From: Ordospora colligata OC4
Taxonomy: Eukaryota > Microsporidia > Ordosporidae
DNA length: 64,000 bases
Reading direction: 5' to 3'
Assembly: GCF_000803265.1 (NCBI RefSeq)
Contig: NW_014575401.1
Location: forward strand, 1-64,000
A model generated the notes under the pieces. The model ran no database searches, had not been told where the DNA came from, and saw nothing but the letters and a program-made list of their open reading frames with translations. Of the stretch, positions 1 through 64,000 are shown piece by piece (within the stretch, counting starts at the first letter, position 1; each line of letters begins with the position of its first letter). The position numbers and the translations under genes were made by a program.

Positions 1-1495
1 GTGATGTCACTACCAATCCTATCTCCACTACATTCTTCAACTTCATTGCTACATCACTGTATTCTCCATCAATTATATTTACACACACTTTGCGTATTAA
101 ATATCCAATAATCATTAACACATTCACTCCACACATCAACATCTCATCATAAACGTCTCGCCATATGCACACGCTCATGCTCATCACAACAAGCAATGTC
201 ATTGAAAGATGAATAAGTAGTTCACACAGTGACATCACACATTCGTTCATAACGTAAACATACACATTTACTATCATTAAACACATTGCACTTACAGCAG
301 GTAATGCTACGGCTACTGGTACCTTGATTTTGTTCTCTTCACACATTGCTTTCATGCTATTCAATGCAAGTACCATAGATACAATCGGTACAATCACTGA
401 TATTGCAAACACACACAACTTTAATCTATAAATCTTACTCACATCTACTCCTACTACATATCCAACTCCAATAAATAGCATTATTACACACACTAAATAC
501 CCAACTAAATCCAGTAATACACAACAATTGATTCCTATCATAAATATTTCGATTTTATCGTTTTGTTCATCATACCTTAATACATACTTTAAACCCTTCA
601 AATGGTAATTGTAAGCCAGTGCTCGTAATCGTGTATTCTGAAACCCAACCTTGATATTTTCTAGCATATGAGTAGTTTTACTAAACATCCCATGTGTATC
701 AATATCAAATCCATGCCTTTTAATTTCATCAACCACCCTATTCTCTTCTTTTGAATCAAAATCAAACATTCTGTACATGAAGTTCAATGTTGTGTGTATT
801 CTTTTCATCTGCTGCTTTATTACCTGAAGATTCTCCTTCCATTTATTCACATTTGCTTCATCAGTTAAAATCGATTCAATGCATGTATATGCATGTAAAA
901 GCATGTTTGTGCATTCCGTAGTCCAATCAAACACCATAAATCTACCACCTTTTTCTTTATCACAACGATATACACATGTTTCTCCATTATCAAACTCTAT
1001 AGGAATCGCATAAATTAAATCTCTCAGTTCTGGATCTTCTAATGCATTTCGGAAGTCCATCACAAACTGCTCTTTTTTGTGCTCCTTAACATATTCCCTG
1101 AATGCAGTTACACAGATTTTATTTTTACTGTCTAGACAGTCAAAAATATATTTTATTTTCATGTCTATTTTTGTCATCTGGTTTCTTGACTCTTCATTTT
1201 CATCCATGTTGTTTATGTCATTATCTATCGATAATCCATTTATACTTCTACAAAAGTTCAATGTGTTTATGCCGGGTTTGATACGCAGTAATAAAAGTTT
1301 GTCAAGGCGTTTCTTGAACTTGCGCTTTGATTTATTCCATATTTTATCTGTCCTAGTAATACAAGCACTGATTTCCATTATAAGTTCATCTAGTATTTTG
1401 TAATAGGATTCAGCCTTGTTTCCATTCTCTATTGATTTGAGTATTTCTTGTCCTACATTCATAAATCTGGGTATCTTTATTTGGAATTTATACAT
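1..1495 (-). CDS. Polytopic membrane protein, 3' end cut by window edge
   Basis: Reading the minus strand from the ATG at 1495 gives an open frame of 498 codons that runs off the left edge, so the C-terminus is missing. Residues 1 to about 285 are soluble, charged and mostly helical (start MYKFQIKIPRFMNVGQEI). From about residue 290 there are some five or six hydrophobic segments, for example LVGYLVCVIMLFIGVGYVVG and ISVIVPIVSMVLAL. I recognise no domain. There is no CCC motif before the start, unlike most other genes here. Its position beside a small membrane gene and a decayed repeat gene suggests a lineage-specific, perhaps subtelomeric, microsporidian family; that is inference. Confidence 0.75.
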   Translation of the reverse strand, partial: MYKFQIKIPRFMNVGQEILKSIENGNKAESYYKILDELIMEISACITRTDKIWNKSKRKFKKRLDKLLLLRIKPGINTLNFCRSINGLSIDNDINNMDENEESRNQMTKIDMKIKYIFDCLDSKNKICVTAFREYVKEHKKEQFVMDFRNALEDPELRDLIYAIPIEFDNGETCVYRCDKEKGGRFMVFDWTTECTNMLLHAYTCIESILTDEANVNKWKENLQVIKQQMKRIHTTLNFMYRMFDFDSKEENRVVDEIKRHGFDIDTHGMFSKTTHMLENIKVGFQNTRLRALAYNYHLKGLKYVLRYDEQNDKIEIFMIGINCCVLLDLVGYLVCVIMLFIGVGYVVGVDVSKIYRLKLCVFAISVIVPIVSMVLALNSMKAMCEENKIKVPVAVALPAVSAMCLMIVNVYVYVMNECVMSLCELLIHLSMTLLVVMSMSVCIWRDVYDEMLMCGVNVLMIIGYLIRKVCVNIIDGEYSDVAMKLKNVVEIGLVVTS

Positions 1496-1616
1496 GACTT
1501 AACTACATTTACAGACATATACTCATTCACGCCTATCTTTTACCATCTACTCAACTATTATCATCTAAACTTCCATAACAGTCCACATTTATATCTCTTT
1601 TTATAATAACCCTTAA
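1496..1616. promoter_or_regulatory. Divergent intergenic region with CCC motif before the plus-strand gene
   Basis: This 121-bp spacer separates two divergent membrane protein genes. It ends in AACCCTTAA directly before the ATG at 1617, matching the CCC-type start signal found before most genes in the window. Nothing else is recognisable. Confidence 0.5.
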
Positions 1617-2327
1617 ATGGAACAAAAATACATTTTTTACGTTCCACAGACTCCATTAACCACTGAGCAGAAAAAACTTTTCTTAGACGAAAAGAAGAGT
1701 ATGAATAAAGCCATGAACAACATAAAATTTATCCTGAATGATTATACGCCTTGGGTATCATATTTTATGGCCTTTGTTATACTTAGAGGATATGAATACT
1801 CACTTTATATAAAAAAACCACGAAATACTGGACTTGAAGTGGTGATCATGATGATGTTTGCAATAGGACCATTGTTTAAAGTCATATCATGGGCATTTGA
1901 TCAGTATTGCAATTTATACGGATATGATACAGAAGAAGAGAATCAGCAAGTAAATGACGAAGTTATTGAAGGTAATGAGAATGAGGAAATACAGAAAGGA
2001 TGGGCGTGTCCTGATTTATTCAAAGGATTGCCAATTGTGGCACTGAACATAGCTTCATGTGTAGTTCTGGTTACTATGGGCATCCTATATCTTGTTGGAG
2101 ATGAGTCTGCCAAATATTTTACTTCTGATGCTAGCGATGCAGCTGTTCAAATTATTTGTATGTCTAGTTATTCTTGTCTGATGACTAGGAAAATGCCACT
2201 GTGGGGAAGATTAGTTACGTATTTCTTAATGTTGGTGGGCATATTAATCCTGTGTGAAGAAGTTATTAACTGCGTAGCTAGATTAAATCTATTATTCGGT
2301 GGTGCTGCACTGCCTCAGCCTATCTGA
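1617..2327 (+). CDS. Small polytopic membrane protein, unknown family
   Basis: The protein has 236 aa. It starts with a charged tail (PQTPLTTEQKKLFLDEKKSMNKAMNN), followed by about five membrane segments near residues 40-60, 75-95, 130-155, 170-190 and 198-218, with an acidic loop around 100-122 (EEENQQVNDEVIEGNENEEI). The ATG follows ATAACCCTTAA, the local start signal. The layout (P-T-P-L-T tail, then membrane segments) recalls the DUF2463/UPF0328 multigene families of Encephalitozoon, but I could not check this. It is divergent from the membrane gene on its left. Confidence 0.75.
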   Translation: MEQKYIFYVPQTPLTTEQKKLFLDEKKSMNKAMNNIKFILNDYTPWVSYFMAFVILRGYEYSLYIKKPRNTGLEVVIMMMFAIGPLFKVISWAFDQYCNLYGYDTEEENQQVNDEVIEGNENEEIQKGWACPDLFKGLPIVALNIASCVVLVTMGILYLVGDESAKYFTSDASDAAVQIICMSSYSCLMTRKMPLWGRLVTYFLMLVGILILCEEVINCVARLNLLFGGAALPQPI

Positions 2328-2419
2328 TAAAAAGTAACCAAAAAATCAAAAATATGTTGTTTTGATATCAGATAACTAAATGAAAAGAAATAAGTATTGA
2401 TTGATAAGAGAGGATATTA
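2328..2419. other. AT-rich spacer, nothing recognised
   Basis: Short AT-rich spacer between an intact small membrane gene and the decayed reading frame that follows. No motif or RNA was seen. Confidence 0.4.
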
Positions 2420-5400
2420 ATGAGAATCACGAGTATGGTAACTGAAGTTACTGAGAGTGAGATTGCTGATTGTGAGCTATTAAACAGCTGAATGAATAAA
2501 GCAATTTAATTGAATATTATAGTTTATAATGATAGTGTGGATAACAATGCCCTTGGGATTAATAATTATGAAACTATGAGTCAAAATTTAGAGGCACAAT
2601 CAAATCCGATCAAATGATTAATGTAGATACGATTGCAAAGATATTCTATAATGCTAGTGATATTAATGATGATAAGTATAAAGCATTGGTCAATATGATG
2701 ATGGAAACAAACGATTGTCAAGAATCGGTAAAGGCAACGAATGAGATAACTATTTATTATGCCAAGGAAATGAATATCTGGACGATTGGATATAAAATAA
2801 TTGAAGGATTGTGTTTATTTTTCAATTTACTTGCTATTAGTAGTATGATCCCTGAGAAGAGTGAAGACGAGATAATAGCAGGACTGAACAAGATAAATAT
2901 AGCTGATATAAGAGCTCTGGATGTTTTGATAAGTCGTATTGAGAAAAAAGAAGCGAAGGCGAATATGTTGAATAAAATAAAGATCGATGGTCTTCTTATT
3001 CATATACTGATGAGTAAATCTAATAGAGAACGGAGAAAAATACTGGAAAAACTTGATAAACAATTACTTAAGAAAATAAATGATGAAATTGATGTATTTA
3101 TAATTGCACGGATCGAGGATGCATACAATAGTTATATAGGTGGCTGAAAGCACAACCAAATGGAATACGTAATGTGCTGAATGCTTTTATTAGTAGCAGT
3201 AGTATGGAGAGGTTTGTACACAGAATGAATGAAGGTAAATTGAAGGATATAGTATTGACTGTATTCGGAGAAAAAAGCAAATATACTGAAGCAATAGTAA
3301 AAATGTTGAATAATACACGTTCTAGAAGATTAAATGATGAAGAACGACGAACAAAATTGTATAATACGATGATTTGTATTTTAAATACGAACGGTTATAC
3401 AGAAGTGTGTATTTCAGTAACTAATATGAAAGAAGGTAAAATGAAAGATATGGCAAAGAAGGTGCTTGGTAGTATATATAACCTGATAAATAATTTGAAG
3501 AATCTATTTGAGGAATCTTCATATAAAATAGAAAATGAAAAAGTATAATCCATAAAGTAATAACTAAGTTTATCAGTAAGTACAACTCATATATAGATTT
3601 AGAGAAGTTGACTAAAGACAATTTCCAAAATGATATAAAGGATATGGCATTGGAAGTATTTAGAAAGATATAGATTGAGAATTTATGTTATGGGAATAAG
3701 AATACACCTGAAGTAAGAGGAAAAGAAGTTTGTGAATTGTTACTTAACATTGCTAATGAAAAGGTATAGAATATACAAAGAGTAAAATACTGACGGATGA
3801 TCTTGAAACTGATGCGAAAAAACTTGGGGAATGGTATCATTAGTGCTATTGAAAATGTACATGAACACCTGATTGGAATATGTAATGATTATCCTAATAT
3901 TACAGATGATGAGATAGAAAAGCAAAAAGCAAGAAAGACGAAAATTTGTAGTGCGCTTGAAAACATTAATAAACTTCCCTGCTTTAAATACTTAGATAGA
4001 TTATAACTGATGGTGAAATACATGAAAGATAGTAATGAGAAAGAGATAGTAATGAATGTGTTTAGAATTATACAAATTGAGAAGATATATGATAATGAGG
4101 AAGATGATATAAACGTAGAATTCAAATGTATAATTATTTATCTAATTTTATTAAGATTTGTGGTATAAAACATTTAAAAAAGATAGTACAAACTAATGAG
4201 CTTGATATAGAAGTAAATAATGCAATAAGTAGTATTATTGATATTATTGAATCTATATTGAAAGAATTGAATATCATATGTAAAAAATCACACATTAAAA
4301 ACGAAGAAAGATAAAGAAAATACATGCTAAGCTAGTTAAGTATATTTTGAAATTCCACTATGATAATAAACTTGCACAGAATCTACTCAATAATTTGATT
4401 AAAAATGGAAATATGAAAAATATGGTACTACGTGTATTTGAGGAGCTGGATAAAAATACTGAAATAATAACCGAAATACTGAAAGATTCTATATATTATA
4501 AGGATGCATCATTGGATTTACATGATGTGATTACACAGGGTTTAGATCATAATGGTTTTGAAGATCTATATATCGATTATGAAGATGAAAGGCAGTGACA
4601 AGGCGAAAGCACAAAAAAAAATGTATAGTATTATTAACGATATACTAATCGATGAATTGAGTATTGTATGTGGTAACATTTCAGGTATTATTTATCAGAA
4701 AATGACACATAAAGAAATAAGAAAAGAGGTTCGCAAAGTTTTATTTGATTATGTTAACAATGGTGTTTATTATGAACATAAGAGTATGCTAAAATCAATT
4801 ATAATACGATTTGTAAATGATTGCCTTCCTATAATACATTCTAATATAAACGATTTACATTCTGTACTAAATGAGGAATATTATACTGATGATAAAATGA
4901 AAGAAGAAGCAATCCAGAAAAATTGGTGTAATCTTATTGCCTTATGGGGTAAGAAACAGACAAATATGATAATAAATTCCTTAATGATTCAATATATGGT
5001 TGATAAATATAATCAGAAGACCAATATGAATAAATTTAAGAATACAACTAATGAAAAAATAAAAGTTTCAGAACAAAGTACAGTGAATATCAAGCAGACT
5101 GATAATGCAATCGATAATAATGCAGTTGATCAAAAAACAGGGATGCATTTCATGAGTTATTGTTTAATATTTGTGCTAAGAATAAGAATAAAGCGACCAA
5201 TCTAGAAGATGGCACGATTAAAAATAAAATCAAGAATAAAATAAATAATACAGAAGGTGAATTGAAGAAAAAGGCATTAAGAAAACTTATGCTTATAAAC
5301 GTTAAGGAAACATTTGATGAATATAAGTATGATATTGATGAACAGTACAAAATAATTAATGATTTACTGACTATTATTATCACAAAAAGTAAAATAGATC

Positions 5401-6135
5401 AAGTATATGAAATATCAATAGAGATAATGAAGGTGAGCCTATTGCCTAACATAAATTATAAGAATAGAAAGCGGTTGACAGATATTATCAGAATGATGAG
5501 AGCAATAATAATTAGAAAGCAACTTGAAATTGTAATGGAAAGCCTATATGTAAAGCATGATTTAATGAAGAAAATCTCATGGAATGCTTTATAAAATATG
5601 TTATGAAACAAAAAGATGAGATAATTAACTTCGAATATTGTATAATATGGAATACATTTAACAAGAAAGCAGAAGCAAATAATACAAGTGAAGAACAACT
5701 AAATGAATTGAACCTAATTGAAATAGATAATGTAGATTGGATAAAGGTTAATGAAATGGCGTATGGCATACTGAGCGAACTATTATCAACTGAAACAGAG
5801 AACAGTGAGAACTTTACATAGGAATACTTTAATATTATAACCAAAAGTTTTATTAACTTAATTAAGGAAAGATTATCACAAGAAGAAAGTAATGGTAGTA
5901 AAATGAGTCAGGTAATAGATCATAATGATATGATGATACATTGATTGATGTGCCTGAAGATGTGATGAATAGTATTTTAAAGTATGTGAAAAATAGAGGA
6001 AAGCATTTTATGATAGTTATTGCATTGGTATTATGGTTATTGCCTCAGCTTATAAATGAATATAATGATATAAAGTCAACACAACTAGCAGACAATGTGA
6101 GGTGTTCCGGAAGTTGTTCATCATCCAGTATATAA
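2420..6135 (+). pseudogene. Decayed large repeat-containing gene with C-terminal membrane anchor
   Basis: Coding-like plus-strand sequence rich in Lys, Asn, Ile and Glu is broken by many stops and frame changes. Open pieces lie at about 2614-3147, 3135-3548, 3549-3672, 3797-4006, 4018-4125, 4126-4314, 4335-4598, 4552-5205, 5160-5594, 5579-5821 and 5941-6135. Neighbouring pieces join naturally after single frame shifts: near 3135 the frame passes from the piece ending at 3147 to LYRWLKAQPNGIRNVLN. The last piece ends with a hydrophobic segment (HFMIVIALVLWLLPQLI). A motif of the type MKxMxLxVF recurs at about 3250, 3648, 4048 and 4423, so the ancestor carried tandem repeats of roughly 130 residues. 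No known domain was recognised. A sequencing-error origin is unlikely given the number of breaks beside clean neighbours, but cannot be excluded. Confidence 0.7.
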
Positions 6136-6488
6136 TTGATATCATGCATGTAATAAATAATAAAGTGATTATTAGATTGTATGTGTATATATGTAGTGTA
6201 TTATTGCGTGATAAATAAGAGTGATTTTTATGAATATTGTAGATAGTGAGAGTGAAATGTAGCGATTTATAATCAGAATGCGAACACTTAACATAATATT
6301 GCAAGTATATAAAACAAATATGTAATGTAACAAATGGATTCATAATATTGCCAACGCTGCAAAGAACTACTCGAATAATAAATGATAACAAGAATATATT
6401 ATTGATCTGATCAATGATGTTAGTGAATGCGAATTGATGGAATATTGAGTAGATAAGAAAAATGAAATTTTTATACGAATTGATATAT
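6136..6488. other. AT-rich gene-free stretch after the pseudogene
   Basis: About 350 bp, very AT-rich. No convincing gene or RNA. A fragment near 6415-6455 reads INDVSECELMEY and may be a further remnant of the decayed repeat gene upstream (compare SEIADCELLNS near 2450-2490), but the match is weak. Confidence 0.35.
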
Positions 6489-7310
6489 TTATTGAGTGTG
6501 CGACTGTGCATCTTTGTTAAGTTTAATGTACTTTGACCTACACTGAATCGGATTCCGTGTCATAACATGGTTGCTAACGCATCTCCAGTCGCCTTCTCTA
6601 CAGATATCGACCGCATGCACAAGCCTCAGCTTTTCGTCATCGGACCATTTACCTTTCTTAACACTTTTGTTCAGGAAGTAATACCTCATTGCACATTCCT
6701 TGCCGGTCTTTGTTCCCACAACCTTGGATACGTATCTCCACTTCGAAAGTCCGTGCTTCTCAACACCCTTCTCAAGTAAACCATCTTCTTCAGACGTCCA
6801 CATTTTAGGCATGGAATCTGTGTTAATACCAAGGTACAGGCGTACTGCATCAAACGGCCTGCAATGCATCTTTGCAGATATCTCGAGCCAATCGTTTCTT
6901 TCCTGAATCAAAGAGTTAATTATTCCTGCATCCTTCTTACTCAAGTTCTTGCTATAATCTTCAACTCGGTTAATCCATCTGTTGAAGCATTCATTCCTTG
7001 GCGCATTGAACATCTTAGACATCTCATTCCAAAAATCATCGTTAAGATCGAATCTCATACATCCTTTCGTAGTCTTGCAGAATCTTTCCTCATCTCTAGA
7101 ATCCATCTCAACACTGATTCCAGTCTTTCTTTTCGCCACTATCTTTGCAAACTCGCTTCTGTATGTGCATCTCTTCTTGATGTCCTTCAGCCTGCTTACT
7201 ATCTTCTCAATCTCTACATAGTCCATATACAACTGTTCAAGCTTACGATCTAAATCATTGCTGTTTTCTATCCTATATTGCATCTGGGTTTTCATTGCCC
7301 CAATTTTCAT
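6489..7310 (-). CDS. Myb/SANT-domain DNA-binding protein
   Basis: A 273-aa protein with at least two adjacent Myb repeats near the C-terminus: WTSEEDGLLEKGVEKHG...WRYVSKVVG (about 170-200) and KWSDDEKLRLVHAVD...DWRCVSNHV (about 222-252). A weaker SANT-like stretch (FWNEMSKMFN...CFNRWI) lies near residues 94-115. The regularly spaced tryptophans are the Myb signature. The arrangement recalls SNAPC4-type or other general Myb factors; the precise orthology is unclear. The first ATG overlaps the stop of the upstream RCL1 gene as AATGA; a second in-frame ATG five codons later (7295) would avoid the overlap. The two genes may be co-expressed. Confidence 0.75.
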   Translation of the reverse strand: MKIGAMKTQMQYRIENSNDLDRKLEQLYMDYVEIEKIVSRLKDIKKRCTYRSEFAKIVAKRKTGISVEMDSRDEERFCKTTKGCMRFDLNDDFWNEMSKMFNAPRNECFNRWINRVEDYSKNLSKKDAGIINSLIQERNDWLEISAKMHCRPFDAVRLYLGINTDSMPKMWTSEEDGLLEKGVEKHGLSKWRYVSKVVGTKTGKECAMRYYFLNKSVKKGKWSDDEKLRLVHAVDICREGDWRCVSNHVMTRNPIQCRSKYIKLNKDAQSHTQ

Positions 7311-8368
7311 TTCAGCTGTCTCATTACATTTGTATATCCATTTCCACTCCCATAAACAATATATCCTCCTTCGTGCTTCTTAATCTCATATTCAAACTTA
7401 AAAAATCTCTTCAAAAGTTCAAACACTTTTGCAATTTCATGATCAACCTTACAAATCTTAATTCTGCTCACACTCCTGGGCGATAAACACATCAATGAAA
7501 GTCCTAGATACACAAGCTTCCTGTCAAACACACCTCCTGCCTTCACACTCCTAAGAAGTTCATGACACGCCATTTCCGCAGCTTCCTCGGGCTTTCTAAC
7601 TCTATCTAGGCTCTTTACATCTACGTTCTCTTCATTCCATCCATTCACAGTCGAGTAGTATATTCCATTCTTCGACTCTGCAAATACATTACATTGAAAT
7701 CCAGGCGATGGCCCAGAGTCAAGCCTATTAGATACATTAGAAAACACCTTCACTCTCGATATGTCTCCTAATAACCTTTTGATTACTTCAGTCATTTCTC
7801 GAGTCGGTGTAGAACTCAGCCTGCTACTGAGCACCAGTCCACGTACTTTCACTATCTTCTCATCATCTGCAAAATCAACAACGCTAATCTTTCGTGCTCC
7901 ACTCATACTCAACATCACCTCTCCTTGCCCTTCTGGCTCAAATCCTCGCTTCTTAACAACAAGCTCGCATCCATCAATACCAAATCTTCTCATAACTCCA
8001 AAATGCGCAATTCTTATCATATCCACACACATATTGCCATTCGTTATTCCTTTGAATCTTATCTTTAGTGGTTCAGATACAAACGCACAAAGCACAAGTA
8101 AAGGTATAATATAAATCGATATCTCTTCCTCACATTTGAATATCAAACTTCCTCCACTCAGCGATCCCGGTGTAAATATCAAATACTCACCTTCTGTTAA
8201 ATACATGCTTCCATTTGATATGCTCTTCAATAGCTTTGCAAACGATGTTGCCATCTTTTTTCTCTTATTCATTGCTATCTTCACTTTTATCTTAGACAAC
8301 AGACTATATACAAGAATAAGCTCCAAACTCTCCTCAGAATCAAATACTTCAACACTTCCGTCATCCAT
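7307..8368 (-). CDS. RCL1: RNA 3'-terminal phosphate cyclase-like protein RCL1
   Basis: A 353-aa member of the RTC/Rcl1 family, which in eukaryotes acts with Bms1 in 18S rRNA maturation in the nucleolus. Family features are visible: TPGSLSGGSLIF near residue 70, the GFEPEGQGEV segment near 145, then SNRLDSGPSPGFQCNVFAES near 213 and the RKPEEAAEMACHELL helix near 250. Eukaryotic Rcl1 lacks cyclase activity, so a structural or processing role is expected. GCCCTAGCGA precedes the ATG, agreeing with the local start signal. The stop overlaps the start of the Myb gene downstream. Confidence 0.85.
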   Translation of the reverse strand: MDDGSVEVFDSEESLELILVYSLLSKIKVKIAMNKRKKMATSFAKLLKSISNGSMYLTEGEYLIFTPGSLSGGSLIFKCEEEISIYIIPLLVLCAFVSEPLKIRFKGITNGNMCVDMIRIAHFGVMRRFGIDGCELVVKKRGFEPEGQGEVMLSMSGARKISVVDFADDEKIVKVRGLVLSSRLSSTPTREMTEVIKRLLGDISRVKVFSNVSNRLDSGPSPGFQCNVFAESKNGIYYSTVNGWNEENVDVKSLDRVRKPEEAAEMACHELLRSVKAGGVFDRKLVYLGLSLMCLSPRSVSRIKICKVDHEIAKVFELLKRFFKFEYEIKKHEGGYIVYGSGNGYTNVMRQLK

Positions 8369-8489
8369 TCGCTAGGGCATTCCAAAGCAAAAGTATCTCT
8401 CACAACACATACATTACTAAAACTTCAATAGTTACACAGCATTCATTTACTATACAACAAGTTTATCATACAACACATGCAAGCTATTA

Positions 8490-9116
8490 TCATCCCAAAA
8501 ACGGCCTTCTAATCTTGGTAAGATACTCTCTTCTATCCTCAGCCCGGAAGTATCCAGATCCCACAACTACATAGTCTGCATCCTTAACCATCGCAATATT
8601 GCTTGCATTCAGTCCTCCATCAACTCCAACAAGCTTTCCTTGCTTCTTAATCTGATCTATCTTGCAAACACATTCACTCTTGAACTGTTGTCCTCCAAAT
8701 CCAGGATTAACAGTCATCACAAGAGAAAATCCTGCATCACTCAGGTCAACTTCCTCTACCCGTGTTTCTGGATTAATAGCAATCCCTGCCATCACTCCAT
8801 TATCTCTCAAATACTCAATCGCTTTCTTTTTACCACTTGCCTCTTGATGCACCGTCACCACAAACACATTGCTCAAATCAATCAAAGGCAAAAGCACTAT
8901 CGGATCTTCAATCATCATATGAATATCAAACACAAACTCATGCTTCAGAATCCTGTTAAGCACACATGGACCAAAAGTAAGGTTTCCCACAAAGCTGGTA
9001 TCCATAACATCAATATGAACATTCGTCACTCCGTTCTCCATCATCTCCCCAAGCTCATCTTCTAACCTCATAAAGTCACAATCCAATATGCTTATTCCTA
9101 TTCTTTTATTAAGCAT
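8490..9116 (-). CDS. RPE1: Ribulose-phosphate 3-epimerase
   Basis: Ribulose-5-phosphate to xylulose-5-phosphate epimerase of the non-oxidative pentose phosphate pathway, 208 aa, close to the usual length. TIM-barrel metal ligands and signature residues are all present: HIDVMD (about 36-41), DIHMMIEDP (about 65-73), the MTVNPGFGGQ phosphate loop (about 133-142) and VDGG (about 163-166), with VVVGSGYF near the end. The start is the ATG at 9116; the frame is open a little further upstream but has no ATG there. Cytosolic. Confidence 0.92.
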   Translation of the reverse strand: MLNKRIGISILDCDFMRLEDELGEMMENGVTNVHIDVMDTSFVGNLTFGPCVLNRILKHEFVFDIHMMIEDPIVLLPLIDLSNVFVVTVHQEASGKKKAIEYLRDNGVMAGIAINPETRVEEVDLSDAGFSLVMTVNPGFGGQQFKSECVCKIDQIKKQGKLVGVDGGLNASNIAMVKDADYVVVGSGYFRAEDRREYLTKIRRPFLG

Positions 9117-9225
9117 GTGGGTGTGTTCCAATAACTATCTCATCACTCACAATCTCAGCATCAACAAATCCAATATCACAGCCAAATGATATTTTATCAT
9201 CCCTAGCCAATCCAGAATCTTCCAT
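9109..9225 (-). CDS. Possible 38-aa small protein between CWC24 and RPE1
   Basis: An ATG-to-TAA frame of 38 codons fills the gap between CWC24 and the epimerase, overlapping the end of the first by 23 bp and the start of the second by 8 bp. It reads MEDSGLARDDKISFGC, then DIGFVDAEIVSDEIVIGTHPHA. The composition is unusually protein-like for intergenic DNA, but I know no family, there is no clear CCC signal, and chance is possible. Confidence 0.25.
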   Translation of the reverse strand: MEDSGLARDDKISFGCDIGFVDAEIVSDEIVIGTHPHA

Positions 9226-9505
9226 ATGTACGTCTTCCACACACTACACACACATCCTCGTACCGATACTTCTTCATCACACACATCGAGCAAAAACAAT
9301 GTCCACATTCTGCAACAACCTTCTCATCAAATCGTTCCTTACATATCCCACACACATCCACATCAACTCCAGAATGCTTCATCTCAATCTCAGAATCTCT
9401 AATATGCAAATACTTGCATGACTCTCCATATCCACAGTATCCCGTCTCCTTAAATGGTTTACAGATCATCTTATGCATATCAACTACCTCTTCATCATTT
9501 ACCAT
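9203..9505 (-). CDS. CWC24: CCCH plus RING zinc finger splicing factor, CWC24-like
   Basis: A 100-aa protein made only of a CCCH zinc finger (CKPFKETGYCGYGESCKYLH, about 16-35) and a RING finger (CGICKERF...CGHCFCSMCVMK...CVVCGR, about 52-93). This pair in this order is the signature of Cwc24/RNF113, which joins the activated spliceosome at the 5' splice site. Long N-terminal and C-terminal tails found in yeast and animals are missing. The start is the ATG at 9505. It fits the presence of real introns, U2 and LSM6 in this window. Confidence 0.85.
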   Translation of the reverse strand: MVNDEEVVDMHKMICKPFKETGYCGYGESCKYLHIRDSEIEMKHSGVDVDVCGICKERFDEKVVAECGHCFCSMCVMKKYRYEDVCVVCGRRTYGRFWIG

Positions 9506-9607
9506 CCACAAGGCTATTCAATTTACTCCTTTTGTGCCATCATGCAGAGCTTTTGCCTCGAAACCACTAAATACAAATATAACACACCAGTTGGGACAAA
9601 AAGTTTA

Positions 9608-10152
9608 TTAAGATGAAACCGCATTGTTATTCGATATGCTCAAGGCTTCAGCTTGCCCTGTGAGCTCCCTTGCTCTCTCCTCCTCGCCCTTCTTCTTCAT
9701 AATGTAGTCCCTCATGTAGAACCTGTGCTTAAACAGATTTCCCTTCGCCTGCATGTAAAATACTCTGAACTCTTCTTTGCTTATCGTGCCCTCTGCTCGC
9801 ATCTCCTTCAGCATCGCTCTCATCGCCCTGATCTTCTTCATCCACAAATCCTTCTTCGGCATCCTGGCATTTGCTGTTCCAACCCTCTTTCCAATTCCCA
9901 TATGCCTACCCTTCTTTTTTGCTGCCATCCTTATTCTGAACCTTCCGCGACTATTATGCTTGTCCAACTTCATAATTATCACATTGTCCTTAATCAACTG
10001 TCGGACCTGGTCCCTTGTAGACACCTGATTCAGTCTTTCCACCTCGTTGATGTCTAGCCATATCTTCGACTTTCCACAATTCAGAATATCTGACGCTAAG
10101 CGCTTCACTCTCTGTTCATTCGTCCTTCAAATTAGTATTTCTCCACTTACAT
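9608..10152 (-). CDS. RPL19: 60S ribosomal protein eL19, with intron inside the start codon
   Basis: The 172-aa product of two exons: A10152-T10151, then G10124 down to 9608. Without splicing there is no usable start, because ATG is followed at once by TAA. Removing the 26-bp intron gives MTNEQRVKRLASDILNCGKS, then KIWLDINEVERLNQVSTRDQV, a typical eL19 N-terminus. The rest (RMAAKKKGRHMGIGKRVGTANARMPKK) is the conserved core. GAAAAATTTGCACCCTGAA precedes the start. The protein binds 25S rRNA in the large subunit. Confidence 0.93.
10125..10150 (-). other. Spliceosomal intron, 26 bp, in eL19
   Basis: Begins GTAAGT, has TACTAAT as branch site 11-17 bases in from the 3' end, and ends TTTGAAG. It splits the initiator codon between AT and G. 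Excision restores the exact eL19 N-terminus in frame, and the unspliced RNA would stop at the second codon. The very short length and 5' position match microsporidian ribosomal protein introns. Confidence 0.88.
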
Positions 10153-10172
10153 TTTCAGGGTGCAAATTTTTC
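10153..10172 (-). promoter_or_regulatory. AAATTT box plus CCC start signal of eL19
   Basis: On the minus strand this reads AAAAATTTGCACCCTGAA immediately before the start codon. The same pair of elements lies before eL14, eS26, uS13, eL36 and APC8. Such AAATTT and CCC signals are described for microsporidia. Confidence 0.65.
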
Positions 10173-10283
10173 TCCATTTTGTATCACCTATGCATGTAGC
10201 CTCTATCCTATTCAATTGTCGCATTAAGTATCATGCATTTCATCATTACTGAGTATGAACATCTTATCTTGTACATCAACTGC

Positions 10284-10787
10284 TCATGCTTCACATCCGC
10301 AATCCCACAGATCGTCCACAGTCTTGCAATCAACCTCCGGCTTGCCTATACGCTTATTCACTATGTTGTGTGCCTCACACAGCCATGTCTTGAACTCATC
10401 ATTGCTATTAACCCTTGGCGGATGCATCGCTAGTAAGCCTTGAAAGTGTTTCCTACACTCTTCACATGGGAACACAGCCGAAAGAAGATGCACAAAGCTT
10501 AATGTATCCTTCTTCTGTTGAGAAGTGGGAAACGCAGGATACTTTGAGCCCATTACATGAAGCAGTGTCCATGTCGATCTGCCAAGTCTATCTCTCAATT
10601 CCTGCTTAGTCATCTTTTTTACATCTGAAATACTCGAGTTGGCTGTTGAGTAACCTTGCTTCAAAGTTACCTTTTCTCCCTTAGTCATTAATGCATAACA
10701 GCAATACATTATCCATGCAGCCACAATTATAGCCAATATCTTTACATATCCTTGATCCTTACTATTCTTAAGTAGTATGCCGTTCAT
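10284..10787 (-). CDS. ERV2: ERV2-like FAD sulfhydryl oxidase with membrane anchor
   Basis: A 167-aa Erv/ALR flavoenzyme that makes disulfides using oxygen. Seen: an N-terminal transmembrane segment (ILAIIVAAWIMYCCYAL, about 18-34), the RLGRSTWTLLHVMGSKYP start of the helical core (about 67-85), the redox-active CEEC (about 115-118), the FAD-contact region WLCEAHNIVNKRIGKP, and a C-terminal VDCKTVDDLWDCGCEA. The membrane anchor and the CGC shuttle motif are features of ER-resident yeast Erv2 rather than mitochondrial Erv1. I infer an ER-luminal role in oxidative folding of secreted proteins; a mitosomal Erv1 role is the alternative. Confidence 0.85.
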   Translation of the reverse strand: MNGILLKNSKDQGYVKILAIIVAAWIMYCCYALMTKGEKVTLKQGYSTANSSISDVKKMTKQELRDRLGRSTWTLLHVMGSKYPAFPTSQQKKDTLSFVHLLSAVFPCEECRKHFQGLLAMHPPRVNSNDEFKTWLCEAHNIVNKRIGKPEVDCKTVDDLWDCGCEA

Positions 10788-11128
10788 TTGATGTTTATTT
10801 CTGTGTACTACAATTTATACAATGTGATCGTGTTTCATGTACATCGAGAGTATTTGTACAATCCACATGATACTAAGTACTTTATTAGATTGACTAAGAC
10901 ATTCGCTTTATCCAATTCATTCATTATACAAACTAATGTGTTGTTAATAGGCCTGTGATCATGCATGCAATTGGTAAATAATCGCTCTGAATGCATGCAA
11001 TGCATAAAGCTGGATCGTTTACAAATGAACAATGTACAACACAGTGGATGTTGCAATTCATATCCTACACAGAGTTCAACATCAGCACTACACAATCGAT
11101 ATATTCGTAAATCATCAAGCCCATAGGC
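10788..11128. other. Long divergent spacer before TFIIB
   Basis: This 340-bp spacer lies between the divergent oxidase and TFIIB genes. It holds several GCATGCA-type words (near 10961 and 10991) and no convincing gene or RNA. AGCCCATAGGC directly precedes the TFIIB ATG. Confidence 0.45.
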
Positions 11129-12067
11129 ATGAAGACAGTCCCAAAGTTCAAGCCATATGTACAGGCATGTTCTGATTGTGGAGAAACACAGAACATAATC
11201 GAAGACTACAAAAACGGATATCATGTATGTGCTGTATGCGGATGTATAGTGGGAAACAGAATAATAGACGAAGGTAGTGAGTGGAGATCTTTTGGAGACG
11301 GAAACAAAGTAGATCCGTGTAGGACAGGAAGCGCAAGCAATCCATATCTCGAATCTGAACAACTCGATACAATGATAAGCACGGGGGGAGGACTTAACTC
11401 ATATGTACTGGCAAATATCCAGACAAAAAACAGCATGCGAGGGCCAGAAAGAGCATTGAAACATGGAATGAACCTCATCACTGCATTCTGTGAGAGATCG
11501 AATCTTTCACGCACTATCATTGATAGAGCACATTACATCTTCAAAAACATCGAGGAAAGGAAGCTTCTCAAGGGCAAAAACGTCGAGGGTATTGTTGCTG
11601 CATGCATATACATAGCGTGCAGACAAGAAGATTGCCCAAGAACATTCAAGGAAATCAGTGTAATGACTGCCGTCCAAAAGAAGGAAATAGGAAGGAGCTT
11701 CAAGTTAATTTCTCCTCATCTTGAGCGCATGACAGCAATGTCTACAGAAAACCTTATAGCAAGGTTTTGCTCCGATCTCAACCTTAGCATTAAAATTCAA
11801 AAGATAGCCACCGAGATGGCAAAGGCAGCACACGAGCTCGGATGTCTTGCCGGAAAGAATCCAGACTCTATAGCTGCAGCAGTGATATACATGTTAACAA
11901 ACCTGTTTCCTGAAGAAAAGAAGATTCAGAAAGACATTCAGCTGGTTACAAATGTTACAGAAGTAACAATAAAAAACACATACAAGGAGTTGCTTGCATT
12001 CAAATACGACATCATTCCCGAAGGAATGGTAAGTAAGGAAAACATAGATAAACTTCCAAGCTACTAG
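11129..12067 (+). CDS. SUA7: Transcription initiation factor TFIIB
   Basis: The 312-aa general RNA polymerase II factor that links TBP on the promoter to the polymerase. The N-terminal zinc ribbon is complete (CSDCG at about 12-16, CAVCGCIV at about 32-39), followed by the B-reader region (DEGSEWRSFGD, about 46-56) and two cyclin folds (about 105-200 and 205-300; IVAACIYIACRQEDCPRTFKEI and IAAAVIYMLTNL are the typical core helices). Length and order are as in yeast. The CCC signal lies eight bases before the ATG. Confidence 0.95.
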   Translation: MKTVPKFKPYVQACSDCGETQNIIEDYKNGYHVCAVCGCIVGNRIIDEGSEWRSFGDGNKVDPCRTGSASNPYLESEQLDTMISTGGGLNSYVLANIQTKNSMRGPERALKHGMNLITAFCERSNLSRTIIDRAHYIFKNIEERKLLKGKNVEGIVAACIYIACRQEDCPRTFKEISVMTAVQKKEIGRSFKLISPHLERMTAMSTENLIARFCSDLNLSIKIQKIATEMAKAAHELGCLAGKNPDSIAAAVIYMLTNLFPEEKKIQKDIQLVTNVTEVTIKNTYKELLAFKYDIIPEGMVSKENIDKLPSY

Positions 12068-12227
12068 CGCTGCTCTTACACTTATTCTACAGAGTCATAA
12101 TTAGTAAGGTTTTGTGAACAACAAAACACTCTGTGAATACAAGACAATCTGTATTCCTTGCATGATAGAATGACCAGATCAGCTGTTGAAATGGTCAGTG
12201 AAATAATAAATTCAAAAGCTCAACCCT
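12068..12227. other. Convergent spacer
   Basis: A 160-bp gap between the convergent TFIIB and uS13 genes. AATAAATTC near the uS13 end may serve in 3' end formation. Nothing else seen. Confidence 0.35.
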
Positions 12228-12689
12228 TTACTTCTTTCTGGCAACACCCATGGAGTTTCCATGTCTTCCATTCGACTTGGTTCTCTGTCCACGCACTTTG
12301 AGCCCGACATCAAGTCTAAATGCCCTAATCAGCTTGTTCTTCTTTCCTCTCTCAATCATCATCCTCATCTCAGCATCAAGCTTTGTTCCAATCAGGTGCG
12401 ATGACACTCCGTCAATAGGATCCCTCTGACGATTGAAATACGACTCTGGAATTCCAAGACTGCCCGGATTAATAATTGCGTCGCTGATTCTCTTCAAGTC
12501 GTCTTCTCCGATTTCTCCTGCTCGCTTCATCTTATCAATTCCAAGGCGTTTGCATATGGCAGTTGCTATTCTTATGCCCATTCCTGAAATCTTGGTCAGC
12601 GCAAACGCAATTCTCTTCGTACCATCAATGTTTGTGTTGTGTATACGAATGATGTACTGGATCTCTTCAGGATCGTAAGTGTAGCTCAT
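12228..12689 (-). CDS. RPS18: 40S ribosomal protein uS13 (S18)
   Basis: A 153-aa uS13 family protein of the 40S head that contacts the A- and P-site tRNAs and forms the B1 bridge. Seen: IIRIHNTNIDGTKRIAFALTKI near the N-terminus, the helix-two-turn-helix around GMGIRIATAICKRLGI, and the basic C-terminus RLDVGLKVRGQRTKSNGRHG. No intron is needed: the ATG follows GAAAATTTTGATCCCTTAGA, and the frame is full length. Confidence 0.95.
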   Translation of the reverse strand: MSYTYDPEEIQYIIRIHNTNIDGTKRIAFALTKISGMGIRIATAICKRLGIDKMKRAGEIGEDDLKRISDAIINPGSLGIPESYFNRQRDPIDGVSSHLIGTKLDAEMRMMIERGKKNKLIRAFRLDVGLKVRGQRTKSNGRHGNSMGVARKK

Positions 12690-12711
12690 TCTAAGGGATC
12701 AAAATTTTCAT
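12690..12711 (-). promoter_or_regulatory. AAATTT box plus CCC start signal of uS13
   Basis: On the minus strand it reads GAAAATTTTGATCCCTTAGA directly before the ATG, the same layout as at the other ribosomal protein genes. Confidence 0.65.
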
Positions 12712-13079
12712 TCTCAAATGCCTATCTCAAGCACATCCTGATGGCATCCCCATAAAGTATTTTATATACAGCACACATAACAGCAAATGCATCACATCAG
12801 TACAAAATAGATTTACATATTCATTTATACTTGCATTATACTACCTCTTTGTACTCAGATTGAATTTTATACGACTTTAAAAGCTTAAAGAGTAAAAGAA
12901 TTGCACAGCAGTATAAATAATAAAGAAACTGTTATTAAAAACTTAAGAATAGAATAAAAGAATTTCATAATGGCATGAAAATTAAAGAGATTGTATCAGT
13001 AACAAAATATTTGAAACATCACTAAGCAAATGCATAAATATATTGTAAATCACAAATTATTTGAACGCTAAAACTGCAT
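12712..13079. other. Gene-free AT-rich spacer
   Basis: About 370 bp between two minus-strand ribosomal protein genes, unusually long for this window. It is A-rich on the plus strand with several AATAAA-like words (near 12916, 12952 and 13033). No tRNA, snRNA or coding frame was found. Confidence 0.4.
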
Positions 13080-13364
13080 TTATTCTTCCATAGTCATCTT
13101 CGTAAGCTTCTCAAGCTTGACTGTCGCACGTTTACGCGAGCCTAGCCTCTTACTTAACAGCTTCTTTGCCTTATTAAGAGTCTTAGCCTCTATCAGAGAA
13201 GTCACCTTCTTCTCAAGCGGCGAAAGCCCGCTTATTTCGTCTGCAACTGCTGCAGCAATTGCACGTGCTTTCCTGAATCTCTCACACACAATCTTCGATG
13301 GCTTCTTGATCCCAGTCTTCTCAACCGAACAGTGGACTTGAATCTTCTTATAGAACTTCCTCAT
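13080..13364 (-). CDS. RPL36: 60S ribosomal protein eL36
   Basis: A 94-aa basic large-subunit protein. The conserved part runs from about residue 28 (RFRKARAIAAAVADEISGLSPLEKK) to KLLSKRLGSRKRATVKLEKL, typical of eL36. No intron. GAAAAAATTTACGCACCCTG precedes the ATG. The promoter is shared with the divergent gene whose first ATG lies only 43 bp away. Confidence 0.92.
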   Translation of the reverse strand: MRKFYKKIQVHCSVEKTGIKKPSKIVCERFRKARAIAAAVADEISGLSPLEKKVTSLIEAKTLNKAKKLLSKRLGSRKRATVKLEKLTKMTMEE

Positions 13365-13387
13365 TTGCAGGGTGCGTAAATTTTTTC
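13365..13387 (-). promoter_or_regulatory. AAATTT box plus CCC start signal of eL36
   Basis: The minus strand carries AAATTTACGCACCCTG within the 43-bp spacer. Because the spacer is so short, the same box may also serve the divergent large gene on the plus strand. Confidence 0.6.
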
Positions 13388-13407
13388 AATTCTACAAAGC
13401 CATCTTG

Positions 13408-16008
13408 ATGCCAATGATTATTCAAAGGTTCAAGGAGATAAGAGACAAGATATACAACAATATACACATGATCACAGAGAATGATATGAGATTCATGAGG
13501 GATGTGCTATGTACAAGAGAAATGGAGTATGGGCGAATAAAGACATACTCTGTAGATGATAGTAAGGCGCTTGCATTATATACGCTAAAGTACAACGTAG
13601 TGGTTCTCTTGGACTTTGTGTGTAGAAATAAGATTGATCTAGGTACAGATATTTGTATGACCATATGCGACCTTTTATTTGAGGACATGTCTGTGGTAAC
13701 GCCGGAATGCAGCCTCGAAATTGAGGATATTAAGGTAAGGATTGATGAAGCAATTGTAGACATACTGTGCATGATCGGTGATGGGATGCATGTCGAGAAA
13801 ATACAAAGACGATTGAGTGAGCAAGAAATTCCTGACAGGGTCACAGTGAATCTCGCCGTAATGTTTGAGACATCTTCATGGAAGTCTTATGATCTACGTG
13901 TTATTCATGAGTTTATGCTTGGACCTGTTCTACTGGAACTGCTCAGAAGCTTCAAAGAGGCGCTTCGTCCACAAATAAGAGAGAAAATAATCAACATATG
14001 CAAAGAGAAGCTAAGATTAGGAAGAGATAAAGCAGTGATATATCAGATATTCTATGAGCTCAATGAGAAGAAGGACTTAGCTCTTCTGGATATTGATGAG
14101 GAAGACAAGGAAGAATCGTATGTTGGGTTTGTATATTCACTAATGGTTGATGAGGAAAGCTATTTGAAAGGATATGAGGCGCTGTCTAAGGCAGGATTAT
14201 TTAATGACTTACGAAAAGCTCTTGAGATGATTAATTCACTCAGCCAGGCAGAATACAAGAAAATCAGGTCTGAGGACGAGAAGCTGATACATCATCTTAT
14301 GGAGGTGATAGTGAAGCTGATGATGTTCAGAGATCGTGATCTTGAGTATGTAAGGTTGTATTTTATGAGGTTTATTGAGGTATTTCTGAATACTCTTGTG
14401 GGGCAGATATCGTTGAAGATCAAGGGATGCATATATGAGATTCTCTCGTCGTTTATGAGAGATGAGGAATGTAGAGAAACAATAGTTGAGTTTATGAAAG
14501 GCGTTGATATATTCAACAAGGATGGTGTGTCTTTGGATTTTGAGAAAGAGCTTAGTTACAGAGTATTTGAGATGACGCCTAGCTTCCTTAGGTTCTGTGT
14601 GTTTTATGGAGGGAATAACACTGTGGCATTTGCAATCAATGCGCTTAAAAGCGAAGATCCATTAACAATTATGCGGAGCTTTGATGTGCTTGAGAGGTTT
14701 TATGAGAAACGAGCCATGACAGAGGATGGAAAGACTGATGATTGTGTGAGCTCGCGACTCTCACTGATGTCTCAACACATCCGAGTTGCAATGTTGAACA
14801 ACCCACAGGTGACAAACAGAGTCTTGGAGTTTCAACTGAATACTGGGATAGTTATAAGTGATGTGCAGATTATCAATGTGATTCTATCGACACCAAATGT
14901 AAGGTTTTTCAAGTATGCAAGGCTATTTGCCGATTTTTCATTTTTTATGAATGAGAACTTTTTGGAAAGACTTGCTGAGGATGACATTGAAGGATTCAGA
15001 TATCTATATGAAGTAACGAAGGAGAATCACGAAGCATGCAAGTTTGTGATGAACAACGAGAGCTGGTTTAATGCATATGTAAATGAAAATGCAGATGTGA
15101 GGGAGATTGCAATACAGATCTATGAAAACTTGGTTGATTATGACATTGAGAACGTCGAAGTCGGATTTGGAAATGGGTTTTTGGTGCCTGATGTGAGCCA
15201 TCCAACTGTTTTTAGAGTCTTGTCTAAGATGATCTTGTATTCTGTATACTCAAGAAAAGGTCCGTATAGTGATTACATTACAGACAAAGACTATGTGCTG
15301 GATAAATCGAACATTGATGAATACTGCACGTACATCAAGTGCAGGATTGTTGTTGGTGACAATGTTGAGGAGCGAATAAGGCATTTAATGATGCAATATA
15401 TAGGAATCGATGAGTTGTTTGGATACTACGAGGTGCTTTCTGGAACATCGTTGAACATCCCATCATCCAAGAGCCTGTTGCTTAATATTGGAAAGAAAAG
15501 CACTGAGATGTTTATAAGCATGTTTGAGTCATCGAACAATTTTGAGAAATTCCTGCTGTTTTTTGTGCTTGGAGACATTTCTATAGAAAACAGCAAGGCT
15601 GTCGAAAGAATCATTAGAAACGAAGTGACACGCATTGTGGTATCCAGGTCATCCGATCCGTCTGAGAAGATGATTTTGAGGCAATGTCTTGTTACACTGC
15701 TGTCTCTCAATAGCATAGACTCGATTGTCAGATTGATGAATGGATACGAAGACGTGGATCTGCTTATAAAGGTCTGCATACGGAACCTCATGTGTGGAGG
15801 CTCGTACTTTCCTAGCTCAGCCGTGATGAAAGGTTGTTTGGAACTGCAGGTTTATGCAGTATTTATGCTACACTACCAATCTATATGGGACCTGTCTGCA
15901 TTGAAAGACTGGATTGTTTATCTTAGGAGAGAATGCAAGGACAATCAGTATCTTGAGTATCTAGTCAATGATATCAAGAGTAAGAATGCTAGGATAGGAA
16001 TTGATTAA
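13408..16008 (+). CDS. Large alpha-helical protein, unknown
   Basis: An 866-aa protein, predicted almost entirely helical, with no transmembrane segment and no recognised motif. Leucine-rich and charged helices of 15-30 residues follow one another through the length, suggesting an alpha-solenoid scaffold. I considered a reduced large nucleoporin (Nup192/Nup188 type) or a HEAT/ARM adaptor, but saw no diagnostic residue. The first ATG is at 13408; the frame is open a few codons further upstream but only with a GTG, and the AAATTT box falls there. AATAAA follows the stop directly. Confidence 0.85.
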   Translation: MPMIIQRFKEIRDKIYNNIHMITENDMRFMRDVLCTREMEYGRIKTYSVDDSKALALYTLKYNVVVLLDFVCRNKIDLGTDICMTICDLLFEDMSVVTPECSLEIEDIKVRIDEAIVDILCMIGDGMHVEKIQRRLSEQEIPDRVTVNLAVMFETSSWKSYDLRVIHEFMLGPVLLELLRSFKEALRPQIREKIINICKEKLRLGRDKAVIYQIFYELNEKKDLALLDIDEEDKEESYVGFVYSLMVDEESYLKGYEALSKAGLFNDLRKALEMINSLSQAEYKKIRSEDEKLIHHLMEVIVKLMMFRDRDLEYVRLYFMRFIEVFLNTLVGQISLKIKGCIYEILSSFMRDEECRETIVEFMKGVDIFNKDGVSLDFEKELSYRVFEMTPSFLRFCVFYGGNNTVAFAINALKSEDPLTIMRSFDVLERFYEKRAMTEDGKTDDCVSSRLSLMSQHIRVAMLNNPQVTNRVLEFQLNTGIVISDVQIINVILSTPNVRFFKYARLFADFSFFMNENFLERLAEDDIEGFRYLYEVTKENHEACKFVMNNESWFNAYVNENADVREIAIQIYENLVDYDIENVEVGFGNGFLVPDVSHPTVFRVLSKMILYSVYSRKGPYSDYITDKDYVLDKSNIDEYCTYIKCRIVVGDNVEERIRHLMMQYIGIDELFGYYEVLSGTSLNIPSSKSLLLNIGKKSTEMFISMFESSNNFEKFLLFFVLGDISIENSKAVERIIRNEVTRIVVSRSSDPSEKMILRQCLVTLLSLNSIDSIVRLMNGYEDVDLLIKVCIRNLMCGGSYFPSSAVMKGCLELQVYAVFMLHYQSIWDLSALKDWIVYLRRECKDNQYLEYLVNDIKSKNARIGID

Positions 16009-16161
16009 ATAAAGCATTTAGCTACATATAAAACCACCAAGTATATTTTCATTATACAAATAAACGCTGAAAACTTTGCCAAACCATTTAATCCAGGTAA
16101 AATATTATCGCTGATGGATTTAAAAAAACTGCCTGCTCAACATAGCAGCTGTAACACAGTT

Positions 16162-16383
16162 CTAAGCCTTCTTGCTTATTTCATTTGCCTTGGCCTCTCT
16201 CTGCCTCTGGCGTTCTCTGAGGAACGTCTTCTTTTTAGTCTTCAGTGTTTTTATCTTCGTTTGCATGGCTTGCCTAACTGCTATGATCTGCTGCTTTATC
16301 CTCAATCTTTCCTTGAACGACAGGTTCTTGTTTGGTTCTTTCTCTCTCTTATCTTTCCACGTCTTCAAATAAATCTTTGACAT
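16162..16383 (-). CDS. CGR1: Small basic coiled-coil protein, CGR1-like
   Basis: A 73-aa, very basic protein (MSKIYLKTWKDKREKE, then NLSFKERLRIKQQ) with one long Lys/Arg/Gln-rich helix to the end. The order of a short K-x-W-K motif, an S-F-x-E-R/K motif, then a highly charged helix resembles Cgr1, a nucleolar protein of 60S subunit assembly. The match is to general features rather than unique residues, so the name is tentative. It is transcribed divergently from LSM6. Confidence 0.55.
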   Translation of the reverse strand: MSKIYLKTWKDKREKEPNKNLSFKERLRIKQQIIAVRQAMQTKIKTLKTKKKTFLRERQRQREAKANEISKKA

Positions 16384-16450
16384 TCACGGTTCACAAAAAA
16401 ATATTTTTAATAGCCGGTGCTGCACCACAAATCCTACTGCATAGCCCTTG

Positions 16451-16681
16451 ATGGAAGTAGACTACTCTGCAATGTACTCAAACTTCATAGGAAAGCAAAT
16501 AAAGGTGCAGATATGCGATGGATCTGAATACAAAGGAACTTCCATTGCAATAGATGTATACTTGAACATATCCTTGGAATCAGCGGCGTATTATAATACA
16601 GCCAATGATGCAGTGGTATATTACTCATCATTGTTCATCAAAGGCTCATATATAGACCATATAGCATTGGAGAATCAATGA
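16451..16681 (+). CDS. LSM6: Sm-like protein LSM6
   Basis: A 76-aa single Sm fold. Sm1 motif: IGKQIKVQICDGSEYKGTSI, then AIDVYLNISLESAAYY (about 13-48). Sm2 motif: SLFIKGSYIDHIAL (about 58-72). The IxG of Sm2 and the D-x-Y-x-N-I-x-L-E pattern fit LSm6 better than SmF, its closest relative. LSm6 is part of the Lsm1-7 ring for mRNA decay and the Lsm2-8 ring on U6 snRNA. The ATG follows ATAGCCCTTG, the local signal. Confidence 0.8.
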   Translation: MEVDYSAMYSNFIGKQIKVQICDGSEYKGTSIAIDVYLNISLESAAYYNTANDAVVYYSSLFIKGSYIDHIALENQ

Positions 16682-16752
16682 GCATAAACAACAAATACCT
16701 GCATCGCCATAAATACACATCACAAACCTCCACACAGTGTAATAAATGCTTT

Positions 16753-17181
16753 TCAGAGATTTTCTTTTATCTTATCGACTATTTTACTATTGACTACCTG
16801 TATGTTGCGCTGTATTGATTCAATTTGATTCATTATTCGAATCGTCTCTCTGCGATGCTCAGTAAGTAGAGCGCTTAGATACTCAATTTTTGCAATTAGG
16901 CTTGCATTCTTACTCTCCACAGCCTCATGGCGTGCCAAATGCTTCTTCAAAGGATCACTTCTTGTGTAATCCTTTCCACATATGTGGCATTCAAAAGGTC
17001 GTTCTCCAGTGTGTCTGCGTGCGTGTGCTAGCAATGCATGCTTGCTAGCCTGAATCTCCCCAATCCTTGCGCAATCTTTCCACAAGCACTTGTTCACACT
17101 CAGCTTCTCAATATGCATCAGAAAGTGCTTCTTAGAATCCTCCTCAATATCCTCCTCACATTCATCCCATTCACACTTCAT
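16753..17181 (-). CDS. C2H2 zinc-finger transcription factor
   Basis: A 142-aa protein with three C2H2 fingers at about residues 3-23 (C-x4-C...H-x3-H), 33-57 (CLWKDC...HALLAHARRH) and 65-85 (CHICGKDYTRSDPLKKHLARH), the last two joined by the classic HTGERPF linker. A C-terminal helix (residues 95-140) with heptad leucines and isoleucines could mediate dimerisation. The wide-spaced first fingers recall the GLI/ZIC/Zap1 style. Target genes are unknown. An ACCCTGGAG signal precedes the ATG. Confidence 0.85.
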   Translation of the reverse strand: MKCEWDECEEDIEEDSKKHFLMHIEKLSVNKCLWKDCARIGEIQASKHALLAHARRHTGERPFECHICGKDYTRSDPLKKHLARHEAVESKNASLIAKIEYLSALLTEHRRETIRIMNQIESIQRNIQVVNSKIVDKIKENL

Positions 17182-17274
17182 CTTGCCTCTCCAGGGTTAG
17201 TTTCAGCATATACTTCACATGTGTACGACAACTATCTATTGTTGTGTATATTACATTATGTCCTTGTTAGTATT

Positions 17275-18180
17275 TCATTTGCTGTGCATTAAGTTGTATC
17301 TTCTTAGGGCCTTAACCTCTGCTTCATTGTCTTCAGTACATGCCTTGTCCCTAGCCTCAGTAATCCGCTGTTTTAGTGCTTTGATTCTCAGTCTGTCAAA
17401 CAGTAGACCCTCTCTGCCACTATTTGTGCCTTCAGATGGCTTAATTGCATCCCCACGAATTTTCCTTGCTATTTTTTTCTTTATACTCTTCGTACTGTCT
17501 TTCATAAGTGTGTATGCTGCCTTAACTAACTCTTCCTCCACTTCCTCAAACTCCCTCTCAAGCATATTCTTGTTGTAATACAGCTTGCACAGCTTCTCAA
17601 GCAAATAAAGCTCAGCCCACATCCTTTCAACCTTTTCCTTAGACTGCTCCTCACATTTTCTGCTTCTTCTATTCGGCTTAACTATCCTTCTTCTGAAACA
17701 TATGTAAGCAGGCGAGTCGAGCTTATCACTCCTGACAAGAATCCTTGATGATGCAATCTCTACAAATTCCCTGTTCTCATTAGACACACACTGATCTCTT
17801 GCTATCGTTAAGAGAAGCTCCTGAAGCCTCTCCTTGCTTATCCCCATTTCTCTGCAACATTTCTCATCATTGTCGTTAACAAAATATTCATTAGATGCAT
17901 CTCCAAACCACTCAACATACTTCTTTGGTACAATATACTTTCCATACTCCTTTCTTGCAGGATTATCAACATCCACTATCACAGGAATCGGAATGTCGCC
18001 CTTACCCTCCTCAATGATGCTCTTCAAGTGCACCTCTTTCTCTTCATCAGCCTCCATTCCTGTATCAAGTGCCAATGGTATATACTCCTCGAGAAAAAGA
18101 CTGTCTGTGCTTCCTGGCTTGTATATCACATATGACTTGCTGTTGTCTATCTTTACATTTCTCTTTCTTTTATAAACCAT
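17275..18180 (-). CDS. EPL1: Enhancer of polycomb-like protein EPL1 (NuA4 subunit)
   Basis: A 301-aa protein with an EPcA domain. Seen: SYVIYKPGSTDSLFLEEYIP near the N-terminus, LDTGMEADEEKEVHLKSIIE, the IPIPVI and YGKYIVPKKYVEWFG segments, and then the characteristic AYICFRRRIVKPNRRSRK near residue 170. Epl1 bridges Esa1, Yng2 and Eaf6 in the NuA4/piccolo histone acetyltransferase on chromatin. The C-terminal half is a charged helix. The ATG at 18180 is preceded by GAAAAATTATCC; an ATG ten codons upstream is possible but less likely. Confidence 0.82.
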   Translation of the reverse strand: MVYKRKRNVKIDNSKSYVIYKPGSTDSLFLEEYIPLALDTGMEADEEKEVHLKSIIEEGKGDIPIPVIVDVDNPARKEYGKYIVPKKYVEWFGDASNEYFVNDNDEKCCREMGISKERLQELLLTIARDQCVSNENREFVEIASSRILVRSDKLDSPAYICFRRRIVKPNRRSRKCEEQSKEKVERMWAELYLLEKLCKLYYNKNMLEREFEEVEEELVKAAYTLMKDSTKSIKKKIARKIRGDAIKPSEGTNSGREGLLFDRLRIKALKQRITEARDKACTEDNEAEVKALRRYNLMHSK

Positions 18181-18210
18181 GGATAATTTTTCAATGCCTA
18201 TGATTAACAC

Positions 18211-18582
18211 AGATGACTCAATGTTAATTGCTATGATATAATTACATAGAAATATTTGAGCACAACTGATGTTTTGATTGCATAACCTAAGATATAAACA
18301 TAATCAATGACTAATTTGGATGTTGAGTAAACTTGCCGCTTTATTAATTCGTATTATGCACAGTATTATGCACGTACATGTTGTGATTGCATGTATTCGT
18401 AAATTAAATGTTTAGACTTTGCAGATGTTATTGAATACACGTAGAAAGCCGAACCAAATTAAAGAATGCAAATATGAATACTTGAAAACAGATATGCACA
18501 TGTAAATGCATGTGTGGTATGCATAGACAGCGAGTTTAAGACACAACGAGAGAGCTTGAAATATGCAATCATTTTTTGACCC
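18211..18582. other. Divergent spacer
   Basis: About 370 bp with many TATGCA/TGCATG words near 18350-18370 and 18490-18520. No gene or RNA recognised. It ends in TTTTTTGACCC immediately before the ATG of the next gene. Confidence 0.4.
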
Positions 18583-19527
18583 ATGAGTGAATTGGGCATT
18601 GGTTGCAAGGAAGAAGATGGTGTTTCAAGTTTTAAGAGGAGTATGAGTAAGATGGCAGCACTGGAGAAAGAGTCTCTTGCAAGGAAAAACATTACAGGGC
18701 CTGGAAACCTTGTTTCAATAAGGGTTGACCGAATAGAGGGGAAGATAAAAAGTCCAGAAGGAAACTTTGTGGAGATTAAGAAACGATTGTTTGAGAGTGG
18801 AATGGACGATAACAGATGTATGAATGGAATAAGTGTAAAATGCATGGTTGAGAACCTTAATGAAGAAGTGACGTGTAAGAATGAGTTGAGTGATGTATGT
18901 GATAGAGAGTTGATGGAGGCGGATACAATAAAAACAAATGGCGTGGAAAATTCGAAAATTGTTGAGGAGTACAAGGCATGCATAAAGGAGGTAATGTGGA
19001 GTGAGGAACCCATGTACAAGGAGGAGGGATGTATTGATGATTGTAAAGAGGAGCGTCTTGAGAATGTCAAAAGGAAGCTTCTTGCAGAGCTTGATGATGA
19101 GAAGGATGAGACAAGCACGGAGATGGTAAACATGGTGATGCAGTCGAAGGATGTAGTGACTGTAGATGTAATTGAACAGGAAGTGGAATATGTAGATGTT
19201 GTGCAGGAAGGTAGTGATAGCGATATAAAGCAGTATGGCATGAACTGCAATGTTCATGTGTGTGATGCACACTATAAGATTTCTGACCTCTCTCGAGGTA
19301 GCAGGTCATCTTCTCAGGCATCCATCTGTACAAACGATATACAAGAGCAGGAAGGAAGTTATGAAGGTGATCATAACAAAAGTGAATTCACAGAAACAGA
19401 GAAAGACACCCTGGATGGGTTTGTGGTGTATCAGGATCCTGATGAGAAGCCAGAGGAGAAAGGATGGTTTTCAAGGCTTTTTGCATCTGTATTCTCTATG
19501 TGCTGTTTTCAAGACCGATCGGAATAA
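18583..19527 (+). CDS. Acidic protein of unknown function
   Basis: A 314-aa, acidic, largely disordered protein. Residues 60-290 are rich in Glu, Asp, Ser and scattered Cys. The C-terminus GWFSRLFASVFSMCCF has aromatic residues and paired cysteines, and could bind membrane or be lipid-modified; that is inference. Before it stands a conserved-looking acidic stretch, FVVYQDPDEKPEEK. CCC abuts the ATG directly. No family was recognised. Confidence 0.75.
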   Translation: MSELGIGCKEEDGVSSFKRSMSKMAALEKESLARKNITGPGNLVSIRVDRIEGKIKSPEGNFVEIKKRLFESGMDDNRCMNGISVKCMVENLNEEVTCKNELSDVCDRELMEADTIKTNGVENSKIVEEYKACIKEVMWSEEPMYKEEGCIDDCKEERLENVKRKLLAELDDEKDETSTEMVNMVMQSKDVVTVDVIEQEVEYVDVVQEGSDSDIKQYGMNCNVHVCDAHYKISDLSRGSRSSSQASICTNDIQEQEGSYEGDHNKSEFTETEKDTLDGFVVYQDPDEKPEEKGWFSRLFASVFSMCCFQDRSE

Positions 19528-19650
19528 ATAGTTGTATGATTTGCTATTGTTTTGTAATTGCAATTATATGTGATGCTGACTTTAGAGCAGAGTTTATGCA
19601 TTGAATTGAAGTTAGTGAGTGTAGATATTGAGTTGAAAATGAATCCCCAA

Positions 19651-20766
19651 ATGGATGAGAAGAAGGTTGTGCTATTTGCAAGATCTTCTAAGTCACACAA
19701 CCTGAGTATGGGTATAGTGGGGCTTCCGAATGCAGGAAAGTCCACGCTGTTCAACTTTTTGACAAAGAGTACAGTGCCTGCAGAGAACTATCCGTTCTGT
19801 ACAATTGATCCATCTGAGGGGCGAGTTGAGATTGAGGATGAAAGGATGGACTTTCTTGTGGAGAAGTATAAACCACAGAATGTAAAGAAGGCGTATTTGA
19901 GCATTACGGACATAGCAGGACTTGTGAAGGGAGCAAGTATAGGACTTGGATTAGGGAATCATTTTCTTGACCATATCAGAAATGTAGATGGGATATTCCA
20001 TGTAGTGAGGTGCTTTGAGGATCCGAATGTAGCGCATTTTGAAGACACAGTGTATCCCATACGAGACATCGACACAGTGAATGAAGAACTCCGACTGAAG
20101 GATCTTGAAACGCTATCGAAGCATGCAGAGAAGATGCAGAAGGAGATTCGGGCGAAAACTCTTGACAAGAAGCTCAAGGACCAGGTATTGTTGGTTGACA
20201 GGCTACTTGAAATACTGAAGGTTGAATGGGTAAATCAGCACACGTTCAAAGATGACGAGATTGCATACATCAGCACGCTGAATCTACTCACAGTTAAGAA
20301 TGTTGTGTATCTTGCAAACATCAGCGACGAGGACTATGAGCAGCGCCGTTTAAACAAGCATGTACGGGCAGTTATCAAGAAGTATGGGGCTGATGTTATT
20401 GTTTTCAGTGCAGCGTATGAAAGCAGAAGCGAATCTAGGGTATTTTTGGAAAAGGTTATCAAGAAAGGATATGAGCTGTTAAACCTGATTAACTTCTTCA
20501 CAGTTGGGCATGATGAAGTAAAGAGCTGGATCATAAGAAGAGGAAGCAGTGCACCATGTGCTGGAGGTGTGATTCACTCTGACTTCAAGAACTACTTTAT
20601 TATGGCAGAAGTGATGTCTTTTGAAGATTTCAAAGAGTACGGGAGTGAAGTAGAAGTAAAGAAGGCTGGAAAGTATTATCAACGGGGAAAAGCTTACATT
20701 GTAAATGATGGGGACATCATCCTGTTCAAAAACAATCCTCCGAAGTCTGGAAGTAAGAAGAAGTGA
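19651..20766 (+). CDS. OLA1: OLA1/YchF-family GTPase (ATPase)
   Basis: A 371-aa Obg-like ATPase that associates with ribosomes and proteasomes. P-loop GLPNAGKST near residue 25, switch and G3 DIAGLVKGAS near 88, the helical YchF-specific domain (DTVNEELRLKDLETLSKHAEK), the NxxE-type base-recognition segment LANISDEDYE (instead of NKxD), and a C-terminal TGS domain (SAPCAGGVIHSDFKNYFIMA, then EVMSFEDF...GDIILFK). The ATG at 19651 follows ATCCCCAA; an in-frame ATG at 19639 precedes the motif. Confidence 0.93.
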   Translation: MDEKKVVLFARSSKSHNLSMGIVGLPNAGKSTLFNFLTKSTVPAENYPFCTIDPSEGRVEIEDERMDFLVEKYKPQNVKKAYLSITDIAGLVKGASIGLGLGNHFLDHIRNVDGIFHVVRCFEDPNVAHFEDTVYPIRDIDTVNEELRLKDLETLSKHAEKMQKEIRAKTLDKKLKDQVLLVDRLLEILKVEWVNQHTFKDDEIAYISTLNLLTVKNVVYLANISDEDYEQRRLNKHVRAVIKKYGADVIVFSAAYESRSESRVFLEKVIKKGYELLNLINFFTVGHDEVKSWIIRRGSSAPCAGGVIHSDFKNYFIMAEVMSFEDFKEYGSEVEVKKAGKYYQRGKAYIVNDGDIILFKNNPPKSGSKKK

Positions 20767-20917
20767 ATGCATAATTCATTAGGTGTTTCAGTGAAGGCCG
20801 GAATCAGAGTATTATGAGAATAAGAGAATTGTGAATGTGCCTGAGAGTAAAGCTAAGAAATAAACTGTTTTTGGTTGAAATTAAATAGAGAGTTTATTTT
20901 GAGTTTTCTATATACAT

Positions 20918-22681
20918 TCAGAAGAAGTAGAACTCAAAGTCATCGGCCTCCTTCTCTTTTGGGATTTCATGTGGTTGTTGGTCTTCTGGGTTTGCATCCT
21001 GCCTATCGTCTATTTTTGCAAGAATTTCTTGGAGCCTTTCAATCAGTTCGTTTTTCTTACCTGAATAGTTCAGTCCAAATTCCTTCATTAATCCCTTGAG
21101 TTGTTGGACAGTGACATTGTTGAAGTCAAGCTCGCTTACTGAGTTCTTGAAGTTTTGAATGACTTCCTTGAAATCATTGGGAGACGCCTTGTTTGAGTTT
21201 AGAAACAGTGGGAATGACGAATTGCCATTGTCCTTTTCAGCTGACGCTCTTCGGAGTCCTCCAAGATACATTCTCTGGCTGTCTTCCATTCCCTGAACAA
21301 AGTCAACACTTGAGTATTTCGATGGATGCACAATGCTTGGATAGAATGTCTGGTTTGTTTTTATGTATTGCCACATCAAGGGATTGTTTCTTCGCTTTTT
21401 CCTGTTCATCCAGGCACTTCCTTGCATTGATGAGTCTATGTATTGCTGTTGCCCATATTCCATAAGTGAGTAATCTGGATGGCTGAGTGCTGCATCGCCA
21501 TTAAATGCTGGATGCATTAGTCTTGTATCTTGAGTCATGTCAATGGAGTTTATAGAGTGCCGATTGCCTTGATCTGTACCATTCATAAACATTTGTGGAT
21601 GCTGATGATGTCGATACCTTGGATCCTGAGACAAATTTTCATGTCGATGCATACCAAAGGGATTAGTAGGTAATGGAGAATGAGAAGATCTATCACTACT
21701 TGTGTTTCTGTAATAATACTCCATGTCTTCTTTAGGCACAGACATTCCTGTTCTTTTCCATGGTGTATTTGTGTTCATGCTCATCCGATCATTATACCGT
21801 CCCTGTGTTGAGTATCCATGGTCATGATCAAAGTCTGGTTGATGAGGGAAAAAAGGTTCTTTTCTATTATCACTCCAAGTAGAACATAGTGGAAACCCTC
21901 CTCCTTTGTGATTGTGACTATTTGCATATCCAAAACCATTTTTTGGATAATAAGACCGTTGAAATGCCTGTGAAGGGATATTTTCCATGGGAATATAGCT
22001 TTCAATACGATTCGGTTCTGCTTTTACATTCCTATCAGGCTGTGCATAAAATCCATTGTGGTTCTCATTCATGGGATTGAATTTATCAAACAAATATGCA
22101 GGTTGCATTCCATTCATCATGCTGTTATCCAGACATTGGCTTTTGCTACTATTTATGCAATTGTCAGCTGTGCTTTGGTTTATAGCATCTATCAAGAACC
22201 CATCTTTAACTGCTATATCAGCCCCACTTCTTGTGTCATGCATGCCCATGGTTCCTATTCTTTTGGCTTCGGATACATCGTATGCAAAGAGACCATCATC
22301 TGCAGAAAATGGTTTGTGTGTTTCATATGCGTTCTTCAGATCTGTAAGCTGATTGTTATACGAACTATTTGAATTGCTCGAATGAAAGTATCCATCAAAT
22401 GCAGATTCTGGCATGCTCGTTGATCCGTCCATAGAAGTAAAGTTGACTTTCTTCATAAACTCAATCAGGTCCTGATTATTATCTTGGTCTTGGAAGCCAT
22501 TGGCATTCAGGAAAGACTCCGTGTCTCGTTTCCGAGGCCTTCCTCTCGATGGTATTTCTATTGGCCTTCCATTCTCATCTTCATCCATCCTGATTTTCCG
22601 GCTTTGTCTTTTCGCTTTTATATGTTTTGGATCTTCAGTTTCATTTCGAACAAATTGAATCCTGCTCTTTGCGTTACACAT
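20918..22681 (-). CDS. SAP-domain and AT-hook protein
   Basis: A 587-aa protein. An N-terminal basic segment contains an AT-hook-like PSRGRPRKR (about 44-52). The middle (60-480) is low-complexity, rich in Asn, Gln, His, Ser and Met, probably disordered. Near the C-terminus (about 524-560) is a SAP motif: VTVQQLKGLMKEFGLNYSGK, then KNELIERLQEIL, a helix-extended loop-helix fold that binds AT-rich DNA. The tail is acidic. Together these suggest a nuclear scaffold, chromatin or RNA-processing factor; I know no closer relative. Confidence 0.85.
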   Translation of the reverse strand: MCNAKSRIQFVRNETEDPKHIKAKRQSRKIRMDEDENGRPIEIPSRGRPRKRDTESFLNANGFQDQDNNQDLIEFMKKVNFTSMDGSTSMPESAFDGYFHSSNSNSSYNNQLTDLKNAYETHKPFSADDGLFAYDVSEAKRIGTMGMHDTRSGADIAVKDGFLIDAINQSTADNCINSSKSQCLDNSMMNGMQPAYLFDKFNPMNENHNGFYAQPDRNVKAEPNRIESYIPMENIPSQAFQRSYYPKNGFGYANSHNHKGGGFPLCSTWSDNRKEPFFPHQPDFDHDHGYSTQGRYNDRMSMNTNTPWKRTGMSVPKEDMEYYYRNTSSDRSSHSPLPTNPFGMHRHENLSQDPRYRHHQHPQMFMNGTDQGNRHSINSIDMTQDTRLMHPAFNGDAALSHPDYSLMEYGQQQYIDSSMQGSAWMNRKKRRNNPLMWQYIKTNQTFYPSIVHPSKYSSVDFVQGMEDSQRMYLGGLRRASAEKDNGNSSFPLFLNSNKASPNDFKEVIQNFKNSVSELDFNNVTVQQLKGLMKEFGLNYSGKKNELIERLQEILAKIDDRQDANPEDQQPHEIPKEKEADDFEFYFF

Positions 22682-22774
22682 CTAAAACATGCACTGCTTA
22701 TTCACAAGCAATTTCATTACACTTCATAAACACCTGATACACATATATAATGCTGCTGTGTTTATTTATTCCGA

Positions 22775-23200
22775 ATGTCCATAGATCATAATAATAGGTT
22801 ATACATGCTTCTGGAGCTTGACAGAATAAAGCAAGCCTCAATTCCCCACACATATGCATTTCCCATGAATGCGCTTGAGCTTTCCTGCATAGTATTCAAG
22901 GGGCGATCGCATGTGCTGTTCAAGATGTCAAAGGCACGTGCTGAAGATGAATGGAATGTCGAGGGTTTAGAACATGATATGTTTGAGCGCACGCCTCTAA
23001 CATCCAAAGATGCACACAAGGTCCTGAAGTCTGTATCAGAATCGCTTAAGCAGCCCAGCTACATAGATCAAACCATTAACCAAGACAAATTCAAAGAACC
23101 AAGCGCATTCCATCTGAATGGCATTAATAACAGAGCACGTAACATACAGGCCGTGTTCAGCTTCATACAAGATAAATGCGCCAAATCCAACCATCAATAG
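22775..23200 (+). CDS. Conserved-looking small protein, unknown
   Basis: A 141-aa soluble protein, helical at both ends (LLELDRIKQASIPHTYAFPM; NGINNRARNIQAVFSFIQDK), without membrane segments or motifs I recognise. It is divergent from the SAP gene (93-bp spacer) and convergent with eL14. The composition is that of a normal coding gene. The function is unknown. Confidence 0.7.
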   Translation: MSIDHNNRLYMLLELDRIKQASIPHTYAFPMNALELSCIVFKGRSHVLFKMSKARAEDEWNVEGLEHDMFERTPLTSKDAHKVLKSVSESLKQPSYIDQTINQDKFKEPSAFHLNGINNRARNIQAVFSFIQDKCAKSNHQ

Positions 23201-23228
23201 GTACAATTTGATCGTAAATATCAGTCTT

Positions 23229-23252
23229 AGTGTAAAGCTTTCGCTCTACACT
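23229..23252. terminator. Short hairpin between convergent genes
   Basis: AGTGTAAAGCTTTCGCTCTA continuing to CACT folds into a stem of six plus three base pairs with one mismatch and a TTTC loop. It sits between the ends of a plus-strand gene and eL14. A role in 3' end formation or insulation is only inference. Confidence 0.3.
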
Positions 23253-23297
23253 GGACCCATATGACAATAAATACATAATGTAAAGAAAAGTGTTTAA

Positions 23298-23646
23298 TCA
23301 TGCCAATCCCTTCTCCCTCAGTATCTCATCCTCGATTCGCTTGGCGAGTTTCTGCTTGAACCTGTCAAAGTCATTTGTGGTGTCCTTAACACAAATATCA
23401 TCAGGAATCAGTTTCCCTATCTCTTCCGCTGAGAGTCCGTTGATATCAAGCACCTCTTCCTCAAGATGCAGTTTGTTCGTTGCACACACCTCTCGCACAC
23501 CGTCCTTTCTCTGCAAAAGCACAAATGTCTTGTCGATAATACCGACGATTATTGCATATGTGTTCCTCATTTCCTTAATCTCTGGTGTGATGATTCTTCC
23601 AAGTCTTATTGTTCTCTTAAATTAGCGCATTGAATTCACATACCAT
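23298..23646 (-). CDS. RPL14: 60S ribosomal protein eL14, with intron after the start codon
   Basis: A 106-aa product of exon 1 (ATG, 23646-23644) and exon 2 (23615-23298). Splicing gives MRTIRLGRIITPEIKEMRNT, then YAIIVGIIDKTFVLL; the I-x-x-GR-I/V-I start and the I-V-x-I-I-D-x-x-x-V-L core are the eL14 KOW-like fold. Without splicing the conserved LGR segment has no ATG, and the first frame stops after two codons. The C-terminal lysine tail of animal eL14 is missing. GGCAAATTTTGCCCTTAATA lies before the start. Confidence 0.9.
23616..23643 (-). other. Spliceosomal intron, 28 bp, in eL14
   Basis: Begins GTATGT directly after the ATG, with GCTAATTT as the branch region and TTAAG as the 3' end. 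It shares CTAATTT and a 3' AAG with the eL19 intron. Removal fuses the initiator Met to RTIRLGRI in frame. Confidence 0.87.
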
Positions 23647-23650
23647 TTTA

Positions 23651-23670
23651 TATTAAGGGCAAAATTTGCC
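23651..23670 (-). promoter_or_regulatory. AAATTT box plus CCC start signal of eL14
   Basis: GGCAAATTTTGCCCTTAATA on the minus strand, with the near-palindrome GGCAAATTTTGCC. It lies in the 65-bp spacer to the divergent MED21-like gene and could act on both. Confidence 0.6.
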
Positions 23671-23711
23671 TTGCATTAAGTGTACAATTGCAATTCATGC
23701 ATCCTTGCATA

Positions 23712-23984
23712 ATGAGAACCACAGAGCTACAAAATGAAATCAACCACCTTGTGTTTATGTATTTCACATCGATTGGCGTTATCCAAAGAGATTCAGGGCA
23801 AAGTGACATCTGTGTCAAGATGAATGACCTTATAGGAGAAATCAGAAGATGCAGGGAGAAGATTAGAGAGCTGATGTGTGAACACACAGTTGAAGAGCAT
23901 ATCCGAGATGATTATAGCAAGATTATAGCTGATGGTAAGGATTTTGTCGAGGATGGAATGTGTTTTCTTGATGCGATTATGTAA
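23712..23984 (+). CDS. MED21: Mediator subunit 21 (MED21/SRB7)-like
   Basis: A 90-aa, two-helix protein: MRTTELQNEINHLVFMYFTS, then IGVIQRDSG, followed by a long coiled coil to the end. The N-terminal L-Q-x-x-[IV]-N-x-L-x-x-x-[FY]-x-x-S-I-G-V-[IL]-Q pattern is that of Med21, a core middle-module Mediator subunit which pairs with Med7. Length is shorter than in yeast (140 aa). The start is taken at 23712; another ATG lies five codons upstream. Confidence 0.6.
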   Translation: MRTTELQNEINHLVFMYFTSIGVIQRDSGQSDICVKMNDLIGEIRRCREKIRELMCEHTVEEHIRDDYSKIIADGKDFVEDGMCFLDAIM

Positions 23985-24068
23985 TCATGACATTATTACA
24001 CTGCACAAAAGGGATTGTGTGATGGTATGCGCCCTGTTAAGATTGGTTGTTTTTTGGCGGCCCTTAAA

Positions 24069-26105
24069 ATGATTATTAAAGTTCCTCATGGAAATGGAGA
24101 ATGTTTTGACTTTGATACGGATAATCTGCCACTGGGCGCGCGTTTTGACCGACTCCTTGAGACTTTGAGGAGCAGTGATGTTCAGTTGATGGTACATTAT
24201 GCAATTGCTCATGGATACAAAAAGCACCCAAAGCTTGCAATGAAGATTATTGAGCAAGTAATAGAGAAGGGAATGGATACAGGACGTACAAGCTTACTGA
24301 TGCTGCTTGCATGTAAACTACAGGCTGGGGCTGATGGGATTGATGTAGTGCAGAGGATTGGGGGACTTGAATCGACAACCTTTGATATTTTGAAAGGATT
24401 TGCATCACTGAAACGAAAGAGCTACGATGCAGCGCTTTTTCTGTTCAGAAAAGCAGGATTCCAGCTAGGAGTGGAAATATGTAATTACTATACAGGCAAC
24501 TATCTGGAGGCAAAGAAGTCGATGAATAAAGTAATAAGGGGGTATTGCATTGTGAAGGAAGCAAGGGATGTGAAAGAGATATGCAAGGCAACTGTACTAC
24601 TTGAGTCTGAGGGGATAAGAAATGCTTTGTACAGGCTTAATGCATCTGATGAATATGATGATGAGACAAATACGGATGTGATGATTAGACAGGCAGAAGA
24701 GCTTGTAGAAAAAGGTGATTTTGTAAAAGCCAAGGATTTAATTGATAGAATTCCTAGGAATGCAGAAAGTCTTTATCTCCGAGGGAAGATTGAGCATATT
24801 TCTGGATCTACTGAAAATGCAAAAAGGTGGTATATGGAAAGCCTTGAGTGTGATAAGTTGTTTATTAAGAGCGAGTATAATCTGCAAAGGATTCTGCAGC
24901 AGAAGATGAGGGATGTGAGCTATCCATCCAAGGAGTTCAGTGATTTCAAGGTGTATATGCAGATTAAAAATGGAGTGAATGATGTGAACCTGAATGGATG
25001 TAGCGATGAGTTCCGTGATGTGATTTCGGCTGTGCTAGGGGGGAGAAGAAAGACGGATGTAGGACTTAGAAGATATATGAAGCTTATTGGGAATTGTTGG
25101 ATTGAAAATTTTGTTGTAATGAATAACATTGGATACTTTATGTGCAGAGGCATTAGGCCTTTTGATAGGCATAAGGAGAATGAGGAGGATGGAAGCGATA
25201 AGTTTTTAGTGGGATCAATTGGAGAGAATTGCAGCACTGAGCAAGAAGGGCTTGTAAGTGAAGGTGTGAAGTATTTAGAGATGGCATTGGACGTGTGTCC
25301 TGATCAGTATAGAGAGGCGATAAAGTATAATATTGGATATGCAACAGAAGATAAGCAAATGCTTAGGGAATGCACGATCAAAGAAGCCGAACTTGTTCTT
25401 TCAGTTGCAGGCGATGGGATAGAGCATGCTTCTGAAGAGCTTGAGCTGATGGGATATCATCACATGCAGAGAAAGGAATTTAAGCTAGCGAAGAAAATTC
25501 TACAAAGAATGGATACTGTTTATAGCAGCATTGCTTTAGGGAACATGTGTATAAGAAGTTTTATCAAAGATAATAATGAGTCGGCATTAGAGAATGCAAT
25601 GGATGCGTTTTCTAAAGGATTGAGATCCTATTACTGTGGAAATGGAGTGGGGATATGTCTTGCACTGAGTGGAAGATACGAGGAAGCAGCACAGATATTT
25701 CGAGAGGTAGTAGTTGATTGGAAAGGGGGATATGTGAATTTAGGGAATATCATGGTGTGTATGAAAAGATATAAAGAGGCAATGGAGGCGTTTTTGAATG
25801 TATCATCGATGAGATACTCACGAAGGATGTTGGGGATGTTGTGTAGAGTAGTGGATACGATTGAGAGTTATATGGCATGCATGAATGAGGGGCTGAGTGA
25901 TATTAAGGGAAGGTTGTTTGAACTTTTAGTGCTTGAAGAGAGATTAGAAGAAGCAGAGCAATTGGATGTAGATGATGCGGAGCTGCTTAATATGTACAAT
26001 CGGAAGAAAGAGGAGGTGAAGGAAAGAGGAATGGACTTGAAGAGAAAGAGGAACGAGATTAACGAGTATAGAAAAAGGCGGAATGCAAGTTATAATAAAG
26101 AATGA
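24069..26105 (+). CDS. CTR9: TPR protein, CTR9-like (Paf1 complex)
   Basis: A 678-aa TPR protein. The N-terminus, MIIKVPHGNGECFDFDTDNL, then PLGARFDRLLETL, mirrors the Ctr9 opening (I-P-x-x-...-I/F-D-x-D-x-L-P-x-G). TPR-type helix pairs follow throughout (for example YDAALFLFRKAGFQLGVEIC, KGDFVKAKDLIDRIPRNAES, GRYEEAAQIFREV), and the tail is basic (KRKRNEINEYRKRR). Ctr9 scaffolds the Paf1 elongation complex on RNA polymerase II. The yeast protein is over 1000 aa, so this is shortened. CGGCCCTTAAA directly precedes the ATG at 24069; the frame is open further upstream, with another ATG at 24027. Confidence 0.75.
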   Translation: MIIKVPHGNGECFDFDTDNLPLGARFDRLLETLRSSDVQLMVHYAIAHGYKKHPKLAMKIIEQVIEKGMDTGRTSLLMLLACKLQAGADGIDVVQRIGGLESTTFDILKGFASLKRKSYDAALFLFRKAGFQLGVEICNYYTGNYLEAKKSMNKVIRGYCIVKEARDVKEICKATVLLESEGIRNALYRLNASDEYDDETNTDVMIRQAEELVEKGDFVKAKDLIDRIPRNAESLYLRGKIEHISGSTENAKRWYMESLECDKLFIKSEYNLQRILQQKMRDVSYPSKEFSDFKVYMQIKNGVNDVNLNGCSDEFRDVISAVLGGRRKTDVGLRRYMKLIGNCWIENFVVMNNIGYFMCRGIRPFDRHKENEEDGSDKFLVGSIGENCSTEQEGLVSEGVKYLEMALDVCPDQYREAIKYNIGYATEDKQMLRECTIKEAELVLSVAGDGIEHASEELELMGYHHMQRKEFKLAKKILQRMDTVYSSIALGNMCIRSFIKDNNESALENAMDAFSKGLRSYYCGNGVGICLALSGRYEEAAQIFREVVVDWKGGYVNLGNIMVCMKRYKEAMEAFLNVSSMRYSRRMLGMLCRVVDTIESYMACMNEGLSDIKGRLFELLVLEERLEEAEQLDVDDAELLNMYNRKKEEVKERGMDLKRKRNEINEYRKRRNASYNKE

Positions 26106-26244
26106 TGTTTTTTGTCTTTAATGCGGTGATTATAGGTTAGTTAGTATTAGTGTAGTTTGAGTAATAGCTAGCGTATTTAGTGTGTGATGGATTAAAGTAA
26201 GTAAGTAAGAATAGGTAAATTATTATTTTAAATTGATCTGCTTT
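26106..26244. other. Short intergenic region
   Basis: Spacer between two plus-strand genes with repeated TTAGT and AAGTAAGTAAG words. No gene seen. Confidence 0.35.
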
Positions 26245-27858
26245 ATGCAAGATATCAAATTGACAAAAGGATCAGTTGACAAAAAGATCAATTCACACAA
26301 AGATTACTATGCATATAGAACCCTGATGGCAGAGGAATGTGAGATGATAGGAGTAAAGAAGTTTTTTGGAAGTCATATTGAAGAGAACAACTGTGTGCTA
26401 AAAAAGACAGCATTTGATTTTGTAGTACAGGAAATAACAGAGTCTAAAGTTTGTGGAGTATCACCTATTGTTAATTATGATAAGTATATGGATGGAAAGA
26501 TGATGGTAGAGTACATTGGGCAGGAGGAATGCGAGAGAGCGAAGCGAACTGAAATGCACAAGATATTGAAATACTATCCATTTGTAAAGGCAAAAACGAT
26601 TGATGGAAGGATATGCATTGAAGAGACCGATATTGATTTCTACTCATTTGTTATGCAGAAAGTAATGTTCAATACGATTGATGCAGGGAAGTGGATATGC
26701 AGAAGACTTGGAGTCCTGTCTACGCTGTTTCAGTTCGCAGGCAATAAAGATAAGAGGGCTGTTACATTCCAGGAAGTGACAGTCAAGTGTTCTTTTATGA
26801 AGCTTTATGAACTTGCTGTTGAATTGAATAAAGGTTCAAATGTGATGGGATGGGAAGAGTATATTGAGCAAGGTCATACTAATGAAAGCATTGAAGAGAG
26901 TAACAAAAAAATGGAAACAGAAATGCTAATTTATTCGAAGAAAAGTGTAGAGGAGAAAGAATGCTTTACTGAGTCAAACAAGATGTGTAATGAAACAGAG
27001 GGAAAATATACCAAATGTAATGGAAATACTGAGGATGGCGATATATCTATGAATGTGAATGAAGTAACTAAAGACGAAGATAATGGTATGAATACAGATT
27101 GTGATGAAAGACTGAAATCATCAATAAAGATATTTGACATCCGAAAGTCTTGTTCCAAGAAGATGGGTGATTTGAATGGAAATAGATTTAGTGTAGTTGT
27201 GAGGGGGTTTACAGATAAAAATGTAGTTAAAAGACTTGAAGAGGGATTTTTGAATTATTTTGGACAACAGAGATTTGGAAATAAACTGATGAACCATGTC
27301 ATAGGACAGTACATTCTGGAGAAGAAGTATGATGAAGCGGTTGATGAGATAATGAAGTGCGGAAGGTGCCATGAGATGTACACCTCAGGAAGATATGAGG
27401 AGGCGATGAGTATTGGAGACAGCACTGAGAAATACATTTTGAAATCTAAGGCAAAAGGAATGAAGGCAAAGGACATAGTATTTGGAATGAGGCGAGAACT
27501 AAGAATGTTGTATCTTCACTCGTGTCAGAGCAGAAAGTTTAATGATGCTATAAACGAAAGAATAGAAAAGGGCAAGAGCGTTTTGAAAGGCGATTTGGTA
27601 TTGGTGGGCGATGATGTTATAGAAGTGCACAATCCTGAAGACTTCAAGATTACAGATGTGGTTTTAAGGCTTGAGAAGATGGATAACAAGCTACTGAAGG
27701 GAGGATTTAGGAAGATGGTTGAGACTGCATATAATGTTGGCGTTGATGATTGTGAGGAAGGCATTGTGATAAAGTTTTGCCTCAAGAGCTCTTGTTATGC
27801 AACTATGGCGCTTAGGGAAGTTATTGGAAACTCAGTGATGAATCGTGTAAAAATATAA
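26245..27858 (+). CDS. PUS7: Pseudouridine synthase PUS7 (TruD family)
   Basis: A 537-aa TruD-type enzyme that isomerises uridine in U2 snRNA, tRNA and mRNA. Seen: KTAFDFVVQEI (about 55-65), FVMQKVMFNTIDAGKWICRR, then LGV (about 137-158), the catalytic motif FAGNKDKRAVTFQEV with the conserved Asp (about 164-178), and NYFGQQRFG (about 335-343). A poorly conserved acidic insertion occupies residues 205-290. U2 snRNA, a known Pus7 substrate, is encoded 8 kb away. The start is the ATG at 26245. Confidence 0.93.
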   Translation: MQDIKLTKGSVDKKINSHKDYYAYRTLMAEECEMIGVKKFFGSHIEENNCVLKKTAFDFVVQEITESKVCGVSPIVNYDKYMDGKMMVEYIGQEECERAKRTEMHKILKYYPFVKAKTIDGRICIEETDIDFYSFVMQKVMFNTIDAGKWICRRLGVLSTLFQFAGNKDKRAVTFQEVTVKCSFMKLYELAVELNKGSNVMGWEEYIEQGHTNESIEESNKKMETEMLIYSKKSVEEKECFTESNKMCNETEGKYTKCNGNTEDGDISMNVNEVTKDEDNGMNTDCDERLKSSIKIFDIRKSCSKKMGDLNGNRFSVVVRGFTDKNVVKRLEEGFLNYFGQQRFGNKLMNHVIGQYILEKKYDEAVDEIMKCGRCHEMYTSGRYEEAMSIGDSTEKYILKSKAKGMKAKDIVFGMRRELRMLYLHSCQSRKFNDAINERIEKGKSVLKGDLVLVGDDVIEVHNPEDFKITDVVLRLEKMDNKLLKGGFRKMVETAYNVGVDDCEEGIVIKFCLKSSCYATMALREVIGNSVMNRVKI

Positions 27859-27913
27859 CAAAAAGCGCATAACCGTTGATACACAGAATGAATAAATACT
27901 CTATGGTTGAATT

Positions 27914-29146
27914 CTAGAGTTTATTTTTAGATAGCTTACTGATTTTTTGGAGCATTAGAATCTTTATGTACTTTATATTTTGCTTCAGTATGTTTTTTTC
28001 GGCATTACAGTGTTTTTTGTGATACTTGTGAATGTCTTTGCATTCGAAGAGGAGTTTCCTCAGGCCATTTATCTTTATATTCAATGTAAGATAGTTTAGC
28101 CATGTGATTTTGAACACCAGCGATTTTACACCGTTCTGAAAGCTTTGGTGTGTGTACTGGTGGTTTCTTGCTGCTTTTTCACGCTCTTCAATGCCATCCG
28201 AATGCTGTTTTTTGAATGCCGAGTCGTAGTCCTTGAGGATGACTTCCTTGAGATTGCGATTGGCATTTATGACATCGAAGTCTCGCCGATACATCATTAT
28301 ATAGACATACAAAAATACGCATATTTCAATCTCAGGTATATGAATTGTTTTAGTGTAGTCAGATGCATAGAAGAATATTTTAAATTTGCTTATAAGGTCC
28401 TTGGTAATACTCAGAAGAATGACTTCGCATATCCTTCGAAGGTATGCAAGCATCATCTTGTAGTCTCTCCTCAGATCCATTCTGAAGCAAACTTTATTTC
28501 TTTCAAGAACTGCATCTGGAATCCCAGATTCGTTTTTGAACAGCAACAGATCCTTCTTTATTGCATAGTTTCTTAATTCGGTGCCTGCCTGCCCGAAGTA
28601 TCCCAGAATCATGCTTATAGTATTCAAGCCAAACCCAGATGCTTGAAGGCCCATTTTGAGCCTCTTGTTTATTTTAAGTGCGTTGGCCTTTTCATCTATG
28701 CGTTTTTTGTATGGATATGCCTCCATTGCAATGTAGTAGTCCAGGTATAAGTATGTCTGGCTTTTTGCCTCAGCCTCTATTCTTTTTGAATAGTATGTGA
28801 GCGCTCTGAGCGTTTGAATTGTAATATATGACTTATCAAGCTTCTTTTCATGCTTTTCCATTATGAAGTTGAGAAATATGTCGAAGTATTTTGACGACTG
28901 AATGCCCAGGTATATCCTGATATCTTCGAACATATAGTAGAAGAGCAGTAGATATGTGTAGTCTGTGCCATATGTACTTTTGATGATTGAAACGGGATCT
29001 AGAATGTCCTTTGCTATTTTTTCAGTAGTTGTCTGCACTGCTTCGTTTTCAACCTCTATTTTGTTTTCTAAGATGTGCCCTTCTGGACATACGTATGTGG
29101 TATCTGTCAGAGTGAGTTCTAAACCACATGCGTCACATACCAGCAT
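27914..29146 (-). CDS. Zinc-ribbon protein, candidate RNA polymerase I factor RRN7
   Basis: A 410-aa protein. The N-terminus carries a zinc ribbon (CDACG at 4-8, CPEGH at 20-24), followed by a helical region of about 340 residues with two cyclin-fold-like parts (about 60-180 and 210-300), and a very basic C-terminus. This order is that of the TFIIB-like family Rrn7/TAF1B, which recruits RNA polymerase I. The match rests on architecture, so another TFIIB-like factor is possible. CCC abuts the ATG. Confidence 0.55.
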   Translation of the reverse strand: MLVCDACGLELTLTDTTYVCPEGHILENKIEVENEAVQTTTEKIAKDILDPVSIIKSTYGTDYTYLLLFYYMFEDIRIYLGIQSSKYFDIFLNFIMEKHEKKLDKSYITIQTLRALTYYSKRIEAEAKSQTYLYLDYYIAMEAYPYKKRIDEKANALKINKRLKMGLQASGFGLNTISMILGYFGQAGTELRNYAIKKDLLLFKNESGIPDAVLERNKVCFRMDLRRDYKMMLAYLRRICEVILLSITKDLISKFKIFFYASDYTKTIHIPEIEICVFLYVYIMMYRRDFDVINANRNLKEVILKDYDSAFKKQHSDGIEEREKAARNHQYTHQSFQNGVKSLVFKITWLNYLTLNIKINGLRKLLFECKDIHKYHKKHCNAEKNILKQNIKYIKILMLQKISKLSKNKL

Positions 29147-29193
29147 GGGAATGCAACCAAAGCGGATTTTTATGTTTGTGTGCTGAACAACCC

Positions 29194-30582
29194 ATGGGTG
29201 GCAAAGAAGGAAAAATCAAGGGCGGGTCGTTTAAAACCATGAATCTTGATTACAGGCTGCTGCGCAACATTTTCCACGAGAATCCCACGCCTATACAGAG
29301 GAAGACAATTCCAATGATTCTTGAGAAGAGAAGCTTGATGGGTATAGGACGGACGGGAAGTGGAAAGACTTTGTGTTATTTGATTCCTGCAATACAACGA
29401 GCTATTGATGGAGAAAAGACACTTGTGGTTGTGCCCACGAAGGAGCTCTTAGAGCAGGTGAGTAAAGCAATGAAGAAGTTGGCAAGAGGAGTGATGGAAG
29501 CGGATCAGATGATTGAGATAAGCACACCAGGAAGTATTGAGAATGTGGATGTTAATATGCTCGTTGTGGACGAAATAGACAGGATTCTGGAGGAGCCGAA
29601 TCTTAGGAGAGTATTTGTGGATTTAAATGAAAGGCTAATGTGCCAGAAAGCCTTTTTTAGTGCAACGCTTCCAAATCATGCATTGGATATAAAAATAGTT
29701 GAAATAGAGACGAAGATCAACGATACAATCAAGCACATGTTTTTCTATGTGTCCAGTGAGAGTAAGGAAGCAGCATTACTGAACGTTCTTGACAAGTTTA
29801 AAAAGACTGTGGTGTTTGTATCAACAAAGTATGGGGTTGAACTACTTCTTGAGATTCTGAACAAGAATGGATTTGAGTCCCGAGGGATATACTCGTCTAT
29901 GGATGACGAGGCAAGAGCAATTAACTTTCGCAAATTCAATACATCACGATCTGGGGTTCTTGTTGTTACTGATGTGGCTGCAAGAGGACTGGACATTCCT
30001 CTACTTGATACCGTAGTGAACTACGACCTGTGTGATGAAAGAACGTTTTTACACAGAGTTGGACGTGTACGAGGACTTGGGGTGCAGTACAGTTTTGTTA
30101 CATACACTGATATTTTTCACTTCTTCAACATACAAGAGACGTATCTTCCAGACGTGGAGATAGGTACGATTCCACAAGAGCATCTTGATGGATATACTCT
30201 TGATGGGTTTGAAGATCTGAGGGCATCAGCATCCAAAGGATATCAGAAGTGCCTTGAGTTCCGTAGGAAAGTGAGTGTTCCAGTGGAATATAAAGACAAG
30301 ATCATGCAATTCAAGACTCATTCGGTCTTTGAACACAAGGAGATGCTTGTGGATCAACTGAAAAAGATGTATGGGGAAAAGAAGAAGGAGAGGCGTGAGA
30401 ACAAAGTGGTGGAAAACAAGGAATATAGAGACCAGACATTTATTCCGTATGGTAGGAGGGATACACGAATACATACGTCTGCTTTTGGGGTTGCCAAGGA
30501 TGATTACATTATTGAGAGGAAAGAGAAGTATTCATTTTCAATGGCAAGAAAAAGATTCAAGCATAAAAAGCAAGAAAAATAA
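29194..30582 (+). CDS. DBP10: DEAD-box RNA helicase, DBP10-like
   Basis: A 462-aa SF2 helicase of 60S subunit assembly. Seen: Q-motif PTPIQRKTIPMIL, motif I GRTGSGKT, Ia VVPTKEL, II DEID (not DEAD), III SAT, IV VVFVSTKYG, V VTDVAARGLDIP and VI HRVGRVRG. HRVGRV and the basic C-terminal region point to Dbp10. It is about half the yeast length, with C-terminal extensions trimmed. The ATG at 29194 follows CAACCC and leaves a 47-bp divergent spacer to the RRN7-like gene. Confidence 0.8.
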   Translation: MGGKEGKIKGGSFKTMNLDYRLLRNIFHENPTPIQRKTIPMILEKRSLMGIGRTGSGKTLCYLIPAIQRAIDGEKTLVVVPTKELLEQVSKAMKKLARGVMEADQMIEISTPGSIENVDVNMLVVDEIDRILEEPNLRRVFVDLNERLMCQKAFFSATLPNHALDIKIVEIETKINDTIKHMFFYVSSESKEAALLNVLDKFKKTVVFVSTKYGVELLLEILNKNGFESRGIYSSMDDEARAINFRKFNTSRSGVLVVTDVAARGLDIPLLDTVVNYDLCDERTFLHRVGRVRGLGVQYSFVTYTDIFHFFNIQETYLPDVEIGTIPQEHLDGYTLDGFEDLRASASKGYQKCLEFRRKVSVPVEYKDKIMQFKTHSVFEHKEMLVDQLKKMYGEKKKERRENKVVENKEYRDQTFIPYGRRDTRIHTSAFGVAKDDYIIERKEKYSFSMARKRFKHKKQEK

Positions 30583-30942
30583 ACTAAGTTAATTACTATT
30601 TTATGTATTGCATTCCAGGCTTTATTCTGTTGAATTGTGATTCTATTGTATTTTGATTATAGATAAGAGCATGAGCATCTGTAAATCATAAATCGGTTGT
30701 GTTGCTATAGTGAACTGTAATCGAGTTGTTACTGCTATAATGAATTCCAGATCGAGCAATGTACTGAACTGTAACCAAACATTATGTAAGGATACATTTG
30801 ATGAGTCACGACCAGACATTATGTTAAGGATACATCTCATAAATCCATAGTTTATGCATAAATATTTTCTCAACATATACCATGCTATTTCAAACGAATG
30901 TAAGTCGGCTTTCAATGCGAACCTAAAATAATTGATTTGAGA
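30583..30942. repeat. Gene-free stretch with degenerate direct repeats
   Basis: About 360 bp upstream of the tRNA gene. Two roughly 30-bp copies lie side by side at 30696-30756 (TTGCTATAGTGAACT and ACTGCTATAATGAATT cores, each ending in ATCGAG). ACATTATGTAAGGATACAT at 30779-30797 recurs at 30816-30835 with one extra T. No coding frame is convincing. Confidence 0.5.
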
Positions 30943-31014
30943 GACTTCATAGTTCAATGGTAGAACGTCGGTCTACGGAACCGAAGGTTGGGGGTTCGAG
31001 CCCCCCTGGAGTCG
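30943..31014 (+). tRNA. tRNA-Arg (anticodon ACG)
   Basis: A complete 72-nt cloverleaf: acceptor stem GACTTCA/TGGAGTC with one G-U pair, D arm GTTC/GAAC, anticodon stem TCGGT/ACCGA with loop CTACGGA (anticodon 30975-30977, ACG), five-base variable loop, and T arm GGGGG/CCCCC around TTCGAGC. Discriminator base G, no encoded CCA, no intron. After A34-to-inosine editing it would read CGU, CGC and CGA. Its 3' part overlaps the end of the HMG-like gene on the other strand. Confidence 0.97.
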
Positions 31015-31530
31015 CTTGTGCGTTTTGCTACTCTTCTTATGCTTGCTTGTCTGTTCCATCAACCTTAATGAAGCACATTTCCTGTATTTGTCCTTTACTT
31101 CTTCATTAAAACCATTCCACATCACTGAGAACATAACAGCATTCTCCTCTGCCGATGCTTCAATGTCTCCACATACATCAAATACATCTTCTAGATAACA
31201 CATATATCCAGTGATCTTCCAATCCTTAAATGCTTCACTCTCAAATGCTTTAATTACTTCTTCATCTTCACACAGCTTGCATTCCTTACATTTCTTTGCG
31301 CTCAGTTTGTTTTTGCTCATCTCCTCCTTACACTTTGCAACATAAACACTACGCTCTCCATCCGTCATCTCCTTCCATCTTTTAACAACCAAATGCGCTG
31401 CCTCAACCAAATTCATACTCCCAACCCCATTCTTCATCATATATTCTTTGAAAAAAACAGAATACGGCGTTGCTGACCTTCTACTCATACGAAGCACCCG
31501 TCTTGAATGCGCTTGTCTGCATTTCTTCAT
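30973..31530 (-). CDS. HMG-box-like protein ending inside the tRNA gene
   Basis: A 185-aa, basic protein. Residues about 18-70 resemble an HMG box: RSATPYSVFFKEYMMKNG, then AAHLVVKRWKEMTDGERSVY; a second, weaker box may lie at about 98-160 (WKITGYMCYLEDVF, then YRKCASLRLMEQ). A Cys cluster CKECKLC separates them. The last 13 codons and the TAG stop are read from the antisense strand of tRNA-Arg; the stop uses the anticodon loop. GAGCCCTTGAG precedes the ATG. It follows a clear HMG gene in tandem, so it is probably an old duplicate. It likely binds DNA. Confidence 0.75.
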   Translation of the reverse strand: MKKCRQAHSRRVLRMSRRSATPYSVFFKEYMMKNGVGSMNLVEAAHLVVKRWKEMTDGERSVYVAKCKEEMSKNKLSAKKCKECKLCEDEEVIKAFESEAFKDWKITGYMCYLEDVFDVCGDIEASAEENAVMFSVMWNGFNEEVKDKYRKCASLRLMEQTSKHKKSSKTHKRLQGGSNPQPSVP

Positions 31531-31606
31531 CTCAAGGGCTCATTTAATTTCTAAAACAACTCCACATCTCAAAATCAAACCATAAATAGAACCGCTTTAA
31601 TAAAGA

Positions 31607-32152
31607 TCATTCTTCGACTATCCCCACCTTCATATTCTTCTCATCGGCAATCTTCTTGTAGACTTCCTTCTCCTCTGTGCTCAACTCTTTCCATCTTTTT
31701 GCAACAGCAGAAGTTGTATCAGTCATCGAAAACCCGGGATTCTCTTCAGAAATCGTTTTTCGTATCTCCTTGAAAAATTCATTGTATCCCGTAACCTTCT
31801 TCGTACCTTTCTTTTTCTTCTTTCCTGAATCCGTCTCCTTCACCTTCTCAAGATACTCCTGGTACTGATCGCTCTTCTTATACTCATCCATCGCAACATA
31901 GTAATGCTCCCTCTCCTTGTTCGAAATGTCGTTGTAATTGTTCCTCTGCTCTTCGCTCAAATTCTTCCACATCTCAGAGATAATCTTTCCTTGCTCTGCT
32001 ACTGGCATCTTTCTCAAATCCTCATTCTTGTTCCTCTGTTCCTGTCCAAAAATTAAATACCCTGACATCGGCTTCTTTGGTGCATTCACATCCTTGCATT
32101 TCTTCTGCATCCCAGTCTGACTTCTTGAACTCTTGCTCTTATTGGCTACCAT
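31607..32152 (-). CDS. Two-HMG-box chromatin protein
   Basis: A 181-aa protein with two HMG boxes: APKKPMSGYLIFGQEQRNKN, then ISEMWKNLSEEQRNNYND (about 24-85) and VTGYNEFFKEIRKTIS, then AVAKRWKELSTEEKEVYKKI (about 120-172), joined by a Lys-rich linker (KKKKKGTKKV). This is the architecture of HMGB and yeast Hmo1/Nhp6-like factors that bend DNA. The ATG at 32152 is chosen because CACCC lies 11-15 bases upstream; an earlier ATG at 32176 precedes that signal. Confidence 0.88.
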   Translation of the reverse strand: MVANKSKSSRSQTGMQKKCKDVNAPKKPMSGYLIFGQEQRNKNEDLRKMPVAEQGKIISEMWKNLSEEQRNNYNDISNKEREHYYVAMDEYKKSDQYQEYLEKVKETDSGKKKKKGTKKVTGYNEFFKEIRKTISEENPGFSMTDTTSAVAKRWKELSTEEKEVYKKIADEKNMKVGIVEE

Positions 32153-32385
32153 TGCAAATATGGGTGCAGAAATCATTTATAAAATTTTATTCCAAGGCAT
32201 ATTCTGATCATGCATCATAAACCATACCAATCACCCGCCAACACCATCCATACTTATATTACATCACAAACATACCGAAATACTTCAATCACTTACAAGC
32301 ATCTCATCTGCTGCCACACTTTACATACACTCTTACTTTCTAGAAGCTAATGTTTAATAACAAATACTGTCCAAAACAGGCAACT

Positions 32386-33162
32386 TTACAAAATATCATT
32401 CTCGGGTTGCAACCTTGAAAGAATAATCTCAAGAAGCATCTTCACCTCCCTGCTCATTGCATGCGTAAGCATATACTCATTTATGGCATTCATAGCCTTG
32501 TCTCCCCCTTCCTCAATTGCTTTACATAACTTTTCTTCATCACCACTCACTTGTAAATCTGTAGGCACTCCTTCAATCATTTGACAAAGAAACGCACAGA
32601 ACAGATCCATGTTCCCATTCAATTTAATGTATATCTTTGAGGCCTCTCCATATCTCTTAAGCTCTATACAAGTCTCTGCAACATCTTTCATCGCTTTTAT
32701 TCGATGATGTTTCCATCCACTCCCACTATAGCATTCTACAACCTTTGTCAAGTAGGTATATGCTGCTTCTATCTCATTCTCACTCTTCAATAGACTCGAT
32801 ATCCTCTGGAAGCATATTGCTGCCAAACTATCTCTTCCGTATCTCTTCGAATACTCTCCAGACTTCGTGTATGCATCCACTGCCTTGCGTTTATTAGTCT
32901 GCTCACATGTCTCTCCTATCTTTTCATAAACTTGTGATGCTAGATATTTACTGTACTCTCCATCATCCATCTCATGTGTCTTTGCTGCCTCCTCATAATA
33001 CTCAACTTTCTTCTCAACATCATCCTCAGAATTTCCTAGCTGCATAAATATCTCTGCAGATGCATAGTAATCAGGATGATAGAACAAACTAAACGGAAAG
33101 CTCCGCTTCTTTCTCAATCTCTCGGCTTCCTTTACCTTTCTTTCCTTCAATTCCACATCCAT
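32386..33162 (-). CDS. SEC17: Alpha-SNAP (SEC17)
   Basis: A 258-aa soluble NSF attachment protein, a TPR-like curved helical sheet that links NSF to SNARE complexes for disassembly after membrane fusion. Seen: SLFYHPDYYASAEIFMQLGN near the N-terminus, FLKAA-type repeats such as KVEYYEEAAKTHE, AVDAYTKSGEYSKRYGRDSL and AYTYLTKVVECY, and the conserved EAIEEGGD-like CKAIEEGGDKAMNAINEY followed by a leucine-rich C-terminus. CCC abuts the ATG at 33162; an ATG four codons upstream also exists. Confidence 0.88.
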   Translation of the reverse strand: MDVELKERKVKEAERLRKKRSFPFSLFYHPDYYASAEIFMQLGNSEDDVEKKVEYYEEAAKTHEMDDGEYSKYLASQVYEKIGETCEQTNKRKAVDAYTKSGEYSKRYGRDSLAAICFQRISSLLKSENEIEAAYTYLTKVVECYSGSGWKHHRIKAMKDVAETCIELKRYGEASKIYIKLNGNMDLFCAFLCQMIEGVPTDLQVSGDEEKLCKAIEEGGDKAMNAINEYMLTHAMSREVKMLLEIILSRLQPENDIL

Positions 33163-33279
33163 GGGCATCCACATATCTTTTTTTTAAATCTCACATCTAC
33201 ATCATTAGTATGCATCTTACCAACAATCAAACACTATATTAATCGCATCTTATTCATTTTATTTAATAAATACCTCAGT

Positions 33280-34224
33280 CTATTCTGTATCTTGCTCGTT
33301 CATCAGTTCAGGTACAAGTGGTTTTCTACTGATGTTGTATATCATTATCCCTGCAATACTTACAACCAGCCCTGCATAGTTCAAGTTGCTCAAAATAATA
33401 TCTTTGTGTATGATTGCGTACATCACAATCATCAACTCCTTGGCTATCCCTGCAATACTCAGGAACACAACACTTGTCTCAGAGACGAGCGCAAACTCAG
33501 CACAAAGCAGCATGAAGGATAAAATCCCACACAGCGAGATATATCCAAAGTTCCTCAGCGCTGCTTCTAGCGTGTTGAAAAACCTTGAGTTTGCCATTTC
33601 TGACAATCCCTCTGCATACAGCGAAATCATCAGCAGCAGAAAAGATATAGGTAAGCATAAATCCCTCATTGTAACAAAAATACCTTCCTGCCTTACAGAT
33701 CTGATTCTGATCATGTATTGTACAAATGCCCAGCGGAACCCAGCCATGAACGATGCAAGCAATATCGTCCAAAAACCAACAATGTCAAAGCTCGTATTCT
33801 TTATAGAAGTCAGGAAAACACCTACTCCGATCGTGAATACAGTCAAGAAGAATGTTATTGACGGCTTTTCAATACCAAACGCAAATCCAAAAAGAAGGAT
33901 AAACACCGGAGAAGACGACTTCACCATTGTGTAAAATGCCAGTGTTGTAAACCTTAGTGAAATAGATGACAGCCCGATATCTGTTGCACCTGCTATTGCA
34001 CACGGAAAAGATCCAAAGTAGCTTGGCTTCGGTGCCTTTTCTTTCTGCAGTCTCAGCACTGCAGATGCACCCAAGAAGTGAATAAGATTCTGTACGGAAG
34101 CCTTAAACAACGGAAATCTAAAGTTGTATGTCTTTCTTGAGAGCAAGAATGATGTCAAGTATCCTAGGCTGAGCGACAGCACGTAATACATAAGCACTAG
34201 CCAGAGCACCTTGAGTTTGCCCAT
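33280..34224 (-). CDS. Nucleotide-sugar/triose-phosphate-type transporter, SLC35C2/YMD8-like
   Basis: A 314-aa member of the drug/metabolite transporter superfamily with about ten membrane segments. Seen: FPLFKASVQNLIHFLGASAV, then GATDIGLSSISLRFTTLAFY, TMVKSSSPVFILLFGFAFGI, and near the end LSIAGIAKELMIVMYAII. These match the SLC35C2/Ymd8 branch of Golgi transporters. The substrate is not certain. The C-terminus is cytosolic and charged. Confidence 0.82.
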   Translation of the reverse strand: MGKLKVLWLVLMYYVLSLSLGYLTSFLLSRKTYNFRFPLFKASVQNLIHFLGASAVLRLQKEKAPKPSYFGSFPCAIAGATDIGLSSISLRFTTLAFYTMVKSSSPVFILLFGFAFGIEKPSITFFLTVFTIGVGVFLTSIKNTSFDIVGFWTILLASFMAGFRWAFVQYMIRIRSVRQEGIFVTMRDLCLPISFLLLMISLYAEGLSEMANSRFFNTLEAALRNFGYISLCGILSFMLLCAEFALVSETSVVFLSIAGIAKELMIVMYAIIHKDIILSNLNYAGLVVSIAGIMIYNISRKPLVPELMNEQDTE

Positions 34225-34295
34225 TGATCTGTTTTGTGCCTGGCATGCCCTTTTTGTTTTGCTTGTGTTTCAAGAGCGGTCGCCTGCTGATTGGA

Positions 34296-34320
34296 TCGAT
34301 ATAAATGTATAAATATAATT
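34296..34320 (+). promoter_or_regulatory. TATA-like element upstream of U2 snRNA
   Basis: GATATAAATGTATAAATATA lies about 15-40 bp before the inferred 5' end of U2. It is a plausible core promoter, unlike the CCC-type signals of the protein genes; this is inference. Confidence 0.4.
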
Positions 34321-34333
34321 TTGGCATGGCACC

Positions 34334-34527
34334 CCACCTCTCAAGCCAATCGGCTTTGATCAAGTGTAGTATCTGTTCTTGCCAGTGTAAGAGCTGGCAG
34401 TATCCACCAAGGATACATGTTTTGAATTTTTGGATGTGCCTAGGGGCGATGGAGGACAGGCGCTTGCGTGTGGGCTCTTGAGTTTCTGAAGCATTTGCCA
34501 TTGATTGGAAGCAATCAGTCTTGGCGC
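34334..34527 (+). ncRNA. U2 spliceosomal snRNA
   Basis: The diagnostic block GATCAAGTGTAGTATCTGTT starts at 34358, after stem I (AGCC AATC GGCT at 34344-34355), aligning base for base with metazoan U2. The branch-recognition GTAGTA is at 34366-34371. Stem IIa TGCCAG/CTGGCA (34380-34385/34394-34399) and stem IIb GTATCC/GGATAC (34400-34405/34411-34416) are perfect. The Sm site AATTTTTGG is at 34425-34433. Stem III with loop CTTGC follows at about 34458-34471. A final hairpin TTGATTG GAAG CAATCAG, closed by GCCA/TGGC, ends near 34525 before a T run. Both ends are approximate. Confidence 0.93.
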
Positions 34528-34702
34528 TTTTTTCTATGTGTATATATTATTCGAGTTCTCTAAAATGTGTGTTCAGCGTATCAGCTGCAATTTGTGATGT
34601 GTGCAATATTCAGCATTAATGATGCGATGCGTGATTATAACTATTTATTGCATGAACTGGCATAATCATAATGATTTGGTATATTATGCTCGACCCCAGT
34701 GC

Positions 34703-35554
34703 ATGAAGTATGCAGAGATTATTATAGGACCGCCAGGAAGTGGAAAGTCAACATATGTGGCAAGTAAGAAGGATACACTTGCACATAGAAATCCGTTTAT
34801 TGTGAATCTTGATCCTGGAAATACCAAAGATGCACACTTTGACTACAGCATATGTGCCGTGTCTTCATCAGAGGCGTATCAGCATAAATATGACGTTGGC
34901 CCAAACATGTCCACAAAAGCAATTCTTGAAGAATTTGGATCTGGATTTGAGCAGTTTTTTAGAGAAAACATCGAAGACACAGATCACTACGTTTTGTTTG
35001 ACTTTCCTGGGCAGATTGAATTTTTTATATCAAGTGAGATACCAAATGAAATAATTAAGCATCTTAGAAGTAACGGATACTCAGTTGTTCTTGTGAATCT
35101 TATTGATCTTGTTTTTTTCTCGAATGAAAGCTCTCGCATATCTTCGTACTTGATATCAGCGCTTTGTCTTGGACTTCTTGAGGCAGCCCAGATCAACGTC
35201 ATAAGTAAGTGTGATAATTGGAACAGGATTGGAATTGATTGTACACTAAGAGACATAGCCGATCTGTGTAACCTAGATGATGAGCAAGGAAAAGCACCTT
35301 TTTACAAGGAGACGCTCATGTTTGTGCAGAATCAAGGAATACTTCCGTATGAAATTTTGGACTATGCAAATCCATTGTCCATACAGGCATTACAAGTATC
35401 AATTGATACCGCAAGTGGAATGTTATTTGATGACGATTATTTTGCAACTGAAAAGATCCTGAAGATTCCATCAAGAGACAAAGTGTTTGCTGTGTATGAA
35501 TGCACTCAGGATAGTAGTAATGGCCAGACACAATCAACTGCTGAGACTCATTGA
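34703..35554 (+). CDS. GPN2: GPN-loop GTPase 2
   Basis: A 283-aa GPN GTPase, required for assembly and nuclear import of RNA polymerase II. Seen: P-loop GPPGSGKST (about 9-17), NLDPGN (about 36-41), the GPN insertion itself VGPN (about 70-73), DFPGQIE (about 107-113) and the base-recognition SKCD (about 172-175). The GPPGSGKSTY form and overall length favour GPN2 over GPN1 and GPN3. GACCCCAGTGC precedes the ATG at 34703. It starts about 175 bp after U2 on the same strand. Confidence 0.85.
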   Translation: MKYAEIIIGPPGSGKSTYVASKKDTLAHRNPFIVNLDPGNTKDAHFDYSICAVSSSEAYQHKYDVGPNMSTKAILEEFGSGFEQFFRENIEDTDHYVLFDFPGQIEFFISSEIPNEIIKHLRSNGYSVVLVNLIDLVFFSNESSRISSYLISALCLGLLEAAQINVISKCDNWNRIGIDCTLRDIADLCNLDDEQGKAPFYKETLMFVQNQGILPYEILDYANPLSIQALQVSIDTASGMLFDDDYFATEKILKIPSRDKVFAVYECTQDSSNGQTQSTAETH

Positions 35555-35842
35555 AATAAATTGCTTGTTATATGATTTGTTGATCAGATAACCCTTCTCT
35601 GAAGCTACGGAGCAGGAATGATTTCTATGCTCCGCCATTCGGAGATACACGAGATTCCCAAGGAAACATGAGCTTGTTTGTTCACTGTGCCACAATGGAA
35701 CCACATTTTTATGTAAAGTCTGATAGGTTGTACCGATATCCCATGTGTTTTATGAAAATGTATACAAGTTTGCTATTTGTTCATGCAATCAAGGTAAAGG
35801 ATTGGCAGAGAGGAAAATAAAGGAACGATCAAATGAACTAGC
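35555..35842 (+). other. Long spacer with strong hairpin, possible unknown ncRNA
   Basis: A 288-bp spacer, long for this region. At 35608-35634 lies a hairpin CGGAGCA...TGCTCCG whose arms are extended by GGAA/TTTC. Another imperfect hairpin surrounds GTTCACTGTGCCACAATGGA (about 35680-35701). I compared it with U1, U4, U5, U6, SRP, RNase P/MRP and U3 from memory and found no secure match. A 50-codon frame occupies its second half. Confidence 0.3.
35668..35820 (+). CDS. Possible 50-aa small protein
   Basis: An ATG-to-TAA frame giving MSLFVHCATMEPHFYVKSDR, then LYRYPMCFMKMYTSLLFVHA, then IKVKDWQRGK. It could form one membrane segment with a basic tail. Composition looks protein-like, but no family is recognised, no CCC signal precedes the ATG, and chance cannot be excluded. 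Confidence 0.3.
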   Translation: MSLFVHCATMEPHFYVKSDRLYRYPMCFMKMYTSLLFVHAIKVKDWQRGK

Positions 35843-36580
35843 ATGGTGTATACAGATCAATTTATGATAACTGATCAACTTGGTACCACATGTAGAGCAA
35901 TTGCTGCTACTGATGTAGATACAGAAGAAGATAGAGTTTGTAAGATTTGCTACTCATTGACTAATCCAGTCAATATGAAGGATGACCTGATATCGCCATG
36001 TGACTGTAAAGGCAGCATAGGATTTGTGCATGAAATGTGCTTAAAGATGTGGAGATATCGTGGAAAAAGAGTAAAAAACATAAGGAAGTGCGAGCAGTGT
36101 TCTTCTTTATATAGGCTGAATGGAGAGGTGACGCCCAGTGCATCAGTTGTATTTTTTATTACTCTGGGCATGTTCCTTGTTTCATATTTTATATCCACAG
36201 TTATGCTAAAGTCTGTTATGAACACAGCGATTATAACAATGCGAGATTTATTTGACACTGATCATCATGGATTGAGCAATCAAGTCCGAAAGAACCTTGA
36301 AGATACGTTTTTTAAAAGACATCCGGTGGTAAATGATCTTGCAAATCAAAGAAGACTTGTATATGTATTTGTTGTTGTTGTTGTGTACAAGATAGCATTT
36401 CGAACGAGCTTTCTGTCCATATTCAACTACATGTTTACGTTTTGGCGGCTAAGCCAGTTTAACTTTATAGTTGACAAAATTCTGTTTTTTGCTGTATCTG
36501 GATATTACATAAAGAAAGTATATGACGAGATGTACCATAGGACAGATACATGGCTGTTTTTCTTGTTGAATATCAGGTGA
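35843..36580 (+). CDS. RING-CH (MARCH-type) membrane E3 ubiquitin ligase
   Basis: A 245-aa protein. An N-terminal RING-CH finger is complete: CKICYSL...CDCKGSIGFVHEMCLKMW, then CEQCSSLYRL (about 33-92), the C4HC3 pattern with the Trp typical of MARCH/Doa10. Three to four hydrophobic segments follow (about 100-125, 175-195, 215-230). Doa10/Ssm4 is an ER E3 ligase; this protein is far shorter and nearer to MARCH proteins in size. Role inferred: membrane protein ubiquitination. Confidence 0.85.
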   Translation: MVYTDQFMITDQLGTTCRAIAATDVDTEEDRVCKICYSLTNPVNMKDDLISPCDCKGSIGFVHEMCLKMWRYRGKRVKNIRKCEQCSSLYRLNGEVTPSASVVFFITLGMFLVSYFISTVMLKSVMNTAIITMRDLFDTDHHGLSNQVRKNLEDTFFKRHPVVNDLANQRRLVYVFVVVVVYKIAFRTSFLSIFNYMFTFWRLSQFNFIVDKILFFAVSGYYIKKVYDEMYHRTDTWLFFLLNIR

Positions 36581-36622
36581 GAAAAGTTTTACACTAGAAT
36601 ATAATAGCTTCCTTGGCGCATT

Positions 36623-37279
36623 ATGCATAAATTAAATCAATTGCACGCAATGATACATATTAATTTACGTAGAGGGATGCATAACAACATTTCGATGCAC
36701 ATGATGATTTGCTTGGCAATTGATGTGTATTTGATAGTGTTACCGTTTGGTACGTTGTTTCTTTATGCTTTTGCAAACGAAGCCACAAAACATGGTTACA
36801 TAGCAGGTGGGATATCAAAGAATTACTTCAAGTACTTCTATCTGTATGGCGTGGTACTGTCTGTGATCTTACCAATTGAGAACATGTACAGAATTCACTT
36901 GTTTAGGCGATTAATTGAGACTGTTGTATTCAAGTATTCATCAAGAAGTAGAATGAGACTTATCCATTTTATACATGGAATGGCTTACTACACGTGTATG
37001 TGCTTACACATGCATGGGAAGACAATAATGCACACAAAAATGTTTTTGCTGCTCAACATCGCACACTTTGCAGCTCATTACTGTGTGTTTGTCAGGAAGC
37101 AGTATATTTATTCGCATTATGCAATTGAGTTGATGATACATATGCATCTGTGGATGGAAATACGAAGCATGCAGCTTCTTTTCAATTTGGCATATGCTGT
37201 TGTATTTGTAGGTGTGTCGATTGCTAACAGAGAAGCATTGAAGAATAGAAAGTATGTATTATATAAAAGCAAAAAGTAA
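36623..37279 (+). CDS. Polyprenol reductase-like membrane protein (DFG10/SRD5A3 family)
   Basis: A 218-aa polytopic protein. The stretch MYRIHLFRRLIETVVFKYSS, then RSRMRLIHFIHGMAYYTCM, matches the R-R-x-x-E-T-x-x-x-x-x-[FY]-S...M-x-x-x-H-[FY]-x-x-G-x-x-[YF]-Y pattern of Dfg10/SRD5A3. IYSHYAIELMIHMHLW near residue 170 corresponds to the family's P-H-Y-x-x-E-[IL]-[IL]-[IL]-Y segment, though the Pro is replaced. Dfg10 reduces polyprenol to dolichol for N- and O-glycan and GPI synthesis in the ER. It is shorter than relatives, and its activity is uncertain. Confidence 0.6.
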   Translation: MHKLNQLHAMIHINLRRGMHNNISMHMMICLAIDVYLIVLPFGTLFLYAFANEATKHGYIAGGISKNYFKYFYLYGVVLSVILPIENMYRIHLFRRLIETVVFKYSSRSRMRLIHFIHGMAYYTCMCLHMHGKTIMHTKMFLLLNIAHFAAHYCVFVRKQYIYSHYAIELMIHMHLWMEIRSMQLLFNLAYAVVFVGVSIANREALKNRKYVLYKSKK

Positions 37280-37333
37280 TATGGCTTGAATTAGATGCTC
37301 AGAATCTTATTCTGGCATGAATGAATCCCTGTA

Positions 37334-38326
37334 ATGGACTTTGAATGTCTTGATGCAAAGCTTAAGGATAGACACGGCCTTGAAATGGGACTTTTATCCA
37401 CGGAGGAGTATAAGGAAATGATCAAACCGGTATATGATTATATTCGACATAATCATCCATATGTAACGGTGTTTCTATTGAATGGTGATGGGATACTGTG
37501 TCCGTTGAAAACAGAGAAGTTTGAGATGTTTGTTCTACTAGGTGTGTGCTGTACATTCCATCCATTCAGTGACTTCGTAAGCGTGTCTCAATCGCTATCT
37601 GTTGAGGAGATGCATGCACTTGAGAATGACAACCGAAATAAAGTTTATGACTCAAGATACATTAATACAATAAATGCAGATGGAAAGGATGGCATGCTAG
37701 TAATATCAAATAATCAGATGTTTTTTGACTATTATTCATATAGATACGGAGCTGAGTCATTCCATGGACTGGAGGCAAAGGATAGAATGCAGTATCTGTC
37801 TTCTAAATGCAATAAGGGAGAAAAGATACTGAGCTTTGGCATAATCGCAATTGTGTTTACATCGAGTGTTTACCAGGATTTGGCAAGAGACATAAGGAAT
37901 GCACTGGCTTCAAGAGGAAAGAACGCGTATCTTCTTTTTCTTAGAGATGTTTCATATGAACGGTTAATATCTATAGATGGAGTGGAATGTATTGTGGTTG
38001 TTGACTGTCCGTTCTTTGAGTATTCAGGTCCTGAGATTCATGTTCCAGTGGTAACTCCTTTTGAGGTTCAATATGCATTGTCTGGTGAGTGGAAGGACTT
38101 TGACAAGAATCTGTTTTACTATAATGAGTTGGTGCACGACAGTCTTTCAACTGGCGAAGGTGAGACAAGTAGTAGTAAAGCACTCGAAAGAATCGATGTA
38201 ACTGGAAAGGCGTTATTAAGGTTAAAAAATCAAGATGTTCCCTTTTCATATGAGGATGAGAATGACAAGAGCGTGCACATGGGCCAGAGCGGAATTGCAG
38301 GGCATTATAATAAAGAAGGGCAATGA
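37334..38326 (+). CDS. DPH2: Diphthamide biosynthesis protein DPH2
   Basis: A 330-aa protein, partner of Dph1 in the first step of diphthamide synthesis on elongation factor 2. Seen: FGIIAIVFTSSVYQDLARDI, then RNALASRGKNAYLLFLRDVS, IECxVVVDCPFF-type VECIVVVDCPFFEYSGPEIH, then VPVVTPFEVQYAL, and a C-terminal MGQSGIAGHY corresponding to the family's G-x-A/P-x-x-Y end. The N-terminal third is reduced relative to yeast (534 aa). CCC lies seven bases before the ATG. Confidence 0.78.
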   Translation: MDFECLDAKLKDRHGLEMGLLSTEEYKEMIKPVYDYIRHNHPYVTVFLLNGDGILCPLKTEKFEMFVLLGVCCTFHPFSDFVSVSQSLSVEEMHALENDNRNKVYDSRYINTINADGKDGMLVISNNQMFFDYYSYRYGAESFHGLEAKDRMQYLSSKCNKGEKILSFGIIAIVFTSSVYQDLARDIRNALASRGKNAYLLFLRDVSYERLISIDGVECIVVVDCPFFEYSGPEIHVPVVTPFEVQYALSGEWKDFDKNLFYYNELVHDSLSTGEGETSSSKALERIDVTGKALLRLKNQDVPFSYEDENDKSVHMGQSGIAGHYNKEGQ

Positions 38327-38395
38327 GCAAGACCTGTTGATTTCCATAACGGGATGGATTTGTTCAAGGTTTTGAGCAGATGCAAATGAAAGGGT

Positions 38396-38980
38396 ATGGA
38401 TATAAGGAAGATAACCAAGGTTAAGTATGCACTTTTCTTTGCAATAACGGTGTGGACGTTGATGTATATAGTTTTGATTGTGTTTGAATATGCAATGCTT
38501 AATGCAAGGAGACGAATTTTTGAAGAGATTCTTGGCAGGTATCGATGTTTCCAAGAGGTGGGTAATGAAAAGCCATCGTTCTGGATGCTTGATTATTTTT
38601 ACTATGTCTGGATGTTTGTAAGATGCCTGATAATTAAGGATCCACTTGATGGTTTGCCATGCAAGAATGCAAAGGAAAAAATGTATTTTCTTGATAACAT
38701 GCTGCGTGATTTTAATATGATAATCATATGTGCTGAATTAGCAAAGGAAAATGATTTTCCAATTGGTAAAGCAATCAACCAGTTGCTTGGAGCAGATCTT
38801 TCTAAAATCCATGAAGACAATAGCATTGAGCATAACACATTATACAAAAGATTTATTGAATTGGCACCAAAAAGATTTGAGAATGTACAACTAGAACTAC
38901 AGGTTTTTGGAAATGCAAAGAAGATGAGTTTGCATACTCATGTAGTGCTTGTAGTAATTCAATATCTGCATCAGAAGTAA
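38396..38980 (+). CDS. Single-pass membrane protein, unknown
   Basis: A 194-aa protein with one strong membrane segment near the N-terminus (YALFFAITVWTLMYIVLIVF, about 10-29), a basic juxtamembrane stretch, then a mostly helical soluble part. A second, weaker hydrophobic segment lies at about 60-80 (MLDYFYYVWMFVRCLIIKD). I recognise no family. Same strand as DPH2, 69 bp downstream of it. Confidence 0.7.
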   Translation: MDIRKITKVKYALFFAITVWTLMYIVLIVFEYAMLNARRRIFEEILGRYRCFQEVGNEKPSFWMLDYFYYVWMFVRCLIIKDPLDGLPCKNAKEKMYFLDNMLRDFNMIIICAELAKENDFPIGKAINQLLGADLSKIHEDNSIEHNTLYKRFIELAPKRFENVQLELQVFGNAKKMSLHTHVVLVVIQYLHQK

Positions 38981-39044
38981 TGCATACTTAGGATAATCAA
39001 TACATACTCAGTTGAATATTCGGTGCTAGCGGAATGGAAAAAGA

Positions 39045-39590
39045 TCATATCTTGGATTTAATCGAAGACTTTGATGAGCTAGGCGCATGAACATTTGTTA
39101 AAGATTCTTTTTTTAAAGTACTATTTTTGCTATTGCTGTTCTTATGCTTTTTAGGTGCCTGCATGGACATGAGGCGTTTGAATGCAAAGACAGCTGCGAT
39201 TATGGTAATTGAAGAAGCCATTCCAGATAGTAGAAGTAAATAAAAGTTATTGTTGAAGTTTTTCTTGTTTCCAAGATACATGTATGAGTTTGAAAGAACC
39301 ATGTCATATGTGTCTTTCTTGTTCTTAAGGATGTTGTATGCCTCAGTTACAATTGCAATTGCGTCTTCTCTTTTGTTGATTTCAGGAAATAGAGCCTTAT
39401 TCCTCATAATTCTTTGATATTGCTTCTTAATCGTGCCGATGTCGGATGCCTCAGATACACCAAGTACCTCGTAGAATGTACTGTACGGTGTTTTCTCATG
39501 CAGCTTTCGGATCGAAATGATCACACTACCCAGGTTTTCTTGAGAAAGCGTAGCCATTATCGAAGCAATCAGAAAAAGAATGTATTTCAT
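39045..39590 (-). CDS. ER membrane J-like protein lacking HPD
   Basis: A 181-aa protein. It has an N-terminal signal peptide (MKYILFLIASIMATLSQ), a J-like domain (TFYEVLGVSEASDIGTIKKQ, then YQRIMRN...IVTEAYNILKNKKDTYD, about 38-100), one membrane segment (FYLLLLSGMASSITIIAAVF, about 115-135), and a Lys/Ser-rich tail. This is the layout of ER J-proteins such as Erj5. The HPD tripeptide that stimulates Hsp70 ATPase is absent; the position reads ALFPEIN. It may be a non-canonical J-like scaffold. Confidence 0.72.
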   Translation of the reverse strand: MKYILFLIASIMATLSQENLGSVIISIRKLHEKTPYSTFYEVLGVSEASDIGTIKKQYQRIMRNKALFPEINKREDAIAIVTEAYNILKNKKDTYDMVLSNSYMYLGNKKNFNNNFYLLLLSGMASSITIIAAVFAFKRLMSMQAPKKHKNSNSKNSTLKKESLTNVHAPSSSKSSIKSKI

Positions 39591-39639
39591 CGGGGTGTAA
39601 ACAAAATGAACGAATTCAGTCGACGCCCCAAATAGTCAG

Positions 39640-40068
39640 ATGAGTTCTCAGGGTGATGATGGGAATGCCGAGTACTTAGATATATTTGAAAGCCTGGTTG
39701 AGGATATTGGAGAATGTGCTCTTTCTATGCAGCTCACCAACTTTGACGATGTTAATCTTCTGAATGGGACGGCGGGAAAATGCTCGCAGAGCTTTGTGAA
39801 TGCAGAACCTCATGATGAAAAGACATGGCCGAAGGACATTGAGTATGATGGGAAGAAGTACATATTTATGCGCCCAGTGAGCGATGATTCACAGGCATCA
39901 TTGATCTTCATTAGTGTTGATTCTGATGACCGAGGACGTAAAAGAGGAATGTTGCTTACGCAGTTCTGTGAAATCCTGAAGCTGATAATCACATTTGACT
40001 ACCAAAATGCCAATAATGCAACAGCAAAGATATTTAAGGTTCTTGAGAACTATACCTCTGAGGAGTAG
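39640..40068 (+). CDS. Small acidic protein, unknown
   Basis: A 142-aa acidic protein. The second half looks like a compact alpha/beta domain (KKYIFMRPVSDDSQASLIFI, then SVDSDDRGRKRGMLLTQFCE, then ILKLIITFDYQ). No membrane segment. I do not recognise the family. It is divergent from the J-like gene with a 49-bp spacer holding GACGCCCC. Confidence 0.65.
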   Translation: MSSQGDDGNAEYLDIFESLVEDIGECALSMQLTNFDDVNLLNGTAGKCSQSFVNAEPHDEKTWPKDIEYDGKKYIFMRPVSDDSQASLIFISVDSDDRGRKRGMLLTQFCEILKLIITFDYQNANNATAKIFKVLENYTSEE

Positions 40069-40290
40069 ATTATTGATTGGCATTTGAGTAGATATCTGAT
40101 GCATAGTTGATCTTCGTAATAAACACCAATTCGATTTGTGATGTGTTAAATTATGTTCAGCATAAATTATTTGTGACGTGTTAAATCATGCGTAAGGAAT
40201 GCAGTAGATTATTTATGTTAAACTACATGCAATAACATGTGATATTAGATTATTTATGTTTATTATTATGTTTGATGCAGTAAATTTCGA
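40069..40290. repeat. Intergenic direct repeats
   Basis: A 22-bp word ATTTGTGATGTGTTAAATTA continuing to TG, at 40134-40155, recurs at 40169-40190 with two changes. TAGATTATTTATGTT at 40205-40219 recurs exactly at 40246-40260. The spacer lies between convergent genes and holds no coding frame. Confidence 0.5.
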
Positions 40291-40863
40291 TCAAATGACC
40301 TTTTTTATATTTAATGATGTTATGTTCAGGTGATTTCCATTTACTTTCCACAGCGAACATCCTTCAAGCACTAGGATACTTCCTACCTTAAGCTCAAGCT
40401 CCTTAGAGTCTGCAAGAGTGCAAGATCCGGACATGGATCCATCCTGATCTGTTATTTCAATGAATACAACATCCTTACCAAACTTATCTAGCTTTTTGAT
40501 TATGCCTGCAAACTCACACTCAATTTTCTGGGCCTTGCTATTCTTTATGCTGCGAATGCCGGTAGAGATGTTATGCTCGATTTTAAGCTGCTCTAGCAAT
40601 TCAAAGTCAAGCTTGATGATCTGGAGTGCAGAGTGTGTTTGTGAAGATGTAGGATCCTGCTCATCGCTTATGCCTGTGCATAAATTATCTAAGGAGCACA
40701 AGATATCGTTAGAATCACTGTCTTCTTGATTAACTGTGCATTTATTCTCTTCAAATGGATTACAAACCGCATTTTCTACCTCTTCCTGATTCAAACTCGA
40801 ATCTTCACATTCGCCTACATCTTCCACTTGTGTGCCTCTTATCTGAGAAAGTAGATCGTCCAT
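40291..40863 (-). CDS. OB-fold protein, HROB-like
   Basis: A 190-aa protein. The first 80 residues are acidic and disordered. Residues about 105-190 form a likely OB fold: AQKIECEFAGIIKKLDKFGK, then DVVFIEITDQDGSMSGSCTL, then LKVGSILVLEGCSLWKVNGN, then HLNITSLNIKKVI. The D-x-x-G-x-[ILM]-x-G-[ST] turn, the G-[ST]-[IV]-L-x-L strand and the final L-N-I-T-x-x-N-I end resemble the C-terminal domain of HROB, an MCM8-9 loader in recombination. A generic RPA-like OB fold is the alternative. CCC lies four bases before the ATG. Confidence 0.65.
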   Translation of the reverse strand: MDDLLSQIRGTQVEDVGECEDSSLNQEEVENAVCNPFEENKCTVNQEDSDSNDILCSLDNLCTGISDEQDPTSSQTHSALQIIKLDFELLEQLKIEHNISTGIRSIKNSKAQKIECEFAGIIKKLDKFGKDVVFIEITDQDGSMSGSCTLADSKELELKVGSILVLEGCSLWKVNGNHLNITSLNIKKVI

Positions 40864-40914
40864 GCATGGGATAAAACACATAGAAAAGTCGTACAAGATG
40901 GCTAGAAAAAGAAT

Positions 40915-41442
40915 TTAATCTTTTTGCAGTAGGGATTGATCAAAGATGAATAAACCCATTCCATCATCTCCACATCTCATGCAATTGACCCACATGTCAT
41001 TGAGCTCTGAGATTGATCTCACCTGCTCTGCAACAAACTCATCAAGGAACTGCGTGATTGATGCATCACCTATTTTTGATGCTATGTTATATATTGTCTC
41101 TATGTTGTCAAGAACGCTTTCTTCAAACTCTTTGGATGCCTTGAGTACGCTACTTGGAGTGCCGTACTTCTTTATGTCTGGAGCCTCCATGGCTCGGAAG
41201 CTGATCTTGAGCTGCCTCATGTTCATGAATTTAATTATCTTTTGTGCATGCTCATTTTCTTCAAGAAGGGACTTTTTGAAAAAGGAAGCAAGACCTTGCA
41301 GGCATACTGAAGGATCATCGAAATGAGCAGCACATGCAGAGTAGAAGTAGAATGCATTGTATTCAAGCATAAGCTGTGAAGAAAGTAATAATGCAGCTTC
41401 TTTTCTCCATTCATTGGAATTCTGTTGTGCATCCTTATCCAT
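40915..41442 (-). CDS. Ferritin, H-type with intact ferroxidase centre
   Basis: A 175-aa four-helix ferritin. All ferroxidase ligands of H chains can be placed: Glu in LMLEYNAFYFY, with Tyr following; Glu-Glu and His in LLEENEHAQKII; Glu in KEFEESVLDNI; and Gln in VAEQVRSIS. It therefore probably oxidises and stores iron as a 24-mer in the cytosol. No signal peptide is evident. A fungal-type origin is not expected, because most true fungi lack ferritin; microsporidia are known to carry ferritin genes. Confidence 0.9.
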   Translation of the reverse strand: MDKDAQQNSNEWRKEAALLLSSQLMLEYNAFYFYSACAAHFDDPSVCLQGLASFFKKSLLEENEHAQKIIKFMNMRQLKISFRAMEAPDIKKYGTPSSVLKASKEFEESVLDNIETIYNIASKIGDASITQFLDEFVAEQVRSISELNDMWVNCMRCGDDGMGLFIFDQSLLQKD

Positions 41443-41599
41443 ACAGAATGATTATTGTGACTATTTATTGCATTTGTGATTATGCATTGCTGAGCATCCA
41501 ATCTATGCAGTGCATGTAATAAATGTATCCAATCTATGCAGAGCATGAACAAATAAGAAAGAAAGGAGATTGGTAAAATTGTAATTGGACCGCATCCCT

Positions 41600-43558
41600 A
41601 TGAAGCAACGATACACATTTCTTGACATCCGTGCAACAGTGAATGAGTTAAAGTCGAGACTGATTGGAAAGTACATACAGAACTTCTATAGCACTTCTCA
41701 AAGGATCATCTACATAAAGTTCAGCAACAAAGACATTCTTCTGGCTGAGCCGGGAGTAAGGATGCATCTTACAGAGGGACATGACATGGATATTTCGCAT
41801 TTTTGTAAGATCCTGCGCAAGCGAGCACGTAGAGAAAAGGTTGTTGATATCTACCAGTGTGGATTTGACAGGATAGTGATTTTTGAGCTTAGCAAGCAGA
41901 AGATTGTGTTTGAATTTTTTTCAGGAGGGAATGTGCTAATTGTTGAGGACAACAAAATAGTGGAGGTATTTAGGATGGTGAAGGACCTGGATGTTGTCAA
42001 GGGATCTGAGTATGTGTTCAATAATGTAGAGTTTGATTTTGGAATTGAAATGTTTGTTGCAAATGAACTGAGTGATTTTCTGCCTGTTGAGGAGCCTCTA
42101 GTGAAAGAAGTGCTTGAAGGACTGAGTAGTAAGCTGGGCACAGATGTGATGGGAATGAGAAAATCGATGAAAAACGGGGTAATGATCAAGAAAGAAAGCA
42201 TAGATGCATTTGAAGAATATATGAATGAGTTTAAGAAAAAGATTGAGGAGATTGGTGGATACGGAGGAGTGGTGATGGTGAAAGGGAAGCCACAGAATCT
42301 GGTTCCATTTAGAATAGAAGGGGCAAAAGAGTTTGCAACATTCAATGATGCAGCAGAGTTTTTTTTCATGGACAGGAAGAAGTTTGGAAAGGGAGACAAG
42401 GTGTCTAAGGTAGACAAAGTGCGAGCAAGGCAAGAAGCATATATGGAGGAGATGAAAAAAGAATCTGATGAATATGTTGCCAAAGCGTATGCTCTTGAGT
42501 CGAACGAAGACCTTGTGAAAAGGATCCTGGATATTTTCCGAATAGTGAGGGAGTCTAAGATGAAGTGGGACGACTTTGATAGGTTCCGAGAGAAGGAGAA
42601 CAAGAAGCAGAATGAAGTGTCTAAAGCAATAATAAAATGTGATTTTAAGTCACACATATGTTTAATATGCGTGGATGGCATGGAAGTTGAGATTGATTTC
42701 AATGCGTCTTTGTTCAGCAATATCAACGAGCTATTTAAGAAGGCAAAGAAGTTGAACGAGAAGATTGAGAAGACAAGGAACAATCTTGAGGATGTGCTGA
42801 AGAGGATAGCGCCAAAAGCAGAGACGAAAAGGATAGCAAGACAAACATATTGGTTTGAGAAGTTCCACTTTTTCTTTTCATCTGACGGGACTGTTGTGAT
42901 AGGAGGCAAGAATTCTCAACAGAATGAGATTCTTGTGAAGAAGTATCTTTGTGATGAAGATTTGTACTTCCACAGTGGTGCGCATGGATGTTCAAGTGTT
43001 ATTGTAAAGAAGGAGAGTGAGAATACAATCAAGGAAGCGGCAGCAATGACATTGTGCATGTCTAGTTGCTGGGCGAATGGAGTGGTATCGCAGATATGGT
43101 ATGTGTATGGAAATCAGGTTAGCAAGACGCCTCCATCTGGAGAATACTTACCAAAGGGGTCATTTGCAATAAAAGGAAAGAAGAACTATGTTGAGTGGCA
43201 CAGACTGGAGTATGGAGTGGGGATAGCTTTCCGTGTTTTTGAGGATATTGATGAGCAGGTAAGTGAAATGAAGGTTGGCGAAGGAGAAGGAGAAGAGAAG
43301 TATAGGTTTGTGAATGATCCTGGAGAGATGGAGATCATGCATGCAATTCCAGTCTGTGGGCCCTGGTGTGTGATTTCTAAGTACAAGTATAAGCTAAAGC
43401 TTGTACGTGGAAGAGATAAGAAAGGCAAGCTTGTGCAAGAGATAATGAAAAGGTTTGGAAAGGATGCTGGAGAAAGCAGAGAAGAGGCTTTTGTAAAGGC
43501 GATATCCACGGAAGAGTATATGAATGTCCTTCCTGTAAGCATCAGGATAGGAAAATGA
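41600..43558 (+). CDS. RQC2: Ribosome quality control protein RQC2 (NEMF/TAE2)
   Basis: A 652-aa NFACT protein that binds stalled 60S-peptidyl-tRNA, recruits Ltn1 and can add CAT tails. Seen: the NFACT-N domain from the start (MKQRYTFLDIRATVNELKSR, then IGKYIQNFY, ILLAEPGVRMHLT), a coiled-coil middle (about 250-440), then the NFACT-R domain (YWFEKFHFFFSSDGTVVIGG, then KNSQQNEILVKKYL, DLYFHSGAHGCSSVIVK) and a C-terminal NFACT-C part ending near AIPVCGPWCVISKYKYKLKL. CATCCC almost abuts the ATG at 41600. Confidence 0.92.
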   Translation: MKQRYTFLDIRATVNELKSRLIGKYIQNFYSTSQRIIYIKFSNKDILLAEPGVRMHLTEGHDMDISHFCKILRKRARREKVVDIYQCGFDRIVIFELSKQKIVFEFFSGGNVLIVEDNKIVEVFRMVKDLDVVKGSEYVFNNVEFDFGIEMFVANELSDFLPVEEPLVKEVLEGLSSKLGTDVMGMRKSMKNGVMIKKESIDAFEEYMNEFKKKIEEIGGYGGVVMVKGKPQNLVPFRIEGAKEFATFNDAAEFFFMDRKKFGKGDKVSKVDKVRARQEAYMEEMKKESDEYVAKAYALESNEDLVKRILDIFRIVRESKMKWDDFDRFREKENKKQNEVSKAIIKCDFKSHICLICVDGMEVEIDFNASLFSNINELFKKAKKLNEKIEKTRNNLEDVLKRIAPKAETKRIARQTYWFEKFHFFFSSDGTVVIGGKNSQQNEILVKKYLCDEDLYFHSGAHGCSSVIVKKESENTIKEAAAMTLCMSSCWANGVVSQIWYVYGNQVSKTPPSGEYLPKGSFAIKGKKNYVEWHRLEYGVGIAFRVFEDIDEQVSEMKVGEGEGEEKYRFVNDPGEMEIMHAIPVCGPWCVISKYKYKLKLVRGRDKKGKLVQEIMKRFGKDAGESREEAFVKAISTEEYMNVLPVSIRIGK

Positions 43559-43560
43559 TA

Positions 43561-43686
43561 ATGATTAAAGGTATAAAAAGAAGTGTTTTTGATGCCCTTG
43601 AAAGCAGAAGAAGGGATTTGGTTAATTCTGAGGTCCTTAATAGCTTTTATATGAATACCAGGACAAAAACATCTGTATCTGTATGA
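43561..43686 (+). CDS. Possible 41-aa small protein
   Basis: An ATG-to-TGA frame reads MIKGIKRSVFDALESRRRDL, then VNSEVLNSFYMNTRTKTSVS, then V. It lies directly after the RQC2 stop and before CDT1, on the same strand. The composition is protein-like with one amphipathic helix; there is no recognised family, so it may be chance. Confidence 0.3.
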   Translation: MIKGIKRSVFDALESRRRDLVNSEVLNSFYMNTRTKTSVSV

Positions 43687-43764
43687 GATGCAGACACCTA
43701 TTTCCTAGGACATTTTTGAGTAATTTTGTTGTATAAATTTTTATGGGTTTAAGAGGCTGTGGGG

Positions 43765-44847
43765 ATGGAAGGAAACGGAATTGGAGAGAGATGCATAGAG
43801 AAGAAGAGAGGACAGTGTAAGGTGGATAAGGGTGTAAGGGATGGGATGGTTGGAAAGTGGATGGAGAGGTTGATGGAAAGAGAGAATATTCGTGTAGAGG
43901 TTGATGAAACAGGCATAATGTCCAAGAATGTAAGGGGAAGTGAAGAAATGACATGTATGGAAGAGAGGAAGGAGCGGATTAGACAGTTTGGAGAAACGAG
44001 ATTGCATGGTAATTCTGGAGTGAACCAGAGCGAGCACCTTTATTTGCCACGATGTCTTAGGAAGTTGTCAAGGATATTCCGTGTTTTAGAGACTATTGAA
44101 AGGTTTAATGCAACCAGGGGGCTTACAACGATATTTATTAAATCACAGAGATGCATTGAGAAGCTTGTTAAGCAGAATGTAGGACTTGATGATGTTGAAA
44201 GGATGTATTTTATTGCACCAGAGCTATTCAACTTTAAGAAGATAAGTGTAAATCACGAAGGGAAGGAGGTTGATACGTTTGTTGTTTACCTGTGTGGAGG
44301 AAGTGGAAGGTTTGATGAGTGCCTGATTGGATATTCAAAGCGGATGCATTCGAGCTTTATTGAGAAGAGAGGATACGTGTGGAACGAGAATAGATACCAT
44401 CCTGAGTATGACATTGAAGAGATGGATGTTGGTAGAAAGAAGATATTTGGAGATGATACAGAGAAAGAGATAGAAAAGAAGGGGGTGAGAAGTGGAGAGA
44501 CAGAGTATGTTCCAATAAAGCGGAGTATTGAGGCTGAAGAGAAGGGGAAAAACAGAGCATTAACGATACTTGAGAGGATAAAAGAGAAGGAGAGGTTGAG
44601 AAGAGAAGAGTTTATGAGTATGTCAAAAGAAGAGGAGGATAACAAGATGATCAGTAAGAGAATCTTATTGCTATTTAAATCTGAGAATAAAAGAGCAATT
44701 GCAACAGACAAGGTTATTGGAATGCTCAACATATTTGATGGAATGAATGTGATTAAAAGGATTATGAGATGGGATGGAACGTTATTTTATATGAAAACGA
44801 TGAATGGGACAGCATATATTGTAGTGTATGGAAGTGGTAGAGAGTGA
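43765..44847 (+). CDS. CDT1: DNA replication licensing factor CDT1-like
   Basis: A 360-aa protein. Residues about 88-165 resemble the Cdt1 winged-helix domain: LYLPRCLRKLSRIFRVLETI, then ERFNATRGLTTIFIKSQRCI, then LDDVERMYFIAPELFNF, corresponding to L-P-x-x-[YL]-x-x-L...R...T-F...I-K-x-[IVM]-x-P-x-x-[YF]. A second winged helix is at the C-terminus (KVIGMLNIFDGMNVIKRIMR, then WDGTLFYMKTMNGTAYIVVY). The N-terminus is basic and disordered. Cdt1 loads MCM2-7 at origins. The next gene encodes another replication factor, PSF2. Confidence 0.7.
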   Translation: MEGNGIGERCIEKKRGQCKVDKGVRDGMVGKWMERLMERENIRVEVDETGIMSKNVRGSEEMTCMEERKERIRQFGETRLHGNSGVNQSEHLYLPRCLRKLSRIFRVLETIERFNATRGLTTIFIKSQRCIEKLVKQNVGLDDVERMYFIAPELFNFKKISVNHEGKEVDTFVVYLCGGSGRFDECLIGYSKRMHSSFIEKRGYVWNENRYHPEYDIEEMDVGRKKIFGDDTEKEIEKKGVRSGETEYVPIKRSIEAEEKGKNRALTILERIKEKERLRREEFMSMSKEEEDNKMISKRILLLFKSENKRAIATDKVIGMLNIFDGMNVIKRIMRWDGTLFYMKTMNGTAYIVVYGSGRE

Positions 44848-45006
44848 ATGTGATGAGGTGATTTGAAGTATGCTGTGATTTAGAGTTTTTGATTGTGCTA
44901 TGCATATCAAGTTTAGATTGAAGGAGAGCTATAAAAAGTTAAGCAGAGTAAATATTTGAGTATTTTGAATAAATTGTTAAGTTGAAGAGATTATTTTGGT
45001 AAGAAT

Positions 45007-45540
45007 ATGGTCCTTATGGGCCTATCACCGGAGGAGATAATGCACATGGCACATGGCGAAATGGTTGAGGTTGAGCCTACAACGAGTATTCCGCTACTTG
45101 ACCTTGTAGAGCGAAGATATCCGGAGTGCTCGCCCCTGGAGATAGTAAAGTATCCGTTTTATGTTGCTTTGCTGCTGAAGAAGCAAAATATGTGCAGAAT
45201 CAGACTCCCGATGTATTTGCAGATGGAAAGTTTGCAGCGGATACTTGCGGAAGAGAACGAGATGGTGAATGAGTATTCTTATGTGCCAGCACATTTTTTT
45301 TCACTGGCACATGTGCTTCTAAACAACTGCTATAACACTGAGGATGTAGAGGCAAGTAAAGCGATGGTTGAGAAGATTAAAGAGATAAGGCTTCGAAAGA
45401 CATTGCAAGGGATTAAGTGCTTAGATGGAAGTGCACTGAACTTGAACAACATAACGATTCTTGAATTTAACGAGATTAAGGAATTAGTTCTGAATGCAAT
45501 TAATACAGGTAAAAAGATAATGAATGGTTATGATAAATAA
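45007..45540 (+). CDS. PSF2: GINS complex subunit PSF2
   Basis: A 177-aa Psf2-family protein of the CMG helicase (Cdc45-MCM-GINS). Seen: an N-terminal beta part (GEMVEVEPTTSIPLLDLV), the L-A/W-x-A-x-x-L-K-x-x-x-x-C-R-[IL] element as YVALLLKKQNMCRIRLPMYL, the helix MESLQRILAEENEMVNEYSY, then VPAHFFSLAHVLLNNC (compare P-S-P-Y-Y-x-E-L-x-x-L-L-L), and ALNLNNITILEFNEI near the end. Length is as in yeast. Confidence 0.88.
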   Translation: MVLMGLSPEEIMHMAHGEMVEVEPTTSIPLLDLVERRYPECSPLEIVKYPFYVALLLKKQNMCRIRLPMYLQMESLQRILAEENEMVNEYSYVPAHFFSLAHVLLNNCYNTEDVEASKAMVEKIKEIRLRKTLQGIKCLDGSALNLNNITILEFNEIKELVLNAINTGKKIMNGYDK

Positions 45541-45875
45541 TGATGAGGTAATAGATTTAAAGTGTATGCTTACAATGATAAAGCAATATATAGGTATGAT
45601 AAAATATATAGGTGTTGTAACTTAGAATATAGGTGTGATAAGACGATAAATAGGCATGATAAGTTAAGAGATAGATGTAATAAGTTAAGAGATAAACATA
45701 CATTTTTAATATAAATGTGATAAGATAATAGATAATCATGCAATTAATAGATGAATATGATAAGGTTATGAACATGAAATCCATTTGAAACGGTGTTTTA
45801 CATGGATAGAATTGTATTGTGAATGATGAAACAAGAAGCAAAAGATGTATATATTGACAAGCACATGAGTTTGAG
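45541..45875. repeat. Degenerate AT-rich minisatellite-like spacer
   Basis: From about 45571 to 45770 words of the form ATAGGTATGATAA (also ATAGGTGTGATAA, ATAGGCATGATAA, ATAGATGTAATAA) recur roughly every 20-21 bp. The array is imperfect, and frames through it on either strand are low-complexity and not believed. Confidence 0.55.
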
Positions 45876-47708
45876 ATGCGATTTCAGAAGTATCTGAAGA
45901 GGAATATGCATATGCCTTATAGATACAACTATCTTGACTATGAGTACCTAAGAAATATACTACGAAGAGAAGTATTTACTGCTGAAGACCAAGGAGAATT
46001 TGAAGAAGAATTTGAAGCGAACATTCAAAGAGTGTTTGGCTTTGTAGATTCCAAGCAACTAGAGCTTTCTAGAAAGTTACAGACACTTGAGAAGAAGACT
46101 GGTGATGCCTCAAGAAAAGGAATAAAAGAGGTAACAGAAGAAATGCACCGATTCGCAGAGTTTATAAGGATAAACACCATAGGATTTAAGAAGCTGCTTA
46201 AAAGACACGATAAGAACAGTGACAAAAAGATGTTTGTATCATACAAAGAATTTCTGCATGGGAAGCGCACGTCTGTTAAGGATCTTGATGCACTGATATA
46301 TAAGGTAAGCAAGATTTCATTGAAGAATAAAGAGCTTAAAATAAAGAAGAACGAGAGTGGGAGTGAATTTATCAGAAGAACAGACAAGTACTGGGTTCAC
46401 AAGGAAAATGTGATTCCATTGAAGTTCTATATTACACAACATCTTCCGATCTATGTGTTTGATGGTAAAGATGAAGATAGTCCGTATAGCTCATGGAACA
46501 AGGAGACACATGATGCATGTGTGTCATCGGTATATTTTGACAATACAACATTTGATCTGTATCAAGAAAGATTACAAAAGCTCCATCATTCAGAAGCGAT
46601 AAGGATAAGATGGTATACATCCAAAGAACCTGAAGTTGTGTTTATAGAAAGGAAAAAGCATGAAGATGGATGGACAGGAGAGACCAGCAAGAAATTGAGG
46701 TTCATGATGAGTGAGAGGCATGTACTTGATTTTATCAATGGCAAAGATGTATGGGAAGATGTGCGCCAACTGAACAAAGGCGAAGATGTAAGGACGCTAT
46801 ATGAGGAGATTCAGTCTTCGATTGTTGAGAAAAAGCTTAGGCCTGTGGTTAGGACATTTTATAGGAGAAATGCATTTCAGCTTCCAACGGATTCAAGTGT
46901 TAGAATAAGTCTAGACAGTGATCTTTGCATGATAAAGGAGTGCAGTGATGCAGACATTGCAGATCCGTCGTTTCCTATAAGAAGATGGAAGAGAAGTGAT
47001 GTGAACTGTGAATTTCCATTCAGAGGGCTACCTAGGGATGAGATCGTTCGCTTTCCTCATGCAATACTGGAAGTGAAAACACAAAACTTCGATGATACAA
47101 AGCCAGAGTGGATTGAGGAGCTCATAAATGGTCCCTTGGTTGAGCATGTTCACAAGTTTTCCAAGTATCTGCATGGATGTGCAGTTCTCTATCCATTCAT
47201 CCAAGACATTCCTTATTGGTTACCACAAGTTAGTGTTGATATAAGAAAAGACCCTTTCCATCCTGATGGCACGAGGAAGTCGTTTGAAGACACCATTCTT
47301 GTGGAAATTCCTGCAGAAAGCGATCCCAGCAATAGCGACAGACTGAGCCCAATAGACGTGCATGGAAAGAGGATATCAATTCCTGTTCGTGTGGAGCCTA
47401 AGGTTTTCTTTGCAAATGAGAGAACCTTTTTATCTTGGGTTCAATTTGCCATCTTTCTTGGGGGTATAGGCAGTGCGCTGCTTGGGCTTGGAGATGAGAA
47501 TGCCAGTGTGTTTGGATTGATTTTGATAGTTGTTGCGATAATATTCTCGTTTTATTCCTTATACTTATACTTATGGAGAGCAAATATGATAAGAAAACGA
47601 GATCCTGGGCCATATGATGACATATACGGGCCTGCAGTTCTTGTGTGTGTATTTCTTGTTGCAATGGCACTTTCTGTCTTCTTCAAGTTTCCACTAAAAA
47701 GGTTCTGA
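45876..47708 (+). CDS. VTC4: Vacuolar transporter chaperone/polyphosphate polymerase, VTC4-like
   Basis: A 610-aa protein with the full VTC layout: an N-terminal SPX domain (MRFQKYLKRNMHMPYRYNYL, then DYEYLRNILRR, about 1-150), the tunnel-shaped polymerase core (about 180-490) with VYFDNTTFDLYQERLQK, AIRIRWY, VFIERKKHEDGWTGE and AILEVKTQ carrying the expected Arg, Lys and Glu residues, and three C-terminal membrane segments (about 512-605). It would make polyphosphate from ATP while translocating it; SPX senses inositol pyrophosphates. Membrane location is inferred from the family. Confidence 0.92.
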   Translation: MRFQKYLKRNMHMPYRYNYLDYEYLRNILRREVFTAEDQGEFEEEFEANIQRVFGFVDSKQLELSRKLQTLEKKTGDASRKGIKEVTEEMHRFAEFIRINTIGFKKLLKRHDKNSDKKMFVSYKEFLHGKRTSVKDLDALIYKVSKISLKNKELKIKKNESGSEFIRRTDKYWVHKENVIPLKFYITQHLPIYVFDGKDEDSPYSSWNKETHDACVSSVYFDNTTFDLYQERLQKLHHSEAIRIRWYTSKEPEVVFIERKKHEDGWTGETSKKLRFMMSERHVLDFINGKDVWEDVRQLNKGEDVRTLYEEIQSSIVEKKLRPVVRTFYRRNAFQLPTDSSVRISLDSDLCMIKECSDADIADPSFPIRRWKRSDVNCEFPFRGLPRDEIVRFPHAILEVKTQNFDDTKPEWIEELINGPLVEHVHKFSKYLHGCAVLYPFIQDIPYWLPQVSVDIRKDPFHPDGTRKSFEDTILVEIPAESDPSNSDRLSPIDVHGKRISIPVRVEPKVFFANERTFLSWVQFAIFLGGIGSALLGLGDENASVFGLILIVVAIIFSFYSLYLYLWRANMIRKRDPGPYDDIYGPAVLVCVFLVAMALSVFFKFPLKRF

Positions 47709-47791
47709 TAAAATAAACCAATCAATTTATTTACTTACGATTCTATCAAAGCTTGCAGTTATACGAAATAATTTTAAAATAAAAAGTCATT

Positions 47792-47865
47792 GAGCCATTC
47801 AAATGTTAACCTTTCTGATGAGGACCTGAGTATCTATAGAGCCATTCAAATGTTAACCTTTCTTC
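47792..47865. repeat. 47-bp tandem duplication
   Basis: GAGCCATTCAAATGTTAACC continuing to TTTCT (25 bp, 47792-47816) recurs exactly at 47839-47863, an offset of 47 bp. Because 47 is not a multiple of three, the copy shifts the frame at the end of the small coiled-coil gene that crosses it. Confidence 0.7.
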
Positions 47866-47988
47866 CATCTCAAGATTTTCCAATACTTCTTTCAGCTTCT
47901 TGTTGTATGATATTACATGCATAATGTTATCTTCATACTTCTTTAGCTTCTCCTCGAGCTTTTTGTTCATTTCCTCTCTTTTTTCCAT
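47806..47988 (-). CDS. Small coiled-coil protein, unknown, altered C-terminus
   Basis: A 60-aa protein; most of it is one charged coiled-coil helix (MEKREEMNKKLEEKLKKYED, then NIMHVISYNKKLKEVLENLE). The ATG follows TATCCCATACTCAG, a proper start signal, which supports a real gene. The last residues LYRYSGPHQKG come from the 47-bp duplication; before it the protein probably ended LTFEWLNDFLF in the other copy's frame. No family recognised. Confidence 0.6.
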   Translation of the reverse strand: MEKREEMNKKLEEKLKKYEDNIMHVISYNKKLKEVLENLEMEERLTFEWLYRYSGPHQKG

Positions 47989-48068
47989 CTGAGTATGGGA
48001 TATCTAAACTATAAAACCAATATCTCAATGCTTTGTTATTTACCTCTCCTTGTATTTATTTATTTTAA

Positions 48069-49454
48069 TTATCTATTTGCAAGACTTTGATAATATGAGC
48101 ATCGCTTATCATCATTCATCCTTCTAAAGTACTCCTCAAGAAAAACACATATCTTCCTTGTATCATCTTTGCTATATTCCACATACTTTTCGTAATACAC
48201 AACTGCCTCAGTGTATTTCTTCTCGTTCTTGTATACATCTCCAATGTAAAGATACCCATCGGCATCCTCAAGTTCTATCACATTCTTAAAGGTCGCAATA
48301 GCTTCATCTGTTCTTCTCAGACTTGCGTAGCACTGTCCTAATGCAGTCCACACAATTGAATCTGTGCTCTTACATTCCAGTGCTTTTTTGATGAAAAAAA
48401 GAGCATACTCGTGCATGCCCATTGTTATGTATGCCTGCCCTGCACTGTACCATGCCCGGTAGTCTGTAGAGCACAACCTAAGTGCTGTGTTATATGAACT
48501 TATTGCACACTCCATTTTTTTCATTTCCAAGTATTCATGCCCAATAAGAGTATATAAAATCGCAGAGCATGGATTGAGACGCACGCCGAGCCTGAAATAC
48601 TCAATTGCCTTTTCATGATCATTCTTCATAGAGTAATAGTTGGCTATACAGCACATAGTTTCTGATCGATACTTGTTTATCTTAAGTGCACTTTCTGCAA
48701 GAAAAATCACTCTACTATCATTTTTGATGTATAATGCATTTGAATACAAATCAACATAATCCAAATCATAGTACAATGCGCTTTTTGTTATCTCTTCAAA
48801 TACTTCAATACATCCTGAAAAATCCTTTTGATGATAGAGAACCGCACCTGCCAGGTTTGGATATTTCTTGTTGACACATACCTTTTCAGATTGCACTGAA
48901 CTTCTTTTGCATTCATGGACCTCTCCAGAAATCGGTTGTGCAGCCTTCTTGATCATCTTCGTACAGAATAGATGCATAAAGAAAAAGTCACTCAATCCTT
49001 CTGATATATTTAAAGAGTCAACAATATCTGGCGTAATCAGCTCTGCAAGCTCTAAGTATGCATCCCAGAACCAAGGATTCATGGAAACAACCTGTATCAA
49101 TATATCAACATCTTTCTTTACTTTTCCTTCTATGTAGAGCAGAAATTCGTCTCTTTGTGCTCCAACCCAATGCACACTCATCTTTTTATTCAAGTGGATG
49201 ATCAGATTTAGATTTCTTATGAAATTTATGCGGCTTGAGCAGCATGCACAGAACACAACCTCTTCCAAATGAAGCTTGCTGGTTTTGCACAACAGAAATG
49301 TGTATGTCTTACGATACTCTTTAATATTCTGGTATGTTAAAGACAGGTGCTCTTTGGATTCGAGCTTCACATCGATTTCTTCTGACACAAGCCCAACCTT
49401 CGATAGAAAATCAATTGTTCGATGCAGGTTGCGTGTAAAGAACTCAGATATCAT
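48069..49454 (-). CDS. CDC23: Anaphase-promoting complex subunit 8 (CDC23)
   Basis: A 461-aa TPR subunit of the APC/C ubiquitin ligase, a scaffold for mitotic exit. The block DYVDLYSNALYIKNDSRVIF, then LAESALKINKYRSETMCCIA, then NYYSMKNDHEKAIEYFRLGV, then YTLIGHEYLEMKKMECAISS, then YNTALRLCSTDYRAWYSAGQ is the Cdc23 signature. Further TPRs follow to the C-terminus. The start is the ATG at 49454, because GAAAAATTTGGACGCTACCC stands directly before it and longer frames would run into the divergent eRF3 gene. Confidence 0.9.
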   Translation of the reverse strand: MISEFFTRNLHRTIDFLSKVGLVSEEIDVKLESKEHLSLTYQNIKEYRKTYTFLLCKTSKLHLEEVVFCACCSSRINFIRNLNLIIHLNKKMSVHWVGAQRDEFLLYIEGKVKKDVDILIQVVSMNPWFWDAYLELAELITPDIVDSLNISEGLSDFFFMHLFCTKMIKKAAQPISGEVHECKRSSVQSEKVCVNKKYPNLAGAVLYHQKDFSGCIEVFEEITKSALYYDLDYVDLYSNALYIKNDSRVIFLAESALKINKYRSETMCCIANYYSMKNDHEKAIEYFRLGVRLNPCSAILYTLIGHEYLEMKKMECAISSYNTALRLCSTDYRAWYSAGQAYITMGMHEYALFFIKKALECKSTDSIVWTALGQCYASLRRTDEAIATFKNVIELEDADGYLYIGDVYKNEKKYTEAVVYYEKYVEYSKDDTRKICVFLEEYFRRMNDDKRCSYYQSLANR

Positions 49455-49477
49455 TAGGGTAGCGTCCAAATTTTTCA
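49455..49477 (-). promoter_or_regulatory. AAATTT box plus CCC start signal of APC8/CDC23
   Basis: GAAAAATTTGGACGCTACCC on the minus strand, then TA and the ATG. The 64-bp spacer also carries GGCATCCC for the divergent eRF3 gene. Confidence 0.6.
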
Positions 49478-49518
49478 CATGGCAATTTAAATGACACAAT
49501 GCATGGCATCCCAACAGG

Positions 49519-50793
49519 ATGGATTTTGAAAAGTTACGTATAAGCAAGAAGGAAGTGATCAATATTGTGTTTGTGGGGCATGTAGATGCAGGCAAGTCAA
49601 CTATTTGTGGGCAGATTCTTGTAAATATGGGACTGATTGATCATAGAACACTTGAGAAATACAAAGAAATGGCAAAAGATCAGAACAGAGAGAGTTGGTA
49701 TTTGAGTTGGTGCCTGGACACAAATCCTGAAGAGAGGGAGCGTGGAAAGACCACAGAAGTTGGAACAGCAACCTTTGAACTTCCCAGGCGAAGAATAAAC
49801 ATTCTGGATGCACCAGGACACAAGCAATTTGTTTTTGAGATGATAAATGCAGCAAATCGTGCAGATGTTGGAATCCTCGTTGTTTCGGCACGCATAAACG
49901 AATTTGAAGCAGGCTTTGAGAAGGGAGGACAGACGAGAGAGCATATACTGCTCCTGAAGGCAGGAAGCGTACAAAGATTAATTGTGCTTGTTAATAAGAT
50001 GGACGACCCGAGCGTTGATTGGAGCAAGCAAAGGTTTGATGAAATAAAGGAAAAAGTCAGTGGATTTGTAAAAAAGATGTTTGCAGTGCCTGTGTTTATT
50101 CCAGTAAGCGGATTCACAGGAGATTACATCAAGGATAAAGGCAAATGCCCATGGTATGAAGGAGAGTCGTTTATTTGCGAACTTGAGAAGATAAGCATCC
50201 CTAGAAAGGATGAAGCGCCTCTTGCAATTACAATAACGCAGAAGATAAAGCTGATGGGCTCGATGTATGTCCATGGGAAAGTAGATTGCGGAAAGGTTGT
50301 TCCAAACATGGCAGTTAAGATTCTTCCACAAAATACAACGAACCATGTTATGTGTATTTTAGATGATGAGGATGTGGAGATTGATAAGGGATTACCTGGA
50401 GACATTGTAAGACTCAGATTGAAGGATGAAACCGATGATGTATCTGTTGGAGGTAAGATAGTTGATCTTAATAACGTCGATTACAAGGTATCTCAGGAAT
50501 TCACATGTGGGTTGAACCTGATTGATGGAGAAACAGTGATTAGCTCTGGATACAGCTGCATTATTCATATAGGTGTAGTGGCTGTGCCATGCAAAATCAA
50601 GGAAATCCGAGACATGAAGAATAACAGGATTAGATTTTGTAAGCATGGAGATAAGGTTCTTGCAAAAGTAGCTGTTGAATCTCCAATATGCATATTTAAC
50701 TGCAGTAATGAGGATGACGAAAGAAGGCAAAGGTTTGCATTGAGGTTTGAAAGCAAAACGATTGCACTTGGAGTCATAAGAGTAATAAAGTAA
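49519..50793 (+). CDS. SUP35: Translation termination factor eRF3 (SUP35), core only
   Basis: A 424-aa translational GTPase that with eRF1 ends translation. Seen: G1 GHVDAGKST (about 20-28), ESWYLSWCLDTNPEERERGK, then TTEVG (about 58-82, G2), G3 DAPGHK (about 95-100), the eRF3-typical GEFETGFEKGGQTREH-like NEFEAGFEKGGQTREH (about 121-136), and G4 NKMD (about 153-156), then two beta-barrels. The N-terminal prion/PABP-binding and M regions of yeast Sup35 are absent. CATCCCAACAGG precedes the ATG. Confidence 0.93.
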   Translation: MDFEKLRISKKEVINIVFVGHVDAGKSTICGQILVNMGLIDHRTLEKYKEMAKDQNRESWYLSWCLDTNPEERERGKTTEVGTATFELPRRRINILDAPGHKQFVFEMINAANRADVGILVVSARINEFEAGFEKGGQTREHILLLKAGSVQRLIVLVNKMDDPSVDWSKQRFDEIKEKVSGFVKKMFAVPVFIPVSGFTGDYIKDKGKCPWYEGESFICELEKISIPRKDEAPLAITITQKIKLMGSMYVHGKVDCGKVVPNMAVKILPQNTTNHVMCILDDEDVEIDKGLPGDIVRLRLKDETDDVSVGGKIVDLNNVDYKVSQEFTCGLNLIDGETVISSGYSCIIHIGVVAVPCKIKEIRDMKNNRIRFCKHGDKVLAKVAVESPICIFNCSNEDDERRQRFALRFESKTIALGVIRVIK

Positions 50794-50920
50794 TGAGGTA
50801 TAAATTTACCAGTTGAGTAAAATGCAGTATATAATAGAATAATTGTGTATACTGCATAAAACATGTGATTTGGAATAGTTAGCTGGAAAACTGGTTGAAA
50901 AATAAAGTTAAAGCTTCCTT

Positions 50921-51281
50921 TTAATTTTGAGCAAGATTTGCTGCCCTGTTTGGATTGAACCCGTACCTGAGTTTCCTTCCCTTAGTTGATCTGACTCTGA
51001 CTATCTTGGCATGACAAGCACAAGAAATGCAGAACTGTGACTTGTATCCAATCCTTGGAACCTCAAATACATCGTATATCGTGGCAAGCTTTAAGTCGTC
51101 GAATGATGCCTGCTCAATCAATGACTGGATCCTGAATCTCTTAACTGCCTTGTCTTTGGGTGTGATTCGCCCACACTTGTCGCAATGGAGTGTGCTTACT
51201 CTTCCGCGATTTTTCTTCGATCGTCCGTGATTCTTTCTCTTAACAGTCTAAAAATTACAATGCTTGTTCATCACCTACCAT
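50921..51281 (-). CDS. RPS26: 40S ribosomal protein eS26, with intron after the start codon
   Basis: A 109-aa product of exon 1 (ATG, 51281-51279) and exon 2 (51247-50921). Splicing gives [20 protein letters not shown], then [20 protein letters not shown], then [20 protein letters not shown]; this aligns residue for residue with eS26 (M-T-x-K-R-x-N-x-G-R-x-K-K-x-R-G). Zinc-binding cysteines CDKC and [13 protein letters not shown] are present. Without splicing the conserved N-terminus has no start and is preceded by a stop. The protein lies at the mRNA exit. Confidence 0.93.
51248..51278 (-). other. Spliceosomal intron, 31 bp, in eS26
   Basis: Begins GTAGGT immediately after the ATG and ends in TGTAATTTTTAG. 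TAAT is the likely branch, very close to the 3' end. Removal joins Met to TVKRKNHGR in frame. An in-frame AG three codons later would delete TVK and fits eS26 less well. Confidence 0.87.
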
Positions 51282-51300
51282 TATCAAGGGCAATTTTTTC
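51282..51300 (-). promoter_or_regulatory. AAATT box plus CCC start signal of eS26
   Basis: GAAAAAATTGCCCTTGATA on the minus strand, directly before the ATG, near-identical in layout to the eL14 signal. Confidence 0.6.
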
Positions 51301-51508
51301 ATTGCAATGAATTGCGTTCAAGAATATCCTGTGCAAATACAATAGAAAAGTGAATGCAAGATCCAGTGATTAAGTTACATTTGCATAGATCCAAGATTTT
51401 GATTGATTACACCGAATGCAATGTTTGTTTGCGAATCAAATGCTTTTAATGTGATTGAACACGCTGTCGGACTTATCAACACCCCAAACAATAGCGATCG
51501 AAGCCTGA
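51301..51508. other. Divergent spacer
   Basis: A 208-bp gap between eS26 and CDC50. It contains repeated TGCAA and GCAATGAATTGC-like words near 51302 and ACACCCCAAACA about 20 bp before the CDC50 ATG. No gene seen. Confidence 0.35.
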
Positions 51509-52354
51509 ATGAGTTTTCAAGAGCATATTTCCGCAATAAAAAGACACTTTTTGACCCAGAAGCTTGATGGATTTTACAAGCCGAGATCAAAAGGCAAGCA
51601 CATTCTTGCTTTTTTGTTTGTTGGCGCACTGAATATTATATTTGGGAGCATATCGACAATTTTATACAGTGGCTTATTTGAAATAAGCATACCTTACACA
51701 CAAGATACAGATATCAAAGCATACTTGCCAAGTGGTAAGATTTACCTATTTTTAGAGATGCATGATTTTTACCAAACAAACCTGAAATACAGTAAGAGCA
51801 TAAGCCATGATCAGCTAAAGGGAGAGCGGCCAAAAAATCTCAAGGCAACAGAACCTTTATCTTACGAAGGAGAAAGAGTGATATATCCGGCAGGAATCCT
51901 TCCAAACAGCTTTCCACAGGATAGCTTTGAGATTATAGGAACTGAAGTAGGAACTGAGGATATTTCGTGGAAGTCTGAAAGAGACTCAATAAAGCCATCG
52001 GGATATACACGTGATGAGGTTGCTTCACCGCCTGCATGGCCGGTTTATAAAGAGATCCCCGATCTTCATCTCAACGAGAGGTTTGTAAACTGGATTTATA
52101 TATCTCCATTCCCAAGTTTTAGGAAGCTCTGGGGTACTGCGTATATGGATCAAGAAGGAGATTACACACTGAAAATCACATCTAACTTTCCATATGGAAA
52201 AAAATACCTTACAATTGCACAGTCGTCGGTCATTGGCACAAAGAACTACTTTATATCTGTTGGAATGTTTTTTATTGGATTGGTAATGATTTTGGCTTCT
52301 ATGCTCATGTATAGATCATTCTTGCAAAGTGAACCTGATGATGTAATAAATTAG
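51509..52354 (+). CDS. CDC50: CDC50/LEM3 family P4-ATPase subunit
   Basis: A 281-aa protein with two membrane segments (about 30-52 and 245-270) flanking a large luminal domain. Family features: FLTQKLDGFYKPRSKGKHIL before the first segment, YTQDTDIKAYLPSGKIYLFL, DFYQTNLKYSKSISHDQLKG, then YPAGILPNSFPQDSF and NWIYISPFPSFRKLWG in the ectodomain. Cdc50 proteins are needed for ER exit and activity of phospholipid flippases. Confidence 0.92.
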   Translation: MSFQEHISAIKRHFLTQKLDGFYKPRSKGKHILAFLFVGALNIIFGSISTILYSGLFEISIPYTQDTDIKAYLPSGKIYLFLEMHDFYQTNLKYSKSISHDQLKGERPKNLKATEPLSYEGERVIYPAGILPNSFPQDSFEIIGTEVGTEDISWKSERDSIKPSGYTRDEVASPPAWPVYKEIPDLHLNERFVNWIYISPFPSFRKLWGTAYMDQEGDYTLKITSNFPYGKKYLTIAQSSVIGTKNYFISVGMFFIGLVMILASMLMYRSFLQSEPDDVIN

Positions 52355-52415
52355 ATCTACTTGATACTACAAGTGATCGATTAATGTAACAATGAAAATT
52401 TGCATATCGATTGAA

Positions 52416-53924
52416 TTAAACAAACATATCTTTGTAAGAAACCATAAAATCTCCAATAACATACAGTTTCGAATGATCCGACATCTTGGATTTGTAGAAT
52501 TCAAATAATACTCTATATTCGGAATATGTCACTCCGTTTCTTACATACACTATAACGAAGTCCTTTGGATTTTCTGCACTACGCACGGCTGAAAAGCATC
52601 TGTCATTAAGCTTGTCTGTCCACCAATGACGGACAAGTCTTTTAACAGCCGGCTGATATCCAAGCTTCGTATCAATGCCATCTTCAAAACGATAGCTGTA
52701 TGGCATATGTGCATGTATGCTCAGTGGATACTTTCTCAAAAAGCATTCTATTTTATCTGCAAGATCTGGATGATCATTTGCTTCTTTCTGCAGATCCTTT
52801 CCATTCTTCAATGAATAAATGGCAAGAAGTTTACTTCTTTCAACACTAGGAGCATCTGCTCGTAGAAGATAATTTGTTACTTCATTCTTATCTATGTTTT
52901 TACCCTTCAGAATATTCATCTCCATCTCACTGGGCTCCTTCAATCTCAGGCATGCTTTCAGTATGTGTGCATGCAGTGCAAGATGTGTTTCTATTTGCTG
53001 GGATATCTTTGTATTTTCTTCAAGATCGTCAAATATCAGACTTTGCAATCGTCTCTTCTTGACCTCTGCTCTCTTAACAAGTCCCTTTATCATCTCAGAA
53101 ATCTCGTTTATGTCTTTAAATTTGCACTCGTTGAAAAAGTCATCCTCCGACACCAGGTATGCCTTTTTTCCAACCTTTGCAACTCCATCTTCATAGTTCA
53201 CATGGTCATGTAGCAGCGATTGGTATCTCCATTCATACACTAGTGGTGTGTAAATATCAAATGCTCGGTCTAATATAATCACTGTTCCTCCCTGATCGTA
53301 GTTATATCCAGATAACTTTTCACTAAGCTGCTCTGCATCTTCAGTCAGGCCTCTACATCCTTTCTGCACTAGCACTGTTGGAATTTTCTTCATATTCATT
53401 ATAAATGCAAATAGTCCATCAACAGCTCTTCTTCTGCATTGCCTGCCTTCATATGATTGCTCTCCGCGCTTAAACAGAGTGTATAAAAACTCGTCTTGTC
53501 TGAAAAAGTCAATGTATATCTCATGAACTTCACTAATAACGCAGTGAATGTCACTTGTTGCCAATATCTCAAGCATTAAAGAATCAATCTGATTCGTAAA
53601 AAGAACAATATACCGTTCATAATGCGGATCAGAAACTTCCTCAACAAGCCATTTGATACTTTCTGGGCGTATTACTGTTATACATGTTATTCCTTGAATC
53701 CTCTCTCTTTTCCTGTTCATTATGCTATCAAACAAAAAATAGTCATTTTCAAGAAACCTGGAGTGAGGTATTATATTGCTCATCATTCCCTTTGTTTCCT
53801 CATCAAATAAAAGTGCCTTGACACCTTCACCCATCTGAATAATTCCATCTATCTTCTCCTTCAGCAAAGTATCCATGTTTCTGATCAAATGCGCATGAAC
53901 ATTTATTAAATGTTTCACATTCAT
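52416..53924 (-). CDS. VPS45: Sec1/Munc18 protein VPS45
   Basis: A 502-aa SM protein that clasps SNARE complexes in endosomal fusion. Seen: an N-terminal KALLFDEETKGMMSNIIPHS, ITCITVIRPESIKWLVEEVS, the SM core strand TVIILDRAFDIYTPLVYEWR, then YQSLLHDHVN, and the C-terminal VIVYVRNGVTYSEYRVLFEF, then YVIGDFMVSYKDMF. The N-terminal wording and length fit Vps45 better than Sly1, Sec1 or Vps33. It probably works with SEC17, also encoded here. Confidence 0.87.
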   Translation of the reverse strand: MNVKHLINVHAHLIRNMDTLLKEKIDGIIQMGEGVKALLFDEETKGMMSNIIPHSRFLENDYFLFDSIMNRKRERIQGITCITVIRPESIKWLVEEVSDPHYERYIVLFTNQIDSLMLEILATSDIHCVISEVHEIYIDFFRQDEFLYTLFKRGEQSYEGRQCRRRAVDGLFAFIMNMKKIPTVLVQKGCRGLTEDAEQLSEKLSGYNYDQGGTVIILDRAFDIYTPLVYEWRYQSLLHDHVNYEDGVAKVGKKAYLVSEDDFFNECKFKDINEISEMIKGLVKRAEVKKRRLQSLIFDDLEENTKISQQIETHLALHAHILKACLRLKEPSEMEMNILKGKNIDKNEVTNYLLRADAPSVERSKLLAIYSLKNGKDLQKEANDHPDLADKIECFLRKYPLSIHAHMPYSYRFEDGIDTKLGYQPAVKRLVRHWWTDKLNDRCFSAVRSAENPKDFVIVYVRNGVTYSEYRVLFEFYKSKMSDHSKLYVIGDFMVSYKDMFV

Positions 53925-54002
53925 GAATCACTCAAAATGAGAACATAGTTTCAAACAATCCACATATGATCAATCTTTTGATATGTCCTGTGATGAAATC
54001 TA

Positions 54003-55871
54003 TCAAATAAGCATGATTTTCTCATCTTCACCGGCATCTTGTTCTTTTGCATCATTTCTATTACACATAGGAAAGACATTGTAAGCGTATTTAAACAACC
54101 ATGAAAACATCGGCATGCATTCAACATTTCCGATCCAGTGCATTGCAGTAATCTTTTCTAAACAAAGTGTTTCAGAGCTCTTAACAATCCATGGGCCTTT
54201 ATTTTGTATCCTGAATCTTTGTAGATTATGCTCATCAACTCTATTTATATGATTCGTATTATAATGCCTCGTATCATCAGTTGAATGACGCATTCGCCAG
54301 TCTTCATCTTCAATATAATAGTTACAAGGTATAACCATCTCGATCTCATTCACTAAAACACCTTCAAAGGCTAACCTGAATTTTGATGGCTCAAAATCAT
54401 AAAACTCACTGAACGATATTCTGGTCTGGAATTCTGTAAGCTCTTCATCAAATTCTTCTATCAACGCCATCACTTCCTGCTTCATTGTAGAAAGGTTGCA
54501 TGCATTCTTTCTAGGTGTCTTCATCAGCACATTGTCTGTATGCCCTACTCTTCGTCTTTCCTTATCACTCATAAACTTAATGTATACACCATGCTTCTTC
54601 ATTATTTTTTGTATGTTCTTTCCTCCATATCCAATTATTCGCTTGTGATGCTTCTCATCAATATGGAATGTAAGCTCCTCAGGAAACTCTTCCTCAATCA
54701 TTTCCAAGGCACGTACAAAATTTCTACAGCGGCCGCTAATAGTAATGCAAATCCTGGTACTGCTCTCCCTCTTCTGTATCTTGATGTTGCAGTCCACATC
54801 TCTCATGATTTTTACTATTTTTCCGTTTTTCTTTCCACACAAAAAATCAATTGTGTCCGTATCAACATCAATCTCTCCTTCCACATATCCTTCATCAAGC
54901 ATACTCATCAAGTACTTTTTCTCCCCAATCACAAGAAATTGCCTTGTATCAGCAACCTCAAATACAATTGCTTCTTCACTGCTGAAAGAGTCGACATCCG
55001 ATATCACCAGCTTCATTATTTCATTGTAAAGCAGGTCTATTCCGTTCCTTGCCATCATCACATCGTGAGCACTGAATCCTCGCAGTGTCACATCAACATG
55101 AGATTTATCGTTGTCATTTGTGTCCATATATGACTGATTGTATGCAAGAATGCTCTCGATCTCAATCGCTTTGTAATGCAGTAAATACATCATCTTCTGA
55201 GCATCAAGAACAAGCTTTTCAAAGTACTGTTGTATTTTATCAGCAATAGCCGAATCCTTAGACCCAATCAGGTTTTTATCTTCACATGATACAAGGCAAT
55301 CTTCGGAATTTATTCTCGAGCGATAAAACACTCGTTGTCCCTTTTCAACAGCTGATTGAACAGGTACCACAGTCTTTTTGTTCTCCACAGATCTTCCTGC
55401 CATCTTCTCAATCATCTCAAATATTTCCATCCTGACATTAAGACATTCTTCAATTCTTCCGCATATATAAACCTCAACTTTTTTGCATATTTTGATTGAA
55501 ATGGATGTTCCAGATTGATCCATTATCTTTTTTATCCTTATAAAAATATCTGTTTTCTGAGAATAGAGGTACAGTGGAAGCTCCATCTTGATACAGTGCC
55601 TGAAGCATCCTGAAACCAGCTTCATTATGAACGATATGCTATGCGTATGCTCAACCTTTACATGCACCGTGACTTTGTTTTCAACATCTCTACACACAGA
55701 TACTTTGCCAATGCCTATAAATGTTTTTTGTAAATCGATAAAGATTTTGTTGTAAACTGCCTGCAAGGCTTCATGTGGAGTAGACTTTCTAAATGGCATG
55801 ATCAGAGATAATGTTGTCTCCCCAATGTTTTTGGAATCAAAGATACTTGTTCTTTTAAAGTCATGCTCCAT
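54003..55871 (-). CDS. KH-domain RNA-binding protein
   Basis: A 622-aa protein. A clear KH domain lies at about 395-450: ELTFHIDEKHHKRIIGYGGK, then NIQKIMKKHGVYIKF, with the GxxG loop GYGG. Weaker KH-like units precede it (VTVHVKVEHTHSISFIMKLV near 65; CNIKIQKRESSTRICITISG near 360). After the last KH follow DNVLMKTPRKNACNLSTMKQ and a C-terminal segment with conserved-looking aromatic residues. It resembles fungal multi-KH proteins such as yeast YLL032C and Scp160-type factors; the role is unknown. Confidence 0.8.
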   Translation of the reverse strand: MEHDFKRTSIFDSKNIGETTLSLIMPFRKSTPHEALQAVYNKIFIDLQKTFIGIGKVSVCRDVENKVTVHVKVEHTHSISFIMKLVSGCFRHCIKMELPLYLYSQKTDIFIRIKKIMDQSGTSISIKICKKVEVYICGRIEECLNVRMEIFEMIEKMAGRSVENKKTVVPVQSAVEKGQRVFYRSRINSEDCLVSCEDKNLIGSKDSAIADKIQQYFEKLVLDAQKMMYLLHYKAIEIESILAYNQSYMDTNDNDKSHVDVTLRGFSAHDVMMARNGIDLLYNEIMKLVISDVDSFSSEEAIVFEVADTRQFLVIGEKKYLMSMLDEGYVEGEIDVDTDTIDFLCGKKNGKIVKIMRDVDCNIKIQKRESSTRICITISGRCRNFVRALEMIEEEFPEELTFHIDEKHHKRIIGYGGKNIQKIMKKHGVYIKFMSDKERRRVGHTDNVLMKTPRKNACNLSTMKQEVMALIEEFDEELTEFQTRISFSEFYDFEPSKFRLAFEGVLVNEIEMVIPCNYYIEDEDWRMRHSTDDTRHYNTNHINRVDEHNLQRFRIQNKGPWIVKSSETLCLEKITAMHWIGNVECMPMFSWLFKYAYNVFPMCNRNDAKEQDAGEDEKIMLI

Positions 55872-56039
55872 GCTTCTTGCACAGCCACATGCTTTTTATT
55901 ACATCATATGAAACCTGATATCATATGCGTCCAAAACATGAATTCAGTACTGCCAATCATTTTAGTAGCATAAGGCAGCACATCGTTAGTAAAACAAAAC
56001 CATTCTAAATACATATCTTAAAATTATTTAATCTGCTCA
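55872..56039. other. Short spacer
   Basis: 168 bp between two minus-strand genes. Repeats of ATCATATGA/ATCATATGC near 55905 and 55920. No gene seen. Confidence 0.3.
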
Positions 56040-57224
56040 TCACGAATAAACAACAATAAATCCACAAACAATCATTCCTAGGATGGATGCCAGTACTGGA
56101 ACTGCTAGAGGAAGATTAAACGGTCTTTCCTCACACGGTTGTCTTATCTTCAAAACTACAAGCCCAATACATGATAGTGAATAGAAAAAAGAAGTCCCGA
56201 ATGCTATTCTACTGATGAGTCCGTGTATATCCTTAAACATTGAGAACAAAAACACAACCAAAGAAAATAACAATAATGACAGAACCTCAAGCTTTTTTGA
56301 AAACTTCACCGGTAAAAGCGATTCCATAATACCTGAGCTTACAATAAGAGAGCACATCAATGATCCTATTGTTGGTATCAAAGTTACAATAACTGAGAGC
56401 ATGCGCGATGGGATTGGAATATTCATTATCCTAAAATACTCCTCAATAAACATTCCATTACTAATTATCTCTGTGTATGGAACCACAAACATTGCCGAAA
56501 GTGTGGTTAGTACGTAGATTGCAGCTGTAGCCCATATAGACCCCAGGATTGCTCTTGGAAATGCTTTTCCAGGATTCTGTACTCTGTTTGCAATGTAATT
56601 TCCGTTATTCCATCCATCAAACGAGAACTGAGTAAAGCAGAGCCCTTTCAAAGCACCAAGAGCATTCATATCTGCCTTGGCGTTTCTTGGATCAAGTATT
56701 GCAGGATTTGATATTTCACGAGTTTTGAAGAATGAACTAGCGGAAATTATGACAAGGAGCGCAACTGTGGCTATCTTCAAGAAGAACAAGATCCTAACTG
56801 TCCAAGTAACTAGCCTCCCACCAAAAGAGAGCATCATTGAAACTATCACAAGTATCACAGCAATAAATATGTTTTTTCGAACAATGTCTTTGAAGCATTC
56901 ATGAATTGTAACTGCCATCACTGCACAGGATAGTGGAAGAATCCATGCAATTGAAGTAAGCGAGTATGCCGTTCCCACATAATTTGAGTATGCTCTTTTG
57001 AGGTAATTTATGTCACCTCCTGCATATGGATACGTCGATCCAAGCTCTGCATAACAAAGACCGAACATTGTTGCTATTGCGCCCGATGCTACAATCAATG
57101 CAACAGACCATATACACGACCCAGTGTGGATAAGAACATAATGTGCTGTTTTGAAGATGCCGATTCCAACCATGTTGCATATTGATAGAAAGAGCAGATC
57201 GAGATATCTGAGATTTCTTTCCAT
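56040..57224 (-). CDS. Amino acid permease (APC superfamily)
   Basis: A 394-aa transporter with about 11-12 membrane segments. The APC hallmark at the first helix is clear: [20 protein letters not shown] (unwound G-x-G-I-F). [20 protein letters not shown], then [15 protein letters not shown], matches the P-x-x-G-G-x-Y element of LAT-type exchangers. [20 protein letters not shown], then [10 protein letters not shown] is the conserved loop before helix 7. It likely imports host amino acids across the plasma membrane. GACCCTGT precedes the ATG at 57224. Confidence 0.9.
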
Positions 57225-57283
57225 ACAGGGTCTGTGATATTCATGAGAATCTGAACCATTATGAAAAGCAAATGATGCCCTTG

Positions 57284-58147
57284 ATGGAGGTTGTAGCAGC
57301 TGCAAATATTATTAAAGATGATGAGATTTCTATAGCCAAGAGAATGAGAGCATTGTTCTATCTAAGGAATGAAATGACACCAGAGTCAGTGAATGCGATT
57401 GCTGGAGGATTCAAATGCAAGTCTGTTCTGCTAAAGCACGAAGTGGCATATGTGCTTGGACAAATGTGCTTGGATGAATCAAAAGATATACTTATGCGCG
57501 TTCTTTCTGATGAGACTGAGGATGAGATAGTTAGGCATGAAGCAGGAGAGGCTCTAGGTAATTATGAACTATCAGAGGATATTCTACAGATACTGGAAAA
57601 ATATTCTGAGCATCCTAAAAAGCCTATTTCTGAGACATGCTATATTGCAAAGATGAACATCAGAGAGCGAGGATATTTGAAGGGAAATATGTCTAAGCAC
57701 GATTCAAGAGATCCTGCACCACCGCTGAATAGCAATTTTGAAGATGCAAAGCGAATTCTACTTGACAGTTCTGAATGCATGTACAAAAGATATCAAGCGA
57801 TGTTTTTTCTAAGGGATCTTGGGAGTTCAGATGCAGTTCATGCACTTGGGGAAGCAATGAGTGATTGCTCATCATTATTTAAACATGAGATTTCGTTTGT
57901 GTTTGGACAGATGAGAAACATAGAATCGATTCCATACTTGATTCGGAAGATGAATGATGCTAATGAGCACGGAATGGTCAGGCACGAGTGTGCAGAGGCA
58001 TTGGGTGCAATAGGCAATGAAGTGGCACTTGAGGAATTAGTCAAGCACATTGAGGATCCATGCGACATTTTGAGAGAGAGTGTTGAGGTTGCTGTAGACA
58101 TCCACAACTACATAACTAGTGAGGAGCTTGAGTACTGTAAGTGTTGA
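57284..58147 (+). CDS. LIA1: Deoxyhypusine hydroxylase
   Basis: A 287-aa HEAT-repeat di-iron enzyme that completes hypusine in eIF5A. The four His-Glu metal-binding motifs are intact: [37 protein letters not shown] and [11 protein letters not shown], in two symmetric halves of about 130 residues each. Length matches the family. GATGCCCTTG directly precedes the ATG at 57284; another ATG lies four codons earlier. The gene is divergent from the permease. Confidence 0.95.
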
Positions 58148-58242
58148 GCAATATGATTAAATTATTTGATTAGATTTGTACCATTGATAAGAATCACTAA
58201 CTATGATGTATAGTATATACTATTAATGAATGCTTTATTTTA

Positions 58243-58890
58243 TTATAATGCAGTGATATACCTTTTTAATAAAGGTATGAAGAAACACCAATTTGCCAAT
58301 ACAGTCATTACGTGAAATACTTCGTGATATCCAAATACCTTAGGTAATGGATTTGGCCTTTCAATTACATAGACACAGCCACCAGCTATATATATGGCAC
58401 CTCCCAGTATAAAAAGACTTGCATCAAACAAAGAAATGTTCTTCATGATGATGCTGAAGAATGGAATTACAGATATGCCATGTAGAATGTAGACGAGTGT
58501 ATCAATGTTTGTATGGAGATTTTTCATAAGCAAGATCTTCAGAATACCAGAAAGCGAGATCGTCCATGTTGTCATCAGCATGTGCTTTGTGTATTTGCCA
58601 AATGGAATCAGTGTGAGAGCAACCGATGTCTGTGTGCCAGATATCAAAATGAATATCGATATGTGGTCGAGTCTCTGGAGTAATTGTCTGTTCTTTTTGC
58701 TTTTCCATGTTCTGGTGTGATATGTGCTGCTTATGCCGAACAAAATTATCTGGGAAATGAGGTATATCAAAATCCCAATACTTCCTTGATTTATGATTGA
58801 GCATATGATGTAGATGAGAGTTTTAGCCAGTGTGATGTAAAATGCAACTTGATGTATTCTTCCACGGAGTCTAGGTTTATACATGGCCAT
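58243..58890 (-). CDS. PAQR/haemolysin III family membrane protein
   Basis: A 215-aa seven-helix protein. The three zinc-site motifs of the family are present: SSTYHTRTWKSKKNRQLLQR, then LDHISIFILISGTQTS (S-x-x-x-H and D), and FGYHEVFHVMTVLANWCFFI near the end (H-x-x-x-H). Fungal Izh and animal adiponectin-receptor proteins are relatives, some with ceramidase activity; the bacterial name haemolysin III does not imply a toxin role here. Substrate unknown. Confidence 0.88.
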   Translation of the reverse strand: MAMYKPRLRGRIHQVAFYITLAKTLIYIICSIINQGSIGILIYLISQIILFGISSTYHTRTWKSKKNRQLLQRLDHISIFILISGTQTSVALTLIPFGKYTKHMLMTTWTISLSGILKILLMKNLHTNIDTLVYILHGISVIPFFSIIMKNISLFDASLFILGGAIYIAGGCVYVIERPNPLPKVFGYHEVFHVMTVLANWCFFIPLLKRYITAL

Positions 58891-59046
58891 CTATTTTGAA
58901 CGGCATGATATCCAGGCATTAATAAGATAATTTGAATTTAGTTCTATAGATGGTCATGCAGTGTAAATGATGCAGGTGGCTTGAACATGTTTAGCTGTAT
59001 GCATGGTAAATAGCAAATTTAATAAACAACATGGCCATCCCTAGGT
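58891..59046. promoter_or_regulatory. Divergent spacer with CCC signal
   Basis: 156-bp spacer; ATGGCCATCCCTAGGT runs directly into the ATG of the NOT gene. Nothing else recognised. Confidence 0.35.
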
Positions 59047-59733
59047 ATGAGAAGAGGTTTCGATGGCAAGAGGGATGACAATAGAAGAGAAAGGAATATA
59101 ACAAAACCGGCATCCAAAGAAAGCCTTACACCCGAAGAGGTCTGGAAGAATGCAGCCATGCTTTTGGGAACAAAGAAAAAAGATGTGGCGCCTAAGAACT
59201 ACGAGCTAACAAGAAAGTTTGACTTTAGCTGCATAGATACCGAGATAGAGGAAATTAACAAGGAGAGGATCCGATCACAAAATATAGACGATGAAAGAGT
59301 TGCAAGAAGACGATTCCATGAGATAGAAACTGCGAATTCACTTGTTCACGTCCCAAACTTCAAGGAACTCGAAAATAGATACATGCCTATGACGCCTACT
59401 AATGTTCCAGGAACTTTTCCTAAAGCGCCTTTATATATATTTGAGAACCAGGATGTGTTCAAAAAGCTTGACACTGACACACTTTTTTTTATTTTCTATT
59501 CACAGCTAGGCACAATCCAACAGTACTATGCTGCAACCCAGCTGAAGCTGTATTCATGGAGATTTCATACGAAGTATTTCACATGGTTCCAACGCCTGGA
59601 TGAGCCAAAACTAATTACGTCAGATTATGAAAGAGGCGACTTTCTGTTTTTTGACTATGATGTAACATGGTCATTCATGAAGAAGAGCGACTTTACATTT
59701 GAATATAAATATCTTGAATGCTCTGAATGGTAG
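59047..59733 (+). CDS. CCR4-NOT subunit NOT3/NOT5, NOT-box only
   Basis: A 228-aa protein. The C-terminal half is a NOT box: TFPKAPLYIFENQDVFKKLD, then TDTLFFIFYSQLGTIQQYYA, then ATQLKLYSWRFHTKYFTWFQ, then RLDEPKLITSDYERGDFLFF, then DFTFEYKYLE. The P-L-x-I-F...L-D-T-D-T-L wording points to Not3/Not5 rather than Not2. The long N-terminal coiled coil of yeast Not5 (over 300 residues) is missing. It belongs to the deadenylase complex in mRNA decay. Confidence 0.88.
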   Translation: MRRGFDGKRDDNRRERNITKPASKESLTPEEVWKNAAMLLGTKKKDVAPKNYELTRKFDFSCIDTEIEEINKERIRSQNIDDERVARRRFHEIETANSLVHVPNFKELENRYMPMTPTNVPGTFPKAPLYIFENQDVFKKLDTDTLFFIFYSQLGTIQQYYAATQLKLYSWRFHTKYFTWFQRLDEPKLITSDYERGDFLFFDYDVTWSFMKKSDFTFEYKYLECSEW

Positions 59734-59858
59734 AACACCGACCGTATCCCATGCCATAGTCAACTACTCTTCGCTGGGTCATAATAATTCACATTTCTAT
59801 TTTCTTATTAAATATATATAAAGAATTTTTTAAATATAAATGAACAATGTAAGTATTC
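59734..59858. other. Convergent spacer
   Basis: 125 bp between convergent genes, ending in a run of TATATA near 59812-59840. No gene. Confidence 0.3.
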
Positions 59859-60917
59859 CTACTCGAGAAGCTTCAAAGCTTTGGAATAAAGTAAAATGTT
59901 CTTTTGCATATAAATATCTTCGATAAAATCAGGATCAAGCCATAGAGACAAAATATCACGAGAATGTGATTTTTTCCCGATAGCAACATTAATTAAAATA
60001 AATATTTTCCTAAATAACTTTTTGATCTGAGGATACTTTCGGCATGCCAGAGCCACATTGCATGTAGGATCAGTAGGATCTTCAATCGAGATACTCGAAT
60101 CATATCTGGTATATATCCTCACATTCGGACACGGATCTTCTTCAGAAATTGAACTAGTGAATTCCCATCCATAGAACTTGAAAAAATCAAGAAAAAACTT
60201 CGCAGTATCGTCAAGTCCCCTTTTATCACTATTATCTATCTTCTGGACAAAAAAGTTCAGAATTAATAGAAACTGTGAGTAGCTATTCAATCCACCTGTA
60301 GATGCATCTGAAAGTTTCTTCTGTGTTAAAAAATACTTCAGTATAATTGCAACCTTCCTTATTTTTGGATAGACTTTCATTACGTTATTCATAAAAACTG
60401 CAGCTCTTACACCACTTGATTGATTCATCGAAATATCTATCTTAAATCCAAAGTATTTGTCTTGAAACTTAATTATCGGCACCCTTGAACTCCAAATGTG
60501 GAAAACAGATTTTTTATCAACAATTTTATGGTTCAATAGAATATTTTTGATTTTGAATAAATAATTGTTTGGATCCTCTTGCTCCATCTGCGGATCAAGA
60601 AGCAACACCCCAAGGTCTATATCACTTGAACGTATAACCAACTTGGTTCTGTAGCTGCCGAATGTCACCACTCTCGTGTTTGGAATGGTTGATTCAATGG
60701 ATTTTTTAATGTGATTCATCACATATGCTCTGTATTCCATCTCTACACCCGTAGGCGCAATAATACGGTAGAATTCATTAAGTTGCTTATTAAGATCCCT
60801 CATGTTATTCTTTTGGATAGTCTCTGTGTCGTTTTCTTCATCTACATTCACATCTTCTTGATTGTTTGAAACATCCGGATTTGTTGTACTTTTGTCTTCG
60901 GTTGATGCATTAGTCAT
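59859..60917 (-). CDS. TRF4: Non-canonical poly(A) polymerase, TRF4/PAPD5-like
   Basis: A 352-aa nucleotidyltransferase. Seen: VVTFGSYRTKLVIRSSDIDL, with GS and the catalytic D-x-D of the pol-beta superfamily (about 85-104), VPIIKF and KIDISMN with the third carboxylate (about 150-170), and the PAP-associated region KVAIILKYFLTQKKLSDAST, then GGLNSYSQFLLILNFF with the G-G-[LI]-[NS]-S-Y motif. Trf4 tags nuclear RNA for exosome decay in TRAMP. The N-terminus is acidic and short; no air2-binding basic patch was evident. Confidence 0.88.
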   Translation of the reverse strand: MTNASTEDKSTTNPDVSNNQEDVNVDEENDTETIQKNNMRDLNKQLNEFYRIIAPTGVEMEYRAYVMNHIKKSIESTIPNTRVVTFGSYRTKLVIRSSDIDLGVLLLDPQMEQEDPNNYLFKIKNILLNHKIVDKKSVFHIWSSRVPIIKFQDKYFGFKIDISMNQSSGVRAAVFMNNVMKVYPKIRKVAIILKYFLTQKKLSDASTGGLNSYSQFLLILNFFVQKIDNSDKRGLDDTAKFFLDFFKFYGWEFTSSISEEDPCPNVRIYTRYDSSISIEDPTDPTCNVALACRKYPQIKKLFRKIFILINVAIGKKSHSRDILSLWLDPDFIEDIYMQKNILLYSKALKLLE

Positions 60918-60972
60918 TTACAATACCCTTTCGAATTAAAAAAATATAACAAGATTTCCATTGAAATAAGAT

Positions 60973-61416
60973 TTAATAAATCCACTCCTTGTCAAAAGGA
61001 ATAACATCCTGGACATTCGTTCCAATCCAAAGCTTAATTTCCTTCTCTGCATTCTCAACAGAGTCAGACCCATGAACAATATTCTTCTCAATGCTGATTC
61101 CATAATCTCCCCGAATGGTTCCCATCGGTGCACTCAATGGATTTGTCTCTCCAAGTATACTCCTTCCAATAGAGACTGCGTTGTCTCCACTCCATACCAT
61201 TGCAAAAACCATTCCAGACATCATTCCATTCACCATGTCTTCAAAGAATGGCTTTTTGGATAGGTGTGCATAATGCTCAGTTAAGATCTCTCTACTAGGA
61301 ATCATACACTTGCAGGCAACTAGATACAGTCCCTTCTTCTCAAAGCGCTCAATCACACTTGAAATAAGCCTACGCTTCACACCATCAGGCTTGATCATTA
61401 TAAATGTTCTCTCCAT
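60973..61416 (-). CDS. YNK1: Nucleoside diphosphate kinase
   Basis: A 147-aa NDP kinase, which passes gamma-phosphate from ATP to other NDPs through a phosphohistidine. Seen: ERTFIMIKPDGVKRRLISSV at the start, MVWSGDNAVSIGRSILGETN, then RGDYGISIEKNIVHGSDSVE, with the active-site His. Conserved Lys and Arg residues are in place. The ATG at 61416 is preceded by ATACCCTGG; the frame is open further upstream but the homology begins here. Confidence 0.95.
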   Translation of the reverse strand: MERTFIMIKPDGVKRRLISSVIERFEKKGLYLVACKCMIPSREILTEHYAHLSKKPFFEDMVNGMMSGMVFAMVWSGDNAVSIGRSILGETNPLSAPMGTIRGDYGISIEKNIVHGSDSVENAEKEIKLWIGTNVQDVIPFDKEWIY

Positions 61417-61541
61417 CCAGGGTATTCTACAATACCAACAATTACACTTATTCAACTCAATCGCTTTCATTAATTTTATTATTAATTTCCATTCTAGAAA
61501 CAAACATCAATAAATAAGACCTTCACTACTTAATGCATGCC

Positions 61542-63095
61542 TCAAATGCCATCATCAAGATCTCCTGCCAACAGTTTTCTAAACCTCCCCATAACATCTC
61601 CTTCCAAACGACTTCGTGCTTTTTTCTCTACATCCGGTATAAACTCATCTCGTATAATCATATGATCTGTCGTGTGTTTTTTTGATTCTGTGTTTTCATT
61701 CATTTTTTCGGAATTAGCTTTGTCTTCTAGGAACCTTTTCCCGTCTATCTTCCCTTCATTTACTTTTACATTCTCCATCTTAATGTTTGCTTTTGCTTTA
61801 TTCATCATTCGTTTTTTCAGATCATCATCCAAATATTTGTAAGGTTTTGCTTTTGAAATCGATTCATATTCATGATCATGCCAAACACTATGACTGCTTT
61901 TAGGTGACTCTTTGGCACTCGGCTCATCTGCATAGAGTCCATAATCACCGTGCACAAACGCCTTTCTAGAAAAAACCTTGCCATACGAACTTCCATGATG
62001 TCCAGCGCCTTGTTCCTTTTCTATAACTGAATAATGTCCGTGATTGTGCTCGTTCTCTATCTCATTTTTGCCTTGATAATCATATTGATCAAAGCTACTT
62101 ATTGCTTTCTTCTTAAGAACATCCTCGGCAGGTTCTAACTTAAATATTTGATCCGTGGAGCTTGAACAAGGCATAAATATAAACGAACCCTTGTAATATG
62201 TTACACAGGAGTTGTTATTGCCAATAAGAAGGAAACTGCCCTCCCCATCAATCTCTTTCACATTCACATTCTTTATCACATATCCAAAATCATGGTAGTC
62301 CATCTTTGAGTCGCTTTCAACCAGATGCTCTATTATTCTTGATGATCCATATCGCTTTTGTTTACTACTTGACTCACCACTCAAGTATTCAGCAATATCT
62401 GCATCTACCTTTGTTGTTCCTCTGATTTCATTACTGAACTCTACATCAGTTTTAGTCACTTCAGATACATCTTCTTCATCTTTATCTGTTGCAATCGAGT
62501 CATTCTTGATCATCACATCAACATGGCTTGTATTCGTGTCGATTCCATTGTGATTGACTTGCTTTTGCTTTTCAATAGTAGCCTTTGCAATATATGCCCT
62601 TTCACTATCAGGCCTTTCTTTAACTATATGAGAATCAACATACCGATGAGATAACTGTCTGTGCACAATCTTGTCATTCATAGAGCGCATTTTGTGCTGA
62701 TCATCGTAAGTGTGATTTTCTGTTCTTGATCGCCGTTCATCCTTTGACTTGCTTTGAGATAGATATTCAAACGGATTGATCTTTTTCTTGCGTTGATCGG
62801 TCTGAGAATCAGGCGCTGACAAGAGGAATTGTATTCCTCGATCTTCAATTGCATTGTATGCAATTAACTTGATCTCTAGTCCACCTTGTGCCATCGCCAA
62901 TGTGTAGTACACCCCATCGTTGAAAAAATACAATGCTCTATTATGGATTACCACGTGCTGATTCGACAGAGTAGGCAGTCTTGGTGATTGTAGAATCAGG
63001 TTTCCATTAGCATTTGTGGCATACATGTTCTCCTTGCTTTTCAGTCTCAGTAGTCTACTGCAGATAACAAACTGTATCCATAGGAGTATCAGCAT
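61542..63095 (-). CDS. Secreted protein with possible split beta-trefoil
   Basis: A 517-aa protein with an N-terminal signal peptide (MLILLWIQFVICSRLL) and no later membrane segment, so it is probably secreted or in the spore wall. Two beta-rich parts, about 25-95 (ATNANGNLILQSPRLPTLSN) and about 265-330 (GEGSFLLIGNNNSCVTYYKG, then SFIFMPCSSSTDQIFKLEP), are separated by a disordered, charged insert; the C-x-x-x-x-x-Q-x-F-x-L pattern recalls ricin-B-like trefoils, which microsporidia secrete. The C-terminal 180 residues are Lys/Glu/His-rich and disordered. Function unknown. Confidence 0.8.
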   Translation of the reverse strand: MLILLWIQFVICSRLLRLKSKENMYATNANGNLILQSPRLPTLSNQHVVIHNRALYFFNDGVYYTLAMAQGGLEIKLIAYNAIEDRGIQFLLSAPDSQTDQRKKKINPFEYLSQSKSKDERRSRTENHTYDDQHKMRSMNDKIVHRQLSHRYVDSHIVKERPDSERAYIAKATIEKQKQVNHNGIDTNTSHVDVMIKNDSIATDKDEEDVSEVTKTDVEFSNEIRGTTKVDADIAEYLSGESSSKQKRYGSSRIIEHLVESDSKMDYHDFGYVIKNVNVKEIDGEGSFLLIGNNNSCVTYYKGSFIFMPCSSSTDQIFKLEPAEDVLKKKAISSFDQYDYQGKNEIENEHNHGHYSVIEKEQGAGHHGSSYGKVFSRKAFVHGDYGLYADEPSAKESPKSSHSVWHDHEYESISKAKPYKYLDDDLKKRMMNKAKANIKMENVKVNEGKIDGKRFLEDKANSEKMNENTESKKHTTDHMIIRDEFIPDVEKKARSRLEGDVMGRFRKLLAGDLDDGI

Positions 63096-63251
63096 TCAGA
63101 TATTTCTGTTGTTTACTAGTGTTTGCATTAACTTCACTGCGTTTCATTAAGCTATTCTCGTCTGTTTCATGCTAAAATGTTTCGAATAAATAGATTTATT
63201 ATAGACAGGTCCAGTCGCTTGCTCAGAGCTTCTTTACTCAACATTTATTGC
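63096..63251. other. Short spacer
   Basis: 156 bp between two minus-strand genes. No gene or motif recognised apart from an AATAAA-type word near 63187. Confidence 0.3.
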
Positions 63252-64000
63252 TCATATCTTTACACCTGTAGTGCTGACCTGGATAACCTTCAACTGTGTG
63301 GGCCTGTATGTTGTTGCATATCCCGTGGACCAGTCATTCCCAGTGGCATACACATAATAAGATCCTGTTGCATTGAATCTACCACATGTTATTGGATGGC
63401 TTTCATTCTGTGTAAAAATCTTCATTCTGGCTTGAGAGTCAAAAAACACAATTGTTCCATCTCCTCCTGCCGTTGCTAGTATGTTCTGATTGGTTGGCAA
63501 AAAGGAAACAGAATTAACTGCATAAACCTTGGTGTCAACTCTATGGCATCTGAAAATCATCTTTTTTACTGGTGAATTAATGTTGAATATTTCTGCCTTG
63601 CCCTCAATCCCTCCAAGTGCAAATGTTTCGTTGTCCTGCGCACATGTTATCGATCTTATCATCCAATTCAGCTTTGAAACATGGCTTTTCTTCTGGTTGA
63701 TGTCGTTCAGGTTGTATGTCGCTACTTCGTTGCCTGAGAGAGACATCGCCAACAATTCCTTCTCAAGATCCATTGCATAAACTTTTCCAGAAAGATCCAG
63801 AGAAAACACAAGTTTAGAAGATCTAACATCCCAAAACTTAACTGTCTTGTCCCATGATCCGGTAACTATCATGTTTGAAAAATACCTTACAGACTTTACT
63901 CCTGCACTATGTGCCTGAAAAAAAGATGTTTGATTGCTTTGTAAATCCACCATCTGCAGACTCCCATCCACTGCCCCTGCAAATACCAGTGACGGATTCT
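63252..64000 (-). CDS. GLE2: WD40 mRNA export factor RAE1/GLE2, 5' end cut by window edge
   Basis: An open frame of about 249 codons that continues beyond the right edge, so the N-terminus is missing. It begins NPSLVFAGAVDGSLQMVDLQ and shows WD repeats (IVTGSWDKTVKFWDVR; FALGGIEGKAEIFNI; ILATAGGDGTIVFFDSQAR). GGIEGKAEI, the VYAVNSVSFLP strand and the final YVYATGNDWSTG are the Rae1/Gle2 signatures and separate it from Bub3. It serves mRNA export at the nuclear pore. Confidence 0.88.
   Translation of the reverse strand, partial: NPSLVFAGAVDGSLQMVDLQSNQTSFFQAHSAGVKSVRYFSNMIVTGSWDKTVKFWDVRSSKLVFSLDLSGKVYAMDLEKELLAMSLSGNEVATYNLNDINQKKSHVSKLNWMIRSITCAQDNETFALGGIEGKAEIFNINSPVKKMIFRCHRVDTKVYAVNSVSFLPTNQNILATAGGDGTIVFFDSQARMKIFTQNESHPITCGRFNATGSYYVYATGNDWSTGYATTYRPTQLKVIQVSTTGVKI

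What the first reader, a model, noticed from the sequence alone, without database searches (positions are those of the whole stretch)
10125..10150. A 26-bp intron that splits the initiator codon of eL19
Seen: ATG is followed at once by TAA, yet the frame beyond encodes a perfect eL19. Removing the GTAAGT...TTTGAAG segment rebuilds ATG from AT plus G and gives MTNEQRVKRLASDILNCG. Known: microsporidian introns are very short and near the 5' end of ribosomal protein genes. At 26 bp this is near the lower size limit for spliceosomal introns, and unspliced mRNA could not make the protein at all, so splicing could act as an on/off switch.
Basis: partly seen in the sequence, partly recalled or inferred. 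Interest (0 to 1): 0.8.

Follow-up and report, generated by a model that had tools for sequence, protein, structure and literature searches.

The report
Known tiny intron splitting eL19 start
In this microsporidian parasite a 26-base intron cuts the start codon of ribosomal protein eL19 in two; the feature is real, but an intron interrupting the same start codon was published in 2009 for related species and also exists in baker's yeast, so it is ordinary.

Summary
On the minus strand, AT (10152-10151) is followed by GTAAGTGGAGAAATACTAATTTGAAG (10150-10125, 26 nt) and then G (10124). Joining AT to G gives a single-copy 172-aa eL19 whose N-terminus matches Encephalitozoon eL19 (MTNEQRVKRLAS / MSNEERVRRLAS). 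The AAATTT and CCC promoter signals of microsporidian ribosomal-protein genes lie just upstream. The genome holds a Prp8 domain and U6. Fourteen other recognisable genes carry predicted introns of 24-49 nt of the same build; in 13 of them the intron lies within 7 nt of the start codon.

It is not new. A 2009 paper states that the start codon of L19 is interrupted by an intron (N. ceranae, aligned with E. cuniculi). Octosporea bayeri and several Nosema have an L19 intron. Yeast RPL19A and RPL19B have a 2-nt 'AU' first coding exon. The spliced 172-aa protein is already in the protein database.

26 nt is not near the lower limit of intron size (16-17 nt in mikrocytids). Unspliced RNA indeed cannot give full-length eL19: it reads AUG-UAA. 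The 'on/off switch' has no support here, and E. cuniculi RNA-seq found no strong evidence of regulated splicing. Splicing in this species was not observed directly.

The parts
10164..10169 (-). AAATTT-like promoter signal of microsporidian ribosomal-protein genes
   Evidence: AAATTT found at 10169-10164; signal described for E. cuniculi and other microsporidia in PMC2803860
10158..10160 (-). CCC-like signal, 5 nt before the split start codon
   Evidence: CCC at 10160-10158; PMC2803860 reports CCC immediately upstream of most coding starts and 5'UTRs under 7 nt
10151..10152 (-). coding part of exon 1: AT, the first two bases of the start codon
10125..10150 (-). 26-nt spliceosomal-type intron GTAAGT...TACTAAT...GAAG splitting codon 1 (phase 2)
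9608..10124 (-). exon 2 of eL19: G of the start codon to the stop; 172 aa with exon 1
51248..51278 (-). comparison: 31-nt intron of the same build in eS26, directly after ATG (51281-51279)

Best explanation
This is an ordinary, conserved microsporidian spliceosomal intron. Transcription most likely starts just after the CCC signal, so the first exon is only a few bases and ends in AT. The spliceosome, recognising GTAAGT and a branch site fused to the 3' end (TACTAATTTGAAG), removes 26 nt and joins AT to G, making the AUG of eL19. RNA that keeps the intron reads AUG UAA and cannot give full-length eL19; splicing is a required constitutive step. Shown here: sequence, frame, homology, promoter signals, sister introns (by frame), Prp8 domain and U6. 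Inferred: transcription start, and that splicing happens in this species.
For: Removal restores a 172-aa eL19 aligning from residue 1 with the eL19 chain of PDB 7QEP, whose sequence there equals the named E. cuniculi protein P0003, and with E. hellem P0002. In an alignment of 10 of the 50 database hits, 6 of the other 9 begin with M in the same column. The identical 172-aa protein P0001 is already in the database (6 members, 4 contigs); it cannot be translated from unspliced DNA. Single-copy gene. Of 32 distinct motif places, 20 were tested for a Pfam family and 15 have one, eL19 included; in 14 of these 15 the intron is within 7 nt of the start codon. Prp8 PROCN domain and U6 are in the genome. 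Literature: start codon of L19 interrupted by an intron, N. ceranae with E. cuniculi orthologues (PMC2685015); L19 intron in O. bayeri homologous to that of E. cuniculi (PMC2784321); L19 intron in Nosema YNPr, N. apis, N. bombycis (PMC5012567); yeast RPL19A/B first coding exon 'AU' (PMC3226532 Table 2); all previously annotated E. cuniculi introns confirmed spliced by RNA-seq (PMC3629993).
Against: No RNA data for this species was available. The motif is not enriched over the tool's reversed-pattern control: 33 matches against 89, 6 against 68, 14 against 48, so pattern hits alone prove nothing. In Spraguea lophii transcripts of 6 of 8 genes kept such start-adjacent motifs (PMC3749934), and 5' RACE in E. 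cuniculi found one predicted 27-nt ribosomal-protein intron unspliced (PMC2803860; that one keeps the frame), so the motif does not guarantee splicing. The 2009 figure itself was not readable; only its legend was, and it does not give the exact split.
Confidence: 0.96

Rival explanations
1. Same intron, but its splicing is regulated, as an on/off switch for eL19.
For: Retained-intron RNA reads ATG TAA and cannot give full-length protein. In E. cuniculi 11 of 37 junctions changed significantly between time points (PMC3629993).
Against: [quoted passage not shown] All E. cuniculi introns contain stops or shift the frame, so a dead unspliced form is not special to eL19.
Confidence: 0.08
2. Translation starts at an ATG upstream of the promoter-like signals: either at 10177 with a longer 39-nt intron (GTAAGT...GAACAG), giving MEKNLHPEN-RVKRLAS, or at about 10224 with the 26-nt intron, giving a 196-aa eL19 with 24 extra residues.
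For: The 10177 frame is the eL19 frame, broken only by one TGA, and a 39-nt removal ending in CAG keeps it (read). After the 26-nt splice an in-frame ATG 74 nt upstream of the junction has no stop between.
Against: The first form deletes TNEQ, of which NE is shared by the E. cuniculi, E. hellem and P0004 proteins; the second adds 24 residues that the named orthologues lack. The AAATTT and CCC signals lie between both ATGs and the normal start, so these ATGs are probably not transcribed.
Confidence: 0.015
3. A frameshifted or wrongly assembled eL19 gene rather than an intron.
For: Frame is interrupted next to the start.
Against: Complete splice signals, the same build in sister genes, published L19 introns in other genera, and the single-copy gene is otherwise intact.
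Confidence: 0.005

Closest known systems
L19 intron of Nosema ceranae and Encephalitozoon cuniculi (PMC2685015, Figure 1 legend)
   Same: Same gene, start codon interrupted by a short intron
   Different: Different species; exact length and split not seen because the figure is not held
L19 intron of Octosporea bayeri (PMC2784321) and of Nosema YNPr, N. apis, N. bombycis (PMC5012567)
   Same: Same gene; the six O. [quoted passage not shown] the Nosema YNPr introns have GTAAGT donors
   Different: Sequences not seen here
Introns of yeast RPL19A and RPL19B (PMC3226532, Table 2)
   Same: First coding exon is 'AU', so the start codon is split after its second base
   Different: Yeast introns are far longer (about 400 bp in general, PMC10245619); with the usual yeast GUAUGU donor (recalled) the unspliced form would not read AUG-UAA

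Membership tests
Microsporidian short spliceosomal introns | GT-AG ends with strict GTAAGT-type donor | tested here: met
   GTAAGT...AAG
Microsporidian short spliceosomal introns | Branch site close to or fused with the 3' splice site (TAAY then AG) | tested here: met
   TACTAATTTGAAG; same build in 14 other named genes of this genome, which were found with that motif
Microsporidian short spliceosomal introns | At the 5' end, usually of a ribosomal-protein gene | tested here: met
   Codon 1 of eL19
Microsporidian short spliceosomal introns | Removal restores a conserved reading frame that retention destroys | tested here: met
Microsporidian short spliceosomal introns | Spliceosome encoded in the genome | tested here: met
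   Prp8 PROCN domain, U6 RNA; other components not searched
Microsporidian short spliceosomal introns | Spliced RNA observed | not testable with these tools
   No RNA data held for this species
Orthologous start-codon intron of eL19 | Same position in eL19 of other species | tested here: inconclusive
   Seen in papers only: PMC2685015 legend says the start codon is interrupted, yeast exons are 'AU'. No DNA of an orthologous gene could be fetched, so the exact base of the split was not compared in other microsporidia

The most novel reading that the evidence does not exclude
Because AT joined to a GTAA donor always reads AUG-UAA, a start-splitting intron of this build turns every unspliced eL19 transcript into a start-stop message. 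Such a start-stop could do more than block eL19: it could hold ribosomes and mark the RNA for decay, as AUGUAA does in plant NIP5;1, and so explain why this one intron keeps its phase. The predicted first exon, under about 10 nt, would also make it an extreme case of cap-proximal splicing.
Probability: 0.07. Interest if true: 0.5.

Novelty: already known. Interest (0 to 1): 0.15.

Why it matters
It shows the finding to be a further instance of a published, apparently old intron: the start codon of the same gene is split in yeast and interrupted in microsporidia, so the position may have been kept through extreme genome reduction. Practically, gene callers that ignore introns can lose the eL19 N-terminus: database relatives P0005-P0008 start late, which is consistent with that.

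Tried and rejected
Looked for DNA of orthologous eL19 genes: none confirmed among viral contigs (2 pattern matches) or genome contigs (28 pattern matches). Tried papers on microsporidian introns (PMC6349667, PMC3809491) and the Ordospora colligata genome (PMC4313915): not held. Looked for other start-splitting introns with ATGTAAG-N5..35-CTAAY: 14 places, of which only eL19 gave a good case; one other (L012) gave a frame of at least 110 aa (the script's limit) but lies in a 319-codon frame that needs no splicing. Of the 32 distinct places of the looser motif (33 rows), I tested 20 for a Pfam family: 15 have one and 5 (L005, L038, L042, L052, L053) have none; 12 were not tested. By frame, of the 17 without a name 9 lie in read-through frames of 75 codons or more and look like chance, 2 have read-through frames of 21 and 51 codons, and 6 have none and are undecided. 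L27a was examined and no intron was needed to explain its start, but this was not settled. Rejected: starts at upstream ATGs; stop read-through; assembly error.

P0004 begins MVICRTNEKR; this would fit ...GTAATTTGCAG|G ACN, an unspliced 3' intron end at the same position, but only its protein was seen, so it is a hint only.

Full report
What is there. The gene lies on the minus strand. Reading from upstream: AAATTT (10169-10164), CCC (10160-10158), TGAAA, AT (10152-10151), then GTAAGTGGAGAAATACTAATTTGAAG (10150-10125) and G ACG AAT GAA CAG (from 10124). Removing the 26 nt gives a 172-aa protein ending at a stop whose last base is 9608. Without removal the start reads ATG TAA. Pfam finds Ribosomal_L19e and Ribosomal_L19e_C above their cut-offs. 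The genome has one eL19 match, so no intact second copy was found.

Is it real rather than chance? The strict intron motif is found once in the window where 0.12 is expected, and 12 of 100 shuffles have at least one. Alone that is modest. The looser motif gave 1 match with the GTAAGT donor (0.33 expected; 26 of 100 shuffles with at least one) and 1 with GTAGGT (0.13 expected, 12 of 100); these two matches are the eL19 and eS26 introns. In the whole genome the reversed-pattern control even has more matches than the pattern (89 against 33; 68 against 6; 48 against 14). So the case rests on position and reading frame. Removal rebuilds ATG in frame with eL19, and the first residues match: MTNEQRVKRLAS here, MSNEERVRRLAS in the chain of PDB 7QEP and in the named E. 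cuniculi protein P0003, MSNEKRIRRLAS in E. hellem P0002. I aligned 10 of the 50 database hits; besides P0001, six (P0002, P0003, P0011, P0014, P0017, P0023) begin with M in the same column, P0004 and P0010 are longer and P0007 shorter.

Company. I looked at the start of five ribosomal-protein genes whose introns are listed for O. bayeri beside L19 (L37a=eL43, S26, L39, L37, L27a): 4 of 5 have an intron exactly after an ATG; L27a does not clearly need one. The looser motif gives 33 rows, 32 distinct places. I tested 20 of the 32 for a Pfam family; 15 have one: eL19, eS1, eS6, eS8, eS10, eS26, eS30, uL5, uL18, eL6, eL37, eL39, eL43, Sec61 and adenylate kinase. Their introns are 24, 24, 26, 27, 28, 30, 30, 30, 31, 32, 33, 33, 34, 45 and 49 nt; eL19 is third shortest. 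Taking the ATG nearest to the intron, coding first exons are 2 nt in eL19; 3 nt in eight genes (eS1, eS26, eS30, uL18, eL6, eL37, eL39, eL43); 4 in eS8; 6 in eS6; 7 in Sec61; in eS10 and uL5 the intron ends right before an ATG; adenylate kinase is interrupted well inside the gene (112 or 133 nt). Further upstream in-frame ATGs exist for eL19 (74 nt), uL18, eS26, eL43, eL37 and eS30, and uL5 could start 36 nt upstream; I preferred the nearest ATG because the CCC-like signals lie just before it. For eL39 and eS10 the automatic choice picked another frame; the reading given here is. eL19 is the only one of the 15 with a split start codon. Of the other 17 places, 9 lie in read-through frames of at least 75 codons, 2 in frames of 21 and 51 codons, and 6 have no open read-through frame and remain undecided.

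Machinery and mechanism. The genome has a Prp8 PROCN domain in a 2072-codon frame and a U6 RNA above the gathering score. In E. cuniculi, 5' leaders are under 7 nt in the genes tested and CCC lies immediately before most coding starts; AAATTT precedes it in ribosomal-protein genes (PMC2803860, abstract and passages). If that holds here, exon 1 is under about 9 nt in all, and the upstream ATGs at 10177 and about 10224 lie outside the RNA. The retained-intron RNA starts AUG UAA; its next ATGs open frames of 4, 23 and 1 codons, and the first in-frame ATG is eL19 codon 52 at 9973, so at best a protein without its N-terminal domain (residues 5-53) could be made. Steps shown: sequence, frame, homology, signals, machinery. 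Steps inferred: transcription start, splicing in this species.

What is already known. PMC2685015 (2009; [quoted passage not shown] ceranae with E. cuniculi orthologues. PMC2784321 (2009; passages) lists L19 among six O. bayeri introns homologous to E. [quoted passage not shown] PMC5012567 (passages) reports L19 introns in Nosema YNPr, N. apis and N. bombycis. PMC3226532 Table 2 (passage) lists 'AU' as the first coding exon of yeast RPL19A and RPL19B, and also of RPL43A/B; the eL43 intron of this genome, by contrast, follows a whole ATG. [quoted passage not shown] The spliced protein of this window is P0001, 172 aa, with 6 members on 4 contigs; its first residue can come only from a spliced gene model. 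The tool shows no name for proteins of the window itself, so I could not read how it is annotated.

The switch. PMC3629993 (sections 10 and 11 read in full, other passages) confirmed all previously annotated E. [quoted passage not shown] All E. cuniculi introns contain a stop or shift the frame, so eL19 is not special in needing splicing. H. tvaerminnensis: 17 introns tested, mean 28 bp, 7.5-92.3% spliced (PMC10542269, passages). Against easy confidence: in S. lophii 6 of 8 motif-bearing genes kept the motif in transcripts (PMC3749934, passages), and one predicted 27-nt ribosomal-protein intron of E. cuniculi was found unspliced by 5' RACE (PMC2803860).

Size. E. cuniculi 22-76 nt; mikrocytids 16-17 nt (PMC10245619). 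So 26 nt is typical for the group and not at the limit.

Species. G000 has 2,279,121 bases in 13 contigs; window G+C is 37.6%; the nearest named eL19 proteins are Encephalitozoon at 74-76% identity. From recall this fits Ordospora, but I did not test it.

Most novel reading left. AT joined to GTAA always gives AUG-UAA. In plants AUGUAA in the NIP5;1 leader stalls ribosomes and triggers decay (PMC11915504, abstract start in the search listing only). Whether microsporidia use this is untested. Two searches, for first exons and for intron retention near start codons in microsporidia (10 of 13 papers listed, 4 of 4), showed by title no paper on it; I opened none of those papers.

Noticed in passing
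window 51248-51278 (-): eS26 carries a 31-nt intron GTAGGT...TAATTTTTAG directly after its ATG (51281-51279); spliced protein 109 aa, stop ends at 50921.
   Followed up: yes
L004 (G000:C4:14612-14644 +): A Sec61-like gene has a predicted 33-nt intron after 7 coding bases.
   Followed up: partly
L045 (G000:C6:81264-81287 +): An adenylate kinase gene has a predicted 24-nt intron well inside the coding sequence, unlike the start-adjacent ribosomal-protein introns.
   Followed up: partly
L005, L037, L038, L052, L053, L056: Six motif places of 23-28 nt without an open read-through frame; four have no Pfam family downstream, two (L037, L056) were not tested. Possible further introns.
   Followed up: no
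G000 whole genome: The intron motifs are rarer than their reversed-pattern controls in all three genome scans; this may be composition or selection against false splice signals.
   Followed up: no
P0004 (database protein without a name, 175 aa): Its start MVICRTNEKR looks like translation through the end of an unspliced intron at the same position as here.
   Followed up: partly
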